Shown here: one piece after another, positions 1-61,584 of the stretch
How positions within the stretch are numbered: the first letter of the stretch is position 1
How the letters are laid out: the number at the start of each line of letters is the position of its first letter
Assembly (NCBI GenBank): GCA_022702935.2
Contig: JAKIML020000103.1
Location: 1-61,584, forward strand
Reading direction: 5' to 3'
Length of the DNA: 61,584 nucleotides
Origin: Bacillota bacterium
Lineage (GTDB): Bacteria > Bacillota > Clostridia > DSM-8532
Notes under the pieces: model-generated
The model's input: the letters and a program-made list of their open reading frames with translations, nothing else
The model's database searches: none
What the model was told of the DNA's origin: nothing
Made by a program: the position numbers and the translations under genes

Positions 1-811
1 CCCGCTGACCCGCCCATTTCAGGCAGACAATGGCCGGATGTACATTATGGGCCTTTGCGATTTTGACCACAATGGGATCCTCGGTATCCACCACATCGTC
101 GGGGGTCTTATCGCGCTCAGGTCTGGAGGGCGAGCCTACAGGGCAGAAGCCGATGGGCTGAATGCCGTGCTCCACGCAGAAGTTGAAAAGCTCGGGCTGC
201 TGGAAGCAGGGGTGCAGCTCCATCTCATTGGCCGCGGGCATGATTTTGGCATCCCTGATGAGCAGCTTCAGCTTAGGAATGGTCATATTGGAAGTACCGA
301 TATTCCTGACAAGGCCTGCCTGAACCAGTCTTTCCATCTGGTACCAGGTTTCCATGTACTCCTCATGGATGTAGGGTCTTGCTTTCTCATCCCGGAAATC
401 GGGCGCTGCGCCCTTGGGATGGAAATTGGGGAAGGGCCAGTGCACCACATAGAGGTCCAGGTAGTCCAGCTTCAAATCCTTCAGCGTCTTGGCGCAGGAC
501 AGGAGCACATCCCCCTTGCCATGCATGTCATTCCAAACCTTTGATATAATAAACAGCTCTTCTCTTTTGATGCCGCTTTGCATAATGTCCTGGAAGACCT
601 CACCAATCTGGTGCTCATTCCCGTAGACCGAAGCACAGTCAAAGAGTCTGTAGCCCACTTCAGCCGCCCCTTTGACAGCCTGGGCAATTTCATCACCTTT
701 ATAACGGTCCGAGCCAAAGGTTCCCATGCCGATAGCAGGCATCTTATCGCCGCCTCTGAGCGTTACCTGAGGAACCAGCTTCGGATCAATTGCATCAGAT
801 ATATTCTTCAT
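1..811 (-). CDS. Aldo/keto reductase (3' end cut by window edge)
   Basis: NAD(P)H-dependent aldo/keto reductase of the TIM-barrel superfamily; 270 codons are visible and the C-terminus lies outside the window. The catalytic tetrad is readable: Asp58 and Tyr63 in FDCASVYGNE, Lys91 in ISKVWND and His124 in VVHWPF. The N-terminal TLRGGDKMPAIGMGT strand matches the family. The ATG at 811 follows a GGGGGAG box. It is the last visible gene after the FucU-like mutarotase on the same strand, so it probably belongs to the sugar/polyol operon and could reduce or oxidise a sugar, aldehyde or polyol. The substrate cannot be read from sequence. Confidence 0.88.
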   Translation of the reverse strand, partial: MKNISDAIDPKLVPQVTLRGGDKMPAIGMGTFGSDRYKGDEIAQAVKGAAEVGYRLFDCASVYGNEHQIGEVFQDIMQSGIKREELFIISKVWNDMHGKGDVLLSCAKTLKDLKLDYLDLYVVHWPFPNFHPKGAAPDFRDEKARPYIHEEYMETWYQMERLVQAGLVRNIGTSNMTIPKLKLLIRDAKIMPAANEMELHPCFQQPELFNFCVEHGIQPIGFCPVGSPSRPERDKTPDDVVDTEDPIVVKIAKAHNVHPAIVCLKWAGQR

Positions 812-897
812 CACAATCTATCTCCCCCTTGTAATTTATCAGTCATCTGTCTTAATTCACGATTTCGTTTGCATCACTTTATAGTTTTAAAACTTCT

Positions 898-1332
898 TTA
901 TTTCTCAACCACAACGCCTTTTTTCAAAATGATATTGGCGTATAATGCCTTTTCCCCGGTGGCAACCACCGCATAGGCCTTTTTGGCTCTTTCATAGAAA
1001 GCAAAACGCTCTATATGCTCGAACTTGTTGTTTTCGGGCTCATAGGCCGTAACAATATCCTTGTAGTCGTTCCAGATGGGTGTCTCAACCGTGTCGCCCG
1101 GCACAACCTCCATAAGCGCTACCGGCGCTTCCACATAGGGGTCCAGGGGAAACAGCTTCAATATGGCGTCCAGAACCTCCACAGTGCTGTGGCCGTCGCA
1201 CCGTACAAGCTTGTTGGCAATGGAGGCAGCGGGAAAGTTGCCGTCGGCTAGAACAATCTCATCGCCATGACCCATTTCCATCAGAATTTTTAACAGTTCA
1301 GGAGATAAAATACTGGGAATACCTTTTAACAT
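898..1332 (-). CDS. RbsD/FucU-family sugar mutarotase
   Basis: 144-residue protein of the RbsD/FucU family, which interconverts anomers or pyranose/furanose forms of a free sugar such as fucose or ribose. Family hallmarks are the N-terminal MLKGIPSILSPELLKILMEMGHGDEIVLADGNFP, with the conserved GHGD and DGNFP stretches, and an ERAKKAYAVVATGE C-terminal region. The ATG at 1332 is chosen because GGAG lies five bases upstream; an ATG nine codons earlier would use the SD region as coding sequence. It follows the GatZ-like gene by about 32 bp, so it is likely co-transcribed. It suggests that the pathway handles an unphosphorylated reducing sugar. The exact sugar is unknown. Confidence 0.88.
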   Translation of the reverse strand: MLKGIPSILSPELLKILMEMGHGDEIVLADGNFPAASIANKLVRCDGHSTVEVLDAILKLFPLDPYVEAPVALMEVVPGDTVETPIWNDYKDIVTAYEPENNKFEHIERFAFYERAKKAYAVVATGEKALYANIILKKGVVVEK

Positions 1333-1364
1333 ATTACTCCAATCCTTTCCTAATCTCAATGGCT

Positions 1365-2678
1365 TTATCTTTGTGTGGCATACAGGTACTGATCGACACA
1401 GTTGACCACCCTGTCCTTGGCAAGGCTTTCAGGGTCATTGGAAATGAGGCCCTTTCTGACGCGCTCGTACTGGACGGGCATGTACTGGCTGATCAGCGAT
1501 AAAGGAATCCCCACGGCCTTCAGGTTCTTAAGCATTCTGTCCATGGCCTCATGAACCTCGGGTGCAGGCAGATAATAGCGGCATCTGTCGGACAGGCTGT
1601 ACTTCCTGGCCAGTCTGAGCTTCTCAACGGTGCCATGATAGTGCTTGTTCCAGTTGCTTGGATTCTTCAGCATGGTTTCCTCCAGCACCTTAATAAACCT
1701 GGACGGTGTAAGATCCTCCCTGCCCCGGATCAGCTCATCCTCAATCTGATTTAGTGCGAAGAGGGCTTCCCGAAGGGCAAAGGTCAATGCCGGGCCTACC
1801 TTCAGAATGGCAATACCGTCCTCCACCATGGCCTTCAGGGCCTCGGGGGTCTGATAGTCGGTAGAATGTCCCTCAAACACCAGATTGGGATAGTCCTTAA
1901 GGGCTGCACAAAGCTCTTTGGCCGCCTCCCTGTTATATTCGTGAATGGAATCGTCGCCAAACTCCACACCGGGCTGAACCACAATGGCGATAACATGGTT
2001 CCAGGCCTCATCAAGGCCGTACTGCCCGAAGGCTTCCTTAAACAATGTTATGGTCTCGCTGAGATCGGCCACGGTGGTCACCTGAAGCTGCTCCTCCTCA
2101 CTCTGGCTTCCGCCCGGGATGGGCACCTCGCTGCCAATGACATACACCGGGTGCAGGGCTTCGGGATTCTCAGAGACAAGCTCCTGATAGGCCTTCTCGG
2201 CAACCTCGGCAAGGATTGCACCACGGCGGGCAATCACCGAGGTCTCCAGCTTTTTGTTATGATCGTCATCGCCCAGATGCATACTGGTATCAATATGTAT
2301 CTTGGTGAATCCTGCCTTGACAAACTGGCTGATAAGCTCCTTGGATTCCTCCATGGCTTCTTTCTCGGACAGGGACTTCCATGTGAGGGGCCCTAAATGG
2401 TCGCCGCCGAGGATGATTTTCTCCACCGGGAATTTGACCTTTTCGGCAATGCCAAAAACAAAGCGTCTGAAATCTGCTGGTTTCATGCCCGTATAGCCGC
2501 CGTACTGGTTGACCTGATTGGCTGTGGCTTCTATCAATACATAGGATTTATCCTGAAGGGCTCTCTCCATACAGGCCTCGAGCACCAGCTCATTGGCGCT
2601 GCAGATAGAGTAAATCCCTGCCGGAACGCCCTTTTTCTGCAATGCTACAATCTCTTTCAACGGATGATTCTTTATCAT
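1365..2678 (-). CDS. GatZ/KbaZ-family protein (tagatose-bisphosphate aldolase non-catalytic subunit family)
   Basis: 437-residue protein matching the GatZ/KbaZ/AgaZ family along its whole length. Recognisable stretches are the N-terminal GVPAGIYSICSANELVLEA, IEATANQVNQYGGYTGMKP, LGGDHLGPLTW, HIDTSMHLGDD and VFEGHSTDYQTPEAL. In enterobacteria this subunit supports the class II tagatose-1,6-bisphosphate aldolase GatY/KbaY. No GatY/KbaY gene is present in this window. Some members of this family have been described as hexose-phosphate C4 epimerases, so the protein could act alone. It lies 15 bp from the GatD-like gene and near an FGGY kinase, which supports work on a phosphorylated ketohexose. 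Family assignment is firm; the reaction is not. Confidence 0.9.
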   Translation of the reverse strand: MIKNHPLKEIVALQKKGVPAGIYSICSANELVLEACMERALQDKSYVLIEATANQVNQYGGYTGMKPADFRRFVFGIAEKVKFPVEKIILGGDHLGPLTWKSLSEKEAMEESKELISQFVKAGFTKIHIDTSMHLGDDDHNKKLETSVIARRGAILAEVAEKAYQELVSENPEALHPVYVIGSEVPIPGGSQSEEEQLQVTTVADLSETITLFKEAFGQYGLDEAWNHVIAIVVQPGVEFGDDSIHEYNREAAKELCAALKDYPNLVFEGHSTDYQTPEALKAMVEDGIAILKVGPALTFALREALFALNQIEDELIRGREDLTPSRFIKVLEETMLKNPSNWNKHYHGTVEKLRLARKYSLSDRCRYYLPAPEVHEAMDRMLKNLKAVGIPLSLISQYMPVQYERVRKGLISNDPESLAKDRVVNCVDQYLYATQR

Positions 2679-2693
2679 AATGCTGCTCCTTTC

Positions 2694-3740
2694 CTATTCG
2701 TTGACCAGTAGGATCTTGCCCTTCACCGCGCCGGGTGTCTTGAACATATCAAAGGCCTGTTTGGCGTCCTTCATGGGGAACTTGCGAAAGATGAGGCTGT
2801 CATCCAGCTTCAGCTTTCCGTTTTTGAAGAAATGGGCGGTAAGCTCCCATTCGTCGCCGGGGAACGGAGCACTGTAGGACATCCATGAGCCGGTAAGCTT
2901 AAACTCTTTTCTGTTCATCTTTTCAAACAGATGGGGCTGGAAGACAAGGTCTCTTGAAGGGGTGCCCACGAAGCAGACACTGGCCTTATTGGCGGCCAGC
3001 TCAAAGGCCAGCTTCATGGTCACATCCACACCGGCGGTCTCGAACACAAAGTCAAAGCCCTTGCCCCCGGTCTCCTTTTTCACGGTTTCCATGAACTCGG
3101 GGTCACGGGTATTGATGGTCACATCAACGCCCAGCTTTTTAGCCAGCGCCAGTCTTTCGTCGTCAATGTCAAAGATAAAAACCCTTTTTGCGCCGAAGAT
3201 CATGGCCCATTGGGCTGCGAAGATACCGATGGTTCCGCCGCCGAGGATGGCCACATCCTTGCCGCCACGGAAGTCTGCGCATTTCAGGCCGTGGATGGCC
3301 ACGGTGGAGGGTTCGAAGAAGGCCCCCTGCTCAAAAGTGACGGTCTTGTCAAACTTGAACACATTCTGTTCGGGCAGGACCACGTAATCGGCAAACCCGC
3401 CCTGGATTCTTGAGCCCACAAAGCTGTAATGGCGGCACTGGGAATAGTTGCCCTTCTGGCAATCCTCGCATTTAAAGCAGGGAATGAGGGGCACGGCAGC
3501 CACACGGTCGCCTTCCGAAACGGTTGTGACGCCGTTGCCCACGGCCACAACCTCGCCCGAGAATTCATGGCCCAGAATAATCGGATAAAAATGAGCCGCA
3601 TCCCCCAATACTCTTGGAATATCCGATCCGCAGATACCCACTGCCTTAACTCTCACCAGCACCTGCTTTTCGCCTGGCACCGGCGTTGCTATTTCTTCAT
3701 ACCTCAAGTCGTCCTTTGCATGTAAAACAACTGCTTTCAT
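2694..3740 (-). CDS. Zinc-dependent medium-chain alcohol dehydrogenase, galactitol-1-phosphate 5-dehydrogenase-like
   Basis: 348-residue medium-chain dehydrogenase. The catalytic zinc ligands are visible in GICGSD (Cys) and LGHEFSG (His-Glu). The structural zinc loop is C-x2-C-x2-C-x7-C-like in PCFKCEDCQKGNYSQC, and the NAD-binding Rossmann motif is GGGTIG. The overall pattern is closest to GatD/sorbitol-dehydrogenase relatives that oxidise polyols or polyol phosphates to ketoses. The ATG at 3740 is chosen over an upstream in-frame ATG that would overlap the preceding kinase; a GGTGGGA box precedes it. It sits between the FGGY kinase and the GatZ-like gene, so it probably makes the ketose phosphate passed on to GatZ. 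Substrate is inferred only. Confidence 0.88.
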   Translation of the reverse strand: MKAVVLHAKDDLRYEEIATPVPGEKQVLVRVKAVGICGSDIPRVLGDAAHFYPIILGHEFSGEVVAVGNGVTTVSEGDRVAAVPLIPCFKCEDCQKGNYSQCRHYSFVGSRIQGGFADYVVLPEQNVFKFDKTVTFEQGAFFEPSTVAIHGLKCADFRGGKDVAILGGGTIGIFAAQWAMIFGAKRVFIFDIDDERLALAKKLGVDVTINTRDPEFMETVKKETGGKGFDFVFETAGVDVTMKLAFELAANKASVCFVGTPSRDLVFQPHLFEKMNRKEFKLTGSWMSYSAPFPGDEWELTAHFFKNGKLKLDDSLIFRKFPMKDAKQAFDMFKTPGAVKGKILLVNE

Positions 3741-3783
3741 AAAAAATCCCACCAATCTTTTAAAATAGTTAAAATTCATAGGT

Positions 3784-5292
3784 TCATGCTTTTCGCATGG
3801 TATCCTTAAGCTTTTCATAGATCTCAAGATAAGTTTCAAAGTACTTCATGTATTGCCTGTGAGCCTTCATATCGGGCTCATGGACCCGCTTTACAGTAAT
3901 GGTTTGGGCCACGGCATCCTTGAAGCTGCCGTACAGGCCCGTTCCCACGCCGGCCAGGATGGCCGCGCCCAGGGTGGTGGCCGTATCCGAGGCGGGAACC
4001 TGGATGACCTTCCCGGTCACATCGGCCTTGATCTGCGTCCATAGCCTGCTGTTTGCCGCTCCGCCCATGGCATTCAGAACATCTGCAGAGGCATTGGCTT
4101 CCTCCGCTGTTTTGAGATTGTGATACAAGGCATATGCACAGCCCTCCATCACGGCCCGTATCATATGGGCCCTGGTCTTGCTGTAATCGAGACCAAAGAA
4201 TACGCCCTTTGCACTGCCGTCCCAAATGGGTGAGCGCTCTCCCGCCATGTAAGGGAGGAAGATAAGCCCCTCCGACCCGTTGGGAATCTCGGCGGCCTCC
4301 TCGTCCATAATCTGAAAGGCCCGTTTTCCGGTGAGCTCGGCCTGGTGATCCTCATAGAACCCCAACTTTTCGTGGAACCATTTCAGGCTTCCGCCCCCCA
4401 CGGTTCCGCCCTGCAAAAGCCATACATCGGGGACAACGTGATAGCTTAAAATCAGTTTGGGATGCGCAACGGCCTCATCCACACAAATGCTCATGCCCCC
4501 TGCCTGGCCTCCCTGTTCCTGGGTCTGGCCGTTCTCCATGACCCCCACGCCCAGGGTGCCGCATGCGGCATCCAGCCCTCCTGCCACCACGGGGGTGCCG
4601 GGCCTTAATCCTGTTTCAGCCGCCGCTGAAGGGGTTACTTCCCCGATAACCTGATGGCAGGCATAGATATCGGGCAGCTTCTCCACAGGAATACCGAAGG
4701 CATCCGATAAGGAAGCGTCATATTGACCGGTTTTGATGTTGAACATATGGAGACCATAGCCCTGGGAGATGTCATGGGTCATTGCCCCGGTGAGCTTGTA
4801 GGCTATGAAGCTGTTGCACTGCAGGAACTTGTAGGTCCTGTTGTACACCTCAGGCCTGTGGCGCTTGAACCAGATAATCTTGGAGGTTGAGTAGGTGGGC
4901 TCCAGCCCGTTGCCGCTGATGCTGAAAATACGCTCGAAACCGATTTTCTGCGTAAACTCCTCACAGATATCCCGAGAACGGGTGTCCATCCAGATGGGGG
5001 TATTGTGAAGAACCTGGCCGTCCCTGTCCACGGGAATGGCCGACCAGCTCTGACCATCCACGCCGATTCCGGCAATGTCCCCCGCCTTCACCTTTCCGGT
5101 GGCCAGGATCTCCCTGATGGCGGCGGTAACGGCATGCCACCATTCCATGGGATCCTGTTCAACGAATCCGGGTTCGGGATAGTACACGGGATAGCTCTTT
5201 GTGGCCTGGGCGATAACCCGGCCTTCCTTGTCAAAAGCCGCCGCCTTGCATGCAGATGTGCCAATATCAATACCCAGAAGAATGCTGCTCAT
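3784..5292 (-). CDS. FGGY-family carbohydrate kinase (xylulokinase-like)
   Basis: 502-residue ATP-dependent sugar or polyol kinase of the FGGY family. The N-terminal phosphate-binding motif is LGIDIGTSACK, the substrate region holds GVDGQSWSAIPVD and NTPIWMDTRS, and the C-terminal ATPase half has GERSPIWDG and NAMGGAANSRLWTQIKADVTG. It is most like xylulokinases, but relatives phosphorylate many pentoses, hexoses and polyols. It is the first gene of the catabolic operon and is preceded by 238 bp holding an AAACGTTT operator and a 12-bp palindrome. The ABC importer upstream does not phosphorylate its cargo, so a cytosolic kinase is expected here. Confidence 0.92.
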   Translation of the reverse strand: MSSILLGIDIGTSACKAAAFDKEGRVIAQATKSYPVYYPEPGFVEQDPMEWWHAVTAAIREILATGKVKAGDIAGIGVDGQSWSAIPVDRDGQVLHNTPIWMDTRSRDICEEFTQKIGFERIFSISGNGLEPTYSTSKIIWFKRHRPEVYNRTYKFLQCNSFIAYKLTGAMTHDISQGYGLHMFNIKTGQYDASLSDAFGIPVEKLPDIYACHQVIGEVTPSAAAETGLRPGTPVVAGGLDAACGTLGVGVMENGQTQEQGGQAGGMSICVDEAVAHPKLILSYHVVPDVWLLQGGTVGGGSLKWFHEKLGFYEDHQAELTGKRAFQIMDEEAAEIPNGSEGLIFLPYMAGERSPIWDGSAKGVFFGLDYSKTRAHMIRAVMEGCAYALYHNLKTAEEANASADVLNAMGGAANSRLWTQIKADVTGKVIQVPASDTATTLGAAILAGVGTGLYGSFKDAVAQTITVKRVHEPDMKAHRQYMKYFETYLEIYEKLKDTMRKA

Positions 5293-5360
5293 AATGATTA
5301 CTCCTCTTTATGTATTCACTCAGGTTCTGAAGCAGGCCCGGAATCCCAGACACTGCACTC

Positions 5361-5372
5361 TAAGACGTCTTA
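5361..5372. promoter_or_regulatory. 12-bp perfect palindrome in the kinase-operon leader
   Basis: TAAGACGTCTTA is a perfect 12-bp palindrome 69 bp upstream of the FGGY kinase start. It differs from the AAACGTTT operator nearby, so it could bind a second regulator or form a small mRNA hairpin. No function is established. Confidence 0.35.
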
Positions 5373-5426
5373 ACCGTCATTTGTCCTATTGACATAATCG
5401 TTTTACTTTTTATCTTCTATTTATAG

Positions 5427-5438
5427 TTAAACGTTTCG
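5427..5438. promoter_or_regulatory. LacI-type operator upstream of kinase operon
   Basis: TTAAACGTTTCG, with the palindromic core AAACGTTT at 5429-5436. The same core occurs before the lacI-like gene and before rbsA. It overlaps a possible TATAAA -10 element on the minus strand, so binding would block transcription of the kinase operon. Confidence 0.7.
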
Positions 5439-5530
5439 TTTTTATGATAAAAAAATAGTATGAAGCCATTTAACGGGTTTTTGGTGAAATAATCTGTCTG
5501 TGTTGTGACTGTGGGCTGCAAGACAGCACC

Positions 5531-6553
5531 TCAGACATAGGAATTTATAACCTTAACCGATTCGCCCTCAACAATTTCGGTTTTCAGGCGCAGCATGGCC
5601 GGAAAGCCGCCCTTATCCCCTTTCATCCGTCGAAGCAGCAGGTTTGCGGCGTATTCGCCAATTTGCTGCATGGGCTGAACTACAATGGACAGTCTGGGCT
5701 TAATCACATTGGCAAGCTGGATATTGTCAAAGCCTATCAGTGACAATTGGTCAGGTACCGAAACATTGCTGCTGTTCAATGCCATAACGGCGCCCAGCGT
5801 CATCTCATAATTGGTCACAAATACAGCCGTGGGCGGATTTTTCATCTCCAGGAAATAGTTCATAAGCGTCATGCCGCTCTGGATTTCATAGTCCCCATAC
5901 CTTATGAGGTCCTGATCAATCTCCAACTGATAATCCTCATGAACCCTTATGTACCCCTTGAGACGCTCCTGGGCCGTATAGATATCCTGGGGCCCGCAGA
6001 TAATGCCCACCCGCCTGTGACCTTTCATGAACAAATGCTCCACGGCGTTATAGGCCGCATTCAGATTGTCCACCAGGACCACATCGCATTCAACGCCCTT
6101 CATGGCCCGGTCAATCAATATGACGGGGATGTCCCTGTCCAGCGCCTCTTTGATCTTATTGGCATCGATGGCATGGGGAACAAGGATGATGCCGTCCACC
6201 GACTTGCTCATCAAAAAGTCAAATTTCTGGTTTTCAAGCTCCCTGTCGGTTCTGTAATCACAAACAATGGTACTGTATCCGTAATCCAAAAGCAGGCTCT
6301 CCACTTTGGAGACGATGCTGGTAACAAAAATGTTTTCAAGGCTAGGAATTAAAACACCTATGGTGGCGGTTTTATTGGTCTTAAGCCCTCTGGCCATCTC
6401 ATTAACCTTAAAATCCAGGGCTCTGATGGCCTCCTCAATGCGCTGCCTGTTTACTTCCTTGACACTGCCGCCATTGATAAACTTTGATATGGTTGCGATG
6501 GACAGGCCGGTGTACCTGGCCACATCCTTGATTGTCGAAGCGATTAAAATCAC
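5531..6553 (-). CDS. LacI-family transcriptional repressor
   Basis: 340-residue LacI/GalR regulator. The N-terminal helix-turn-helix is STIKDVARYTGLSIATISKFINGG, followed by a hinge (RGLKTNKTATIGVLIP) and a periplasmic-binding-protein-like effector domain ending at residue 340. The frame starts with GTG at 6553; the true start may be a few codons downstream because the SD-like AGAGGG lies directly against GTG. A strong promoter at 6587-6615 and an AAACGTTT site just after it indicate autoregulation. The same core recurs before the kinase operon and before rbsA, making this the likely local repressor released by a sugar or sugar phosphate. Confidence 0.93.
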   Translation of the reverse strand: MILIASTIKDVARYTGLSIATISKFINGGSVKEVNRQRIEEAIRALDFKVNEMARGLKTNKTATIGVLIPSLENIFVTSIVSKVESLLLDYGYSTIVCDYRTDRELENQKFDFLMSKSVDGIILVPHAIDANKIKEALDRDIPVILIDRAMKGVECDVVLVDNLNAAYNAVEHLFMKGHRRVGIICGPQDIYTAQERLKGYIRVHEDYQLEIDQDLIRYGDYEIQSGMTLMNYFLEMKNPPTAVFVTNYEMTLGAVMALNSSNVSVPDQLSLIGFDNIQLANVIKPRLSIVVQPMQQIGEYAANLLLRRMKGDKGGFPAMLRLKTEIVEGESVKVINSYV

Positions 6554-6564
6554 CCTCTGTCACA

Positions 6565-6572
6565 AAACGTTT
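6565..6572. promoter_or_regulatory. LacI-type operator at the lacI-like gene
   Basis: Palindromic AAACGTTT lies between the -10 box (6587-6592) and the repressor start codon, as expected for autorepression. It is one of three such cores in the sugar island. Confidence 0.65.
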
Positions 6573-6586
6573 AACTTACCAATTTC

Positions 6587-6615
6587 ATGATAATCAATAT
6601 CACTTTTTATGTCAA
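6587..6615 (-). promoter_or_regulatory. Promoter of the lacI-like gene
   Basis: On the minus strand, a perfect TTGACA -35 (6610-6615) is followed by a 17-bp spacer and TATCAT -10 (6587-6592). The start codon is 34 bp downstream of the -10. Confidence 0.75.
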
Positions 6616-6655
6616 TTCATCCGTAGAAGCTATTATCTTCATAACCCCTGGTTCA

Positions 6656-8275
6656 TCAGGGCTTGCCCGAATTCATCAGATTGTCCCTGTATTCATTGGG
6701 CGACACCTTGAAATATTTCTTGAAGCAGTAGCTGAAATACTGGGGATCCGAATATCCGACAGCCTCGGCAATCTGATAATTCTTCATGGATGGATCAATC
6801 AGTAGTTCCTTGGCCTTGTTCATTCTCAGCTCGGTCAGGTAGTTTATAAAAGTGGTCCCCGTCTCCTTTTTGAAAACAGCCCTGAAATAGCTGGGGCTTA
6901 AGTGCAGGTGCTGGCTGACCATGCCCACCGAGATGTTAGGGTCTGCATAGTTATCATTAATAAAGGCTTTGGCCTTTTCAATAACCTCGGAGCAATAGTT
7001 CTGTCTGTTCTCTGTAATGCTCTCCATAAGTCCGTAGCACAGTTCCAAAACCATATCCCTGAGCTGCTCCACAGTTTTCATGTCCAGGATTTTGCGGATA
7101 TCGCCAAGATACATGAGGGCTTCCCCATTGGAGGAGATGCTTTGGGTTTCGCGGGCGATAAAGATGATGATGCTGATGGTATAGCTTATCATCTGCTCCA
7201 TGCTGGCGTGATGGGAGGCTTCCTCCATCAAATCGTCCACCATCCTGGCCACGCCGTCCCTGTTGTTGGCCTTAATGCAGGCCAGAAGCTGCAGCTCCTT
7301 CTCCTTGCTGAAAACCAGCACATTCTGACGATGGGGCTCTATATCGTTGATGACAATCAGACGGTTCCTGCCAATGGCATACCGGTATCCCAAGGCCGAA
7401 AGGGCTTCGCTGTAGGAGTTGGATATGGTGCTGTAACGGCCGCAGACATTGCCCACACCAATGGTAATGGTGAATTTAAGGTACTTCTCAATGGTGGCCC
7501 GGATCTCCTCCAGGACGGTAAGCACCTCATTTCTCCAGTCCTTGCTTTTGGCCATGCCCGCATTGGTCAACAACGCAACCACGTATTCATCATGGACCAC
7601 GGCCGAGCCCATCTGCCTGCCTTCAAGGATTTCCTTGGCAATGTTCCATACGGCAAAATTCATAAGGCTGGGGGACTCGCCCGCCCAATCCTCGTTCTGG
7701 TCGCCATCGTGCATGAAAACGGCCACCTGGAACTGACTGGCTGCAAGGAAGTCGAGATTGAGCAGTTCAATCTTTTCCGCTGCCTCCCCATCACTGACTT
7801 CGTTGGTCAGAAGGCTGTTGATGAAGGAATTCTGCATCACCGACTTATTTTGGCTGTAGAAGCTTTTCAAAGATGCCAGATTGCGGCTTTGCATATGCTC
7901 GTTGTCCAACAGCTTCTTCACTTCGGCGAGGCAGGATGTCAGCTCTTCCGCACTGACAGGCTTCAGGATATACTTTGTGACATTCAGGTCAATGGCCTGC
8001 TTGGCATAATTGAAGTCATCATACCCCGTCAGGAAGATGATCTTGACCGTGGGAAAATCGCTTCTCAACTGACGGGCCACATCAAGTCCGCTGATAAAGG
8101 GCATATTGATATCGGTAATAACAAGGTCGGGCGGATCCTTCTCCACCATTTCCAAGAGCTCGTGGCCGTTGGAACAGCATCCCACAAGCTGGAACCCGTT
8201 TTCTTCCCAGCGAACCAGCCTTGATACATTGTTTCTTACCAGTGCCTCATCATCTGCAAAAATCAGCTTATACAT
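6656..8275 (-). CDS. YesN-like response regulator (receiver plus AraC DNA-binding domain)
   Basis: 539-residue response regulator. The receiver spans about residues 1-125, with the acidic pair in FADDEALVRN, the phospho-acceptor Asp in LVITDINMPFISG, Thr in FLTGYDDF and Lys in YILKPVS. A middle linker region is followed by two AraC-type helix-turn-helix motifs at about residues 430-535 (SVGMVSQHLHLSPSYFRAVF and NYQIAEAVGYSDPQYFSYCF). The ATG at 8275 has GGAGG seven bases upstream. It is 54 bp after the chemoreceptor gene. The obvious partner is the YesM-like kinase at 15004-16758, and the 22-bp-spaced direct repeats before rbsA are its likely target. Confidence 0.93.
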   Translation of the reverse strand: MYKLIFADDEALVRNNVSRLVRWEENGFQLVGCCSNGHELLEMVEKDPPDLVITDINMPFISGLDVARQLRSDFPTVKIIFLTGYDDFNYAKQAIDLNVTKYILKPVSAEELTSCLAEVKKLLDNEHMQSRNLASLKSFYSQNKSVMQNSFINSLLTNEVSDGEAAEKIELLNLDFLAASQFQVAVFMHDGDQNEDWAGESPSLMNFAVWNIAKEILEGRQMGSAVVHDEYVVALLTNAGMAKSKDWRNEVLTVLEEIRATIEKYLKFTITIGVGNVCGRYSTISNSYSEALSALGYRYAIGRNRLIVINDIEPHRQNVLVFSKEKELQLLACIKANNRDGVARMVDDLMEEASHHASMEQMISYTISIIIFIARETQSISSNGEALMYLGDIRKILDMKTVEQLRDMVLELCYGLMESITENRQNYCSEVIEKAKAFINDNYADPNISVGMVSQHLHLSPSYFRAVFKKETGTTFINYLTELRMNKAKELLIDPSMKNYQIAEAVGYSDPQYFSYCFKKYFKVSPNEYRDNLMNSGKP

Positions 8276-8328
8276 TCAGAAGCCTCCGTCCTTTTTTAAG
8301 CCCATGAGCAAAGCACTCTATATCAATA

Positions 8329-9993
8329 TTACAGCATAAATCCGTTCACCGCATCCTTTAAGTCATCCGCCGAGCTGGAAAGCATGGCCGCAAGCGCTGC
8401 AATTTCCTCATGGCCTGCCGTCTGCTCCTCAATGGAGGCGGCCACCTCCTGGCTTTCGGACATGAACTGTTCTGCCACACTATAGATGATGCGGCTCATC
8501 TCTTCCACTTTCTTGACCTCTTCCACCGACTGCTCAATTTCCTCAACAATCTGCCTGACCTGGATGTCCACCTCATGGCTGGTGCTCACAATATCGCCAA
8601 AGGCCTGCTTTGCCGCCTCAGCCATCTGGGTGCCTTCCATGACCTCATGAACGCCCTGGGTCATGCTGTCAACAGCCAGATCTGTTTTCTTCTGTATGTC
8701 ATTGAGCATCTCCGATATCTCCTTGACCGCATGGGTCGAGGCCTCGGCAAGCTTTCGTATCTCCTCGGACACTACCGAAAAGCCCTTGCCGTGTTCACCG
8801 GCTCTTGCGGCTTCAATGGCCGCGTTAAGGGCCAGAAGATTGGTCTGTGCTGCAATGCCGGTGATGGTATCCAGTATGATCTTAATCTCCTGGGACTGTT
8901 CCTTCAAGGCTGTGGTGACTTGCTGTGTGTTGACAATTTTATCCCGGATAATGCCTATCTGCCCGATGAGCTGGCCCACCTTCTGATTGCCGTTCTGAGC
9001 GGCATCATCGGCCTCCATCGAGGTCTCCAGCACGATCCTGGAGTTCTCATAAATCCGTTCAAACCTTGACCCCTGGCCTTTTACAACCTCCATGGTCATT
9101 CTGCATTGCTCGGACTGTTCGGACGCGCCCTGGGAAACCTGCTGTACAGAAACCGAGACCTGCTCAATGGCCTTGGTATTCTGCTCGGTCCCTGCTTTCA
9201 GGGAGTCGGCCGAATGGGCCACCGTATCGCTGATGTCCCTGATCTTGCTGATAACCGCGCTTAAGTTGGACAGCATCTTGTTGAAGCTCTGGGCCAGAAT
9301 ATCCAACTCATCCTTAGTGCTGACGCTGATGGGCTCAAAGCTTAAGTTGCCCTCCGCAATATTCTGTGCGCACCGGGAGAGCTTTCTGATGATCCCGCCT
9401 GTTTTCCCGGCATAGAGTGCCGATAATAGGATGCTGACAGCGCTGACAATTGCAATGACCATAAGGGCAACCAGCCCCAGCGTATTGGCCTGTTTGCTGA
9501 GCTGCTCTTTAATGACGCGCTGATTGTTCAGTTCAGCCGTAATCATCTTGTCAATGCTGGAAGACGAGAGATTGACCAGGGTCTTGATATGTCCGCTGTA
9601 TTCCAGCGCCTTTTCCTTGGTATCGGCATTGTAAATGCCCTCAATGTCTTCCTGAATGGATTGGAAAAAACGTTCCACCGACTCCAGATTCTCCAAAACA
9701 GTCTGGTCGGAAACGGTATCCTTCAGTAAAGCAATATGGGAATTAATGGCCTCAGCCTCTGCCGACAGCCTGCTGCCCTGCCTCCGATCGGTGTCATTGA
9801 TATAGGAGGTCACATGCTCGGGTATTCTGGACAGGGCATTATTGATCTCATTGGCTGAAATCGTCGTCCGGACCATATTGTCAAGCTTCAGCATGAAGAC
9901 GCGCATGGCAAAAAATGAAGCAAGGCTTATGATGCTCATGATGAGCACAATAGCTGTGAATCCCAGCACCAGCTTGCCCTTAATGGTGTGCAT
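8329..9993 (-). CDS. Methyl-accepting chemotaxis protein (intact)
   Basis: 554-residue transmembrane chemoreceptor. TM1 lies near residues 6-28 ([22 protein letters not shown]). It is followed by a helical extracytoplasmic sensor region of roughly 165 residues, TM2 ([17 protein letters not shown]), a HAMP domain and a long coiled-coil signalling domain with the conserved tip region [25 protein letters not shown]. The start at 9993 is chosen because hydrophobic TM1 follows directly and AGGA lies about nine bases upstream; an in-frame upstream ATG would add 27 polar residues. It sits between the importer operon and the response regulator, so it may sense the same sugar, possibly through the binding protein as Trg-type receptors do. 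Confidence 0.92.
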
Positions 9994-10143
9994 GAAGCCA
10001 GGTCCTTTTTGAATCCCTCTGTTTTCTGTCTGCTCTTTCAAGGTTTTTATTTTATCATGCCTTAAATGTCTCAACGATTTACACCCCGATCTTTTTTCTC
10101 TATCTTAATGGGTAAACTCAGAGCGCTGATTCAGCCAGATAGC

Positions 10144-10175
10144 TTCTTCCCCTGCCTTTTCAGACAGGGGAAGAA
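10144..10175 (-). other. Strong stem-loop after rbsB
   Basis: Perfect 11-bp inverted repeat TTCTTCCCCTG / CAGGGGAAGAA with a 10-base loop, 17 bp past the binding-protein stop. There is no U tract on the minus strand. It is more likely an mRNA-stabilising or partial-termination element than a classical terminator. Confidence 0.55.
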
Positions 10176-10191
10176 ACATCAGTTTTGTAGA

Positions 10192-11214
10192 TTATTGGTT
10201 CAGAATGGCTTGCATTTTCTCATCGTTCATGTTTTCTGTGGTAACCATGGTTACACCGGTGTCAACGTCCTTGCTGGCAGGAGCCTTGCCGCCGAGAATA
10301 TCAACCACTAACTGAACGCCCTGAGCGCCCATGGTGGTAGGCATCTGAACAGCAGTACCCTTGATGGTGCCAGACTTTAAACCAGCCTTGATGTCATCGG
10401 AGTTATCGAAGCCGACAACCATAACGCTCTCGGTCTTGCCCTGCTCGGTAACGGCCTGAGCCACACCGATGGCAGACTGGTCATTGGCGCCCCAAATACC
10501 TTTCAGACCGGGATATGCGGAGATGAAGTCGGTGGCCTGGTTGGCTGCAACAGTGGGGTCGGAATTGCAGTACTGAACGCCTACAATCTCAATGTCGGGG
10601 TAGTTGTTCTTGATCTCCTGGGTAAAGCCGGTCTCTCTGTCTACAGCAGTCTGAGTACCAGCAGCGAAGTTGATGATAGCAACCTGGCCCTTGCCGCCGA
10701 TGAGCTCAGCCATCAGCTTGGCGCATTCTGCACCGGCCTGTACGTTGTTGGTTGCCAGGAAGGCATCGTAAATGGGTTCAGAAATACCGGAGTCGATCAT
10801 GATTACAGGGATACCAGCCTCTTTGGCCTTTCTTACGGGCTCAACCAGAGCATCCTTGTCACAGGCTGCGAGGATGATGCCATCGTAGTCGTCGTTGATA
10901 CATGTTTCAACAATCTGTACCTGCTTGTCGATGTCGGCCTCGGTGGGTGGTCCAAGGTGAGTGATTTCCACATTGCCAAGTTCCTTGGCCTTTGCTTCTG
11001 CAGCCTTCTTCACGGTCTGCCAGTAGGGAGAATCCACCATCTTGGTGACCAGAGCGATCTTGATGACCTTGTCGTTTCCGGAATTGTTGGCCGGTGTGCT
11101 GGAAGGTGTGCCATTATTGGACGAATTGTTTCCAGTGTTCCCGGTTGCCCCGCAACCTACCAGCATAGCAGCTACCAGCAGGCATGTCAGGAAAATGCTA
11201 AAAAACTTTTTCAT
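10192..11214 (-). CDS. Ribose-type sugar ABC transporter, substrate-binding lipoprotein
   Basis: 340-residue extracellular solute-binding protein of the RbsB/XylF cluster. A lipoprotein signal peptide ends at LVGCG (lipobox Cys about residue 21), followed by a low-complexity Asn/Ser/Thr linker to residue 48. The mature part has the two Rossmann-like lobes of the periplasmic-binding fold, with conserved stretches HLGPPTEADIDKQVQIVE, IDSGI and GFDNSDDIKAGL. GGAGAGG precedes the ATG. It follows the permease gene by 23 bp, completing the importer. The ligand is a monosaccharide or small polyol that cannot be fixed from sequence. Confidence 0.95.
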   Translation of the reverse strand: MKKFFSIFLTCLLVAAMLVGCGATGNTGNNSSNNGTPSSTPANNSGNDKVIKIALVTKMVDSPYWQTVKKAAEAKAKELGNVEITHLGPPTEADIDKQVQIVETCINDDYDGIILAACDKDALVEPVRKAKEAGIPVIMIDSGISEPIYDAFLATNNVQAGAECAKLMAELIGGKGQVAIINFAAGTQTAVDRETGFTQEIKNNYPDIEIVGVQYCNSDPTVAANQATDFISAYPGLKGIWGANDQSAIGVAQAVTEQGKTESVMVVGFDNSDDIKAGLKSGTIKGTAVQMPTTMGAQGVQLVVDILGGKAPASKDVDTGVTMVTTENMNDEKMQAILNQ

Positions 11215-11237
11215 AGATTTCCTCTCCTTATTTTGTA

Positions 11238-12281
11238 TTATTTACTGCTTTCGCAGTTTTTGACGGGTTTAATGGATTCAGCTTGCTTTTTTCTTCTGGA
11301 GGTGTCATACCATACACCCAGAACGATGATGGTACCGATAATAACCATCTGTACGAAGGCATCCACCTTCAAAAGGTTCAGGCCGTTTCGCAGAACGCCC
11401 ATAACGAATGCACCGATAACAGTTCCCAATATGCCGCCTTCGCCGCCGATAACCGAAGTACCGCCGATAACGGCTGCTGCAATACCCTCCAGCTCATAGC
11501 CGGAGCCTGCATTGGACTGTGCCGAAGCCAGACGAGCTGCCAGAAGGATACCGGCCATGGCCGATGTTGCACCGCAGATGATATAGGCTGTGAGCTTGGT
11601 TTTGACAACATTGATGCCCGACAGTCTTGCTGCCTCTTCATTAGAGCCTACCGCAAACAGGCGTCGTCCGTAGCCTGTCTTGGACAGGACAATGCCGAGG
11701 ATAGTGGCGGTGATGAGCATAATGATGGTTGGGAAGGGTATCTTTCCGAATACGGTACCGCCGCCCATGAACTGGAATACCTTAGTAATCTGCTCATCAC
11801 CCAAAGCACGGATGGATACGGGCTTTCCCTGGCCCACAAGCTGGGTGAGGCCGCGGAAGGCATACTGTGTACCCAGAGTGGCAATAAACGGTGTAACATT
11901 GAGCTTGGTGATAAATAAACCATTGATGAGGCCTGCCAGTACGCCCGTCAGTATACCAATCAGAATGGCCACGGGAATGCTGAAGCCCAGTGTGATGGCC
12001 TTGGCACAGACAATACCGCCGAAGCCGAGCACCGAACCTGCAGACAGGTCAGTTCCGCCGGTTATCAGTACAAAGGTAAGGCCGAATCCCAAAATGGCAT
12101 AGGGTGTTACCTGAAGCGCAATGGTCAGCAGATTGTCAATTTGGAGGAAGTTACCCCCGGTCAAAACACCAAAGAAAATACAGAGAAAAATCAGAACACC
12201 GAATGCCAAAAACTTTTGTAAAAACTCGCTTCTGTTTTTAAACAGGCCGTTTTTGGCAGTCTCTACTTTGCTACTCATCAT
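11238..12281 (-). CDS. Ribose-type ABC transporter permease
   Basis: 347-residue integral membrane permease of the RbsC/BPD_transp_2 family with about eight to ten hydrophobic segments. Family signatures are FVLITGGTDLSAGSVLG in the first half and the GYGRRLFAVGSNEEAARLSGINV loop in the second, followed by the late GIAAAVIGGTSVIGGEGG region. Its start ATG overlaps the stop of the ATPase gene (TAATG), indicating translational coupling. It forms the membrane channel of the importer with the RbsA-like ATPase and the binding lipoprotein. Confidence 0.95.
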   Translation of the reverse strand: MMSSKVETAKNGLFKNRSEFLQKFLAFGVLIFLCIFFGVLTGGNFLQIDNLLTIALQVTPYAILGFGLTFVLITGGTDLSAGSVLGFGGIVCAKAITLGFSIPVAILIGILTGVLAGLINGLFITKLNVTPFIATLGTQYAFRGLTQLVGQGKPVSIRALGDEQITKVFQFMGGGTVFGKIPFPTIIMLITATILGIVLSKTGYGRRLFAVGSNEEAARLSGINVVKTKLTAYIICGATSAMAGILLAARLASAQSNAGSGYELEGIAAAVIGGTSVIGGEGGILGTVIGAFVMGVLRNGLNLLKVDAFVQMVIIGTIIVLGVWYDTSRRKKQAESIKPVKNCESSK

Positions 12282-13783
12282 TAAGCACCCTTTCCTTCTT
12301 CATCACATAATCCTGTTGCATAACGCAGGATCTTCTCCTGTGTCGCTTCTTCACGATTGAGCACGCCGCTGATTCTACCGTTGCACATCACCGCAATCCG
12401 GTCGCTCATGCCCAGAATCTCCTGTAAGTCGGAGGAGATCATGATAATGGCAACACCGTTATCACTGAGCCGGTTCATGAGCTCGTAAATCTCATATTTG
12501 GCACCAACATCTATACCGCGTGTGGGTTCGTCAAAGATAAGCACCTTGATATCATTGCACAGCCATTTGGCAAGCACGATTTTCTGCTGATTGCCGCCCG
12601 AGAGATTCCGTGTTTTTTGGAACATGCTTGGCGTTTTGATGCGAAGACTGTTAATGTATTTATCAGCGTTGGTCTTAGCCGCGCTCTCGTTAACGAAGCC
12701 TTTTTTGCACAGGTTGGAGATAAAGGCCATGTTGACGTTTCGTTCAACGGTCATATTCAGCGCCAGGCCATCCTTTTTCCGGTCCTCGGTAATATAGCCG
12801 ATGCCGTTTTTGATGGCTGAGGTGATGCTGTTGATTTCAACCAGCTTGCCGTCTACAAAGACCTCCTTATGGAAGGTCTTGTCGGCTCCGAATATGGCCC
12901 TTGCCAACTCGGTGCGCCCTGCGCCCATCAGTCCTGCAATGCCCAGGATTTCACCGGCGTGAACCTGAATATGTTCCACATCCACCTTATTGCTGGCGAT
13001 ATTTCGTGCCTCGAACAGGACGTTGCCGATTTTCCTTTGATAAACGGGATACTTATTGTTCAGTTCACGTCCCACCATCAAATGGACCAAGGTGTCAATG
13101 GTGACTTCCTTGTAAGGATATGTACCGATATATTCACCATCGCGTATGACCGAAACACGATCGGCTATCCGGGCCAGCTCCTCCAGACGATGCGAGATAT
13201 ATACCATTCCAACACCCTTGGCCTTCAGCTTATAGATGATGTTGAACAGACTGTCTATCTCGGACTGGGTCAGTGCCGCTGTGGGCTCGTCCAATATAAG
13301 AATCTTGGAATTAAAGGATATGGCCTTGGCGATTTCCACCATTTGCTGCTCTGCCACGCTTAAGGAGCGGACCAGGGCTTTGGGATTAATGGACAGGCCA
13401 AGCTCGTCAAGAATCTGCTGGGTTTTCTCAATCAGCTTCTTGTCGTCTACAAAGGGGCCTGTTTTAGGCTGACGGTCCAGCCAGATATTATCGGCCACCG
13501 TCAAATGGGGACACAGGTTAAACTCCTGAAAAATAATACTGATACCAAGTTGCTGCGCCTTTTTTGTATTATCTATGGAAACCTTCTTACCTTCAATGAA
13601 AATATCGCCTTCATCCGCCTGATGAACACCGGAGAGAATTTTCATTAATGTGGATTTTCCGGCGCCATTTTCCCCGCACAAAGCGTGGACCTCACCAGCG
13701 TTAAGGGACAGGCTCACATTGCTCAAGGCCCTAACACCGGGAAATGACTTTGAGATGCCACACATTCTGAGCAGTTCGGTCAT
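12281..13783 (-). CDS. Ribose-type ABC transporter, duplicated ATP-binding protein
   Basis: 500-residue ATPase with two tandem ABC domains, the RbsA/MglA arrangement. The first domain has Walker A GENGAGKST, signature LSVAEQQ and Walker B ILILDEPTAAL. The second has a degenerate Walker A (GLMGAGRTEL), signature LSGGNQQK and VLIFDEPTRGIDVG; asymmetry of this kind is normal in the family. It starts with ATG at 13783 after GGGAGGT. It is the first gene of the importer operon, immediately downstream of a promoter flanked by direct repeats and a LacI-type operator. Confidence 0.96.
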   Translation of the reverse strand: MTELLRMCGISKSFPGVRALSNVSLSLNAGEVHALCGENGAGKSTLMKILSGVHQADEGDIFIEGKKVSIDNTKKAQQLGISIIFQEFNLCPHLTVADNIWLDRQPKTGPFVDDKKLIEKTQQILDELGLSINPKALVRSLSVAEQQMVEIAKAISFNSKILILDEPTAALTQSEIDSLFNIIYKLKAKGVGMVYISHRLEELARIADRVSVIRDGEYIGTYPYKEVTIDTLVHLMVGRELNNKYPVYQRKIGNVLFEARNIASNKVDVEHIQVHAGEILGIAGLMGAGRTELARAIFGADKTFHKEVFVDGKLVEINSITSAIKNGIGYITEDRKKDGLALNMTVERNVNMAFISNLCKKGFVNESAAKTNADKYINSLRIKTPSMFQKTRNLSGGNQQKIVLAKWLCNDIKVLIFDEPTRGIDVGAKYEIYELMNRLSDNGVAIIMISSDLQEILGMSDRIAVMCNGRISGVLNREEATQEKILRYATGLCDEEGKGA

Positions 13784-13822
13784 TGATTTTACCTCCCACC
13801 ATATACTCTGTGTTTTCCTAAA

Positions 13823-13834
13823 CGAAACGTTTCA
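13823..13834. promoter_or_regulatory. LacI-type operator before rbsA
   Basis: CGAAACGTTTCA with palindromic core GAAACGTTTC at 13824-13833, lying just downstream of the predicted -10 box. It is nested in a wider inverted repeat, CCTAAAC (13817-13823) and GTTTAGG (13838-13844). It shares the AAACGTTT core with the sites before the lacI-like gene and the kinase operon. Confidence 0.72.
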
Positions 13835-13841
13835 CATGTTT

Positions 13842-13870
13842 AGGATACTCCAATATGGTGGGATAAAGAA
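13842..13870 (-). promoter_or_regulatory. Probable activator-dependent promoter of the sugar importer operon
   Basis: Minus-strand -10 TATCCT (13842-13847), a 17-bp spacer, and a poor -35 TTCTTT (13865-13870). The weak -35 overlaps the proximal 14-bp direct repeat by two bases, as expected for class II activation by an AraC-type regulator. Confidence 0.5.
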
Positions 13871-13904
13871 TTGAAAAAACGATTGATAATAATTGAAAAA
13901 ACGA
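13869..13904. repeat. Two 14-bp direct repeats, 22-bp period (likely response-regulator site)
   Basis: AATTGAAAAAACGA occurs perfectly at 13869-13882 and 13891-13904, start-to-start distance 22 bp, i.e. the same helical face. AraC-family regulators typically bind direct repeats at about this spacing next to the -35 box. The repeats lie between the sensor lipoprotein gene and rbsA. Confidence 0.7.
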
Positions 13905-13959
13905 CTGTGATAGTTTTACATAGAATTGGTACAGGTTAGGTTAATTAAGCCCAAGATGC

Positions 13960-14907
13960 TTAATAGAAGGGGAAGATCAGCCGCTGATATTCCTCGGAAA
14001 AGATGTTGTCCTTGTCGATGACGTAGACTTCGGTGTATATATTCCGTTCTACCCGCTTCCCCTTTAGGGTTTTGAAAGCGGTTTCCACGCTGTAATAGCC
14101 CATGAGATAGGGGTTTTGCAACACAGCCACATCCAGTATCCCCCGCTCCACATAGTCGGCTTCCTCCACGGTACAATCGATACCGGCCAGGAAGATGTCG
14201 CTGCGATCCAGGGCCTCCAGCGCCCGGGCCGCTCCGGTGGCCGACTGGGCATTCAAGCCCGCAATGACCTTAATATCAGGGTGCCTGACCACCATCTCTC
14301 GGACAAGCTGCTCGGCCTTATCAATATCGGAACCACAGTAAGCCATATCAGCGACTCTCATCTGGGTGCTGTTCTGGATATAGTCATTAAAGCCCGCGAA
14401 ACGTTCCATGGCCGGCAGGGAGTTCTTGACGAAGCTGATGACACCTATTTCAGCGGTGCCGCCCACCCGTTTCTCCACCTCCCGGGCCAGAACCTCTCCG
14501 GCTTTATAATTATCGGTGGATATAAAGGAAATCCACTTATCGCTGTTGACACCCGAATCCACCAAAATGACCGGAATGTTCTTAGCCTCTGCCCTTTCCA
14601 CCCACTCGGCCATAAGATCGTAATCGCCTGCTGCCAGGATGATGGCATCGGGCTGGCTCAGGATGCTCTGGGCGAAGATGGATGTCTGCAGCTTGTATTC
14701 CTCCTCATTCATAGGCCCTAAAAAGCGCAGGTCAATATTGTGCTCAGCGCCCGCCGTTTTGGCGCCATCGTATACACTGACCCAAAAGTCCGAGTTGGTG
14801 GACTTGACAATAAGGTCGATGGTATACTTCTTCTGCACTGCGCTGCAAGCGCCCAGGCTGAATGCCAGGACTAAAATCAAAAGAATACAGCAAATCCTTT
14901 TCTTCAT
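13960..14907 (-). CDS. Ribose-type binding lipoprotein, probable sensor partner of the histidine kinase
   Basis: 315-residue periplasmic-binding-fold lipoprotein; the signal peptide MKKRICCILLILVLAFSLG is followed by the lipobox Cys at residue 20. The two-lobed Peripla_BP_4 fold is recognisable in STNSDFWVSVYDGAKTAG, ILVDSGVNSDKW, GLNAQSATGAARALEALD and AGIDCTVEEADY. It lies just after the YesM-like kinase gene and before the importer promoter, not inside the importer operon. That position matches XylFII, the ligand sensor that works with a LytS/YesM-type kinase in Clostridium beijerinckii. An alternative in-frame ATG at 14919 is possible, since spacing to the GGAGG box is short in both cases. 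Function as a sensor is inferred from arrangement. Confidence 0.88.
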   Translation of the reverse strand: MKKRICCILLILVLAFSLGACSAVQKKYTIDLIVKSTNSDFWVSVYDGAKTAGAEHNIDLRFLGPMNEEEYKLQTSIFAQSILSQPDAIILAAGDYDLMAEWVERAEAKNIPVILVDSGVNSDKWISFISTDNYKAGEVLAREVEKRVGGTAEIGVISFVKNSLPAMERFAGFNDYIQNSTQMRVADMAYCGSDIDKAEQLVREMVVRHPDIKVIAGLNAQSATGAARALEALDRSDIFLAGIDCTVEEADYVERGILDVAVLQNPYLMGYYSVETAFKTLKGKRVERNIYTEVYVIDKDNIFSEEYQRLIFPFY

Positions 14908-15003
14908 GGGCCTCCTCATTTCTCCGACTGTCATATATGCTGTCATATATGTTGCCATCTATGACCTGATGCTTGACTTTATCTGTTTATGGCTAGAGCA
15001 GCT

Positions 15004-16758
15004 TTATTTTTTCACTTCCGCTTGCTGCCCATTCTGCAAAGGCAGGACAATACGTACCGTTGTCCCCTCATCGGGCCTGCTCTCAAAATGTAGGCCGTAT
15101 TCCTGACCATACATGAGCTGAATACGCTGATTGACATTATAGACCCCGATACCCGACTTGGTGGAGGGCTTTTCCTCTAAAATACGCTCCATTTTCTCGG
15201 GGCTCATGCCAAAGCCATTATCCTTCACCTCAAAGACCAGCCTGTCGTCCCGGATACCGGCGTGAATATGGATCATACCCTTGTAGGGAAGATTACCCAC
15301 CCCATGGATAATAGCATTCTCAACAATGGGCTGCAGCACAATTTTAAGGGTCTTGCATTGCAATGCGGCCTCATCAAAAGTGATTTCATAGTCGAACTGG
15401 TCATTGTACCGCATTTTCTGGATAATCAGATAGGTTTCCACATGCTTTAGCTCGTCCTCCACCCCAATGGCTTCCCGGCCCCCGCTCAAGGATAGCCGGA
15501 AGAACCGGGCCAGCGCTGAGATCATTTTCACCACATTCTGCTGGTCACCGCTCTCGGCCATCCACATAATGGAGTCCAGGGTATTGTACAGAAAGTGGGG
15601 GTTTATCTGAGCCTGCAGGGCCTTCATCTCGCTCTTGCGAAGCAGCTTCTGTTCCTCCACCACCTGCTCCATGAGGCGTTTTATTTTATACACCATCTGA
15701 TTGAAGGCAAAGGACAGCTCCTTAACCTCATAGATCCCCCGCGGCGCGTAGAAGGTGCTGAAGTTTTCATTTTCAATGTCTCCCATCAGTCGCATCAGCC
15801 GGTTCATGGGGCTTGTGATAAAGAAGGACATAATCACCGACAGCAGGATAATCAGCAGCACCACCACAATGACAATGAGCAGGATAAAATGCCGCAGTTC
15901 CTCGTCAAAGGTCAGAAAGCCGTTGAGCTGGCTGACGCCTACAATGCGCCAATCCGCATTTTTTAAGGTTTTAACGCTGATGAGGGTTCGTCCGCCTTCA
16001 TTGGTAAAGATCTGGCTGCCGTCCTTAAGGGCGGAGGCCATGGGTATGGTTTTGTCCCCGATACCCGCATAGATAATCTGCTGACGGGGATGGTAGATGA
16101 GCTTGCCGTTTTTATCAATGATGTAAAGATAGCCTTTTTCACCGAGCTCCTTGGAGCAAAGCTCCTTGATATTGTTAAAGTTCAGGTCAACCAGGATAAT
16201 CCCCTGCTGCCTTTGGTTCCCTTCAGTCCATTCCACACCCTTGCTCAGCGAAATGACCCAGCGGTATTCCCCTTTATACAGAAGCTGAACATGGGGCGCG
16301 GTAAATACATACATGCGGCTGGCAGGCGCCACACTGCGGAACCAGTTCTGACGCTTGATATCCACATTTTCCTTAAGTTTGCGGGAATCGGTTTTCATGA
16401 CCAGTTCGCCCTGGGCATTGAAAACAGCAATGGTGTCTATATCATCACGCAGCACAAAATGATAAAAATTGAGGGCTTTATTGGGATCATAATCCTCCAG
16501 CAGCTCTGAAATGGTATCTGCAATGGAGAGCATCTCCTTAAGATAGCTGTCAATGCTGTTGGACACATTGTCCACGATTTGGGTATGATTCTGCTCGGTG
16601 GTAAAGTCGATGGATTCATTGAAGCGGTTGTTCATGGTAAAGGTAATGATCAGCACTGCGGCCACGGCAATTAAGGTGGTCGTGGAGGCCATCACCACAA
16701 ATAGGCTGTTCCATCTTAAGCTGGAGGGGAGTATCGCTTTCACTCTTTTCAGACGCAT
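15004..16758 (-). CDS. YesM/LytS-type sensor histidine kinase
   Basis: 584-residue membrane sensor kinase. TM1 is at about residues 18-42, followed by a large extracytoplasmic Cache-like region of about 240 residues, TM2 (HFILLIVIVVVLLIILLSV), a HAMP domain and a His_kinase domain with phospho-acceptor His in LQAQINPHFLYNTLDS. The ATPase domain carries the N box VENAIIHGV, G1 DNGFGM and G2 GIGVYNV. The ATG at 16758 has a GAGGTGG box about ten bases upstream; longer in-frame starts are possible. It is the first gene of the island and is followed by the binding lipoprotein. The YesN-like regulator at 6656-8275 is the likely phosphotransfer partner. Confidence 0.93.
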   Translation of the reverse strand: MRLKRVKAILPSSLRWNSLFVVMASTTTLIAVAAVLIITFTMNNRFNESIDFTTEQNHTQIVDNVSNSIDSYLKEMLSIADTISELLEDYDPNKALNFYHFVLRDDIDTIAVFNAQGELVMKTDSRKLKENVDIKRQNWFRSVAPASRMYVFTAPHVQLLYKGEYRWVISLSKGVEWTEGNQRQQGIILVDLNFNNIKELCSKELGEKGYLYIIDKNGKLIYHPRQQIIYAGIGDKTIPMASALKDGSQIFTNEGGRTLISVKTLKNADWRIVGVSQLNGFLTFDEELRHFILLIVIVVVLLIILLSVIMSFFITSPMNRLMRLMGDIENENFSTFYAPRGIYEVKELSFAFNQMVYKIKRLMEQVVEEQKLLRKSEMKALQAQINPHFLYNTLDSIMWMAESGDQQNVVKMISALARFFRLSLSGGREAIGVEDELKHVETYLIIQKMRYNDQFDYEITFDEAALQCKTLKIVLQPIVENAIIHGVGNLPYKGMIHIHAGIRDDRLVFEVKDNGFGMSPEKMERILEEKPSTKSGIGVYNVNQRIQLMYGQEYGLHFESRPDEGTTVRIVLPLQNGQQAEVKK

Positions 16759-16842
16759 TCTTCTAAATCCACCTCGTAGAACCATGAGCATATGCTCGCT
16801 GCCTGCTGCCACAGAATTAACGCCTTCATAACGGTATATTAC

Positions 16843-16850
16843 ATCATAGC
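16843..16850 (-). promoter_or_regulatory. Possible extended -10 promoter of the sensor kinase gene
   Basis: Minus-strand TGC-TATGAT extended -10 (TATGAT at 16843-16848) without a convincing -35, about 85 bp upstream of the chosen start codon. Confidence 0.35.
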
Positions 16851-16921
16851 ACATTTCAGCCCAAGGCAATAGGGGGTCCTTTTATAGGCTTTTTGCATCA
16901 GGGGGCTTTATAAGGGCAATA

Positions 16922-16968
16922 AAACATAAAAAACCCACTTAGGTAGAGCACTCTAACTAAGTGGGTTT
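16922..16968 (-). terminator. Rho-independent terminator after pnp
   Basis: Perfect 12-bp arms AAACCCACTTAG (16931-16942) and CTAAGTGGGTTT (16957-16968) with an inner 5-bp TAGAG/CTCTA stem. On the minus strand it is followed by a T run, 24 bp past the pnp stop. Confidence 0.9.
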
Positions 16969-16991
16969 CTGCTTAAATTTGCATCAAAATA

Positions 16992-19112
16992 TTATTCGTT
17001 TTCTTCCTTTTTGTTGGAATTATTATCGGCCAGGGCGTCCTTTCTGGAGAGGTTGATTCTTCCCTGCTTGTCAATTTCCATGACCTTAACAAGGACCTCA
17101 TCGCCCACGCTGACCACGTCTTCAACCTTGTTGACGCGCTTGCTGTCCAGCTTGGAGATGTGGACAAGGCCTTCCTTGCCGGGCAGGAATTCAACAAAAG
17201 CACCGAAGTTCATGAGCCTTGTCACCTTACCCATAAAGACAGAACCGATTTCCACATTACCGGCAATACCCTCGATAATCCGGATGGCCTTCAAGCCGGC
17301 TGCCTCATCGGAGGTGGCCACATAGACCGAACCGTCATCCTCAATATCAATCTTAACCCCGGTATCGGCGATAATCTTGTTGATGACCTTACCACCGGGT
17401 CCAATAACCTCACGGATCTTGTCGGGATCAATCTTGGTCTGATAAATCTTGGGCGCATAGGGTGACAGAGAAGGCCTGGGCTCGGCAATTACCGGCAGCA
17501 TGCACTCGTCAAGAATCTGGAAGCGCCCTTTCTTGGTAATCTCAAAGGCCTGGCGGATGATTTCATAGGAAAGACCGTCCACCTTAATATCCACCTGAAT
17601 GGCGGTAATACCCTTCTTGGTACCGGCCACCTTAAAGTCCATATCGCCGAAGAAGTCCTCAATGCCCTGAATGTCCATGAAGGTGATGAATCTGTCGGGG
17701 TTCTCCTCGTCCACAACGAGACCGGAGGAGATACCGGCCACAGGGGCCTTAATGGGCACGCCTGCATCCATCAGAGCCAGGGTGCTGGCGCACACACTGC
17801 CCTGGGAGGTGGAGCCATTGGACATGAGCACCTCGGATACCAGACGGATGGCATAGGGGAATTCTTCCTCGCTGGGGATAACGGGCTCAAGGGCTCTTTC
17901 GGCAAGGGCGCCGTGACCAATTTCACGACGGCCGGGGCCTCTGGAGGTCTTGGCCTCGCCCACCGAATAGGGCGGGAAGTTATAGTGATGCATATAGCGC
18001 TTTTCTTCTTCCAGATCCACACCGTCCAGCTTCTGACCTTCGCCTAAGGGGCCGAGGGTTACATTGGTCAGCACCTGGGTCTGACCGCGCTGGAAGAGGG
18101 CTGAGCCGTGGGTTCTGGGAAGCAGACCCACTTCGGCGTGAAGGGGACGAATTTCCATTAAGGAACGGCCGTCCACACGCTTATGCTCTTCAAGCAGCAT
18201 GGTTCTTACAATCTTCTTCTGAAGCTTGTACAAAGCATCGGCAATCTGAGTTTTCTGCTCGGGGAAGGTTTCGGCCAGCTTTTCCTGGACCATGGCGCAA
18301 ACAGCGTCCACCTGATTGTCCCGGGTTTCCTTATCGGAATTCAGGAGGGCTGCCTTCATGTCGTCCTTGGCAAGCTCATAAACGGCATCCCAAATCTCAT
18401 CGGGAACCTTGACGGGCTCATATTCGAACTTGGGCTTGCCAACCTCTTTGACAATGCCCTCGATAAACTCAATGAGGCGCTTAATCTCTTCATGACCCTT
18501 CTTGATGGCGTCCAGCATGACCTCATCGGGTACCTGATTAGCCCCGGCCTCGATCATGACGATCTTTTCCTTGTCAGCCGAAAGGGTGACATACATATCA
18601 CTCTTGGCACGCTGTTCGGTGGTGGGGTTGATGACCACTTCACCGTCCACAAGACCGAGAATAACACCGGCGATGGGGCCGTTGAAGGGGATATCGGAAA
18701 TGCACAGGGCCACAACGGTACCGATAATGGATGCAAACTCGGGGGAGTTGTCCTGCTCCACCGAAAGCACTGTATTGACAATGGCCACGTCATTTCTCAG
18801 ATCCTTGGGGAATCTGGGGCGCATCTGTCTGTCAATAACGCGGGATACCAGAATAGCCTTTTCTGTGGGCTTGCCTTCGCGTTTAATAAAGCCGCCTGGG
18901 ATCTTACCTACGGCGTAGAGCTTCTCCTCATAGTCCACACTGAGAGGGAAGAAATCGATACCTTCACGGGGTTGTTTGGAAGCAACGGCATTGGACAATA
19001 CCACTGTGTCGCCATAGCGCACCAGCGCTGAACCATTGGAAAGCTGCGCCAACTGGCCCACTTCGATAGAAAGAGGGCGGCCAGCCACTTCTGTTTTAAA
19101 GACTTTTTTCAT
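16992..19112 (-). CDS. pnp: Polyribonucleotide nucleotidyltransferase (PNPase)
   Basis: 706-residue 3'-5' phosphorolytic exoribonuclease of the RNA degradosome, full length for the family. Two RNase PH-like cores are visible ([20 protein letters not shown] near the N-terminus and [14 protein letters not shown] in the second). The catalytic-site region contains [13 protein letters not shown], and the C-terminus carries KH ([15 protein letters not shown]) and S1 ([21 protein letters not shown]) RNA-binding domains. The ATG at 19112 has AAAGGAG about seven bases upstream. It lies downstream of rpsO, the usual order, with a terminator between the two and a 10-bp stem-loop in its leader. Confidence 0.98.
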
Positions 19113-19142
19113 ATACTGTACTCCTTTTCTCCGATTCCTGTA

Positions 19143-19185
19143 GTTATTTTGCGCATGATCAATAAAAATCAAATTGCAAAATAAC
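19143..19185 (-). promoter_or_regulatory. Long stem-loop in the pnp 5' leader
   Basis: Perfect 10-bp inverted repeat GTTATTTTGC (19143-19152) and GCAAAATAAC (19176-19185) with a 23-base loop, ending about 30 bp upstream of the pnp start. In enterobacteria, pnp leader hairpins are processed by RNase III and mediate PNPase autocontrol; whether that applies here is inference. Confidence 0.55.
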
Positions 19186-19301
19186 GTCAAGTCAGGGACA
19201 AAAGGTCAGGGAACAGGAGCTCAAGTCTTGAACACCTCTTCTCTGATCTTCTGTTGCCCGTGACCCACAGAAATCGCTTTGATAATAGTTTTATTTTTTG
19301 A

Positions 19302-19327
19302 AGAAAAAGGGCGGAATGAACCGCCCC
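19302..19327 (-). terminator. Rho-independent terminator after rpsO
   Basis: GGGCGG / CCGCCC stem with a six-base loop, followed on the minus strand by TTTTTCTTC, directly after the rpsO stop. Some read-through into pnp is likely, as in other bacteria. Confidence 0.88.
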
Positions 19328-19331
19328 TTAC

Positions 19332-19595
19332 TTACTTTCTGATTTCAAGCTTTGCACAGATCTCACGGTATCTGTTGATGTCCTTCTTCATGAGGTAGTT
19401 CAGGAGGCCTCTTCTTGCACCAACCATTTTGAGAAGTCCACGACGGGAGTGGTGATCCTTCTTATGTTTTTTCAAGTGCTCGTTGAGGTGGTTGATCCTG
19501 TCAGTGAGAAGTGCGATCTGTACCTCGGGGGACCCGGTGTCACCTTCGTGGGTGGCATAGGTCGCAATAATGGTCTGCTTATCCATTCTTGCCAT
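19332..19595 (-). CDS. rpsO: 30S ribosomal protein S15
   Basis: 87 residues, normal length for S15, which binds 16S rRNA helices 20-22 and nucleates the platform of the 30S subunit. Typical motifs are [36 protein letters not shown] and [13 protein letters not shown] at 19595 is chosen because AAAGGAG lies eight bases upstream; the ATG two codons earlier is too close to it. A good promoter and a structured leader precede it. Confidence 0.98.
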
Positions 19596-19620
19596 AATCA
19601 TTACTCCTTTCAAACAATTG

Positions 19621-19665
19621 CCGAAGGCCCAGTAAAAGGTCGGAGCCACCTTTAACCGCGCATTC
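19621..19665 (-). promoter_or_regulatory. Structured rpsO leader (candidate S15 autoregulatory element)
   Basis: The minus-strand leader can form AACCG/CGGTT and AAAGGT/ACCTTT hairpins in succession, then a GGCC-TTCG-type element near the ribosome binding site. S15 represses its own mRNA by binding leader structures in several bacterial groups. Assignment here rests on position and foldability. Confidence 0.45.
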
Positions 19666-19684
19666 GGTTCACACAATCCTTGAT

Positions 19685-19713
19685 ATTCTAGCATAATACC
19701 ATAATCATGTAAA
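19685..19713 (-). promoter_or_regulatory. rpsO promoter
   Basis: Minus-strand TTTACA (19708-19713), 17-bp spacer, TAGAAT (19685-19690), with an extended TGC immediately before the -10. Confidence 0.75.
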
Positions 19714-19762
19714 GAGACTATGGCATTATTATTTCACGTCCCGGTATTGCCTATCCCTTTAT

Positions 19763-20332
19763 TTATCGGCTTGACGTCAATACCTTAATATTTTTGGCCA
19801 CATAGTTAAAGCCTGAGATAATGGTCATGACCATGGCCACATACATGAGGGGCATGCCGATGGGAATATCCACAATCAGGGATACGGGAAAATCTCTGAT
19901 AAGGATGGCCACAATGGCCACAATCTGCAGAACCGTCTTAATCTTTCCCCATTTGTCGGCGGCAATGACCACACCCTGCCCTACGGCCACAATGCGGAAG
20001 CCTGTGACAATGAACTCACGGGCCAGAATAATGAACACCACCCAGACCGAAAGACCATCGGTCATAATCAGGGCCACCAAAGCGGCAGTGACCAGCAGTT
20101 TATCGGCGATGGGATCCAGGAACTTGCCCAATTCCGAGATCTGGTTGTACTTGCGCGCGATTTTTCCATCCACCATATCGGTAATGGCGGCGATGACGAA
20201 AATGGCTGCCGCGGCGTATCGGCCCCATTGAGCGAGGCCCAGGAACTGGCCGAACCAGCCGGGAACCAGAAAAAACAGGAACACCGGGGTTGCCAGGATT
20301 CTGAACAATGATATTTTATTGGGAAGATTCAT
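19763..20332 (-). CDS. pgsA: CDP-diacylglycerol-glycerol-3-phosphate 3-phosphatidyltransferase
   Basis: 189-residue polytopic membrane enzyme making phosphatidylglycerol phosphate, the committed step to phosphatidylglycerol. The CDP-alcohol phosphatidyltransferase signature D-G-x2-A-R-x8-G-x3-D-x3-D is visible as DMVDGKIARKYNQISELGKFLDPIADK, split over the TM1-TM2 loop. ATG at 20332 is preceded by AAGGTG at six bases; an upstream in-frame ATG at 20350 would overlap the rimO end. It follows rimO closely, the common Gram-positive order. Confidence 0.96.
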   Translation of the reverse strand: MNLPNKISLFRILATPVFLFFLVPGWFGQFLGLAQWGRYAAAAIFVIAAITDMVDGKIARKYNQISELGKFLDPIADKLLVTAALVALIMTDGLSVWVVFIILAREFIVTGFRIVAVGQGVVIAADKWGKIKTVLQIVAIVAILIRDFPVSLIVDIPIGMPLMYVAMVMTIISGFNYVAKNIKVLTSSR

Positions 20333-20342
20333 CTTATTCACC

Positions 20343-21713
20343 TTATCCATTAAGCTCTGCCTGACCAATCAAGTCGTATTCTTCGGCACAGAGAATCCGC
20401 ACGGGCACAATCATGCCCTTTTCCAGAGGCTCTGTGGAAGTAAAATAGATCAACGGGTCAATATCGGGAGTTTCAGCGTAGGATCTTCCCACATAGAAAA
20501 TACCATCCTCTGCCACTCCATCGACCATTGTATCATAAACCTTGCCCATTCGGGAACTATTATATTGGGCCACGTTTTTCTGCTGCAGGGCCATGAGCAT
20601 ATTGCGGCGCAATTCCTTGACCTTTTTGGGCAGATGGCCCTTCATTTTATAGGCCGCCGTTCCCTCTTCCTTGGAGTAGGCAAAGGCACCCAGATGCTCA
20701 AAATGGCATTCCTCCACGAACTTACAGAGCTCCTGGAAATCTTCCTCGGTCTCTCCCGGGAAGCCCGCAATCAGGGAGGTTCTCAGAACCACACCGGGAA
20801 TGCGGCTTCTGATTTTGTCAAGCAGTGTCCGGATATACTCCCCGGTACCGCGTCGGCCCATCATCTTCAGCATTCTGTCGGAGATATGCTGGATGGGAAT
20901 GTCCAGATACTTGCACAGCTTGGGATTGGCGCGCATCTCTTCGATGAGGGCATCATCAATGAGCTCGGGATAGCAGTATAAAAGCCGAATCCGCTTGACA
21001 CCCTCCAGGGCGCTTAAGGCCTGAACAAGCGGAACCAGGCGCTTTTCGCCGTAGATGTCGGTGCCATACCGGGTTACGTCCTGGGCCACCAGAATGAGCT
21101 CCGACTTGCCATGACTGGCCAGGCTCTGGGCCTCCTTGACAATGCTCTCCATGGGTCTGCTTCTATAGTCCCCTCTTAAGCTGGGAATAATGCAGTAGGT
21201 GCAGTGGTTGCTGCAGCCCTCGGCAATTTTAAGATAGGTATAGGGCTTATCATCAGCGATGAGGCGGGTTGCGTCCAGATAGTCCACATCATTGGGAATG
21301 GCCGCATACAGCTCCTGAACCAGGCTTCCGGGCGTGTCCTTTTCGCTTTCTTCCTTGCGAAGGCGCTCTTTGATGATGTTGGTCATTTCACCGATGCTGC
21401 CCGTACCCACCACAATATCCACCTCGGGAATCTCGGTGAGAATCTCGTTCTTATAGCGCTCAGCCATACAGCCTGTAACAATGAGCACCTTAAGCTGCCC
21501 CTCCTCTTTATAGCGGGCGGCTTCAAGAATGGCGGTGACCGCTTCTATCTTGGCATGGCCGATAAAAGCACAGGTGTTGACAATGAGGACATGGGCCTGG
21601 TCATGCTGCGCGGTTAACTGAAATCCTGCTTCCTTCAGGGAGCCTAAAATAATCTCGCTGTCCACCAGGTTCTTGGGGCACCCTAAGGATATCAGGCCGA
21701 TTTTATAGTTCAA
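20343..21713 (-). CDS. rimO: Ribosomal protein S12 methylthiotransferase RimO
   Basis: 456-residue radical-SAM methylthiotransferase that modifies the conserved Asp of ribosomal protein S12. The N-terminal UPF0004 domain contributes cluster-binding cysteines in SLGCPKNLVDSE, VNTCAFIG and VTGCMAERY. The radical SAM core has CSNHCTYCIIP (C-x3-C-x2-C), followed by a TRAM domain at the C-terminus. The TTG at 21713 is chosen because AAGGAGG lies seven bases upstream; the ATG at 21740 would translate the ribosome binding site itself. Confidence 0.95.
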   Translation of the reverse strand: MNYKIGLISLGCPKNLVDSEIILGSLKEAGFQLTAQHDQAHVLIVNTCAFIGHAKIEAVTAILEAARYKEEGQLKVLIVTGCMAERYKNEILTEIPEVDIVVGTGSIGEMTNIIKERLRKEESEKDTPGSLVQELYAAIPNDVDYLDATRLIADDKPYTYLKIAEGCSNHCTYCIIPSLRGDYRSRPMESIVKEAQSLASHGKSELILVAQDVTRYGTDIYGEKRLVPLVQALSALEGVKRIRLLYCYPELIDDALIEEMRANPKLCKYLDIPIQHISDRMLKMMGRRGTGEYIRTLLDKIRSRIPGVVLRTSLIAGFPGETEEDFQELCKFVEECHFEHLGAFAYSKEEGTAAYKMKGHLPKKVKELRRNMLMALQQKNVAQYNSSRMGKVYDTMVDGVAEDGIFYVGRSYAETPDIDPLIYFTSTEPLEKGMIVPVRILCAEEYDLIGQAELNG

Positions 21714-21830
21714 AGGTAATTCCTCCTTAAGATTATGCATTGGGGGGTTTTGAGTCTACTTCAATCACTATAGCATAAACCCTGACCTATAAAAAGTGGT
21801 CAATTGATTGCAAATTATGGCCGGAACGGT

Positions 21831-21863
21831 AAAAAAGCAGGTCAAATTCAACAGACCTGCTTT
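21831..21863 (-). terminator. Rho-independent terminator after the serA-LUD operon
   Basis: AAAGCAGGTC / GACCTGCTTT inverted repeat with a ten-base loop, followed by TTTTTT on the minus strand, about 36 bp past the LUD stop. Confidence 0.9.
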
Positions 21864-21898
21864 CGTACAATGATGCTCATATAGGGTGATGTTTATGC

Positions 21899-22546
21899 TC
21901 AGTATCCTAAGGGCTCGCCCACCAGAATCACCTTGATGCGGTCCTTGTTGCGCTGATGTCCCAAGACCACATAGGAACAGCAGATGCGCTGGTCACTCTT
22001 GCAGGACATACAGGTTCCTGTCTTGATACAGGGGGTTTTGGTACTAAGGCGGACATTGTTGGCCGGAGCCGCAATGTTCTTCACCCTTTCAACCGCCTCA
22101 TCAATGTCCCGTACCAGCTTGTTGATGCCGGCTACCACAATGACACTCTGGGGCCCGTAGATCATGGCCGCAACCCGGTTGCCATTGCCGTCCACATTGT
22201 AAAGCTCGCCGTTTTCAGTGATGGCATTGGTGCTGGTTATGTATCCGTCGGCAAAGAAGGACTTTCTGTAAATCTCCTGCATCTGTTCCCGGGTCAGGCC
22301 CTCGGCATAGCGATCCAGGAAGTTATAGCGGCCGCTGCGCAGATGATCAATAACACCTGCTTCAAACAAGGACATGGAGCCGCCCACACTGACCGTATCT
22401 CCCTTTTTGAGAAGCTCGGCAATCTTGGGCACCACCTGATCCCTGGTTTCCACATAGAAGGCCACCATATTGTTCTTCTCCAGATTCTCCAGGGTCTTCC
22501 GGATTTTTATATCCAAAATACTCTTAAGATGCTGATCCAAATGCAC
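21899..22546 (-). CDS. LUD-domain protein (lactate-utilisation-type, DUF162)
   Basis: 215-residue protein of the LUD/YkgG family, whose characterised members (LutC/LldG) support lactate oxidation; many clostridial members have no known role. The family glycine-rich region is VSVGGSMSLFEAGVIDHL, and the second half has ITENGELYNVDGNGNRVAA and VIVVAGINKLV. The C-terminal part carries a cluster of cysteines (CIKTGTCMSCKSDQRICCSY) that could bind metal. The frame opens with GTG at 22546; a TTG at 22540 gives better spacing to GGAGG. It is 12 bp after serA and so shares the glycine riboswitch. No lutA/lutB genes are present. Confidence 0.88.
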   Translation of the reverse strand: MHLDQHLKSILDIKIRKTLENLEKNNMVAFYVETRDQVVPKIAELLKKGDTVSVGGSMSLFEAGVIDHLRSGRYNFLDRYAEGLTREQMQEIYRKSFFADGYITSTNAITENGELYNVDGNGNRVAAMIYGPQSVIVVAGINKLVRDIDEAVERVKNIAAPANNVRLSTKTPCIKTGTCMSCKSDQRICCSYVVLGHQRNKDRIKVILVGEPLGY

Positions 22547-22558
22547 ACCCTCCTTCGA

Positions 22559-24166
22559 TTAGAAATTCAGTCTGGATACCTTCAGCACACCGTCAATATT
22601 GCGCAGCTTTTCAACCAGCTCATCGGAAACCTCGCTGTCCACACTGACAAAGGAAACAGCCTTGTTTTCCTTGGTGCTGCGGCCCCACTGCATGGCGCCG
22701 ATATTGATGTTGTTCTCACCAAGCAGGGTTCCCACTTTACCGATGATGCCGGGCACATCCTTGTTCTGGAGGGCCAGCACATAGTTGGTGGGTTCGAAGT
22801 CCAGCTTGTAGCCAAAGAAGTCCACCAGACGGATGGCGTCCTTGGCAAAGACGGTTCCCGAAACCGCAATGGGCTTGCCGGTGCTGCGATAGAATTTGAC
22901 GGTGATAAGATTAGTATATTTATCCAACTGGCTGGATTTGCTTTCAACAAGCTCAACCCCAAACTCGCTGAGCTTCAGGGCGGCGTTGACATAGTTGACC
23001 TCGGACTGGCTGATGACTGACAGGAAGCCCTTGACAATGGCCAGAGTAATGGGCTTGGTAGGCTTATCCACCAAATCGCCGCTGTAGACAATCTCGATCT
23101 TGTTGACCCTTTCCTTCTCGGCCTGATAATAGATGGCACCCAGCTTTTCACCCAGGCTGATGTAGGGCTTGAGCTCGGATAAATCGCCGGCAATGGGCGG
23201 CATATTGACCGCAGCCACCAGTTCACCATTCAATACGGCTTCCACAGCCTTTGCAACACCTAAGGAGCAGTTAAGGTTGGCCTCTTTGGTGGATGCGCCC
23301 AGGTGGGGTGTAAAGATGACCTGATCCAGATCCAGCAGGGGATTCCAGTAATCCTGTTCCTCGGGAGCCTTGTTGAAGTTGGGCTCTACCTCCTGAACGT
23401 CCAGGGCGGCTCCGGCCACATGACCCGATACGATGGCATCATACAGGGCCTTCTCGTCCAGCATACCGCCGCGGGCCACATTGACAATGCGCACGCCCTT
23501 CTTGCAGAGCTTGATCTCGCGTTCGCCAATGAGGTTCTTGCTCTCGGGAGTCTTGGGAATATGCAGGGTCACCAGGTCGGCCTGCTTTAAAAGGTCGTCA
23601 AGGTTCTCGATACGGGTAACGCCCAGTTGATTGCAGCGCTCGTCGGTGATATAGGGATCATAGCCAATGACCTTCATGCCGGCGCCCATGAGCTTCTTGG
23701 CCACAATGGAACCAATCTTTCCAAGGCCGATGACACCGGCAATCTTTCCGTCCAGTTCTTCACCCACAAACTTATTTCTGCGGAAGTCCTTGTTCTTTGC
23801 CGCATGATAGGCCTGAGGAATATTTCTGAACAAAGCATATATCAGGGCCACGCTCATTTCAGCGGCCGCCATGGTATTGCCGTCAGGGGTATTGACCACA
23901 GTAATGCCTCTGCGGGTACATGCCTCCACATCAATGTTGTCCACACCATTTCCCGCACGACCGGCAACCTTCAGGTTGACGCCGCGTTCGATAACATCCT
24001 TTTTTACCTTGGTGGCACTTCTGACAATGATGGCATCATACTGGTCAATAACCTCAAGCAGTTCCTCATGAGAAATACCAAAGGGTGTATCCACCTGAAA
24101 GCCCTTGCTTCTGAGATAGTCAATACCATTGGAAGCCATCTTGTCTGTTACGATAATCTTTGCCAT
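22559..24166 (-). CDS. serA: D-3-phosphoglycerate dehydrogenase
   Basis: 535-residue long-form SerA, catalysing oxidation of 3-phosphoglycerate to phosphohydroxypyruvate, the first step of serine synthesis. The NAD-binding motif is GVIGLGKIGSIVAKKLMGAG, the catalytic Arg/Glu/His regions include NVARGGMLDEKAL and FTPHLGASTKEA, and the C-terminus carries an ASB domain and an ACT domain (VPGIIGKVGTLLGENNINIG) for allosteric control. An AGGAGG box precedes the ATG at 24166. Upstream is a tandem glycine riboswitch with a terminator, so synthesis is probably tied to glycine level. Confidence 0.97.
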   Translation of the reverse strand: MAKIIVTDKMASNGIDYLRSKGFQVDTPFGISHEELLEVIDQYDAIIVRSATKVKKDVIERGVNLKVAGRAGNGVDNIDVEACTRRGITVVNTPDGNTMAAAEMSVALIYALFRNIPQAYHAAKNKDFRRNKFVGEELDGKIAGVIGLGKIGSIVAKKLMGAGMKVIGYDPYITDERCNQLGVTRIENLDDLLKQADLVTLHIPKTPESKNLIGEREIKLCKKGVRIVNVARGGMLDEKALYDAIVSGHVAGAALDVQEVEPNFNKAPEEQDYWNPLLDLDQVIFTPHLGASTKEANLNCSLGVAKAVEAVLNGELVAAVNMPPIAGDLSELKPYISLGEKLGAIYYQAEKERVNKIEIVYSGDLVDKPTKPITLAIVKGFLSVISQSEVNYVNAALKLSEFGVELVESKSSQLDKYTNLITVKFYRSTGKPIAVSGTVFAKDAIRLVDFFGYKLDFEPTNYVLALQNKDVPGIIGKVGTLLGENNINIGAMQWGRSTKENKAVSFVSVDSEVSDELVEKLRNIDGVLKVSRLNF

Positions 24167-24210
24167 ATAACCATCCTCCTACTTTATGCGTTGTGAGCAT
24201 TGACGGGTAT

Positions 24211-24238
24211 AAAAAAAGCCAAACCAATGTGTTTGACC
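24211..24238 (-). terminator. Intrinsic terminator of the glycine riboswitch expression platform
   Basis: Minus strand GTCAAAC / GTTTGGC stem (one G-U pair) with a six-base loop and TTTTTTT, 45 bp upstream of the serA start. Its place between aptamer and gene indicates transcriptional control. Confidence 0.82.
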
Positions 24239-24303
24239 TCTTAAGCTTAGTCCGTAAAAAAGCAACGACCCAAGAGCATGAGTTCCCTCATGCATCTTAT
24301 GCG

Positions 24304-24475
24304 CTCTGTCCTTTTGCCTGAGAGAGTCATCCGGAAATGCTTTCCTGATTTCCAGACTTGCCCCTTCGGCGCCGTCATCGGTCTCTCCAGAGGTCCGTCA
24401 GGCCTAGGTCTCTGTACCTGAGAGATTTACTCCTTCGGTGTGCTATTTCATATCAGCCGCTCTCCCTGGGCCCTC
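24304..24475 (-). promoter_or_regulatory. Tandem glycine riboswitch
   Basis: Two glycine aptamers on the minus strand. Aptamer I (about 24393-24475) holds GGGAGAG, CACCGAAGGAGTAA and CTCTCAGGT. Aptamer II (about 24304-24392) holds GGAGAGAC, GGCGCCGAAGGGGCAA and CTCTCAGGCAAAAGGACAG, closed by CTCTG/CAGAG. These are the conserved core bases of the class. After aptamer II comes a perfect GCATGAG-GGAA-CTCATGC hairpin (24276-24293); the P1 3' strand AGAGC can alternatively pair with GCTCT just beyond it, then the terminator follows. On or off polarity cannot be decided by eye. Confidence 0.93.
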
Positions 24476-24537
24476 ATCCGGGTATTCAATTATAACCTTC
24501 CCCAGGAAAATCCTTGCTCCCGTAAAAGGTTAAGACT

Positions 24538-24567
24538 ATGATAACTCTTTAACAGATCAAAAGTCAA
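24538..24567 (-). promoter_or_regulatory. Promoter of the riboswitch-serA-LUD operon
   Basis: Minus-strand TTGACT (24562-24567), an 18-bp spacer and TATCAT (24538-24543), about 65 bp upstream of aptamer I. Confidence 0.7.
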
Positions 24568-24593
24568 GCATCTAAAAGGACGGTTCTGCCAAC

Positions 24594-25598
24594 TCAACGG
24601 GCCTTAAGGAGAATGGGGTCATTGGTTGAAGGAATGGAGCTTGTATACCCTGTAATATAAGGCTTTGCATTGTCATAGGTGAACCAGTCAAACATCCACC
24701 GGGCAGGGCTGTCGGCAGGGGCGTCGGCCCGAATCAGCATCCATGCGGTGGAGATGAACGGATAGCTGCCATTGGCGATATTTTCTTCAGAGGGGTAGAC
24801 ACCGTCTATGGCAAAGGTTTTCAGATACGGTGAAGCACCAAACTCGCCGTCCACATAGGTAAGAAAGCTATAGCCGATGCTATAGGGGGTTGCTTCTACC
24901 ATATTGATGATCTCGCCCATTTCGCGGAATTCCATCTCTTCATAAGTACCGTCCTGGAAATCAGGCACATCCTGTTGTCCATCCCAGACCAGGGACTCAA
25001 ACATGCGCTGGCTGCCCGATTGGCTGTCGCGAATAAATACATTGATCTCGGCATCGGGACCCCCAACTTCCTTCCAGTTGGTGATCTTTCGCCGATAGAT
25101 ATCCCTGAGCTGTTCGCTGGTGAGATTATCCACGGGATTTTCTACATTGCCCACAATGATTAAGGCATCATTGGCATAGCACCGGGCCTCCAGTTCCACG
25201 CCCTTTTGGTCCATATAGGCCTGCTCCTCCTCGGTGGGCAGCAGGGCGAACACCACATCTACCGTCCCGTCAATGAGATTGGTAATGGCATAGTGGGTGG
25301 TGCTGCAAAGGGGCTCCGGACCGGTCATGGGGCCGTTGAGCACCAGGTCGCTGTAGAGGGCGTACACCATATCCTTACGCGCCGTGGAGGAATCAAGCTG
25401 AGGAAAGGTCAGGTTCTCCTCGGGCTTTTCCACCGGTTGAACGCCGGGTGCCGACGGGGTGGGCGCAATAGTACTGGGAGTGGGCGAAACATCGCCTCCC
25501 ACATCGGGAGTCCTGGGGGTAAACCTGCTGCATGATACGAGGCTAACCGAAAGCATGCATATTAAAAGGATCATGGCAATACGTCTTATGGGCTTCAC
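24594..25598 (-). CDS. PstS-like substrate-binding lipoprotein
   Basis: 334-residue lipoprotein: signal peptide MKPIRRIAMILLICMLSVSL, lipobox Cys at about residue 23, then a Pro/Thr/Ser-rich linker to about residue 60. The rest is a PBP-like domain of the phosphate-binding type, with LTSEQLRDIYRRKITNWKEVGG and RDSQSGSQRMFESL, close to the PstS signature. No PstC, PstA or PstB genes are adjacent, so it is an orphan. It lies 66 bp after ftsY on the same strand. It may bind phosphate or another oxyanion at the cell surface; transport cannot be inferred from this window. Confidence 0.85.
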   Translation of the reverse strand: MKPIRRIAMILLICMLSVSLVSCSRFTPRTPDVGGDVSPTPSTIAPTPSAPGVQPVEKPEENLTFPQLDSSTARKDMVYALYSDLVLNGPMTGPEPLCSTTHYAITNLIDGTVDVVFALLPTEEEQAYMDQKGVELEARCYANDALIIVGNVENPVDNLTSEQLRDIYRRKITNWKEVGGPDAEINVFIRDSQSGSQRMFESLVWDGQQDVPDFQDGTYEEMEFREMGEIINMVEATPYSIGYSFLTYVDGEFGASPYLKTFAIDGVYPSEENIANGSYPFISTAWMLIRADAPADSPARWMFDWFTYDNAKPYITGYTSSIPSTNDPILLKAR

Positions 25599-25663
25599 AG
25601 AAGCACCTCCCAGTCTATTTCGTTCATTGATTCTATGATTTACAGAGAAAGCCTCATGCCTTG

Positions 25664-26827
25664 TCAGTCGGAACCAAAAAGAGCTTCCACAAACTCAGAG
25701 GGGTTAAAGGGCTGCAGGTCATCCATCTGCTCACCCACACCAATGAATTTAACGGGAACATTGAGCTCGGACTTGATTGAAACCACAATGCCGCCCTTTG
25801 CTGTACCGTCCAGCTTGGTCAGCACAATCCCCGACAGCTCAGAGACCTCGGAAAATGTCTTGGCCTGGGACACAGCGTTCTGTCCCGTAGTGGCATCCAG
25901 CACCAGAAGGGTTTCGATATCGGCATCGGGCAGCTCCCGGTTGATAACACGGAATACCTTTTTAAGCTCCTCCATAAGGTTCTTCTTGGTATGGAGGCGT
26001 CCCGCCGTATCGCAGATGAGCACATCGGCACCCTTGGATTTGCAGTGCTGAACCGCGTCATAGATAACGGCTGAGGGATCGGCACCCTCGGAGTGCTTGA
26101 CAATTTCCACCCCGGCCCGCTTGGCCCAGATTTCCAACTGGTCAATGGCGGCGGCTCTGAAGGTATCGGCGGCTGCAACCGTCACCCGCTTGCCCTGTGA
26201 CTTAAGATGATGGGCTATCTTGCCGATGGAGGTGGTCTTGCCCACGCCGTTGACACCGATGACCACAATCACCGAGGGCTTGCTGTTAAGCTTTAAGCCC
26301 GTATCCTCATCCACCAGCCTGGAGGCGATGATCTCCTTGATGGCCTGTCTGACGCCCCTGGCGTCGGTAATCTTCTCTTTTTTAACCTTCTCCCTGAGCT
26401 CGGCAATGATCTTCAGCGAGGTATCCATACCCATGTCGGAGGTAATGAGGATTTCCTCCAGCTCCTCAAAGAGCTCCTCGTCCACCTTGCCGAAGGAAAC
26501 CAACACCTGATCAATTCTTAAGGTAATGGAATCCCTGGTCTTTTTAAGCCCGTCCTTAAGCTTTTCAAAGAAGCCCGGCTTTTTGGGCTTGACCTGCTCT
26601 GTCTCCACGGGAGGTTCCTCGGTCGGTATCTCTTCTGCTTGTTCTATAACTTCCTCAGGGGCAGCCTGAAGGGCTTCCTCCTCCAGGGCCTTCAAATCCT
26701 CTTCAGACAGCTCCTCCTCTGCCTCCTCAAATTCCTGGGCAGAGAGATTCTGCTCCTCATGCACCTTTTCATCCTTGTTCTTATCCTTGGCTTTATTCTT
26801 ATTGCCCCAATTAAACCATTTAGCCAT
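25664..26827 (-). CDS. ftsY: Signal recognition particle receptor FtsY
   Basis: 387-residue SRP receptor GTPase that docks SRP-ribosome complexes at the membrane for co-translational insertion. The N-terminal A domain (residues 1-90) is strongly acidic and rich in Glu. The NG domain follows, with P-loop [41 protein letters not shown] and [15 protein letters not shown] at 26827 is preceded by AGAGGA; a longer in-frame start lacks a better site. It follows smc, the standard Bacillota order. Confidence 0.97.
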
Positions 26828-26906
26828 AGTGATTTTCCTCTCCAACTCTATTTTATCCCGCCCGTTCCAATCCTTCATTATAGTGCACGGCGGGGATGTT
26901 TATGCC

Positions 26907-29900
26907 TTAGCCTGCATGCTCCCGTTCCAGTCCCCCTTCCAGTCTCATGGAAACCACCTTGGAAACACCGTGTTCCTGCATGGTGACACCGTAGAGGGTA
27001 TCGGCCGCTTCCATGGTCCCCTTGCGGTGGGTGATGGCAATAAACTGAAGATTGCCGGTATAGCGCTTAATATACTCGGCGAACTTGTACACATTGGCAT
27101 CGTCCAGGGAGGCCTCGATTTCGTCGAGGATATAGAAGGGTGCCGGGCGCATCTTCAGAATGGCGAAGATAAGGGCAATGGCTACCAGGGCCCTCTCGCC
27201 GCCCGAAAGCAGCATCATGTTCTGCAGCTTCTTGCCCGGGGGCTGGACGATGATTTCAATATTGCTCTCCAGCACATTTTCGGCATCGGTGAGCTGAACC
27301 TCGGCAAAACCGCCCTCAAACAGTTCCTTGAACACCTGTCCGAAATGCTTATTGATAAGCGCAAACTGCTCAATGAACTGCTTTTTCATGACCTGGGTGA
27401 TATCCTGAATGACACGGGTCAGCTTTTCTTCGGCCTGAACCAGATCGTCGTGCTGGGTTTTCATAAAGCTGTAGCGTTCCTTGGTCTTGGAATAATCCTC
27501 GATGGCGGCCACATTGACGGGCCCCAGCTCGCGGATCTCGTTCTTCAGTTCATTGATGCGGCTCTGGGCTGCCTTAAGGTTCTGGATCTCACTCTTTAAG
27601 CTCAGAGCATTGCCATAGGTCAGTCCGTACTCGTCCCACAGACGGTTCTGTATGGTCTCCAGCTCGGCCTCCATCTTGGCCTTTCTGGCCTCAATACGGC
27701 CCTGCTCCTCCTGGAGGGTGCGTATGGTTTCATTATGCTCGGTCACCTTATCCAGCATACCCGAAAGCTCTTCTTCCAAAACCCTGACCTCTTCGGAAAG
27801 ACCCTCGGCCTTCAGTTCCCGGCCCGTCTTTTCTTCCTTAAGGTGCAGGATTTTGTTCTGAACGCCCTCAATCTCCAGCTTAAGCTCTTCGATTTTCTTA
27901 AGGTTCTTTTCCTTTTCCACCTCACGCCTGGAGAGGTTCTGGTTGATGCTCTCCTTTTCGGCCAACAGGTGCTCAATCTGCTCGGCCACGTTCTGCTTGC
28001 TTTCAGCCACCGAGTTGACCGACACTCTGTAGTCATTGATATCGGTATGGAGCTCGTCCCGTTTGGCCTGCTCGTCACGGTTTCGGGTCTGGTGGGCCAG
28101 TACCCGCTCCTTAAGGCCCTTGATTTCCTCGTCAATGGCCAGGGCCTTTTGCTCTTCCTTCTCGCGCTCGATCTTTACCTCATTGAGCTGCTTGTCCAGC
28201 TCAATATCCTGCTGTTTCTGCATATCGATGCGGGCGGTGAGCTTGCGGATTTCTTCCTGTATCCTGGCCATATGGCTCTCGTCCCTGAGTCTTACCAGTT
28301 CCAGATCCGAAAGGGCTTTCTGCTCTTTGGCCAAGAGCTGGTCAGCCTCGGTAAGCTGGGCTTCAATATCCCCCACCTTCCCTTCGGATTCCTTAAGCTT
28401 TTGATGAAGGCCCTTGATCTTTTCTTCCAGTTCTTTAATGATTCGGTTTCTGCCAATGAGGCTGGAGGTCTTGCCGCCCATGCTTCCACCGGTTAATGAA
28501 CCGCCGGTGTTTAACAGTTCCCCATCCAGGGTGACAATCCTGAAGGCATAGTCAAACTGTCGGGCCATGGCGATTCCCGAATCCATATTGTCCACAATGA
28601 CCGTTCTGCCCAGAAGATTGCTCAGGATATTGACGTATTGAGGTGATGCGCTCACCTTCTCAGAGGCCACGCCCAAAAAGCCCTTCATGCTCTGAACCCT
28701 TGACAGCATGGCCGGTTCAAGGCTCTTGGGCTTAATAGCGGTTCTGGGCAGGAAGGTGGCCCTTCCCAACCTGTTGTTCTTAAGATATTCAATGGCACGT
28801 TTGGCCGCAAATTCGTCGTCGGTGACAATGTTCTGAAGGGCGCCGCCTAGGGATACCTCAATGGCCGTCTCAAAGCGCTGCTCAACAGTGATCAGTTGAG
28901 CCAGGGCGCCATGAATTCCCTGTCCGAAGGCCTTATTGGCCTGACATGCCTGCATGACGGCCTTGACGCTATGGCTGTAGCCTTCCATGCTCTCTTCCAT
29001 GTCGGAGAGCACCTTCTGACGGGATTCAAGGCTGTGAATCTCTCTTCTTAAGTTCTCCTGACCGGTCTTGAGCTCCTGCAGGTTCTTCTGAATCTCGGTC
29101 TTCTGGGCTTCGTAGCCTTGAATGGCCGATTTGGACTGCTGAATGCTTTCCCTGGTCTTTCTTAAGGAGGATTCCAGCTCCTCCTGGGTCATATGATTCC
29201 GATCCCGCTCCAATACAGATTGGCGGATCTCGTTCTGAAGCCGTTCCTTCAACTGGCGGTAGTTGTCAGCGTCATTCTTAAGGCTGTTGATGCGGATTTT
29301 GACATCGGACAAGGCATCCTGCTTGTCCATAATGGCCTGCTTGGCCTCCTCCACCAGCCTCTCCCCTTCGTCCAGACGGGAGATAATGGCCTTAAGGGTT
29401 TCCTCGGCCTCGGCAAGGAGCTTGCCAAAATGCTCAGCGTCTCTGTCAAGCTGGATCATGCGCTTCTGCTTGCGCTCAATCTCTGTCTGAAGCTGAGCCA
29501 GGCGCTCCTTATTGGCGGTGATATCCTCACCAAAGCTGTTGTTATTGGCCGTCAAATGGTTGATCTTTTCCTGGCAGAGCCGCACATGGCCCTCATTCTT
29601 TTCAATATCGGTGTCCACTAAGTGGATTTGTTCTCTTAAGGTGTTGAGCTCGGCCTTCAGCTTTTCTAAGCTTTCGTTCTTGGATCTGTTCTTATTCTTG
29701 ATATTTTCGATTCTTCGATTCTCTTCATCAATCTGTTCCCGCAGGGTCTGGGTCTGGGACTCCACTTCTTCCATGCGGCTCTTAAGCTTGTCAATGGTCT
29801 CTAAGAAAAGGCTGACCTCAATACCCTTAAGCTCATTGCTCAAATCAATATAGCGCCGGGCTGTCTCCGCCTGTTGTGCCAAGGGCCCCAACTGGCTTTC

Positions 29901-30494
29901 CAGCTCCACCAGAATATCGTTGATGCGCAAAAGGTTCTGACGGGTGCTTTCCAGCTTGCGCTCGGCCTCTTTCTTACGCATTTTATACTTGGTAATACCC
30001 GCAGCCTCCTCAAAAACAAGCCTGCGCTCCTCGGAACGGGTGCTCAGGATTTCGTCAATACGGCCCTGACCAATAATGGAATAGCCCTCCCGGCCCACAC
30101 CGGTATTCATGAAAAGCTCCTGAATATCCTTAAGACGGCAGAGGGTTTTGTTCAGATAGTATTCGCTCTCTCCCGAGCGGTACATGCGGCGGGATACGGT
30201 AACCTCGGTAAAGTCCACGGGAAGCATATGATCCGAGTTATCGATGGTAATGGTGACGGCAGCAAAGCCCACCGCCTTACGGTGCTGGGTCCCTGCAAAG
30301 ATAACATCCTCCATTTTGCTGCCCCTGAGGGTTTTGGCACTTTGCTCGCCAAGCACCCATCGGACGGCATCGGCAATATTGCTCTTGCCGCTGCCATTGG
30401 GCCCCACCACCGAGGTTAAGCCCTTATTGAACTGCAGGACAATTTTATCCGCAAAGGATTTAAACCCTTGAATTTCTAGGGATTTTAAATACAA
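26907..30494 (-). CDS. smc: Chromosome segregation protein SMC
   Basis: 1195-residue SMC ATPase, full length. It has an N-terminal head with Walker A GPNGSGKSN and the FKSFADK start, a first coiled coil to about residue 500, and a hinge at about 510-670 (HGALAQLITVEQRFETAIEVSLGGALQNIV; GGSLTGGSMGGK). A second coiled coil and a C-terminal head with LLSGGERALVAIALIFAIL and Walker B FYILDEIEASLDD follow. It acts with ScpA/ScpB, absent here, in chromosome organisation. The start is TTG after GAGGTGC. The usual rnc neighbour is absent upstream; an SLH/transglutaminase gene is there instead. Confidence 0.98.
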   Translation of the reverse strand: MYLKSLEIQGFKSFADKIVLQFNKGLTSVVGPNGSGKSNIADAVRWVLGEQSAKTLRGSKMEDVIFAGTQHRKAVGFAAVTITIDNSDHMLPVDFTEVTVSRRMYRSGESEYYLNKTLCRLKDIQELFMNTGVGREGYSIIGQGRIDEILSTRSEERRLVFEEAAGITKYKMRKKEAERKLESTRQNLLRINDILVELESQLGPLAQQAETARRYIDLSNELKGIEVSLFLETIDKLKSRMEEVESQTQTLREQIDEENRRIENIKNKNRSKNESLEKLKAELNTLREQIHLVDTDIEKNEGHVRLCQEKINHLTANNNSFGEDITANKERLAQLQTEIERKQKRMIQLDRDAEHFGKLLAEAEETLKAIISRLDEGERLVEEAKQAIMDKQDALSDVKIRINSLKNDADNYRQLKERLQNEIRQSVLERDRNHMTQEELESSLRKTRESIQQSKSAIQGYEAQKTEIQKNLQELKTGQENLRREIHSLESRQKVLSDMEESMEGYSHSVKAVMQACQANKAFGQGIHGALAQLITVEQRFETAIEVSLGGALQNIVTDDEFAAKRAIEYLKNNRLGRATFLPRTAIKPKSLEPAMLSRVQSMKGFLGVASEKVSASPQYVNILSNLLGRTVIVDNMDSGIAMARQFDYAFRIVTLDGELLNTGGSLTGGSMGGKTSSLIGRNRIIKELEEKIKGLHQKLKESEGKVGDIEAQLTEADQLLAKEQKALSDLELVRLRDESHMARIQEEIRKLTARIDMQKQQDIELDKQLNEVKIEREKEEQKALAIDEEIKGLKERVLAHQTRNRDEQAKRDELHTDINDYRVSVNSVAESKQNVAEQIEHLLAEKESINQNLSRREVEKEKNLKKIEELKLEIEGVQNKILHLKEEKTGRELKAEGLSEEVRVLEEELSGMLDKVTEHNETIRTLQEEQGRIEARKAKMEAELETIQNRLWDEYGLTYGNALSLKSEIQNLKAAQSRINELKNEIRELGPVNVAAIEDYSKTKERYSFMKTQHDDLVQAEEKLTRVIQDITQVMKKQFIEQFALINKHFGQVFKELFEGGFAEVQLTDAENVLESNIEIIVQPPGKKLQNMMLLSGGERALVAIALIFAILKMRPAPFYILDEIEASLDDANVYKFAEYIKRYTGNLQFIAITHRKGTMEAADTLYGVTMQEHGVSKVVSMRLEGGLEREHAG

Positions 30495-30556
30495 ATCGAA
30501 GCACCTCTATCTCAAGTCATGTCATAAAGAACAAATCCTATTCTACCATAGAACCG

Positions 30557-32224
30557 CTAGTCATTAAAGGTAAGTTCTGCAATCCCCAGCTTATCATTGA
30601 AGGAATAGGAGCATTTGCGGTACAGCTTGTTGCAGAGGGTTTCGACGGCAGCCCGGATATTGAAGCCTATGGCCTTATGATTGGCAATCTTAAGGGTGAT
30701 TTTGCTGTTTCCGCGCTTGACCCTGTCCAGGACCTGATTGATAAAATCCTCCTGGCTATGGGCTATCAGCTTGTAATAGGTATAGTAATGATAATCGGTC
30801 CTGGTACAGGCAGGATGGGCCGATTTATCCCAGGTATGATCCACCGAGATTTCTTTGTCGTTGAGGTTGAAATAATGATAGACCTTATTGTCGGAGCCGC
30901 TATTGCCCACCGGGTCATCCCAGGTTACATCCAGATGGTAATAGGCCCCGTCGATTTTGACCATGTTCCAGGCATGGCCCTCACCCCGGGAGATCCCCGT
31001 CACAATCCGGCATTCCACGCCCGCCCGGTTCAACAGCAGCATGGCCGCTTCGGCATAGCCCTCACAAACCGCGACACCAAGGCACAAAGCCCCATAGGCG
31101 CTGTAGGATTCGGGAGGGATATCATTGGTCTTATATCCGCTGACATCATAGCGGCAATTGTCGATGATATAGTCATGAATGGCCAGTTCTTTTTCAAAAT
31201 CGGTCATGCCGGGCTTAATAATAGCCTTGATAATGGCGTCCACCTTTTTCATCAGGGCCTCGGTATGGGCCAGGATGGTGTTCCTGTCCTGGCTGTAATG
31301 GATGGTCAGAAGCCCGGTGGAGGAATAGGTGCATCCTGAATAGTAGAGAATTTCGGGATGCTCACGGACTATCCTGTCAATGAGCTCAAACACCTCTTTG
31401 GCTGTGTCGGTATATTGGTTCAGCTCCAGCTTCACCGAGGGCAGGCCCTGAAGAATGGTACTGAGAATCATATCATAGGCCTTTTCATACTCGGCGGGCT
31501 GCTTGGGTGAGGATGGCGTGACCACTTCAATGTCATTGGGATAGTTGTACCGGATAAGATCCTGAGAATAGGCGGCCTCGGCAGAGACAATGCCCAGGGC
31601 GATAAACTTCTCCAGAAGCATCTGCCCATCCCTGCAGGGAGCGAACAGCGCGGCATACACCAGCCCCACCGCATCATCCTTCAAATACTGGGTCTTTTTA
31701 AACAGCCTGATCTGGGCCTCACTCAAACCGGCTAAGGCACAGAGTGTGTCCACGGCCTTGTGATAGTCCTGCCCCTCCACCGTATAACCCATCTGTCTTA
31801 AGAGCATGGTGGCAAAGGCGTTGCCGTCCAGGGACTGCAAAGGCCCCAGCGTGGTGGGCGAGGTTCCTTTGACAATGCCCTTTTTAATGGCATAGGCAAA
31901 GTAAGGCCGGGCCCATGAAGCAATGAGGGTCTGATCCGAATAGGGTGCCAGAATGGCGTCTACCTCGGCCTTGGGAATGGCCAGAATCTCGCTTTTCTTA
32001 CCAAAAAAGTTTAATAGCAGGGCCAGACCCAACTGACGATCCAGCTTGGCCCCCAGGTCGGGGACAAATTGGGTGGTTGAGATGCCTGTATAGAGGCCCA
32101 GACGATACAGATACCAGGCCTCATCCTCATGCCGGAAGGCACTTTGTGCTATAGCCGTCGTGGGCAGTGTAAACAATATGCAAACAATTATGACAAGCGC
32201 CGTCAGCGCTTTTGCTTTTTTCAT
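30557..32224 (-). CDS. Secreted SLH-domain protein with transglutaminase-like domain
   Basis: 555 residues. A signal peptide (MKKAKALTALVIIVCILFTLPTTAIA) is followed by SLH-like repeats at about residues 30-230 (ASWARPYFAYAIKKGIVKGTSPTTLGPLQ is typical), which anchor proteins to the cell wall. The transglutaminase-like domain covers about 345-450, with the catalytic triad Cys in GVAVCEGYA, His in GHAWNMV and Asp in HLDVTWDDP. The activity could be protein cross-linking or peptide hydrolysis at the surface; clostridial members are uncharacterised. It has its own promoter and lies 62 bp upstream of smc. A second transglutaminase protein is encoded at 35081-35887. Confidence 0.88.
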   Translation of the reverse strand: MKKAKALTALVIIVCILFTLPTTAIAQSAFRHEDEAWYLYRLGLYTGISTTQFVPDLGAKLDRQLGLALLLNFFGKKSEILAIPKAEVDAILAPYSDQTLIASWARPYFAYAIKKGIVKGTSPTTLGPLQSLDGNAFATMLLRQMGYTVEGQDYHKAVDTLCALAGLSEAQIRLFKKTQYLKDDAVGLVYAALFAPCRDGQMLLEKFIALGIVSAEAAYSQDLIRYNYPNDIEVVTPSSPKQPAEYEKAYDMILSTILQGLPSVKLELNQYTDTAKEVFELIDRIVREHPEILYYSGCTYSSTGLLTIHYSQDRNTILAHTEALMKKVDAIIKAIIKPGMTDFEKELAIHDYIIDNCRYDVSGYKTNDIPPESYSAYGALCLGVAVCEGYAEAAMLLLNRAGVECRIVTGISRGEGHAWNMVKIDGAYYHLDVTWDDPVGNSGSDNKVYHYFNLNDKEISVDHTWDKSAHPACTRTDYHYYTYYKLIAHSQEDFINQVLDRVKRGNSKITLKIANHKAIGFNIRAAVETLCNKLYRKCSYSFNDKLGIAELTFND

Positions 32225-32265
32225 GGGTTTCTCCCAAAATATGCCTTAACATGTCATTATGATGT

Positions 32266-32294
32266 ATTATATCGTTCTTTAGTTGTCCGAACAA
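32266..32294 (-). promoter_or_regulatory. Promoter of the SLH/transglutaminase gene
   Basis: Minus-strand TTGTTC (32289-32294), a 17-bp spacer and a perfect TATAAT (32266-32271), about 40 bp upstream of the start codon. Confidence 0.75.
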
Positions 32295-32460
32295 GTAAAA
32301 CTGTCCGGTCAAAATTTACAAATTTTGAAAGCAGCCTTTGCCCCAAACCTGTTGAGGATGCATGGGCCGCGTACAATATGCCTGATTTGACGGAGGAATG
32401 GGCCATGGGTTCAATTTCCCGAAAAAAATTTCTTGGGCTGTTTTCTTTCAGCCCTGCAGA

Positions 32461-32509
32461 AATATTAAAGGGTCTGACAAATAGCTTTAGGCTAGATGCC
32501 AGACCCCTT
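32461..32509 (-). terminator. Probable terminator after citrate synthase
   Basis: Minus-strand AAGGGGTCTG / CAGACCCTT arms (32468-32509) with an inner TAGC/GCTA stem, followed by a broken U tract TTTAATATTT. Termination is likely but the tract is weak. Confidence 0.6.
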
Positions 32510-32564
32510 GCATCAAAGTATTTGACTGATATCAGCATTTTAAGCTGCTCATGCGCAATGGTTC

Positions 32565-33935
32565 TTATGTTCTGTCGTTGAGCTTTATGTACTCGGTGCG
32601 CTTTTTGATGTTCTTGTAGGCGGGGCGTATAATCTTTCCGCCGTTTAAATGTTCCTCAATAATGTGGGCACACCAGCCTACCACACGGGAAACAGCAAAA
32701 ATGGGGGTATTCATCTCAACGGGTATGCCCAGCATGTCATAGACAAAGCCCGAATAGAAGTCGATATTGGCGCACATGGGCTTATCGAGCTTCTTGATAT
32801 CGCGGAATACCTCGGGGGCGAGCTTCTCCACTTTCTTATGGAGTTCAAACTCGTCCATTCTGCCCACCTGCTTAGCCAGCTTTTCGGCCTCGTTTTTCAG
32901 GAGGATGCAGCGGGGATCCGAGAGGGTGTAAACCGCATGGCCCATACCATAGATGAGCCCTGATCGGTCAAAGGCCTGTTTGTTCACCAGCTTGGCAATG
33001 TAGTCACGAATCTGTGCATCGCTGCCCCAATCCTTTACCTGGGCCTTCAGGTCATCCATCATGCCAATAACCTTATTATTGGCACCGCCGTGCTTGGGCC
33101 CTTTGAGACTTCCTATGGCCGCAGCAATGGAAGAATAGATATCGGTTCCCGAAGAGGATACCACATGGGCCGTAAAGGTGGAGTTATTACCGCCGCCATG
33201 CTCTGCATGAAGAACAAGGGCGAGGTCGAGTACCTTGGCCTCCAGCGGGGTATATTCCCCGGAAGGACGTAAGAGTCTTAAGATATTTTCTGCTGCGCTG
33301 AGCTCGGGGTTGGGATTATGGATATAGAGACTCTTTCCGTCCAGGTAGTGGGCCTTGGCCTGATAGCCGTAAGCCGCCATAATGGGGAATTTGGCCACTA
33401 GCTCCAGGCTCTGTCTCAAAAGATTTCTCACGCTGGTATTCTCAGGATCGTGATCATAGGAGTACATGACCAGAACCAGACGGGCCAGCTTATTCATAAT
33501 ATCGGCGCAGGGCGCGCTGAGAATATTGGCCCGGACAAAGTCCTCGGGTATCTTTCTGTTGTTTGCCAGAATGTTGTTGAACTGCTCCAGTTCATGCTTG
33601 GTGGGAAGCTCGCCGTAGAGCAGGAGGTAGGCACATTCCTCAAAGCCGAAGCGATCCTCGGAAATAAAGCCTTCCACCAGATCGTAAATATCCACGCCTC
33701 TGTAAATCAAACGTCCCTCAACAGGTATTTTCTCGCTTTCATCAAATACATAGGCATGAACCTCACCAATCTCGGTCAGGCCCACCAGAACACCGGAACC
33801 ATCCTCATTACGAAGTCCGCGTTTGACATTGTACTTGTCATAAACTCCTGGTCTGAACCTATTCTTGATTTCTACGGTCTCTCCTGCGGTTGCAAAATAG
33901 TTTTCCATTTCTGCTTGCGTCATTTCCTTGTACAT
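32565..33935 (-). CDS. Citrate synthase
   Basis: 456-residue citrate synthase condensing oxaloacetate and acetyl-CoA. Active-site regions are recognisable: HAEHGGGNNSTFTAHVVSS and GPKHGGANNKV with catalytic histidines, YGMGHAVYTLSDPR, and the late DFYSGFVYDMLGIPVEMNTPIF with the catalytic Asp. The N-terminal RGLRNEDGSGVLVGLTEIG and RLIYRGVDIYDLV are typical of the long clostridial form. An excellent GGAGGG box precedes the ATG. It follows the GntR gene by 23 bp and probably shares its autoregulated promoter. Aconitase and isocitrate dehydrogenase lie 4-9 kb away on the same strand. Confidence 0.95.
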   Translation of the reverse strand: MYKEMTQAEMENYFATAGETVEIKNRFRPGVYDKYNVKRGLRNEDGSGVLVGLTEIGEVHAYVFDESEKIPVEGRLIYRGVDIYDLVEGFISEDRFGFEECAYLLLYGELPTKHELEQFNNILANNRKIPEDFVRANILSAPCADIMNKLARLVLVMYSYDHDPENTSVRNLLRQSLELVAKFPIMAAYGYQAKAHYLDGKSLYIHNPNPELSAAENILRLLRPSGEYTPLEAKVLDLALVLHAEHGGGNNSTFTAHVVSSSGTDIYSSIAAAIGSLKGPKHGGANNKVIGMMDDLKAQVKDWGSDAQIRDYIAKLVNKQAFDRSGLIYGMGHAVYTLSDPRCILLKNEAEKLAKQVGRMDEFELHKKVEKLAPEVFRDIKKLDKPMCANIDFYSGFVYDMLGIPVEMNTPIFAVSRVVGWCAHIIEEHLNGGKIIRPAYKNIKKRTEYIKLNDRT

Positions 33936-33958
33936 CGTGAACCCTCCCAGGCTTAGTT

Positions 33959-34636
33959 TTATGAAGAATAGTCCTCGAGCTTTTCAATATTCTCGGATGC
34001 ATTCATTATGTGCTGAGCCATCAGGCTTTCGGCTTTCTCCCTGTCCCCTATTTCAATGGCCTTCATAATGGACCGGTGCTCCTCAAGGGCTTGCTTTGCC
34101 CGTTCCTTGTCCATGAGCGACAGGCTGCGGGCACGCTGTATATAATGATGGAAGCTTGTGAGTGTCCGGTTAAGAAGTCTGCTGCCGCTGGCCTTGAAGA
34201 TGATTTCATGGAACCGGGTGTCCAACTTAAGGATTTGCGCTGCATCCCCTTTGTTGGTGTAGAATTCCTCGAACTCCACCACCTCTCTGAGTTCTCTGAG
34301 CTGCGCCGGGGTGATATTGGAGGCGGCTCTTTTGGCTGCCAGCCCCTCAATCTTGATGCGGATGTCATAGATGTCTCGAATGTCCTCACTGGACATACCC
34401 TTGACGATAGCGCCTTTGTTGGGAATATAAGCGATGAGGCCTTCCAGCTCAAGCTGTCTGATAGCTTCCCTGACAGGGGTTCTGCTCACATTCAGTTCGC
34501 TGGCCACCTTGGATTCATTGAGGCTTTCTCCGGGCTTATACCTGCCATTGAGGATATCATTCTCAATGGTCATAAAAACACGGCCTCTCAGTGATAGAAT
34601 ATTATTCTGTTCTTCATTCACCGCTAGCAAATCCAT
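33959..34636 (-). CDS. GntR-family (FCD-type) transcriptional regulator
   Basis: 225-residue FadR-like GntR regulator. The N-terminal winged helix includes GESLNESKVASELNVSRTPVREAIRQLELEGLI, and the C-terminal all-helical FCD domain has metal/ligand-type residues in DTRFHEIIFKASGS and EEHRSIMKAI. ATG at 34636 is preceded by GGTGAG. It is transcribed ahead of citrate synthase from a promoter overlapped by a 22-bp palindrome, so it likely represses itself and citrate synthase in response to a carboxylic acid such as citrate. The effector is inferred. Confidence 0.92.
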   Translation of the reverse strand: MDLLAVNEEQNNILSLRGRVFMTIENDILNGRYKPGESLNESKVASELNVSRTPVREAIRQLELEGLIAYIPNKGAIVKGMSSEDIRDIYDIRIKIEGLAAKRAASNITPAQLRELREVVEFEEFYTNKGDAAQILKLDTRFHEIIFKASGSRLLNRTLTSFHHYIQRARSLSLMDKERAKQALEEHRSIMKAIEIGDREKAESLMAQHIMNASENIEKLEDYSS

Positions 34637-34674
34637 AACACTCACCACTTGTAACGGAATTTTCCATATCGTTT

Positions 34675-34696
34675 GTATCATTGTATACAATTATAC
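34675..34696. promoter_or_regulatory. 22-bp operator of the GntR regulator
   Basis: GTAT-C-ATTGTATACAAT-T-ATAC: a perfect 12-bp core palindrome (34680-34691) extended to 22 bp with one mismatch pair. It fits the A/T-rich GTnnnAC-like operators of FCD-type GntR proteins and overlaps the -10 and spacer of the promoter. Confidence 0.78.
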
Positions 34697-34708
34697 GATA
34701 TGCGTCAA
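34680..34708 (-). promoter_or_regulatory. Promoter of the gntR-citrate synthase operon
   Basis: Minus-strand TTGACG (34703-34708), a 17-bp spacer and TACAAT (34680-34685); the start codon is 44 bp downstream. Confidence 0.75.
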
Positions 34709-35080
34709 GAGATTTTTGCAACTTGGACATGTCAAAATTTCATTTTCCGGTAATATGCCTGAAACAGGCGCAGATGAGCCTTTCACAGCGTGACAAGATA
34801 TAAGCATTTAAATATCAGAAGATTATTGAGTTTGTTACACCAAAAAGTGAAACAAGAGGTATTCAAGCGAATGAAAGGTTGAGACCCCCATCCTGTTTTT
34901 TGACAGTTTGTTCACAATGAGAATTTGCATGGCTTTTACAACCTTGAAGAATGGTCTCAGTTTCAGTTTCGAAGGATAGCCTCAGATTTCTGAGAAAGAA
35001 AAAAGGCCTTGCGCTTTACTTTTGCAAGACCGTCAAGATATTTATGAAGGGGCATAACTGCCCAATGTTAGGCCTTCGGC
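34709..35080. other. 370-bp intergenic stretch
   Basis: Between the gntR promoter and the secreted transglutaminase gene. Apart from the terminator at 34999-35031, I see only A/T-rich non-coding sequence with no convincing open frame. Confidence 0.5.
34999..35031 (-). terminator. Rho-independent terminator after the second transglutaminase gene
   Basis: Minus strand GGTCTTGC / GCAAGGCC stem followed by TTTTTT, about 50 bp past the stop codon. Confidence 0.85.
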
Positions 35081-35887
35081 TTAGTATTCCCGGTTGGCTT
35101 TATATTGGGCTTTGTCTTTTTCCATCTTGTAAGGCTTCTTATTCTGCTTCATCACAGAGTCATAGGTGGTATCCACCACCATCCAGCGCTTCTCCGAGGC
35201 AATATAGACCTCGTTCCAGGCATGGTACTCCTTCACATTGTCGGAGTAGCCCTTCATAAGCTTGGTGGGTATGTTCTGACTGCGGAGCATGGCGGCAAAC
35301 AGCGCCGAATAATCATAGCAGATGCCCTTTTTGTCCTTCACCACCTGTTCGATGTCGGGGACATAGGTGTTTTCAATCTTCTTGATTTTCTCATAGTCAT
35401 AGCTTAAGGTGCTGACAACGTAGTTATATATGGCCTCAATCTTCTGCATATCGGTTTTCAGGTTCTTGCAAAGCTCATCGGCCTTTTTGATGACGGCCAT
35501 GTCCCTGTCCCATCGGATATTCTGAATCGAAGCCGTATAAACGCTCAGATCGTCCTTAATATCGGCCTTGATGTTCTTTTGCTTGACCTGACGATAACGG
35601 TTGTCGGAAACATTTTCAAAGATGGCGATCTTATATTCTCCGTTGCCCATTTGCAGCGGGAAGTATTCAAAATCCTCCCTGCCAAACAGGTCATAATCAT
35701 ATTTATCTTTACTGTTCTGAACCCTGGTTTTTGTGCGCGTTTCAACTTTAGGAACATAGCGTGCGCCCACTGTTCCCTTATTGACGTTGGAGTCATCAAA
35801 CTCACCGGTCTTGTCGGTGAGTTTGACAAGGGCGGTATTAGAAACCAGAATTGAGAGTGCTGTTAATACCCCTATCAGCCTCACCAT
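35081..35887 (-). CDS. Secreted transglutaminase-like protein
   Basis: 268 residues with a short hydrophobic N-terminus (LIGVLTALSILVSNTAL) acting as signal peptide or anchor. The transglutaminase core is in the second half, with Cys in KKGICYDYSALFAAML, His in KEYHAWNEVY and Asp in WMVVDTTYD. The middle region is charged and Lys/Asp-rich. The ATG at 35887 has GGAGG upstream. It stands alone, with a terminator after it. The domain matches papain-like transglutaminase/peptidase folds used on the cell surface. No substrate can be named. It is the second such protein within 5 kb. Confidence 0.87.
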   Translation of the reverse strand: MVRLIGVLTALSILVSNTALVKLTDKTGEFDDSNVNKGTVGARYVPKVETRTKTRVQNSKDKYDYDLFGREDFEYFPLQMGNGEYKIAIFENVSDNRYRQVKQKNIKADIKDDLSVYTASIQNIRWDRDMAVIKKADELCKNLKTDMQKIEAIYNYVVSTLSYDYEKIKKIENTYVPDIEQVVKDKKGICYDYSALFAAMLRSQNIPTKLMKGYSDNVKEYHAWNEVYIASEKRWMVVDTTYDSVMKQNKKPYKMEKDKAQYKANREY

Positions 35888-35973
35888 AATGTCATTCCTC
35901 CAGGCCTTTTTCTTTATTTTACCAATTTTTTAGGCTTTGTAAACAGTTAACAGTAAAAATTAGGCCGAAAGCA

Positions 35974-36786
35974 CTATCTTCCTGTCGACAGATAAGTGTC
36001 AATGATCTTAAGGACCTGGGGCATACAGGGCACGCTGTGATGGTCAATCACATGCTGCGCCGCTTCCTTGAGCGAGGGCCGGGCATTGGCCACAGCGATG
36101 CCCACATGGGCCTTCTGAATCATCTCATAATCATTGTCATTATCCCCTACGGCAAAAACAGTACGCCACTCCTTGTGGGCCTCCATAAGCTGGGCCAGCG
36201 CTTTGCCCTTGGACACATCCCTGGCCATCACATCCAAAAGCTCGGTTTCCGAGAACATGATAGTGATGTCGGTTCTGTTCAGGCTGTCCACCTCGGCCTT
36301 TACCTTGACCAGGGTTTCATGGTCCCCCACAAAAATGACCTTGTACCAGTCGGGGGGCACCTCCTCCCAGCAAGCCTCAATCCCGGTGAGTCCCTCCCGG
36401 GCCAACTGGATGCCGATGATTTCATGGCTCCGCAATATGTAGGCCCTTCCCGGCGTGTTGATTTCAAGCCCGATATCCGGGTAATGGTCCAGAATCTTCT
36501 GAAAGAGGGGCGGCAGCCCCTGGGGCAGAAACTGGCCCTTAAGCCGCTGATCCTTATGGGTATCGTATATAAGGGCACCGTTAAAGAATATAGAAGGAAT
36601 GTTGATGGGAAGCTCGGGGAATTTTAAGCGGGTGGTCTGCTCCATTCGGCCCGTGGCCACGCCGAAGCGGCCGCCTTCCTCCACAAAATAGCTGATGGCC
36701 TTCACATTTTCAGGTGAAAGCCTCCTTTGAGGGTCTAAAAGTGTACCGTCCAAATCGCTGTAGATAACAATGCCGTCGTACTTCAT
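35974..36786 (-). CDS. HAD-superfamily Cof-type hydrolase
   Basis: 270-residue phosphatase of the Cof/IIB branch of the HAD superfamily. Motif I nucleophile Asp is in YSDLDGTLLDPQ, motif II in GVATGRM, motif III Lys region in DVSKGKAL and motif IV in VAVGDNDNDYEMI; the C2 cap lies between. Such enzymes dephosphorylate sugar phosphates or flavin/pyridoxal phosphates with loose specificity. It ends the minus-strand run that begins with aconitase and lies 19 bp from the trkA-type gene. Confidence 0.92.
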   Translation of the reverse strand: MKYDGIVIYSDLDGTLLDPQRRLSPENVKAISYFVEEGGRFGVATGRMEQTTRLKFPELPINIPSIFFNGALIYDTHKDQRLKGQFLPQGLPPLFQKILDHYPDIGLEINTPGRAYILRSHEIIGIQLAREGLTGIEACWEEVPPDWYKVIFVGDHETLVKVKAEVDSLNRTDITIMFSETELLDVMARDVSKGKALAQLMEAHKEWRTVFAVGDNDNDYEMIQKAHVGIAVANARPSLKEAAQHVIDHHSVPCMPQVLKIIDTYLSTGR

Positions 36787-36804
36787 GGTCGTATATTCAC
36801 AATC

Positions 36805-37458
36805 CTAGCTGAAACAATCAATGGCCTTCTGCTGATTCTCCTGCTTGCAGATAAGGAATACGGTGTCATCGGCTCTTATGACCGTATGACCGTTGGGTAC
36901 ATAGGTGGTTTCACCCCGGATGACCGAGATCAGGACCACCTCGGACGGAAGGTCAATATCCATAAGCTTTTTATTGCAGGCAGGAGATTTCTTTGAGACC
37001 ACGATTTCAGTCAGGACCAGGTTTCCTTTCTTGAGTTTAATAAGGGTTTTAACCCCCGTATAGTCAATCTCCTTTTCAATCATTTCGGCAATGAGGGAGG
37101 TGCTGGATACTGCCATATCCACCCCCAGTGCTTCAAAAACCGAGATGTTCTTGGGATTGTTGACCCGGGCAATGGTGCGTCCCACGTTAAAATTGCGCTT
37201 GGCAAGCTGGCAGGCAATGAGGTTATCCTGATCCTTGCCCGTTACCGCAATGAAAACATCGGCCTTATCCACCTCAAGGGATTCCAGAAGGCTGATGTCG
37301 GTACCGTCGCCATGAATGACCTCTACATCCAGCTCCGAGGCAATCTTTCTGCTGAACTCTGTTGTTTTCTCAATAATGGTGATCTTGTGCTTGTAGGGCA
37401 GCAGGGTTTTCACCAGATAATAACCCAATTTACCGCCGCCGATAATGACGATGTTCAC
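36805..37458 (-). CDS. TrkA-type potassium uptake regulatory protein (RCK domains), copy 1
   Basis: 217 residues, TrkA_N plus TrkA_C. The N-terminal Rossmann fold has IIGGGKLGYYL and the acidic end of strand 2 (IEKTTE), binding NAD(H) or a nucleotide. The C-terminal RCK_C spans about 135-215 (VVLISVIRGETTYVPNGHTVIRADD). Such subunits gate Trk/Ktr potassium channels, and RCK_C domains in Bacillota can bind cyclic di-AMP. It forms a pair with the next gene, 30 bp away, but no channel subunit TrkH/KtrB is in the window. Confidence 0.92.
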   Translation of the reverse strand: MNIVIIGGGKLGYYLVKTLLPYKHKITIIEKTTEFSRKIASELDVEVIHGDGTDISLLESLEVDKADVFIAVTGKDQDNLIACQLAKRNFNVGRTIARVNNPKNISVFEALGVDMAVSSTSLIAEMIEKEIDYTGVKTLIKLKKGNLVLTEIVVSKKSPACNKKLMDIDLPSEVVLISVIRGETTYVPNGHTVIRADDTVFLICKQENQQKAIDCFS

Positions 37459-37487
37459 TTAAAGTCCCTCCAGTTTACATTCCTTCC

Positions 37488-38102
37488 CTAATCAATCTTT
37501 CTGGCCAAAACAAGCATGTCCTCTTTTTCAACCAGTGTATCGGGAAAGGCAAAGGTTAATTCCCCTGACTTGACAACAGCAAAGAGGAATTCCTCCCGAT
37601 AGGCCTTAATCTCCTTGATTTTTTGGCCTATAAAAGCCTTATCGGGCTTTTCCAGCCTGAAGGAAACGGTATTGCTCCCAATGGTGCATGCGGCTTGCAG
37701 GGTTTGTCCCAGCATGACGGCGCTGATAATGTCCACGGTGATATTGGTAGGACATATGGTCTCGAGACCGAAATGATGAAATACGTATTCCCGGGCGGGA
37801 TTATAGATTCGTGCCAGGACCCTGGGCACCCCGTAAATATCCTTGGCAATCTGGCTGACCATAATATTTACATTGTCCTCAGGCGTAACGGCGGCCACCG
37901 CATCGGCCTTGTCAATGCCCGCGTTCTTCAGCACATCCTGATCAAAAGGCACCCCAACAAGTTTTAATCCCGAAAAATCGGGATCAATCTTACTGAAGTT
38001 CTCCGGATCAGAATCAATAATGGCCACGTCATGGCCCTCTCTCGACAGCTTGTTGGCAAGGCCCGAACCGACCTTGCCGCATCCGGCAATGATGATATAC
38101 AT
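37488..38102 (-). CDS. TrkA-type potassium uptake regulatory protein (RCK domains), copy 2
   Basis: 204 residues with the same two-domain layout. The N-terminal motif is IAGCGKVGSGLANKLSREGHDVAIIDSD, and the core has AVTPEDNVNIMVSQIAKD and ARIYNPAREYVFHHFG. The C-terminal RCK_C is shorter and more divergent than that of its neighbour. The two proteins are paralogues that may form a hetero-ring on one channel encoded elsewhere. It follows the isocitrate dehydrogenase gene, with a GC-rich hairpin between. Confidence 0.92.
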   Translation of the reverse strand: MYIIIAGCGKVGSGLANKLSREGHDVAIIDSDPENFSKIDPDFSGLKLVGVPFDQDVLKNAGIDKADAVAAVTPEDNVNIMVSQIAKDIYGVPRVLARIYNPAREYVFHHFGLETICPTNITVDIISAVMLGQTLQAACTIGSNTVSFRLEKPDKAFIGQKIKEIKAYREEFLFAVVKSGELTFAFPDTLVEKEDMLVLARKID

Positions 38103-38123
38103 GCCCTGGCACCTCTTTGAGAA

Positions 38124-38146
38124 AAGTTCGGGGGCTTAACGCCCCC
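38124..38146 (-). terminator. GC-rich hairpin after isocitrate dehydrogenase
   Basis: GGGGGC / GCCCCC stem with a five-base loop, followed on the minus strand by GAACTTTTC. A weak intrinsic terminator, or a separator between icd and the trkA pair. Confidence 0.6.
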
Positions 38147-38158
38147 GCCTCACATATC

Positions 38159-39367
38159 TTAAAGGATGGTTTCCAAATGGTTTTTAATCTCCAATAAGAA
38201 GTCTTTGGTGTTTACAACCTTCTTATTCGGCAATTCTGACATTAAGGCCAAGTCCTTGGTCATAACGCCCTTTTCAATGGTCTCAATGGTGGCTCTCTCC
38301 AGTTTATCGGCAAAGTCCACCAGATCGTCAAGTCCATCCAACTGGCCTCTTTTTCTTAAAGCACCGGTCCAGGCAAAAAGGGTGGCCACTGAGTTGGTGG
38401 AGGTCTCCTTGCCCTCCAGATGCTGATAGTAATGGCGCTGTACCGTGCCGTGAGCGGCCTCGTACTCGTAATAGCCCTCGGGCGAAACCAGCACTGAGGT
38501 CATCATGGCCAGGCTGCCAAAGGCAGAGGCTATCATATCGGACATAACGTCCCCGTCATAGTTCTTGCAGGCCCATATAAAGCCGCCTTCGGAGCGCACC
38601 ACACGGGCCACTGCATCGTCAATGAGGGTATAGAAGTATTCGATGCCGGCCTGCGCAAAGCGATCCTTGTACTCAGCATCGTAGATTTCCTGGAAGATAT
38701 CCTTGAAGGTGTGGTCGTAGAGCTTGGAGATGGTATCCTTGGTGGCAAACCACAGATCCATCTTCTTGTCCAGCGCATAGTTGAAGCAGGCACGGGCAAA
38801 GCTCTCGATGGATTTCTTGGTATTGTGAATGCCCTGGATAATCCCGTCGCCCTTGAACTCATGGATGGTCTGTCGGGTTTCATTGCCCTGGCTGTCAGTG
38901 TAGACCAGCTCTGCCTTGCCGGGACCCTGGACCTTCATCTCGGTGTTTTTGTAAACATCACCATAGGCATGACGCGCAATGGGAATGGGCTTAACCCAGG
39001 TTCTGACAAAGGGCGAGATGCCCTTGACCAGGATGGGCTCACGGAAAACAGTACCATCCAAAATGGCACGAATGGTTCCGTTGGGGCTCTTCCACATCTG
39101 CTTCAGATTATATTCCTTTACTCTGGCAGCATTGGGGGTGATGGTGGCGCATTTGACGGCAACACCGTATTTCTTGGTGGCCTCGGCCGAATCAATGGTC
39201 ACCTGGTCATTGGTCTGATCACGATATTCCAAGCCCAGATCGTAGTATTCGGTGTTCAGCTCCACATAGGGCTCCAGCAGAATCTCCTTGATCCATTTCC
39301 AGATGACACGCGTCATCTCATCCCCGTCCATTTCAACCAGCGGGGTCTTCATTTTAATCTTGGCCAT
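38159..39367 (-). CDS. NADP-dependent isocitrate dehydrogenase (eukaryote-like dimeric type)
   Basis: 402-residue isocitrate dehydrogenase converting isocitrate to 2-oxoglutarate. It is the homodimeric subfamily shared with eukaryotic NADP enzymes: [16 protein letters not shown] at the N-terminus, WKSPNGTIR (substrate Ser), [10 protein letters not shown], and [23 protein letters not shown] with the metal-binding aspartates. AGGAGG nine bases upstream selects ATG 39367 over a longer frame. It lies 64 bp after aconitase and probably shares its transcript; with citrate synthase it supplies 2-oxoglutarate for glutamate. Confidence 0.96.
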
Positions 39368-39431
39368 GGTTCTTGTCCTCCTACACTCCATGTTTGTTTC
39401 TTCATAGCATGACTGCTTATCTTAGCGCAGA

Positions 39432-41351
39432 CTAAAACTGCTTCTTAATCCAGGGAAGCTTTCCGCCCGTCTTGAGAATCTCCGCATCCATTGCCGACAG
39501 GGTGTGCTCCAGGGCAATGGAGAAGCCCTTGGTGAGATTCTTCAGTACGCATTCCCCCGTTAAGTCGCCAATCTCAACCACCAGGTTGTCCCCTTCCTCA
39601 ATGCGGTCGTAGTCGGCCGGATCCTTGAAGGTCAAAGGCACAATGCCGAAGTTGATAAGGTTGGCCAGATGAATACGCGCAAAGCTCTTGACGATAACCG
39701 CCTTAACACCCAGGTACTTGGGCGCAAGGGCCGCATGCTCACGGCTGGAGCCCTGACCATAGTTCTCGCCGCCGATGATGAATCCGCCGTTGGCTTCCCG
39801 GGCCTTTTCATAGAACTTCGGATCCACGGCCTCAAACACATGCTTGGATATCTCTGGGATATTGCTCCGTAAAGGCAGTATCTTTGAGCCGGCCGGCATA
39901 ATATGGTCGGTGGTGATATTGTCGCCCACCTTGATAAGTGCCTTGCCCTCCAGGGTATCGCCCAGGGGCTCAAAGGAAGGCAGGGGCTTGATATTGGGAC
40001 CCCTCAGGATTTCTACCTTCTTTGCCTCTTCCTCGGGCAGGGGCTTTAAGATCATATTGTCATTGACAATGAAGCTGTCGGGAAGGCTGAAATCGGGAGA
40101 GCCTCCCAAGTCTCTGGGATCGGTCAGAACACCGGTAATGGCGGTCGCCGCCGCGGTTTCGGGGCTGACCAGATAAACCTTGGCATCCTTGGTGCCGCTT
40201 CTGCCTTCAAAATTGCGGTTGAAGGTGCGCACCGAGACACCGCCCGAGCTAGGGGCACAGCCCATGCCGATGCAGGCGCCGCAGGCATTTTCCATAATTC
40301 TGGCACCTGCCCGTACCAGATCAATATAATCGCCGTCCTGGGCCAGGTGCTCCACTACCTGACGGGAACCGGGACTGATAAACACATGAAGATTCTCTGC
40401 AACGGTTTTGCCCTTAAAGACCTGGGCCACAACCTTCAGATCCCGCAATGAGGAGTTGGTGCAAGATCCGATGGCCACCTGATCCACCTTAATGGGGCCC
40501 ACCTCGCGTACTCTTTTTACGTTGCCGGGGCTGTGGGGCAGGGCCACCATGGGCTCCACCTCGGAAAGGTTAATGGTAATAACCTCATCATAGACGGCGT
40601 TTTCGTCGGCCATCAGAGGCTTATAATCCTTTTCTCTTCCCTGGGCTTTTAAGAATTCGTAGGTAATCTCATCGCTGGGGAAGATACTGGTGGTGCATCC
40701 GGTTTCGGTGCCCATATTGGTAATGGTGGCACGGTCGGGAACACTCAGGGTTTTCACACCCTCGCCAAAGTATTCGAAGACCTTGCCCACATTGCCCTTG
40801 ACATCCACCCTGCGGAGCACCTCAAGGATGACATCCTTGGCCGATACCCAGGGATTCAGCTTTCCGGTGAGCTCAATTCCCACAATCCTGGGATATTTAA
40901 TACGGAAAGGCGCACCCGCCATGGCACAGGCCACATCCAGACCGCCGGCACCCATGGCAAAGCAGCCGATACCTCCCGCTGTGGGTGTATGGCTGTCGGA
41001 GCCTATCAGGGTATTTCCGGGTATGGCGAAGCGTTCAAGAAAGAGCTGATGGCAAATGCCGTTGCCGGGTTTGGAAAAATACAAACCGTATTTTTTCGCA
41101 ATGGATTCCAGATACCGATGGTCATCGGCGTTACGGAAGTCGTTTTGAAGTGTGTTATGGTCTACAAAGCTCACACTGAACTGGGTCTTGACCCTGTCAA
41201 TACCAATGGCCTCAAACTGCAGATAGGCCATAGTCCCCGTAGCATCCTGGGTTAAGGTATTGTCGATTTTCAGCGCAACCTCGCAACCAGCTTTGGCCTC
41301 GCCTTCGATAATATGCGCGGCGAGCACCTTTTCTGTTATTGTTCCTGCCAT
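39432..41351 (-). CDS. Aconitate hydratase
   Basis: 639-residue iron-sulfur aconitase of the shorter, mitochondrial/LeuC-like form. The three cluster cysteines are visible in AIGSCTNSS and NACGACIGMG, and SDSHTPTAGGIG carries substrate residues. The swivel domain at the C-terminus has GENYGQGSSREHAAL with the catalytic Ser. It interconverts citrate and isocitrate. It is the first gene of the aconitase-isocitrate dehydrogenase unit and is divergent from the DUF4364 gene. Confidence 0.96.
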   Translation of the reverse strand: MAGTITEKVLAAHIIEGEAKAGCEVALKIDNTLTQDATGTMAYLQFEAIGIDRVKTQFSVSFVDHNTLQNDFRNADDHRYLESIAKKYGLYFSKPGNGICHQLFLERFAIPGNTLIGSDSHTPTAGGIGCFAMGAGGLDVACAMAGAPFRIKYPRIVGIELTGKLNPWVSAKDVILEVLRRVDVKGNVGKVFEYFGEGVKTLSVPDRATITNMGTETGCTTSIFPSDEITYEFLKAQGREKDYKPLMADENAVYDEVITINLSEVEPMVALPHSPGNVKRVREVGPIKVDQVAIGSCTNSSLRDLKVVAQVFKGKTVAENLHVFISPGSRQVVEHLAQDGDYIDLVRAGARIMENACGACIGMGCAPSSGGVSVRTFNRNFEGRSGTKDAKVYLVSPETAAATAITGVLTDPRDLGGSPDFSLPDSFIVNDNMILKPLPEEEAKKVEILRGPNIKPLPSFEPLGDTLEGKALIKVGDNITTDHIMPAGSKILPLRSNIPEISKHVFEAVDPKFYEKAREANGGFIIGGENYGQGSSREHAALAPKYLGVKAVIVKSFARIHLANLINFGIVPLTFKDPADYDRIEEGDNLVVEIGDLTGECVLKNLTKGFSIALEHTLSAMDAEILKTGGKLPWIKKQF

Positions 41352-41387
41352 TATTCTTCACCCTTGCTTGCTTTTGTTTATTTGAAG

Positions 41388-41417
41388 ATTATACCTTATT
41401 GAACTCCTATCAAGCAA
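41388..41417 (-). promoter_or_regulatory. Aconitase promoter
   Basis: Minus-strand TTGCTT (41412-41417), an 18-bp spacer and a perfect TATAAT (41388-41393), 37 bp upstream of the start codon. Confidence 0.65.
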
Positions 41418-41532
41418 TATACAGAAAAGAGAAGTTTCAGCAGGAATTGTCCTGGCCGGTGCTCTGTTTTGTATAAGCGTAATAAATAGGGAATTGTCCA
41501 AAAATAAGCTTAATCTATGGCCCAATTTGTTG

Positions 41533-41538
41533 TATACT
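41533..41538 (+). promoter_or_regulatory. -10 element before the DUF4364 gene
   Basis: TATACT with a weak TTAATC -35 (41510-41515) at 17 bp. AAAGGAGC then precedes the ATG at 41570. Confidence 0.45.
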
Positions 41539-41569
41539 GAGACTAGCACTTGGCAAAGGAGCTTATTGA

Positions 41570-42115
41570 ATGGATCTGGAAAGCCGCGAAAAAGCTGAGA
41601 ATAAAGTGTTGCTGCTCTATTTTTTGAACCGGGTGAAGATCCCCGTGAGCAATATGCAATTAACCCGTATTATGCTGGAAAACCGGTATATGAATTATTT
41701 TCTCCTTCAGCAGAGCGTCCACGAAATGCAGACCGACGGGCTCATTATCACCGAGACCCGGGACAATATCGACTATTACAGCCTGGCCGAAAAAGGCGAT
41801 AAAATGCTCAGCATGTTCATGGATCTGGTACCCCTGGGCCTTCGCACCAGGCTGGATCAGAGCATTGACAGCATTCGCTCCATGATTCGGCTGGAAACCT
41901 CCATTGTGGCCGAGTACACCCTGGAAAATGAAAATGAGTATGAGGTCAAATGCCGTATTGTGGAGGATTTTAAGCCCCTGATAGATCTGCGCCTCTCGGT
42001 GGGGTCCAGGGAAGATGCCCGCTCCATTTGCACCAACTGGAAAAATCATGCCAAGGAGATTTACCCCCAGGTCATCGGGGTGCTTCTGGGCAAGGAAAAA
42101 GAGCCCCAATCCTAG
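41570..42115 (+). CDS. DUF4364 family protein (winged-helix-like)
   Basis: 181-residue cytosolic protein of the DUF4364 family, common in Clostridia. The N-terminal half looks like a winged helix (NKVLLLYFLNRVKIPVSNMQLTRIMLENRYMNYFLLQQSVHEMQTDGLI), followed by an alpha/beta region with REDARSICTNWKNHAKEIYPQVIGVLL. DNA binding is suggested by the fold only; no target is known. It is transcribed alone, divergently from aconitase, and ends in its own terminator. Confidence 0.88.
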   Translation: MDLESREKAENKVLLLYFLNRVKIPVSNMQLTRIMLENRYMNYFLLQQSVHEMQTDGLIITETRDNIDYYSLAEKGDKMLSMFMDLVPLGLRTRLDQSIDSIRSMIRLETSIVAEYTLENENEYEVKCRIVEDFKPLIDLRLSVGSREDARSICTNWKNHAKEIYPQVIGVLLGKEKEPQS

Positions 42116-42152
42116 TTTCGGGACTCTCTTGGTCATTTTTACTAAATTATTG

Positions 42153-42182
42153 AAGGTTGTGGTTTTAGCCGCAGCCTTTTTT
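42153..42182 (+). terminator. Rho-independent terminator after DUF4364
   Basis: AAGGTTGTGG / CCGCAGCCTT stem (two G-U pairs) with a six-base loop and a T run, between the convergent DUF4364 and DUF218 genes. Confidence 0.85.
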
Positions 42183-42963
42183 AATAGTCAAACAACATGG
42201 TCTTTACAAAGGCAAAGAACTCCCGCAGATAGCTGTTAAAGACCACCACCGAAGGGGTTGGCGCCGGAATGGCATAGGCCTCAAAGCCAAAGCGCTTGGC
42301 CAGTATTCTTGAGCGCAGGATGTGAAAGTCGTTGGTGACAAACACAATCCTGACCCTGGCATCATTGGGAACATTCATTAGCCTTCTTGAGAATTCAAAG
42401 TTCTCCCGGGTGCTGGTGGATTGGTCTTCCTTCAGAATCTTTTCCTGGGGTATGCCCCGCTCCAAAAGATAGGTCTCCATGGCCTGGGCCTCAGAATAGG
42501 GCTCATTGGGCCCTTTACCGCCCGATACAATGAGGGTCACATGGGGATTCTCCTTGTAATAGGCAATGGCCTTGTCCAGGCGCTCAATCAGGGACAGGGT
42601 GGGCCGTCCGTCGGGCCAGATGCCGCAGCCCAGAACAATCACCGTATCCACTCTGCCCGCCGCTGTTGAGCTATGGACCATGGGATCAAGAATCATGGCT
42701 GCCTCCACCGTTACAAAGAACACAAGGCATAATACCATAAAGACTATGACTGCGGTGCGCAGCCCCTTGTTCTTTATGAGGGGTTCCCTGACGAAAAAGA
42801 GCTTATAGGCATAAGCCCAGCACAATACTCCCAGAACGGCGGGCAGAACCACCCCAAGATTCCAGTCAGAGGAGTAGTTATACGCAAACAAGGTGTTCAA
42901 ACAAAGCAGTATTCCCAATACTATCAGTATGGCGCCTAAAATCTGCTTGCCCCTTTTGACCAT
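42181..42963 (-). CDS. DUF218 (YdcF/SanA-like) membrane protein
   Basis: 260 residues. Three hydrophobic segments lie in the first 110 residues (LGAILIVLGILLCLNTLF, VVLPAVLGVLCWAYAYKLFF, TAVIVFMVLCLVFFVTVEAAM), followed by an extracytoplasmic DUF218 domain with VIVLGCGIWPDGRPTLSLIERLDKAI, LIVSGGKGPNEP and EDQSTSTRENFEFSRRLM. Members (ElyC, SanA, YdcF) act on envelope or lipid-carrier metabolism in enterobacteria. An earlier ATG three codons upstream is also possible. It lies 12 bp after a cyclophilin gene. Confidence 0.87.
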   Translation of the reverse strand: MVKRGKQILGAILIVLGILLCLNTLFAYNYSSDWNLGVVLPAVLGVLCWAYAYKLFFVREPLIKNKGLRTAVIVFMVLCLVFFVTVEAAMILDPMVHSSTAAGRVDTVIVLGCGIWPDGRPTLSLIERLDKAIAYYKENPHVTLIVSGGKGPNEPYSEAQAMETYLLERGIPQEKILKEDQSTSTRENFEFSRRLMNVPNDARVRIVFVTNDFHILRSRILAKRFGFEAYAIPAPTPSVVVFNSYLREFFAFVKTMLFDY

Positions 42964-42975
42964 AGCCTGCATCCC

Positions 42976-43569
42976 TTACTCTGCTTCCTTGATTTCTATG
43001 CCCAGAATCACCACGTCCTCCAAAGGACGATCATTATCATCCACATCCACATCGGCAATGGCGTCCAGCACCTCGAAGCCTTCAACCAATTGGCCGAACA
43101 CCGTATGCTTGTTGTCCAGCCACATGGTTCCACCAAGGGTCTCATAGGCCTCAACAATCTCATCGGGATACTTTAGGGCCTGCAAATATTGAATCTCTCG
43201 GCTGGACATGCTCTTCTTCTGGACAATGAAGAACTGGCTGCCATTGGTGTTGGGCCCTGCATTGGCCATACTGAGGGCCCCGCGAAGGTTATAGAGGCGG
43301 GTGCTGAATTCGTCCTTGAAGGGACTGCCCCAGATGCTCTGACCCCCGGTGCCGTTGCCCTTGGGGTCCCCGCCCTGGATCATGAAATCATTGATAACCC
43401 GATGGAATTTCAGATTATCGTAATAGCCGTTTTTTGCATGGGTCACAAAATTCTCAACAGTTCTGGGCGCCTCCTCGGGAAACAGGCGAATAACCATCTC
43501 TCCCAGGGAGGTCTTAAGGGTGGCTGTCAAATCCCCCTTCTTAAGCTCGGACAACTGATATACTGACAT
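42976..43569 (-). CDS. Peptidylprolyl isomerase, cyclophilin type (cytosolic)
   Basis: 197-residue cyclophilin that speeds prolyl cis-trans isomerisation. Active-site residues appear in [24 protein letters not shown] and SQFFIV, the catalytic Arg being in FHRVI. There is no signal peptide. It is a near-duplicate of the next upstream protein (identical [14 protein letters not shown] and [17 protein letters not shown]) but lacks the lipoprotein leader. Both carry an insertion after the FFIV strand that is longer than in the minimal enzyme. Confidence 0.95.
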   Translation of the reverse strand: MSVYQLSELKKGDLTATLKTSLGEMVIRLFPEEAPRTVENFVTHAKNGYYDNLKFHRVINDFMIQGGDPKGNGTGGQSIWGSPFKDEFSTRLYNLRGALSMANAGPNTNGSQFFIVQKKSMSSREIQYLQALKYPDEIVEAYETLGGTMWLDNKHTVFGQLVEGFEVLDAIADVDVDDNDRPLEDVVILGIEIKEAE

Positions 43570-43580
43570 ATTACCACTCC

Positions 43581-44345
43581 TTATTCAAATTCCTTAATCT
43601 CAATAGTCTTGATAATAACATCCTTCAGAGGCTTATCAGTTTCTTTATCAGTCTCTACTGCAGCGATTTTATCCACCACGTCCATACCTTCATAGACTTG
43701 GCCGAAAACTGTATGCCTGAAATCCAGGCTCGGGGTTCCGCCCTTTTTGTAATACTCAACAATCTTCTCGGGATATCCGCCCTGCTTTAAGGCTTCTATC
43801 CAATCGTCGGACAGGTCCTTGTTCTGAACAATGAAGAACTGGCTGCCATTGGTGTCCTGTCCCGCGTTGGCCATGCTCAGCGCCCCTCTGTAATGGAGCA
43901 AATCCAGGGAGAACTCATCCTCAAAAGGCTTTCCCCAGATACTCTCGCCGCCAGTGCCATCCCCTTTGGGGTCCCCGCCCTGGATCATAAAATCATTGAT
44001 AACACGGTGGAAGGTGAGGTTGTCATAATAGCCGTTCTTGGCGTGGGTGACAAAGTTCTCGACGGCCTTGGGCGCCTTCTCAGGGAAAAGCCTGATTTTG
44101 ATGTCGCCCATGCTGGTCTTCATAATGGCTATGGTATCACCTTTCTTGGGTGCATAAAGCTGATAGCCCGGTGTAATGGTTAAGGCATTCTCTCCCTCAC
44201 CGATGGTGATGGTTTCAGGGTTTTCGGTATTGGGTATTGCAGTGCTGTCGGAAGGCGTCTTGGCTGATTTCCCCGAACAGCCCGCCAGCAGGATTCCGCA
44301 TATCAAAAGCAATGCAGCACTTTTCATCCATTGACGTAATTTCAT
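43581..44345 (-). CDS. Peptidylprolyl isomerase lipoprotein, cyclophilin type
   Basis: 254 residues. The lipoprotein signal peptide ends in LLAGCSG (Cys about residue 22), followed by a Ser/Thr linker and a cyclophilin domain from about residue 70 with [24 protein letters not shown] and SQFFIV. It probably folds exported proteins at the outer face of the membrane. The gene precedes the cytosolic cyclophilin by 12 bp, so the pair is an operon born by tandem duplication, with DUF218 third. Confidence 0.94.
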
Positions 44346-44431
44346 AATCTTACCTCCATATTTTCAACAAAGCCCTTGGCTCATATTTCATGGGTTCTAA
44401 AACATGTTCCGAAAGGTTTCGCAATTGTTTT

Positions 44432-44440
44432 ATTATAGCA
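44432..44440 (-). promoter_or_regulatory. Extended -10 promoter of the cyclophilin operon
   Basis: Minus-strand TGC-TATAAT (TATAAT at 44432-44437), with only a weak TTTATA at the -35 position. It is 87 bp upstream of the lipoprotein start. Confidence 0.5.
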
Positions 44441-44556
44441 TGGGCAAGGCATATTATAAACTGTAACTTTATCACAGAATAATGCATCAGCCATGAGTTA
44501 TATTAAGATTGTCAAGGGAAATAAGAGGTTTTGCATATAGAAAGGAGCATTCAGCA

Positions 44557-44868
44557 ATGAATATCAGAAATGTAACAAAAAAGGACTTTGACAGTGAAGT
44601 CGCATCTTCCAGCACGCCGGTATTGGTAGACTTTTGGGCCCCCTGGTGCGGCCCCTGCAGAATGCTTTCGCCCGTTCTGGACGAACTGGCCGGAGAGATG
44701 TCGGGGCAGGTAAAGATTCTTAAGGTCAACGTGGACGAGGAGCCCGAACTGGCCAGCAAGTTCGGAGTCATGAGCATCCCAACGGTCATCGCCTTTAAGG
44801 AAGGAAAGGCCACCCAAAAGCTGGTGGGTTTCAGAAGCAAGGAAGATTTTAAGAAAATGATTCTATAA
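44557..44868 (+). CDS. Thioredoxin
   Basis: 103-residue thioredoxin with the redox pair in [12 protein letters not shown] and the cis-Pro loop in MSIPTVIAF; normal length. It reduces protein disulfides in the cytosol. ATG at 44557 has AAAGGAG nine bases upstream; a longer frame upstream includes that site and is not used. No thioredoxin reductase is adjacent. It is monocistronic with its own terminator. Confidence 0.96.
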
Positions 44869-44879
44869 AATGGGCACAC

Positions 44880-44909
44880 GGACAGGGCAAAAAAGTCCCT
44901 GTCCTCTTT
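44880..44909 (+). terminator. Terminator after thioredoxin
   Basis: Perfect GGACAGGG / CCCTGTCC stem with a nine-base loop, followed by TCTTTGTT. Confidence 0.75.
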
Positions 44910-44956
44910 GTTAGCAGTCCTGAAAGGCCAAAAAGAAAAAGGCTGTTCCGCCTATA

Positions 44957-44965
44957 TGCTATAAT
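44957..44965 (+). promoter_or_regulatory. Extended -10 promoter of the Crp/Fnr-family gene
   Basis: TGC-TATAAT with TATAAT at 44960-44965 and no clear -35; the start codon is at 44997. Confidence 0.6.
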
Positions 44966-44996
44966 AGTCTTATCACTGCGAAAATCGGGGGTAGAG

Positions 44997-45647
44997 ATGC
45001 TAAGCGATAAGACCATGGTCGATCTGGAACAGGCCTTTCCTTTTATCGGGGAGCTGGGGGCCTTAAGAGAGCAGTTCGTTGATTTGCTCCACTATCAGAG
45101 GTTTGAGGCCGGCACGGTGATACTGGACGTGGGTCACCGCTGTTCAGGGGTTCTTCTGGTGTTGTCGGGTCAAATTCGTATCTACAAGCTTTCGGAGGAG
45201 GGCAAGGAAATCACCCTGTACCGTATTGGCAAGGGTGAGACCTGCGTCCTTACCATTGCCTGTCTTTTGGGAACAGGGGATGTGCTTTTCCCGGTGGCCG
45301 CATCGGCCGAACAGCCTACCGAGGCTGTGGTCATTCCCGTGGAGATCTTCAGGCGGCTCTTTTATGAGAATCCCTCCTTGCAGAAATTCTTTTTCACCTC
45401 CCTGTCGGCCAAGTTTTATTCGGTTTTGGGTCTATTGGAAAACGTGACCTTCAAGAGGACCAGTGATCGCCTCATGGACTTTCTCATCACCAAGACCGCC
45501 GGAGGAACCTATCCCCTCTATGCCACCCATGAGGCCATTGCCGCTGAATTGGGGACATCCCGGGAGGTCATCAGCCGATTGCTCAAAGAGCTGGAAAACA
45601 AGGGCTCTGTCAGGCTCAGCCGGGGAAAAATTCTATTCAGGCCCTGA
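44997..45647 (+). CDS. Crp/Fnr-family transcriptional regulator
   Basis: 216 residues with an N-terminal cyclic-nucleotide-binding-like beta roll (ILDVGHRCSGVLLVLSGQIRIYKLSEEGKE) and a C-terminal Crp-type helix-turn-helix (THEAIAAELGTSREVISRLLKELENKG). The roll contains Cys residues in GETCVLTIACLLG, spaced to allow disulfide or persulfide sensing; there is no Fnr-type N-terminal cysteine cluster. The ATG at 44997 is preceded by GGGGGTAGAG. It lies 176 bp before a CoA-disulfide reductase/rhodanese gene on the same strand, so control of that gene in response to redox or reactive sulfur is a reasonable guess. Confidence 0.92.
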   Translation: MLSDKTMVDLEQAFPFIGELGALREQFVDLLHYQRFEAGTVILDVGHRCSGVLLVLSGQIRIYKLSEEGKEITLYRIGKGETCVLTIACLLGTGDVLFPVAASAEQPTEAVVIPVEIFRRLFYENPSLQKFFFTSLSAKFYSVLGLLENVTFKRTSDRLMDFLITKTAGGTYPLYATHEAIAAELGTSREVISRLLKELENKGSVRLSRGKILFRP

Positions 45648-45702
45648 TTAGCGCCGCCCTATGCAAATGACTGTACACTGTGACATATGCTGTACTTCAT
45701 AA

Positions 45703-45717
45703 ATGGCGGTACGCCAT
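45703..45717. promoter_or_regulatory. 15-bp palindrome before the CoA-disulfide reductase gene
   Basis: ATGGCG-GTA-CGCCAT, perfect 6-bp arms, between the Crp/Fnr gene and the reductase. Candidate operator; not a canonical Crp or Fnr box. Confidence 0.4.
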
Positions 45718-45823
45718 GACAAAGGCTGCGCTATATAAACAGCAGAACGCCTGACCAGCGCCTTGTGCCAATTTTATGGATGAAAAGCCCCTAAACAGAT
45801 TAATGAATGAAAGGTGCAGTGCC

Positions 45824-47545
45824 ATGGATAAGCGGAAGAAGATTGTTATTGTGGGCGGTGTTGCCGGTGGCGCCACCGCGGCCGCCCGGTTAAGACGGCT
45901 GGATGAGCATGCCGAGATAATTCTTTTTGAACGGGGTGAGTATATCTCCTTTGCCAATTGCGGCCTTCCCTATTATGTGGGCAATGTGATAAAGAACCGA
46001 AAAAGGCTGACCCTTCAAACCCCGGAATCCTTCAAAGAAAGACTGTGTGTGGACGTGCGCATCAGAAGCGAGGTCACCAGAATCAATCGGGATAAGAAAA
46101 CGGTATTGGTCACCCAGGCCGACGGCCGGGTCTATGAGGAAAGCTATGATTATCTGATACTCTCTCCCGGGGCCGAGCCCATCCGTCCGCCTATGGCGGG
46201 TGTGGATCTGGACACGGTCTTTACTTTACGAACCCTGTCCGATTCGGACAGAATCAAGGCCTTTGTCAGCGAAAGGCAGCCCCAAAGCGCAGTGGTAGTG
46301 GGCGGCGGATACATTGGTGTGGAGATGGCCGAGAACCTTGCCAACCTGGGGCTAAAGGTATCCCTGGTGGAGCTTTCAGACCATGTGATTCAGCCCCTGG
46401 ATCCCGATATGGCTTCCGAGGTGCACAAGCACATGCTCAGCAAAGGTCTGGCCCTTTATTTAAAACGCAGCGTCACAGGCATCAGCCAGCAAGAGGGCAC
46501 AACCCTCGTTGCCCTATCCGACGGACAGCTCCTGAAAACCGATATGGTCATTCTGGCCGTGGGGGTACGCCCTGAAAGCAGCCTGGCCAAAGAGGCGGGC
46601 CTGGCCCTGGGCACCCGTGGCTGCATCGTCACCGACAATCATATGCGTACCAGCGATCCTTACATTTTTGCGGTAGGGGATGCAGTAGAGGTTGTGGACG
46701 TGGTGACGGGGCGGAAGGTCTTCGTTCCCCTTGCCTCACCGGCCAACCGGCAGGGGCGGATTGCCGCCGATAATATCCACGGTCTTGACAGCACCTATGG
46801 CGGAACTTTGGGAACGGCCATCCTCAAGGTCTTCGCGATGACGGTGGCGGTAACCGGAAGTAATGAACGCACCTTAAAGGAGGCGGGCATTCCTTATGAA
46901 AAGTCCTATACCTTCAGTCCCTCCCATGCCAGCTATTATCCCGGCGCCTCCTCCATGACCATTAAGCTTTTGTTTGAAAAGTCATCGGGCAGGATTCTGG
47001 GCGCGCAGATCATCGGATTCGACGGGGTTGACAAGCGCATGGACGTTCTGGCCACAGCCATTCTTGCGGGTATGACGGTTAAGGATCTGACCCGGCTTGA
47101 GCTCTCCTATGCACCCCCCTACGGCTCGGCCAAGGATCCGGTCAATATGGCCGGTTATGTGGCCTCCAACATTCTGGACGGGATTTTTAAGGTCTTCCAC
47201 TGGCATGATGTGGATTACCTGGATTTGGACAGCATCACCCTGCTGGATGTCCGTACTCGGGAAGAGTACCTGGAGGGCTCCCTTAAGGGTGCCGTCAACA
47301 TCCCCCTGGATGAACTCAGAGACAGACTTGATGAACTGGATAAGGAAAAACCTGTCTATATCTTCTGCCAGATTGGGCTTCGGGGCTACATGGCCTATAG
47401 GATTCTGATCCAGAACGGCTTTAAGGAAATCTATAATCTGTCGGGCGGCTATCGCCTCTATTCCATGGCCTCCACTTTATTTGAGCCCCATCAGAACACG
47501 GGAGAAAAGATTGGCGACCAAAAACCCCAAAAATCGAGTCCATGA
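45824..47545 (+). CDS. CoA-disulfide reductase-type FAD oxidoreductase with C-terminal rhodanese domain
   Basis: 573 residues. The FAD-binding GG motif is IVGGVAGGATAAARLRR. The single active-site Cys lies in FANCGLPYYVG, as in CoA-disulfide reductases and NADH-dependent persulfide reductases. The NAD(P) motif is VVGGGYIGVEMAENL, then comes a dimerisation domain with SYAPPYGSAKDPVNMAGY. A rhodanese domain from about residue 475 carries its Cys in YIFCQIGLRGY. The fusion suggests reduction of CoA persulfide/polysulfide or disulfides. ATG at 45824 has AAAGGTG upstream; a longer frame begins 16 codons earlier. A hairpin overlaps the stop codon. Confidence 0.93.
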   Translation: MDKRKKIVIVGGVAGGATAAARLRRLDEHAEIILFERGEYISFANCGLPYYVGNVIKNRKRLTLQTPESFKERLCVDVRIRSEVTRINRDKKTVLVTQADGRVYEESYDYLILSPGAEPIRPPMAGVDLDTVFTLRTLSDSDRIKAFVSERQPQSAVVVGGGYIGVEMAENLANLGLKVSLVELSDHVIQPLDPDMASEVHKHMLSKGLALYLKRSVTGISQQEGTTLVALSDGQLLKTDMVILAVGVRPESSLAKEAGLALGTRGCIVTDNHMRTSDPYIFAVGDAVEVVDVVTGRKVFVPLASPANRQGRIAADNIHGLDSTYGGTLGTAILKVFAMTVAVTGSNERTLKEAGIPYEKSYTFSPSHASYYPGASSMTIKLLFEKSSGRILGAQIIGFDGVDKRMDVLATAILAGMTVKDLTRLELSYAPPYGSAKDPVNMAGYVASNILDGIFKVFHWHDVDYLDLDSITLLDVRTREEYLEGSLKGAVNIPLDELRDRLDELDKEKPVYIFCQIGLRGYMAYRILIQNGFKEIYNLSGGYRLYSMASTLFEPHQNTGEKIGDQKPQKSSP

Positions 47546-47559
47546 GACATGGGCTCGAT
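47533..47559 (+). other. Hairpin across the reductase stop codon
   Basis: ATCGAG/CTCGAT and CCATG/CATGG arms form a strong stem that includes the TGA. No U tract follows, so it is better viewed as an mRNA 3'-end or decay-blocking structure than a terminator. Confidence 0.45.
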
Positions 47560-47599
47560 GACCCATTTTGACAAGGTTACACCGTTTTCTTAAGCAGGT

Positions 47600-47760
47600 G
47601 TCGGGAGCTCATACGCTTTAATTCCGCATCAACAGTGCGGTTCGGAGCTCTCCATGGTGAAGTTTTGCTTTTTTACTATATTGCACAGAACGCCAAGAAT
47701 TATTTTTTACCGATTTGTGCAACTTAGATATGAATAAGCGATCATCTTAATGCTATTATT
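47600..47760 (+). promoter_or_regulatory. Regulatory region before the lactate dehydrogenase operon
   Basis: Contains an outer repeat of GAGCTC palindromes flanking a perfect CCGCA/TGCGG hairpin (about 47608-47652), a T-rich tract, then TTGCACA (47681-47687) and TGTGCAA (47716-47722) as a 7-bp inverted repeat 28 bp apart. The extended -10 TGC-TATTAT lies at 47751-47759. The first element looks like a terminator or attenuator; the second may bind a redox regulator. Confidence 0.45.
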
Positions 47761-47807
47761 AGGTATGTGATTTTATTAACAACCGTATTATGGGGGAGGA
47801 TATTCAT

Positions 47808-48758
47808 ATGGTTAAGAACAAGACAAAAGTTGCCATTATCGGCGCAGGCTTCGTTGGTGCCTCAACAGCTTTCGCCATGGCTCTTCAGCAGAATGCCAGT
47901 GAGATTGTACTGATTGACGTTAACAAGGAAAAGGCCTACGGAGAGGCATTAGATATTAATCACGGCCTCTGCTTTATCGGACAGATGGCTGTTTATCAGG
48001 GAGATTACTCCGATATCGCCGATTGCGATGTTATCGTTGTAACCGCCGGTATGAACAGAAAGCCCGGTGAAACCCGTCTTGACCTGGCCCGCAAGAATGT
48101 GGCCGTTGCAAAGGAAATTACCGCTAATATCATGAAATACTACACCCACGGTGTTATCCTCGTTGTTGCAAATCCTGTTGACATTCTGACCTATCTGATT
48201 CAAAAGTGGTCCGGTCTGCCCAACGGCCGTGTATTTGGTACCGGTACCGTTCTGGACAGCGCACGCTTTAGATTCCTTCTGGCTGAAAAGTTCAATGTAG
48301 ACGTAAGAAACGTTCACGGCTACATGGTAGGCGAGCATGGCGATACCCAGCTCCCCCTGTGGAGTGCAACCCACATTGCCGGTATGAACATTAACGAATA
48401 CGGCAACCTGCACGGCAACAGCTTTGGCGACGCTGAGAAGGCCCTTATCCATGAAGAGGTTAAGAAGGCTGGCGCCACCATTATCAAGAACAAGGGTGCA
48501 ACCTACTATGCCATCGCTTTGACCGTTAACACCATTGTTGAAACCCTTCTGAAGAATCAGAACACCATCAGAACAGTGTCCAGCATTATCGATGGCACCT
48601 ACGGCATCAGCGACGTGGCTATCAGCTTGCCCTCCATCATCAACTCCAACGGTGTGGAGAAGATCATTGAATTCTCCATCACTCCCGAAGAGGAAAAGCT
48701 GCTCAAAGCTTCTGCTGAAGCTGTTAAAGCAGTTCTCAACGACGTTAAGGATTTATAA
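47808..48758 (+). CDS. ldh: L-lactate dehydrogenase
   Basis: 316-residue NAD-dependent L-lactate dehydrogenase. The Rossmann motif is IIGAGFVGAS with acceptor Asp in LIDVNKEK. The mobile loop has Gln/Arg specificity residues in GMNRKPGETRLDLARKN, and the catalytic His is in GEHGDTQLPLW. An excellent GGGGGAGG site precedes ATG 47808. Codon choice (many GTT, GCT, GGT) differs from neighbours and suggests high expression. It is followed 22 bp later by malic enzyme, so the two act together at the pyruvate node: malate to pyruvate to lactate with NADH recycling. Confidence 0.95.
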   Translation: MVKNKTKVAIIGAGFVGASTAFAMALQQNASEIVLIDVNKEKAYGEALDINHGLCFIGQMAVYQGDYSDIADCDVIVVTAGMNRKPGETRLDLARKNVAVAKEITANIMKYYTHGVILVVANPVDILTYLIQKWSGLPNGRVFGTGTVLDSARFRFLLAEKFNVDVRNVHGYMVGEHGDTQLPLWSATHIAGMNINEYGNLHGNSFGDAEKALIHEEVKKAGATIIKNKGATYYAIALTVNTIVETLLKNQNTIRTVSSIIDGTYGISDVAISLPSIINSNGVEKIIEFSITPEEEKLLKASAEAVKAVLNDVKDL

Positions 48759-48780
48759 TAAAGTTTAGGAGGATAACATC

Positions 48781-49953
48781 ATGACTATTGGAGAAAAATC
48801 CCTTCAGGCCCATGCAGAGTGGAAAGGAAAGATCGAGGTTGTAAGCCGCGTTGCTTTAAAGGACAAGGACGATCTTTCGTTAGCTTATACCCCCGGTGTG
48901 GCCGAACCCTGTCTTGCAATTCAGAAGGATGTCAACAAGTCCTATGAATATACAAGAAGAAGCAATATTGTTGCCGTTGTTACTGACGGTACCGCCGTTT
49001 TGGGTCTTGGTGATATTGGTCCTGAAGCCGGTATGCCCGTTATGGAAGGAAAGTGCGTTCTGTTCAAGACCTTTGGTGACGTAGACGCCTTCCCCCTCTG
49101 CATCCGTTCCAAGGATGTAGATACCATTGTTAATACCGTAAAGCTTCTGGCTGGAAGCTTCGGCGGCATCAATCTGGAGGACATTTCCGCTCCCCGCTGC
49201 TTCGAAATTGAAAGAAGACTTAAGGAAGAATGCGATATCCCCATCTTCCACGATGACCAGCATGGTACCGCCATTGTTGCAGTGGCCGGTATGCTCAACG
49301 CTCTGAAGATCGTTGGCAAGAAGATTGAAGATATTGAGGTTGTTGTTAACGGTTCCGGTGCTGCCGGTATTGCCGTTACCAGACTGCTCATGGCCATGGG
49401 TATGAAGAAGGTTATCCTTTGCGATACCAAGGGTGCTATTTATAAGGGCCGTCCCGGTCTCAATGCCGAGAAGGAAGCCATGGCTGAAATCTCCAACCTT
49501 GAGATGAAGAAGGGTACCTTGAGAGAGGTTATCGTTGGTGCTGACGTTTTCCTCGGTCTCTCTGCTCCCGGTATGGTAGATCAGGATATGGTCAGAAGCA
49601 TGGCTAAGGATCCTATTATCTTCGCTATGTCCAACCCCATTCCTGAGATTATGCCCGACGAGGCTATCGCTGCTGGTGCTAAGGTTGTTGGTACCGGACG
49701 TTCCGACTTCCCCAACCAGATCAACAATGTTCTGGCCTTCCCCGGTATCTTCAGAGGCGCTCTGGATGTAAGAGCCAGCGACATCAATGAAGAGATGAAG
49801 ATTGCTGCCGCCAAGGCTATTGCTTCCATCATCACCGATGAAGAGCTTCGTCCCGATTATGTCATCCCCGCTCCCTTCGATACCAGAGTTGCTCCCGCTG
49901 TTGCCAAGGCTGTTGCCGAAGCTGCAATAGCAACCGGTGTCAACAGAATCTAA
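48781..49953 (+). CDS. NAD(P)-dependent malic enzyme (oxaloacetate-decarboxylating)
   Basis: 390-residue short-form malic enzyme decarboxylating malate to pyruvate. Motifs are AYTPGVAEPCLAIQKD with the catalytic Tyr, TDGTAVLGLGDIGPEAGMPVMEGK, FHDDQHGTAIV with metal-binding Asp, and the NAD(P) motif GSGAAGIAVTRLL. The start follows AGGAGG. No C-terminal phosphotransacetylase extension is present. It is co-transcribed with ldh and shares its strong codon bias; a bidirectional terminator follows. Confidence 0.96.
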   Translation: MTIGEKSLQAHAEWKGKIEVVSRVALKDKDDLSLAYTPGVAEPCLAIQKDVNKSYEYTRRSNIVAVVTDGTAVLGLGDIGPEAGMPVMEGKCVLFKTFGDVDAFPLCIRSKDVDTIVNTVKLLAGSFGGINLEDISAPRCFEIERRLKEECDIPIFHDDQHGTAIVAVAGMLNALKIVGKKIEDIEVVVNGSGAAGIAVTRLLMAMGMKKVILCDTKGAIYKGRPGLNAEKEAMAEISNLEMKKGTLREVIVGADVFLGLSAPGMVDQDMVRSMAKDPIIFAMSNPIPEIMPDEAIAAGAKVVGTGRSDFPNQINNVLAFPGIFRGALDVRASDINEEMKIAAAKAIASIITDEELRPDYVIPAPFDTRVAPAVAKAVAEAAIATGVNRI

Positions 49954-49982
49954 TACTTAAGCTCAATCTTCATTATATAAAG

Positions 49983-50010
49983 CAAGGACGGCTTCAATGA
50001 GCCGTCCTTG
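49983..50010. terminator. Bidirectional terminator between malic enzyme and the SPOCS gene
   Basis: Perfect 11-bp CAAGGACGGCT / AGCCGTCCTTG stem with a six-base loop, T-rich on both outer sides, between convergent genes. Confidence 0.85.
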
Positions 50011-50026
50011 TTGTTATGTAAGGCGA

Positions 50027-50812
50027 TTACCAGTATTTTTTGCTGGGCTTCCCACGATAGTTGGCATAGAAGTCGCCACGGCAGTCATAGCGCTTGTCCC
50101 ATCTATCGTCATAGTAGTCTTTCTTGTCATCGTCCTTCTTCCCATCGTGTTTTTTATCATCGCCTTTTTTGTCATCGTGTTTCTTATCGTCATCCTTTTT
50201 ATCGTCGTATTTCTTCTCAACCTTATCGTCGTAATCCTCGTCCCAGATTCCTTTCTTTTCGTACTTTTCATACTTGTCGTTGTCGTACTTATCATTGTCA
50301 TACTTGCCGTTGTCCTCGTAGTCTTCACAGAGCACGGGGAGATGTTCGATTCTGACAACCTTGAAGACAAGCTTTACAACGTCCTTCTCAAGTAATTTGG
50401 TAAACACGGGTACGCCCTTGCAGGAGGTTTCGCCATGGAGGTAATCCTTTTCACCCTCAACATAGGCCGCGAGCAGCTCAGCAATGTCACCTTCCTTGCA
50501 TTTATCACCCTTGGAGTCGATTTCTACGAAGCCGCCAAAGGGGATTTTGAAGGTGCTGTGGAAGATAGGTCCATTGACGATGCCGTCGCAGACATCCTCC
50601 ACGGTCTTGTAGATGACGTTCTTCCAAAGATAGGCATTGAAAATAACCTTACCCGGAATTACAGCCACATCGGTGACGATAACCTTCTTCTCGATATCCA
50701 CGATCTTAAAGATCGGGGGGCTGGGGGGTGAAATGGTTACATCCTTCTCAACAAAAAACTGTGCAGAGCCTTTGCCTACTATAACAGGGACTTGAAGAAC
50801 CTTCTTTTTCAT
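50027..50812 (-). CDS. DUF3794 (SPOCS) protein with Lys/Asp-rich C-terminal tail
   Basis: 261 residues. The first about 165 form a DUF3794/SPOCS-type beta-rich domain (KVIVTDVAVIPGKVIFNAYLWKNVIYKT, then IPFGGFVEIDSKGDKCKEGDIAELLAAYVEGE), a fold found in clostridial spore-coat, exosporium and cell-surface proteins. After a hinge the last about 85 residues are low-complexity: repeated DNDKY, then KKDDDKKHDD-like units, ending in a Tyr/Arg-rich tip. No signal peptide is seen. AAAGGAG precedes the ATG. A role in a spore or surface layer is inferred from the family; the charged tail might bind anionic polymers or metals. Confidence 0.85.
   Translation of the reverse strand: MKKKVLQVPVIVGKGSAQFFVEKDVTISPPSPPIFKIVDIEKKVIVTDVAVIPGKVIFNAYLWKNVIYKTVEDVCDGIVNGPIFHSTFKIPFGGFVEIDSKGDKCKEGDIAELLAAYVEGEKDYLHGETSCKGVPVFTKLLEKDVVKLVFKVVRIEHLPVLCEDYEDNGKYDNDKYDNDKYEKYEKKGIWDEDYDDKVEKKYDDKKDDDKKHDDKKGDDKKHDGKKDDDKKDYYDDRWDKRYDCRGDFYANYRGKPSKKYW
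50100..50330. repeat. Imperfect coding repeats for the Lys/Asp tail
   Basis: Short degenerate units (rich in GATGAT and AAGAAA on the minus strand) encode DKK/HDDKK and DNDKY repeats of the SPOCS protein. They are prone to copy-number change. Confidence 0.7.
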
Positions 50813-51064
50813 TTCTTTACTCCTTTCTTTTACTGAGATGTCCTTGAGCTTATTTTTTTGTCGAACAAGCTCACTACATACTATTCTGGCTAGTCCAAAC
50901 TTGTTACAAGCATTGTCCCGGTCTCATGAAAGCCATGAGAACAGTGGCTTTGAGCCACGCCATCAAGGCGGCATGGACACATCCCTATAAAAGAATTCTT
51001 TTTGTGTTTGAGTATGGCTTGGGACTATACGATAGAAACTATGGCTGAAAGGAGTGATGAACCT

Positions 51065-51259
51065 ATGGATAAAAAAGGCATGAGACGTCCGGATCCCAGC
51101 GAGCCCCACGGTACCGAAAGCAATAAGAAGCAGCACTTTGAGAAGAATGAAGTATCGCCGGTTCCCGAGCTCCAGGGCAAGGCCAAGTCTACCAAGGAGA
51201 AGGCCAATCCCATCCGCTATGACGGTAAAAGGCACAACACCTTCTCGGATGATCAGTAG
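51065..51259 (+). CDS. Small hydrophilic protein of unknown function
   Basis: 64 residues, strongly charged, with no hydrophobic segment and no cysteine. It contains PVPELQGKAKSTKEKANPI near the C-terminus and ends in FSDDQ. ATG 51065 has AAAGGAG about ten bases upstream; the open frame extends upstream without a better site. I do not recognise the family. It lies between the SPOCS gene (opposite strand) and the Fur-family gene, and has its own terminator, which supports it being a real gene. Confidence 0.65.
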   Translation: MDKKGMRRPDPSEPHGTESNKKQHFEKNEVSPVPELQGKAKSTKEKANPIRYDGKRHNTFSDDQ

Positions 51260-51299
51260 AATAGCCCATACCGTAGGGAAGAGATACGCTTATCTGCAG

Positions 51300-51326
51300 G
51301 CCGGGCAAGCAAAAGCCCGGCTTTTG
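51300..51326 (+). terminator. Terminator after the small hydrophilic protein gene
   Basis: Perfect GCCGGGC / GCCCGGC stem with an eight-base loop and TTTTGTTG. Confidence 0.85.
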
Positions 51327-51351
51327 TTGCCGCCAACACATTATCCCCAAG

Positions 51352-51381
51352 TTGATAAAAATCATAGGATTGTGATATGAT
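51352..51381 (+). promoter_or_regulatory. Promoter of the Fur-family gene
   Basis: TTGATA (51352-51357), an 18-bp spacer and TATGAT (51376-51381), with the start codon at 51444. Confidence 0.65.
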
Positions 51382-51443
51382 GAACTTATTCGTAGCCTTT
51401 GATAAGTATTTACTTACTGCTGAAAAGATATGGAAAGGAAATT

Positions 51444-51902
51444 ATGTCGCAGAACAAAAGCGCCTATGAGCTTAAAGAGCAACTCAATACCGTGGGCTAT
51501 AAGCTGACACCCCAGCGCAAGGCCATATTGGATATTCTTCTGGAGAACCAGTGCAAGCACCTGACCTGCGAAGACATCTACACCCTGGTACGGGCTAAGA
51601 TGCCCTCCATTGGTATTGCCACCGTTTACAGAACCCTGCCCCTCTTTGAAAAGATGGGCTATCTCAACCGGGTTCACCTGGATGACGGCTATGTGCGTTA
51701 TGAGGTCTGCGATAATAAAGAGGCCCATTCCCACCATCACCTGATATGCACCCAGTGCGGCGCGCTTTCGGAAATTCAGGTGGATATGCTGGAGGAGCTG
51801 GAGAAGCAAATCCAGACCACCACCGGCTTTATGGTAACTGATCACAGCGTCAAGTTCTATGGTTTGTGCAAGAACTGCCAATCGGGTGATACTAAGCCTT
51901 AA
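51444..51902 (+). CDS. Fur-family transcriptional regulator (PerR-like)
   Basis: 152 residues. The N-terminal winged helix is TPQRKAILDILLEN and GIATVYRTLPLFEKMGYLNRV. The C-terminal domain has His-rich metal site EAHSHHHLICTQCG and a second pair in GLCKNC, giving the four-cysteine structural zinc site usual for PerR and Fur. It represses metal-uptake or peroxide-defence genes with Fe/Mn as cofactor. Whether it is PerR, Fur or Zur cannot be settled by eye. ATG 51444 has AAAGGA close upstream. It is transcribed alone with its own promoter and terminator. Confidence 0.94.
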   Translation: MSQNKSAYELKEQLNTVGYKLTPQRKAILDILLENQCKHLTCEDIYTLVRAKMPSIGIATVYRTLPLFEKMGYLNRVHLDDGYVRYEVCDNKEAHSHHHLICTQCGALSEIQVDMLEELEKQIQTTTGFMVTDHSVKFYGLCKNCQSGDTKP

Positions 51903-51932
51903 GGATTAAGACGAATAACCTGAATAAGATCA

Positions 51933-51968
51933 AACCGGGGCCCATGATTAAGGTTGACCCCGGTTTTT
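51933..51968 (+). terminator. Terminator after the Fur-family gene
   Basis: AACCGGGG / CCCCGGTT stem with TTTTT on the plus strand; it also lies at the 3' end of the convergent 32-residue miniprotein gene. Confidence 0.85.
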
Positions 51969-52065
51969 AATTGATAGCCATGATGGCGATGCTCATGATC
52001 ATTGAGAAAACAAGGAAGAGCGCAACAATTGTGGCAATAATGCGCTTCATTTTTGAATTATACAT
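51967..52065 (-). CDS. 32-residue single-pass membrane miniprotein
   Basis: Frame MYNSKMKRIIATIVA... ends in MAIN: a basic N-terminus (Lys5, Lys7, Arg8) followed by a hydrophobic helix from about residue 9 to 31. AGGAGG lies at good spacing before ATG 52065. It is on the chemotaxis strand, 58 bp past cheB. It has the size and layout of Prli42-like or other Bacillota membrane miniproteins, but I cannot assign it to a family. It is too short for ordinary gene callers, and the strong ribosome binding site is the main evidence. Confidence 0.7.
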   Translation of the reverse strand: MYNSKMKRIIATIVALFLVFSMIMSIAIMAIN

Positions 52066-52123
52066 AGAGTGGCCTCCTAAAAATAAAAACCGCTCCTTTT
52101 ATTTTATCCCCAACCTACCAAGT

Positions 52124-53182
52124 TTACAAGGGGTTCCTGGGGCTTGCTCCCCCGCCGCTGAGCAGGGCCAGAAGGCTTTTTGCCATATTGCCCAGTGGGG
52201 TTTGCTTCTCCACCGCTCCAATATTATAGGCCACCTTGGGCATACCATATACCACTGAGGATTTTTCATCCTGTCCCAATGTTCTGGCGCCGCTTTTTCG
52301 CATGGCGAGAAGCCCTTTGGCACCATCATAGCCCATACCGGTGAGGATGATGCCCACGGCCTTGTCCCCGGCCTCTCTGGCCACCGATTCAAACAGAACA
52401 TCTACCGAGGGACAGTGTCCATTGACCTTTTCTCCCGCAAAGCATTCCACCCGGTACCGTTCTCCCACCCGTTTGATTTTCATATGCTGATCCCCGGGAG
52501 CCAAAAGCGCCTTGCCCGGTTCCACCCAATCCCCGGCGGCCGCCTCCTTGACCTGAAAGCCGGTGGTAGCGTTAAGCCTTTGGGCAAACATCCGCGAGAA
52601 GACAGGCGGGATATGCTGCACAATGACAATGCCCGGCAGGCTTGCCGGCAGACCGCTTAAGAGCTGATGGATGGCCTCGGTTCCCCCCGTGGAAGCACCA
52701 ATAGCAATGACCTGGTATCGGTTTTCCCGCTTTCCGTCATCCAAAGTCCTTTTAACCACCTCTTTTTCAAGACGGACGACCTGGGCTGAGGAAGCAATCT
52801 TGACCTTTTCTATCATCTCCCGGATAAAGGTCTCCACATCCTTGACCGCACCCATATCGGGCTTGGCCACAAAGTCCACAGCCCCCGCATTCATGGCTTC
52901 AAAAACCGCTTCGCTGACCGTGCTGACCACAATCACCGGCAAAGGGTATTGGGGAAGGAGCTGTCGGATAAACGCTATACCGTCCATTCTGGGCATGGCC
53001 ACATCACAGGTCATGACATCGGGCCGGTGGGCAAGAATCATGTCCCGTGCTTCAAAAGCATCCCTGGCGGTGGCAACAATCTCAATGCCCGGGTCCGAGG
53101 CAAGACCCCGGGCCAGAATCTCCCGGTAGAGCATGCTGTCATCAACAATCAAAACCTTAATCTTGTTTCCTGGATATTGCAT
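52124..53182 (-). CDS. cheB: Chemotaxis response regulator protein-glutamate methylesterase CheB
   Basis: 352 residues. The receiver has acidic pair VDDSMLYRE and phospho-acceptor Asp in VMTCDVAMPRMDG; a linker to about 165 follows. The methylesterase/deamidase domain has catalytic Ser in GASTGGTEA, His in QHIPPVFS and Asp in GMGYDGAKG. It removes methyl groups from chemoreceptors. It starts 6 bp after cheR, so the two form a methylation module. It appears intact although the cheA and mcp genes of the same cluster look damaged. Confidence 0.97.
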   Translation of the reverse strand: MQYPGNKIKVLIVDDSMLYREILARGLASDPGIEIVATARDAFEARDMILAHRPDVMTCDVAMPRMDGIAFIRQLLPQYPLPVIVVSTVSEAVFEAMNAGAVDFVAKPDMGAVKDVETFIREMIEKVKIASSAQVVRLEKEVVKRTLDDGKRENRYQVIAIGASTGGTEAIHQLLSGLPASLPGIVIVQHIPPVFSRMFAQRLNATTGFQVKEAAAGDWVEPGKALLAPGDQHMKIKRVGERYRVECFAGEKVNGHCPSVDVLFESVAREAGDKAVGIILTGMGYDGAKGLLAMRKSGARTLGQDEKSSVVYGMPKVAYNIGAVEKQTPLGNMAKSLLALLSGGGASPRNPL

Positions 53183-53188
53183 GAGTCC

Positions 53189-54004
53189 TTATTCCTTTCG
53201 ATACACGGCCGGCATAATATACCTGTACCGGGTTTCCTCCCGATTGATGGATTCAGAATGTCCAATAAACAAATAACCTCCGGGCTCGGTAAGATCATAG
53301 AATTTATTGATCAATTCCCGCTTGGCCTGGGCGTCGAAGTAAATCATAACATTTCTGCAGAATATCACATGGAACCTCTTTTTAAAAGGGAAAACCGGCT
53401 CCATAAGGTTGAATCTTCTGAAAATAACTTCTTTCTTCAGTTTATCGCTGATCACGCTGTTTACGGGATCCAGCTTCGTAAAATAGTTCATCTTCCAGCT
53501 TGCGGGCATAACTGAGATTTCCTCGTTGCTGTAAATCCCCTGGCACGCCTGTTCCAGGACATTGGTTGAAATATCGGTGGCCAGCACTTTTGCATCCCAA
53601 AGCACCTTTTCCCTGCCAAAAAACTCATCAATGATCATGGCCAGGGTATAGGGTTCTTCGCCTGTGGAACATCCCGCACTCCATATGCGCAGATCCTTGT
53701 CAGGAATACTTGCCTTAAGATAGGGCAGCACCTTTTCTTTAAAATATCTGAAATGATCGTTTTCCCGCATAAAGAAGGTGTGATTGGTTGATATTTTATC
53801 AATGAGGGTTTCTGCCGCTTTTCCCGTTGTGTCGGCCAGGACATGCGCATAGTACTCGGAAAAGCTCTTGAAGTTGTTCTGCATAAGAACATTATAGAGT
53901 CTGCCCATAACCAGGGCCTGCTTTTCTTTTCTTAAGTGAATGCCATAGTTGGACTTGATATAGTCTGCCAGCAGATTGAATTCTTTCTCAGTTATCTCCA
54001 CCAT
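53189..54004 (-). CDS. cheR: Chemotaxis protein methyltransferase CheR
   Basis: 271-residue SAM-dependent methyltransferase that methylates receptor glutamates. The N-terminal helical domain begins VEITEKEFNLLADYIKSNYGI. The SAM motif is IWSAGCSTGEEPYTLAM, with LATDIS and IFCRNVMIYFD further on. ATG 54004 is chosen since GAGGT sits five bases upstream and family members begin here; a start at 54034 is also open. It lies between the damaged mcp and cheB. Confidence 0.96.
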   Translation of the reverse strand: MVEITEKEFNLLADYIKSNYGIHLRKEKQALVMGRLYNVLMQNNFKSFSEYYAHVLADTTGKAAETLIDKISTNHTFFMRENDHFRYFKEKVLPYLKASIPDKDLRIWSAGCSTGEEPYTLAMIIDEFFGREKVLWDAKVLATDISTNVLEQACQGIYSNEEISVMPASWKMNYFTKLDPVNSVISDKLKKEVIFRRFNLMEPVFPFKKRFHVIFCRNVMIYFDAQAKRELINKFYDLTEPGGYLFIGHSESINREETRYRYIMPAVYRKE

Positions 54005-54106
54005 AGGGGACCTCATAGCAAATTGATACATCATTCTTTACTTCTTTCATGTCAGCCAGGATGTTGTGCCAAAGGAGGAGGCGTTAGGGCCCCCTCCCTT
54101 AAGCTT

Positions 54107-55955
54107 CTATAACGAATACTTTCCAAACTCCCTATCGCTTAAGGCAATGGCACTTTCACGGGGAAGGCTCTCATCTCCTGCATCGGCCAGGGAAACGCCG
54201 GACTTGCTCTTATCGGACATGCTCTCCAGCATTCTTAAAACCTCGGGGCTTAGTTCATCCACACGCTGAGCACTCCTGTGGATCTTTTTCAGCCTGAATC
54301 TGCCCACCAGCTCTCTTAAGACTGCGGCCTGGGTGGACATTTCCTCACTGGCCGCCGCACTTTCCTCGGAGGTGGCCGAGTTGGTCTGAACAACCTGGGA
54401 TACCTGCATGACACCCTGATTGATCTGTTCAATACCCAGGGCCTGTTCATTGGAAGCCACAGCAATATCACTCACCAGATTGGCCGCCTTCTCAATTTCT
54501 GTCACAATCTTGTTGAGCGCCTGAGCGGTGTCATTGGCAATCTTGGTTCCATCCTCCACCTTCTTGATGGAGCTTTCAATCATCTCAGTGGTCTCCTTGG
54601 CCGCGTTGGCTGAGCGGGCTGCAAGGGTTCTGACTTCCTCGGCCACTACAGCAAAGCCCTTGCCGTGCTGACCGGCTCTGGCCGCCTCCACGGCCGCATT
54701 AAGGGCCAGTATATTGGTCTGGAAGGCAAATATCGTCAATGACCTTGATAATCTTGTAAATATTGCTGGATGATACATTGATCTCATCCATGGCCTTAAG
54801 CATTTCCTTCATCTGGGTATTGCCCTGCATGGCATCCTGCTTGGCATTGCCGGCAAGCTCATTAGCCTGGTCCGCATTGGAGGCATTAAGCCTGGTCTGG
54901 GAGGAGATCTCCTCTAAAGAAGCCGTCAGCTCTTCAATGGAGCTGGCCTGCTCAGTGGCGCCCTGGGAGAGGGCAATACTGGAATCCGAAACCTGCTTGG
55001 CGCCTGTGGCCACCTGCTCGGAGGCTGCGGAGATATTGGTCATCATCTCATTGAGTTTCTGCACCAATTCGGCCAGTTTTATACCCAGGAGATCCTTGTC
55101 GGACCTGACCTTTACATCCACAGTCAGGTCGCCCTCGGCAAGCCTTTCAGCAACCATGGCCTGTTCCCGGGTGCTTTCAATTAAATGTTTGAAGGATTGG
55201 GCAAGTTTACCTATCTCATCCTTTGTGTTGGCATCCACATTGACATTGACATTGACATCGCCCACGGCCAGCTTATCGGCAACCCCCACCATGGAATTAA
55301 TGGGCCTGCTGATCATATTGGAGATGGTTATCCCCATAACGATGGATATGAGTACACCGATGGCTATGACAATCACCATGACCACGCTGGAGCTCTGGGC
55401 CATCGCACTATTGCTCTTTTAGGTTGCCTCGGCATCGGCAGTTTCCATCTTCATGAGTTCTAGGAAGGTTTCCCGCAGCGTATCCCCTGCCGACTTGCCG
55501 TCGACCAGAATGGCATTTTCCGTTTTGTCGATATCCCCGGTACTAACATACTGAACCGCCTTGTCAATGATCTCGTCATAGGTTGTCCATTGTTCTAGCA
55601 ATGCCTCATACATGGTGCGGGCGTCACCAGTACTCACGGTTTTTTCATACTTGGCCAAAAGCGCGTCCACCGATTGGTTAAGTTCTTGAAGCGTGGCCGC
55701 CTGAGCCTCTATTTCCTGAAGAGTCTCAGCGGTGGTTAATTTCAGCGCATTATATCTCAAACGCTGAAAATCGGTAGCCGCTCTGCCTATATAGCTCACA
55801 CCCAATAAATTCTCGCTAAAAAGGCTTTCACTGGCTGTACTGATTTTCCTGATATTTGTCAGTCCGATAATACCTACAATGACTGAGATAATTGCCACAA
55901 TAAAGAATCCAATGATGAGCTTGAGGCTGATTTTCATGTTCTTATACCATTTCAT
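54107..55955 (-). pseudogene. Methyl-accepting chemotaxis protein, disrupted by a stop and a frameshift
   Basis: Reads as one chemoreceptor with two lesions. From ATG 55955: TM1 (LKLIIGFFIVAIISVIVGIIGL), a four-helix sensor of about 150 residues, then an in-frame TAA at 55419-55421. The same frame continues immediately after with TM2 (VVMVIVIAIGVLISIVMG), HAMP and the signalling helix to KVIDDI. An extra T (run at 54728-54730) then shifts frame; removing it restores [23 protein letters not shown], the conserved tip. The remainder to 54107 is a normal MCP C-terminus. Neighbours cheR, cheB and cheW are intact. As given the gene cannot make a full receptor. Confidence 0.9.
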
Positions 55956-55995
55956 AGTCCAACTTCCTTTCGTCGTTCCTATAAGCAGAAGATCG

Positions 55996-56487
55996 TTACA
56001 TGATCTCACTTAAGTCTTCCAATTCATTTTCAGTAAGCAGCTTTTCGCAATCCAGAAGCAGCTTTACGTCATTTCCGACCTTCCCGATATTCTTGATATA
56101 CCGGTTGCTGAAGGCCGCGTTTTTCGGCGGTTCCACAATGGCATCCTCAGGAATGCTCAGTACCTCCGATACGCTGTCCACAATGAGTCCGATGGACAGG
56201 TCATTAATGTCAATGACAATGACACAGGTCCTGTCGTTATACTCCTTGGGATCTTTCCTGAACCGAAGCCTCACATCCATGACCGGAATGATCTTGCCTC
56301 TTAAATTAATGATGCCCTTCACGTACTCGGGCAGCTCGGGTATCTCAGTAATGGCTTGAATACCAATAATTTCTGTCACATATTTGATTTCAATGCCGTA
56401 GGTCTCTTTGCCGAGCACAAAGGTGAGAAATCTCCCCTTCTGGGTGTCCTCCTCCAATTCCATGATGTTGTCAATAATATCCGACAT
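55996..56487 (-). CDS. cheW: Chemotaxis adaptor protein CheW
   Basis: 163 residues, a single CheW domain coupling receptors to CheA. Characteristic stretches are FLTFVLGKETYGIEIKYVTEIIG, PEYVKGIINLRGKIIPVMDVRLRF and IGLIVDSVSEVLSI. ATG 56487 has GGAG eight bases upstream. It directly follows cheA and precedes the mcp pseudogene; it could still serve receptors such as the one at 8329-9993 if another CheA exists. Confidence 0.96.
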   Translation of the reverse strand: MSDIIDNIMELEEDTQKGRFLTFVLGKETYGIEIKYVTEIIGIQAITEIPELPEYVKGIINLRGKIIPVMDVRLRFRKDPKEYNDRTCVIVIDINDLSIGLIVDSVSEVLSIPEDAIVEPPKNAAFSNRYIKNIGKVGNDVKLLLDCEKLLTENELEDLSEIM

Positions 56488-56505
56488 GCTTTCATCTCCC
56501 CTCAA

Positions 56506-58400
56506 TTAAACTTCCAGCAAACCTGCTATGTTAAGTATCAGGCTGATACTGCCGTCTCCTAATAATGTGCATCCCGCCAAGCCCTTTGCTTTTTTGAAGT
56601 TTCTGATATAGTTAGGCAGGGCCTTGACTACAACCTGCTGCTGACCCACAAGCTCATCGGCGAAGCAGCAGAGGGTGAAGCCATCCTGCTCGACCATGAT
56701 GATAATGCCTTCGCTGAACCGGGTTACGGCATCCCTGACCTTAAAGTGGCGATGGAGCCTTAAGATGGGATAGCACTGGCCCCTTACCATGATCATCTCA
56801 TTGCCGTCGGGATCAGTAATGATATCTTCCTCCCTGGGTCTGAAGGACTCTTTGATGGCGATGGTGGGTAAAGTGTAAGAAGCCTTCCCCACTCTGATGG
56901 TCATGCCATCAATAATGGCCAGTGTCAGCGGAATTTTAAGGATGAACATGGAACCTTTTCCCGGCGTGCTGTCCACCGATACTGACCCGCCTATGGCCTC
57001 GATATTTTTAGTCACCACATCCATGCCCACACCGCGGCCCGAGAACTCGGTCACCTTCTCATTGGTGGAGAAACCCGGCAGGAAAATCAGATTGAAGACC
57101 TCTTTATCGGTCATCTCGGAAGGCTGCTTGACCAGGAGATTATTCTCCATGGCTTTTTGGAGAATCTTGTCCCTGTTAAGCCCCTTTCCGTCGTCCCTGA
57201 CCATGACCAGAACATCCCCGCCTGAGTTCCTGGCTTCCAGGGTCACTGTGCCCGAATCGGGCTTCCCGGCCAATTTTCTTTCCTCGGGCGATTCTATACC
57301 ATGGTCTATGGCGTTTCGGACCAGGTGCATCAAAGGATCCGAGATGTGCTCGATGATGTTCTTGTCCACCTCGGTCTCTTCACCAATGATCCTGAGCTCC
57401 ACATCCTTATTAAGCTTCTTGCACATATCCCTGACCACCCGGTGCATTTTATGGAAGGTTGTGGACAGAGAAACCATGCGCACTGACATGACCATATCCT
57501 GAATTTCATTGGTGATCTTGCTGAGTCGTTGGGCCGCTTTCTGAAAATTGTCCAGCATAAGCCCCTTAAGATCAGGGTTCTGAATTACCATGGCCTCGGC
57601 TATCACCATCTCCCCCACCAGGTCCATGAGCTTGTCCAGCTTGGACACATTAACGCTGACAATGCTCTGCTGGCTCGAGCTTTGCAGATGGGTCTCCCCT
57701 TTATCGGACAGCTCCCTGCGTTCGGGCTCCGAGGATATAACGGCAGGACCATGGGTATCGTCATTCTGATCCTCCTCATTTGCTGAGGCATAGAACGAAA
57801 AGGCATCGTCCCCTTTAAGCTCCTCAAAATCCAGCGACTTTAAAAAGAGGGTGTCCAGCAGCAATTGGTGCATATCCTCAAAGCTCTCATTGGATCTTAA
57901 AATGATGGTAAAACCATCACGTCGGATGACTTCAGCGCACTGGTCGTTATCGAGAATATCCTCGGGATAGAAAAGTATCTCCTGAGCCTTTTCCTTCAGA
58001 TTATGAATGACGGAATAGGCCCGAATGTTTTCCATCTCACACCCTTCCTCAAAGCGTATGACCGCCTTGTAGGTATGGGCGCAGGGGGATGACGTCCCCA
58101 GTTCATGACTCATGGAGGAAACGGGTTTCTCCGACTTGGCAGGGGTATGCTGCTCCAGGGTTGATTCCTTCCCTTGCCTGAGCTGACTGAGATGATCATG
58201 AATACGGGCAATAAGGGGCGAGGCATCGCCATAGGCCTGATCCCCGTTTTTAATTTTTTCGATTTCTTCTTTAATGAAATCCACCACTTCCAAAACCATA
58301 TCCGATAAGGCTGAGCAATCGGTCTGAAGGGGATGCTCCTCACGGATAAAGAAGAACAAATCTTCTATGGCATGGGCCAGGGTGGAGATAGGTTTGACAT
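56506..58400 (-). pseudogene. cheA: Chemotaxis histidine kinase CheA, 5'-deleted (phospho-acceptor region missing)
   Basis: The frame 56506-58359 encodes the end of a P1/HPt domain (FFFIREEHP), a CheY-binding-like region (about residues 90-170), the dimerisation helices, the kinase domain (HLVRNAIDHGIESPEERK, RDDGKGLN, GRGVGMDVV) and a CheW-like C-terminus. The HPt start with the phospho-acceptor His and KGSS-type motif is absent. Upstream, a perfect AGGAGGG (58409-58415) and ATG (58398-58400) begin a frame that stops after ten codons, two bases out of phase with the kinase. The only in-frame start left is TTG 58359. This fits an internal deletion of roughly 200 bp. Confidence 0.82.
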
Positions 58401-58445
58401 TTATATGGCCCTCCTGTTTTAGTGCCTGAGTTGCTTCCTTAAGTA

Positions 58446-58799
58446 CTAGATTTTGCTGAGAATCTGCAAAATGGTATCTTCCTTAAAGGGTTTGACAATA
58501 AAGGTTTTTGCGCCATACATCACCGCTTCCCTGACCATGGCCTCCTGCCCCATGGCTGATACCATGATGACCCTGGCCTGTGGATCAAAGGCGCGAATGG
58601 CCCTTAAGGCTTCAATACCTGACATGATGGGCATGGTGATATCCATGGTTACAAGATCAGGCTTCAGCTCCTTGTAGAGCCGCACCCCTTCTTCGCCATT
58701 CTCTGCTTCACCCACAACCTGGTACCCGGCTTTTTCAAGTATCAGCTTAATGGAGGTGCGCATAAACATTGCATCATCAACAATCAGCACCTTTTTCAT
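58446..58799 (-). CDS. cheY: Chemotaxis response regulator CheY
   Basis: 117-residue stand-alone receiver. Acidic pair in LIVDDAMFMR, phospho-acceptor Asp in LVTMDITMPIMSG, Ser in VSAMGQEAMV and Lys in FIVKPFKED. It has no output domain. It is the first gene of the cheY-A-W-mcp-R-B unit, with AGGAG about ten bases before the chosen ATG at 58799; an ATG ten codons upstream is less likely. No CheC, CheX or CheZ phosphatase and no flagellar gene is seen here. Confidence 0.95.
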   Translation of the reverse strand: MKKVLIVDDAMFMRTSIKLILEKAGYQVVGEAENGEEGVRLYKELKPDLVTMDITMPIMSGIEALRAIRAFDPQARVIMVSAMGQEAMVREAVMYGAKTFIVKPFKEDTILQILSKI

Positions 58800-58829
58800 T
58801 TCATTCACGCTCCTGTATATTAATCTCAT

Positions 58830-59228
58830 GAAAATAAAAACAACTCACCAGACCCCTCAATGGCAGAGCAAATAAACGCTCTTCCATATCGGAGCACAAG
58901 ACAACAGAAACCCAATATTTGAAATTCAAATAGGGTCATTATAAGGAGCAATCATTGGTTTGGGATTGGATTAAATGAGAAGAGTAACTATGGAATGAAC
59001 CTTTGTTCTCTTAATTTGACAAGAAGCTTAATGGAAGAATTATTACGTCCTAACCTTGATGTCAACCCATCTGTTCCCAGTTTTGTCGCATCTCTGTAAT
59101 TGCTGTCATTGTTTCTTATTTACCATCCTAATCCAAGTGTAAACAATTAATTTTTTAAATTATTTAAAAAAAGTGGTTTAATTTTTATGTAAATTCCCAC
59201 ACCTTAGCACATCGGATTGGATTTATCA
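58830..59228. other. 400-bp A/T-rich divergent intergenic region
   Basis: Lies between cheY and the ketopantoate reductase-like gene. It contains the palindrome 58916-58932 next to a minus-strand TATAAT (58938-58943), and very A/T-rich sequence near 59140-59190. No gene-like frame was found. Confidence 0.55.
58916..58932. promoter_or_regulatory. 17-bp palindrome at the che operon promoter
   Basis: TATTTGAA-A-TTCAAATA, perfect 8-bp arms, beginning 5 bp downstream of the minus-strand TATAAT at 58938-58943. Position at the transcription start suggests a repressor operator for the chemotaxis operon. Confidence 0.5.
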
Positions 59229-59237
59229 TGATATAAT
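59229..59237 (+). promoter_or_regulatory. Extended -10 promoter of the ketopantoate reductase-like gene
   Basis: TGA-TATAAT with TATAAT at 59232-59237; no good -35. The start codon is 53 bp downstream. Confidence 0.55.
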
Positions 59238-59289
59238 GAAAGATGGTAAAAAGCCTTTATTCATTATTATTTACCTAAGAGGAGTGCTT

Positions 59290-60213
59290 ATGGAAAAGAT
59301 TAAAACTGTTCATGTGATAGGCCTGGGAGCTGTGGGCGCAACCTATGCATCCCTTTTCCATCAATGGAATCCCCAATGCATAAAAGTCATATTGGATGAG
59401 GAAAGACTGCACCGATACCGACAGGGCACCTTAATTAACGGCATTAATTATTCCTTTGACCTGGTTGCCCCCAAGCAGGGGGATGCACCGGCAGAGCTTA
59501 TTCTGGTGGTGGTAAAGGGTCACCACCTCGATAAAGCCATAGAGACCATGGCCCCTCTGGTGGATAAGGACACCATTATCCTTTCCCTGCTCAATGGTAT
59601 TACCAGCGAGGAGGACTTAAGTAAAGCCTTTGGCCGCGAAAAGGTGCTTCACGGCTTCTGTGTGGCCACTGACGCGGTTCGTGAGGGAAATAGCGTTCAT
59701 TTTACCCAAACAGGGAGAATTGTTTTTGGCGATCATTATGCGGAGGCCAAGGGTAAAGGGGCCCGTGTGAAAGCCTTCTTTGACGAGGCAGGTATCCCCC
59801 ACACCTATTCGGACAACATTCTCCATGAGATGTGGTGGAAGTTTATGATGAATGTGGGTATCAATCAGACCTCAGCCATATTGGGTGCCCCCTATGGGGT
59901 TTACAGCCGGGTTGAGGAGGCCAGGGAGCTTTTGGCCTCTGCCTGCAGGGAGGTTCTGCCCATTGCAGCCAGGGAAGGCATTTCGCTTTCCGAGAAGGAT
60001 ATCGACGAATATTTCAGAATCTTTGCCACCCTTTCTCCGGAAGGAAAAACCTCCATGCTTCAGGATATTGAAGCGGGAAGAAAGACTGAGGTGGAGAGCT
60101 TTAGCCAGACGGTCATGGCCCTGGGTAAAAAGCACGGACTTCCAACACCCGTCAACGAAACGCTTTATCGTATGATTCGAGTATTGGAAGCCCGCACTGT
60201 TAAAGAGGTTTGA
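59290..60213 (+). CDS. Ketopantoate reductase family protein (PanE/ApbA)
   Basis: 307 residues. The N-terminal NADP-binding motif is VIGLGAVGATYASLF, followed by VKGHHLDKAIE and LNGITSEE typical of 2-dehydropantoate 2-reductases. The C-terminal helical domain has the catalytic Lys in EMWWKFMMNVGINQTSAIL and Ser/Asp-type residues in TSMLQDIEAGRKTEVE. It would make pantoate for coenzyme A, but the family includes other 2-oxoacid reductases and panB/panC are not nearby. AGAGGAG precedes ATG 59290. Confidence 0.9.
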   Translation: MEKIKTVHVIGLGAVGATYASLFHQWNPQCIKVILDEERLHRYRQGTLINGINYSFDLVAPKQGDAPAELILVVVKGHHLDKAIETMAPLVDKDTIILSLLNGITSEEDLSKAFGREKVLHGFCVATDAVREGNSVHFTQTGRIVFGDHYAEAKGKGARVKAFFDEAGIPHTYSDNILHEMWWKFMMNVGINQTSAILGAPYGVYSRVEEARELLASACREVLPIAAREGISLSEKDIDEYFRIFATLSPEGKTSMLQDIEAGRKTEVESFSQTVMALGKKHGLPTPVNETLYRMIRVLEARTVKEV

Positions 60214-60272
60214 CACTAGCTATTTAATGGTTGGGTATTTGCCTTAAGCCCAATGAATGATTCTCTGAAGGG

Positions 60273-60416
60273 TCACTGAGGCTTGCTGCAGCAGGATGCG
60301 CTTTTATCGCAGCCTTCACAGCAGCAGCTCTGACCCTTTTTCATTTTTATAATGTTTCTGATGATTAAAAAGGCCGCTAAACCAAATATCAATCCGCCAA
60401 TAATGTAATCCATCAT
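60273..60416 (-). CDS. Small Cys-rich membrane protein associated with FeoB
   Basis: 47 residues: a hydrophobic N-terminal helix (YIIGGLIFGLAAFLIIRNIIK), then a tail with clustered cysteines (SCCCEGCDK and SCCSK). This is the pattern of FeoB-associated Cys-rich membrane proteins. AGGTG lies before the ATG. It follows feoB on the same strand by about 24 bp, so it is co-transcribed. A role in ferrous iron handling is inferred from the association. Confidence 0.85.
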   Translation of the reverse strand: MMDYIIGGLIFGLAAFLIIRNIIKMKKGQSCCCEGCDKSASCCSKPQ

Positions 60417-60439
60417 ATGAAGCACCTACTTTCTTAGTT

Positions 60440-61584
60440 TTAATTTAAGCCAAACAACCTGCCCACATTGAAGATGAGGAAGGCCACTACCCAGGCAATG
60501 GCAGTCTGATAGCCTACGGCAAACAGGGTCCATTTCCAGGAGTTCATTTCTCTCTTAATGGTGGCAAAGGCCGCGATACAGGGCAGATATAACAGGGTGA
60601 ATGCCATATAGGCATAGGCGGTTAAGGGTGTAAAAGCACTTTGCAGGGCCGGTATCAGTTGAGCGGCTTCTTCACCTACGCCATGGAGAATGCCCAGGGT
60701 TGATACCACCACTTCCTTGGCCACAAATCCGGTCAACAGAGCCACCGAAGACCGCCAGTCCCCAAAGCCCAGGGGTGCAAAGAAGGGAGCAATGGCCGCG
60801 CCTATGGCGCCCATGATACTTTCACTGGGGTCCTCCACCATCTGGAGGGAGAAGCTGAAGCTCTGCAGCACCCAAATCAATACAGCCGCCGAGAAGATAA
60901 TAGTTCCTGCCTTCTTTATAAAGCCCTTTGCCCTGTCCCACATGTGGATCATCAGCCCCTTAAAGGTAGGCAGGCGGTAAGGGGGGAGCTCCATGACAAA
61001 AGGAGCGGCTTCACCCTTAAAGAGGGTCTTTTTAAGCACAATACCTGACAGAATGGCAATCAGAATACCCAGCAGGTAAATGGAGAAGATGACCATGCCT
61101 TGATTTTTGGCAAAGAAGGCTGCCGCAAAAATGGCATATACGGGAAGTCTTGCACCACATGACATAAAAGGTGTGAGTATGATGGTCAGTCTTCTGTCCT
61201 TCTCATTTTCCAGGGTACGTGCGCTCATGACGGCGGGAACGCTGCAGCCAAAGCCCATGAGCATGGGGATGAAGGACTTTCCGGTTAATCCAAGCTTTCT
61301 CAGAAGGCGATCCATAACGAAAGCCGCTCTGGCCATATAGCCGCTGTCTTCCAGGATGGACAGGAAGAAGAACAGGATCATGATTTGGGGAACAAAGACC
61401 AGCATGCTTCCCATGCCGCCGATGATGCCATCCACAATCAAGGAGTGGAGCCAGTCCGCCGCTCCGGCATTGGTAAGCCAATCAGATACAGCGCCGGCAA
61501 GATTCTCATTAATCAATACATCCACGAAATCCACCGTAAAGGAGCCAATGGCACCAAAGGTGAGCTGGAACAGTCCGAACATAA
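60440..61584 (-). CDS. feoB: Ferrous iron transporter FeoB, C-terminal part (5' end beyond window)
   Basis: 380 residues of the membrane half of FeoB; the G domain lies outside the window. Gate motifs are recognisable: DSGYMARAAFVMDRLLRKLGL, GFGCSVPAVMSART with the first gate Cys, TPFMSCGARLPVY with the second gate Cys, and GFVAKEVVVSTLGIL near the end. The protein imports Fe(II). Its 3' end is followed by the small Cys-rich protein. No FeoA gene is visible in the window. Confidence 0.96.
   Translation of the reverse strand, partial: MFGLFQLTFGAIGSFTVDFVDVLINENLAGAVSDWLTNAGAADWLHSLIVDGIIGGMGSMLVFVPQIMILFFFLSILEDSGYMARAAFVMDRLLRKLGLTGKSFIPMLMGFGCSVPAVMSARTLENEKDRRLTIILTPFMSCGARLPVYAIFAAAFFAKNQGMVIFSIYLLGILIAILSGIVLKKTLFKGEAAPFVMELPPYRLPTFKGLMIHMWDRAKGFIKKAGTIIFSAAVLIWVLQSFSFSLQMVEDPSESIMGAIGAAIAPFFAPLGFGDWRSSVALLTGFVAKEVVVSTLGILHGVGEEAAQLIPALQSAFTPLTAYAYMAFTLLYLPCIAAFATIKREMNSWKWTLFAVGYQTAIAWVVAFLIFNVGRLFGLN

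Follow-up and report, generated by a model that had tools for sequence, protein, structure and literature searches.

Two glycine aptamers in front of serA, a gene for serine biosynthesis, raise the question of which way glycine would drive the gene. SerA opens the route from 3-phosphoglycerate to serine, and GlyA converts serine to glycine. The locus lies in a stretch of clostridial DNA of 61,584 nucleotides (hereafter called the window), where the minus strand carries a gene for a PstS-like lipoprotein (24594-25598), the two aptamers, serA (22559-24166) and a gene for a LUD-domain protein. An original prediction made from the window had proposed a tandem glycine riboswitch acting on serA and had left its polarity open. 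Our analyses favour, with a probability of roughly 0.86, a transcriptional OFF switch that acts on serA and, at this locus, also on the LUD gene behind it. We infer both glycine binding and the direction of the response from sequence.

Tandem glycine aptamers in the serA leader

Both aptamers lie on the minus strand and exceed the 32-bit cut-off of the glycine riboswitch model RF00504, aptamer I (24396-24477) with 52.2 bits (E 8e-10) and aptamer II (24296-24400) with 62.2 bits (E 2e-12), which bears out the predicted tandem arrangement with conserved cores. The genome-wide search recovers both, and in the Rfam scan of the window aptamer II alone is above the gathering score. The letters of the aptamer cores are of the standard glycine type. 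A tandem model, RF03166, spans both aptamers (24481-24302) with 77.3 bits, under its cut-off of 110, and its alignment includes CCG/CGG pairs between leader and linker that correspond to a P0 kink-turn. A tandem architecture with a short linker is therefore present.

The target gene encodes a full-length 3-phosphoglycerate dehydrogenase with intervening and ACT domains, as judged by Pfam domains and by TIGR01327 (608.8 bits against a cut-off of 454), so serA stands as the gene that had been named. Its ribosome-binding site, AGGAGG (24175-24180, minus strand), lies outside the switching elements described below. The window Rfam scan gave no match to a T-box (RF00230) in the serA leader. The gene for the PstS-like phosphate-binding lipoprotein stands alone, with ftsY on one side and the serA riboswitch on the other.

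A start of serA transcription downstream of 24300 would bypass the aptamers, and a promoter search saw none. A candidate promoter, TTGACT-18-TATCAT (24538-24567, minus strand), matches the consensus at 10 of 12 positions upstream of aptamer I and is the sole intergenic minus-strand site that scores at least 9/12; the span originally proposed, 24211-24567, runs exactly from the terminator U tract to this -35 box. Sites resembling TTGACW-N16-18-TATNAT, often with a perfect consensus, occur in nearly all relatives, mostly 22-61 nt 5ʹ of aptamer I. Because such a site precedes aptamer I, and the window offers no second promoter candidate above 6/12 in the stretch from aptamer II to the terminator, the aptamers very probably belong to the serA transcript.

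The source genome is 99.98% complete, and GcvT was not found in it. GlyA is present, its gene being split over two contigs (G000:C75:16236-17096 and G000:C56:31764-32039), probably by an assembly break. A typical SerC gene, identified by sequence alone, is unlinked to serA. None of the 15 T-boxes of the genome adjoins serA or serC. A second tandem glycine riboswitch (locus L036, G000:C34:81956-82122, minus strand) resides before a gene resembling AGCS-type sodium:alanine symporters. With riboswitches before this gene and before serA, glycine would bear on uptake as well as on the committed step of biosynthesis in this organism.

Alternative pairings and the direction of the response

The predicted terminator directly before serA is an intrinsic terminator, T2 (24211-24242, minus strand), with the structure AAGAGGUCAAAC-ACAUUG-GUUUGGCUUUUU, a U7 tract at 24217-24211 and a folding energy of -11.6 kcal/mol. 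Its 5ʹ arm, CAGAGGUCAAAC in most relatives and AAGAGGUCAAAC in the window, duplicates the P1 3ʹ strand of aptamer II (CAGAG, 24304-24308, minus strand), and the P1 5ʹ strand GACCUCUG (24388-24395, minus strand) can thus pair either in the aptamer itself or with that arm. The two uses of this strand overlap: CUCUG (24392-24388) pairs in P1, whereas GACCUCU (24395-24389) pairs in a putative antiterminator with the P1 copy AGAGGUC (24235-24241, minus strand) inside the terminator 5ʹ arm. Together with three more pairs, the window antiterminator has an energy of -13.2 kcal/mol, which is equalled by 0.65% of shuffled sequences. In the window, and in all 25 leaders examined outside a sister genus, g7 (the Thermoclostridium caenicola group), it is mutually exclusive with both P1 and the terminator.

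Minimum-energy folding of the whole leader misfolds the aptamers (z -1.96), so constrained and truncated folds were used. For several serA leaders, an automatic terminator finder returned a wrong hairpin or no hairpin at all, and the test of direction relied on folds anchored on the conserved terminator arm. In transcripts that end before the terminator 3ʹ arm, without ligand, the antiterminator lies 7.6-18.1 kcal/mol (mean 12.5) below P1 in 25 of 25 leaders. When the terminator is complete, forcing P1 to form, a comparison that had been suggested at the outset, raises the terminator probability in most leaders outside g7 and lowers it in none; for the full window leader at equilibrium, the value moves from 0.89 to 1.00. 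Since the terminator prevails at equilibrium in the window even with P1 left free, the switch would have to be kinetic and decided during transcription.

These pairings suggest the following course of events. Without glycine, P1 of aptamer II would remain open and leave GACCUCUG free to capture the terminator 5ʹ arm (CAGAGGUC in most relatives, AAGAGGUC in the window) as soon as it is transcribed, which would block the terminator and let polymerase continue into serA. With glycine, P1 would close through CUCUG and CAGAG and release the arm, whereupon GGUCAAAC could pair with GUUUGGCU and transcription would end at U7. The polarity that had been left open is thus most plausibly OFF, as read from the pairing of the P1 5ʹ strand with the arm of the second hairpin. 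Because serA is the committed step of serine, and hence glycine, synthesis, an OFF switch fits end-product control, the likely purpose that had been proposed for this polarity.

Comparison among relatives points to the same elements. The region 3ʹ of aptamer II varies in length and sequence among serA leaders, whereas a terminator core GUCAAAC...GUUUGRCU with its U tract, and CAGAG just before that core, are constant; GUCAAAC occurs in at least 22 of 25 leaders. The arm reads exactly CAGAGGUC in 14 of the 25 leaders outside g7, with CAGA mostly outside the terminator stem, and since aptamer II uses CAGAG as its P1 3ʹ strand too, CAGAGGUC complements GACCUCUG over its full length. Among all 16-nt windows of the region after the aptamers, the one that pairs best with the P1 5ʹ strand is the terminator arm in each of these 25 leaders. 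The arm departs furthest in four genomes (G004, G006, G007 and G010), which carry CUCCGGAGAAGUC or CUUCCGGAGUC, and there the duplex shifts by a few bases into CUCUGGAG and keeps 8-11 pairs. Strict two-sided compensatory changes within one register were not found among the leaders compared; the antiterminator is supported by conserved complementarity, G-U changes and such register shifts. Pairing of a P1 strand with the arm of another species is weaker by about 1 kcal/mol on average. Shuffle tests combined over genera give a very small value, which is descriptive only, as the genera share ancestry.

Genus g7 keeps the riboswitch and the terminator and has no P1-based antiterminator. At five g7 loci (L049, L053, L055, L058 and L068), an alternative pairing right after aptamer II may substitute for it. 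In one further serA leader (L090, genome G015), aptamer II is shortened and no terminator was found, which marks either a decayed copy or an assembly gap.

The original prediction had placed a possible switch elsewhere, in pairing of the P1 3ʹ strand with a segment beyond a 7-bp hairpin in the spacer (GCAUGAG-GGAA-CUCAUGC, 24276-24293, minus strand). This pairing is specific to the window, relatives have no conserved terminator there, and the hairpin itself falls within the variable region. We rejected the proposed switch: the overlap with P1 is just 2 nt, and the U tract lies 14 nt past the core stem. The hairpin is probably not a terminator. Spacer hairpins with GCAUG/CAUGC arms and variable flanks recur within the genus (the window, L043, L047, L060 and L071) and are possibly pause or insulating hairpins.

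An ON switch in the manner of gcvT, in which glycine would activate serA through this first hairpin, is accordingly improbable. It would require that an extended hairpin base, AGCG (24305-24302) with CGUU, is broken when P1 closes, and in the window, though only there, the pairing ahead of the first U tract does drop from 0.56 to 0.10 when P1 is forced. The small P1 overlap and distant U tract argue against it, as does the lack of a U tract at this place in relatives. Moreover, a second terminator promoted by P1 would still come after the first hairpin. True ON platforms look different: the gcvT leaders found in this family share 4-10 nt between the P1 3ʹ strand and the terminator 5ʹ arm, have their U tract directly behind the stem, and form less terminator when P1 is forced. 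In the serA leader, the T2 arm begins about 61 nt past P1 and does not contain the P1 3ʹ strand. By these folds, the sister gcvT leaders appear to be of ON design, with wiring opposite to that of serA, and serve as an internal control. An ON design is expected for glycine cleavage.

Slightly less probable still is a riboswitch that responds to glycine mainly through transcript stability or translation, with a terminator that is constitutive and leaky. The terminator is stable on its own at -11.6 kcal/mol, g7 retains it without the antiterminator, and in Streptococcus pyogenes glycine also acts at a second level, through transcript stability (PMC5829553). However, bases that mimic P1 are conserved before the terminator stem across several families, and a constitutive terminator needs none; the serA ribosome-binding site, as noted, is also separate from the switching elements. 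Most remote is drift of the aptamers to another ligand, as in a variant class such as glycine-GGAnGA, for which the match to the tandem variant model RF03166 might speak, but that match is below cut-off, both aptamers pass the ordinary model with standard core letters, and the target and genome context suit glycine.

Distribution of the riboswitch and the downstream LUD gene

The survey of serA leaders with the Rfam glycine model that had been proposed as a check was carried out by searching RF00504 in the 61 genomes surrounding that of the window. A glycine riboswitch resides immediately before serA in 29 of the 32 genomes of the family, that of the window included, and in one genome (G032) from another family within the order. 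Of the three exceptions within the family, one site is cut by a contig end (G016) and two genomes gave no match (G003 and G021). Close SerA relatives in named records come almost entirely from clostridial metagenome-assembled genomes, together with Thermoclostridium caenicola DSM 19027.

We also sampled 80 further sites across the class, for which gene names come from BLAST against a small local set or from reading of the sequence, with no family scan. Those that can be classified mostly precede symporters, gcv genes or a TrxR-containing cluster that is probably glycine reductase, and two of the 80 lie directly before ser operons (SerC-like plus SerA in G397, serC-serA in G313). The predicted OFF scheme is kept in distant ser leaders (G046, G056, G313 and G397), such that five family-level groups have its anatomy in leaders of serA or of serC-serA. 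Other Clostridia carry riboswitches directly before glyA-like and threonine-aldolase-like genes (L214, L236 and L209), which represent further steps of glycine synthesis. Riboswitches at L165, L166, L193, L198 and L203, in several Clostridia, lie 5ʹ of a conserved ORF of about 450 amino acids. At L231 (G337), a riboswitch with the anatomy of the ON type precedes a gene for a probable membrane transporter, and a SerA-like gene is second.

The LUD gene (21899-22546, minus strand) begins 13 nt after serA and encodes a stand-alone LUD-domain protein (PF02589 LUD_dom, E 2.5e-60) that has no sequence relative in the PDB at E 0.01. Its proposed status as a co-target holds insofar as the short gap suggests cotranscription with serA, but the association is not constant: of the 14 members of the genus, 9 carry the gene at this place, between serA and rimO, and in the sister genus g7 all five have it behind serA. 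Outside these two genera, LUD is absent from this position and other genes, mostly rimO, follow serA. We regard it as a lineage-specific passenger on the serA transcript. LUD domains are known from LutB and LutC and are also found alone, and they share the ISOCOT fold with 5-formyltetrahydrofolate cyclo-ligase (PMC3924224). Replacement of that enzyme by the LUD protein was considered and rejected, as PF01812 is present in genomes with and without LUD alike. There is a small chance that the protein genuinely takes part in serine/glycine metabolism and has been kept in two genera under a glycine OFF switch; serA and LUD would then form a small feedback regulon and give the LUD domain a new role without LutA or LutB.

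Comparison with known systems

The pairing of a glycine sensor with ser genes is already known in rare cases, of which the serA riboswitch described here is a well-conserved example. Glycine riboswitches have been noted before serC and serA in a single Clostridium species (PMC3766115), and two tandem arrangements of glycine riboswitches with T-box(Ser) RNAs before serC, serA and serS are predicted to be OFF switches (PMC9481103). These systems share sensor class, pathway and predicted polarity with the serA riboswitch. Unlike them, the present arrangement places the riboswitch before serA alone or serA with LUD, lacks both serC and a T-box, and is nearly family-wide. Serine synthesis in Paenibacillus polymyxa is reported to be controlled by a T-box (PMC8002221). 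This is likewise a case in which an RNA element places serine biosynthesis under an amino-acid signal, but the T-box senses uncharged tRNA, and the 15 T-boxes of our source genome all lie away from serA and serC. In Streptococcus pyogenes, a tandem riboswitch before a sodium:alanine symporter gene was measured to cause premature termination with glycine and is thus an OFF switch (PMC5829553), although its target is a transporter rather than a biosynthetic enzyme.

The present case adds its spread across the family, a target limited to serA and an expression platform that comparison appears to resolve. Across a clostridial family, and not as a rarity of one species, the committed step of serine synthesis would answer to glycine as its end-product signal. 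The gcvT ON riboswitches, including those of sister species, use the same tandem aptamers. There the P1 3ʹ strand lies within the terminator 5ʹ arm, such that glycine prevents termination, whereas the serA terminator holds a separate copy of that strand. Sister species offer a natural pair, predicted to be OFF for serA and ON for gcvT, that differs only in how the P1 3ʹ strand, or the copy of it, is placed relative to the terminator, which makes polarity legible from sequence and testable by swaps.
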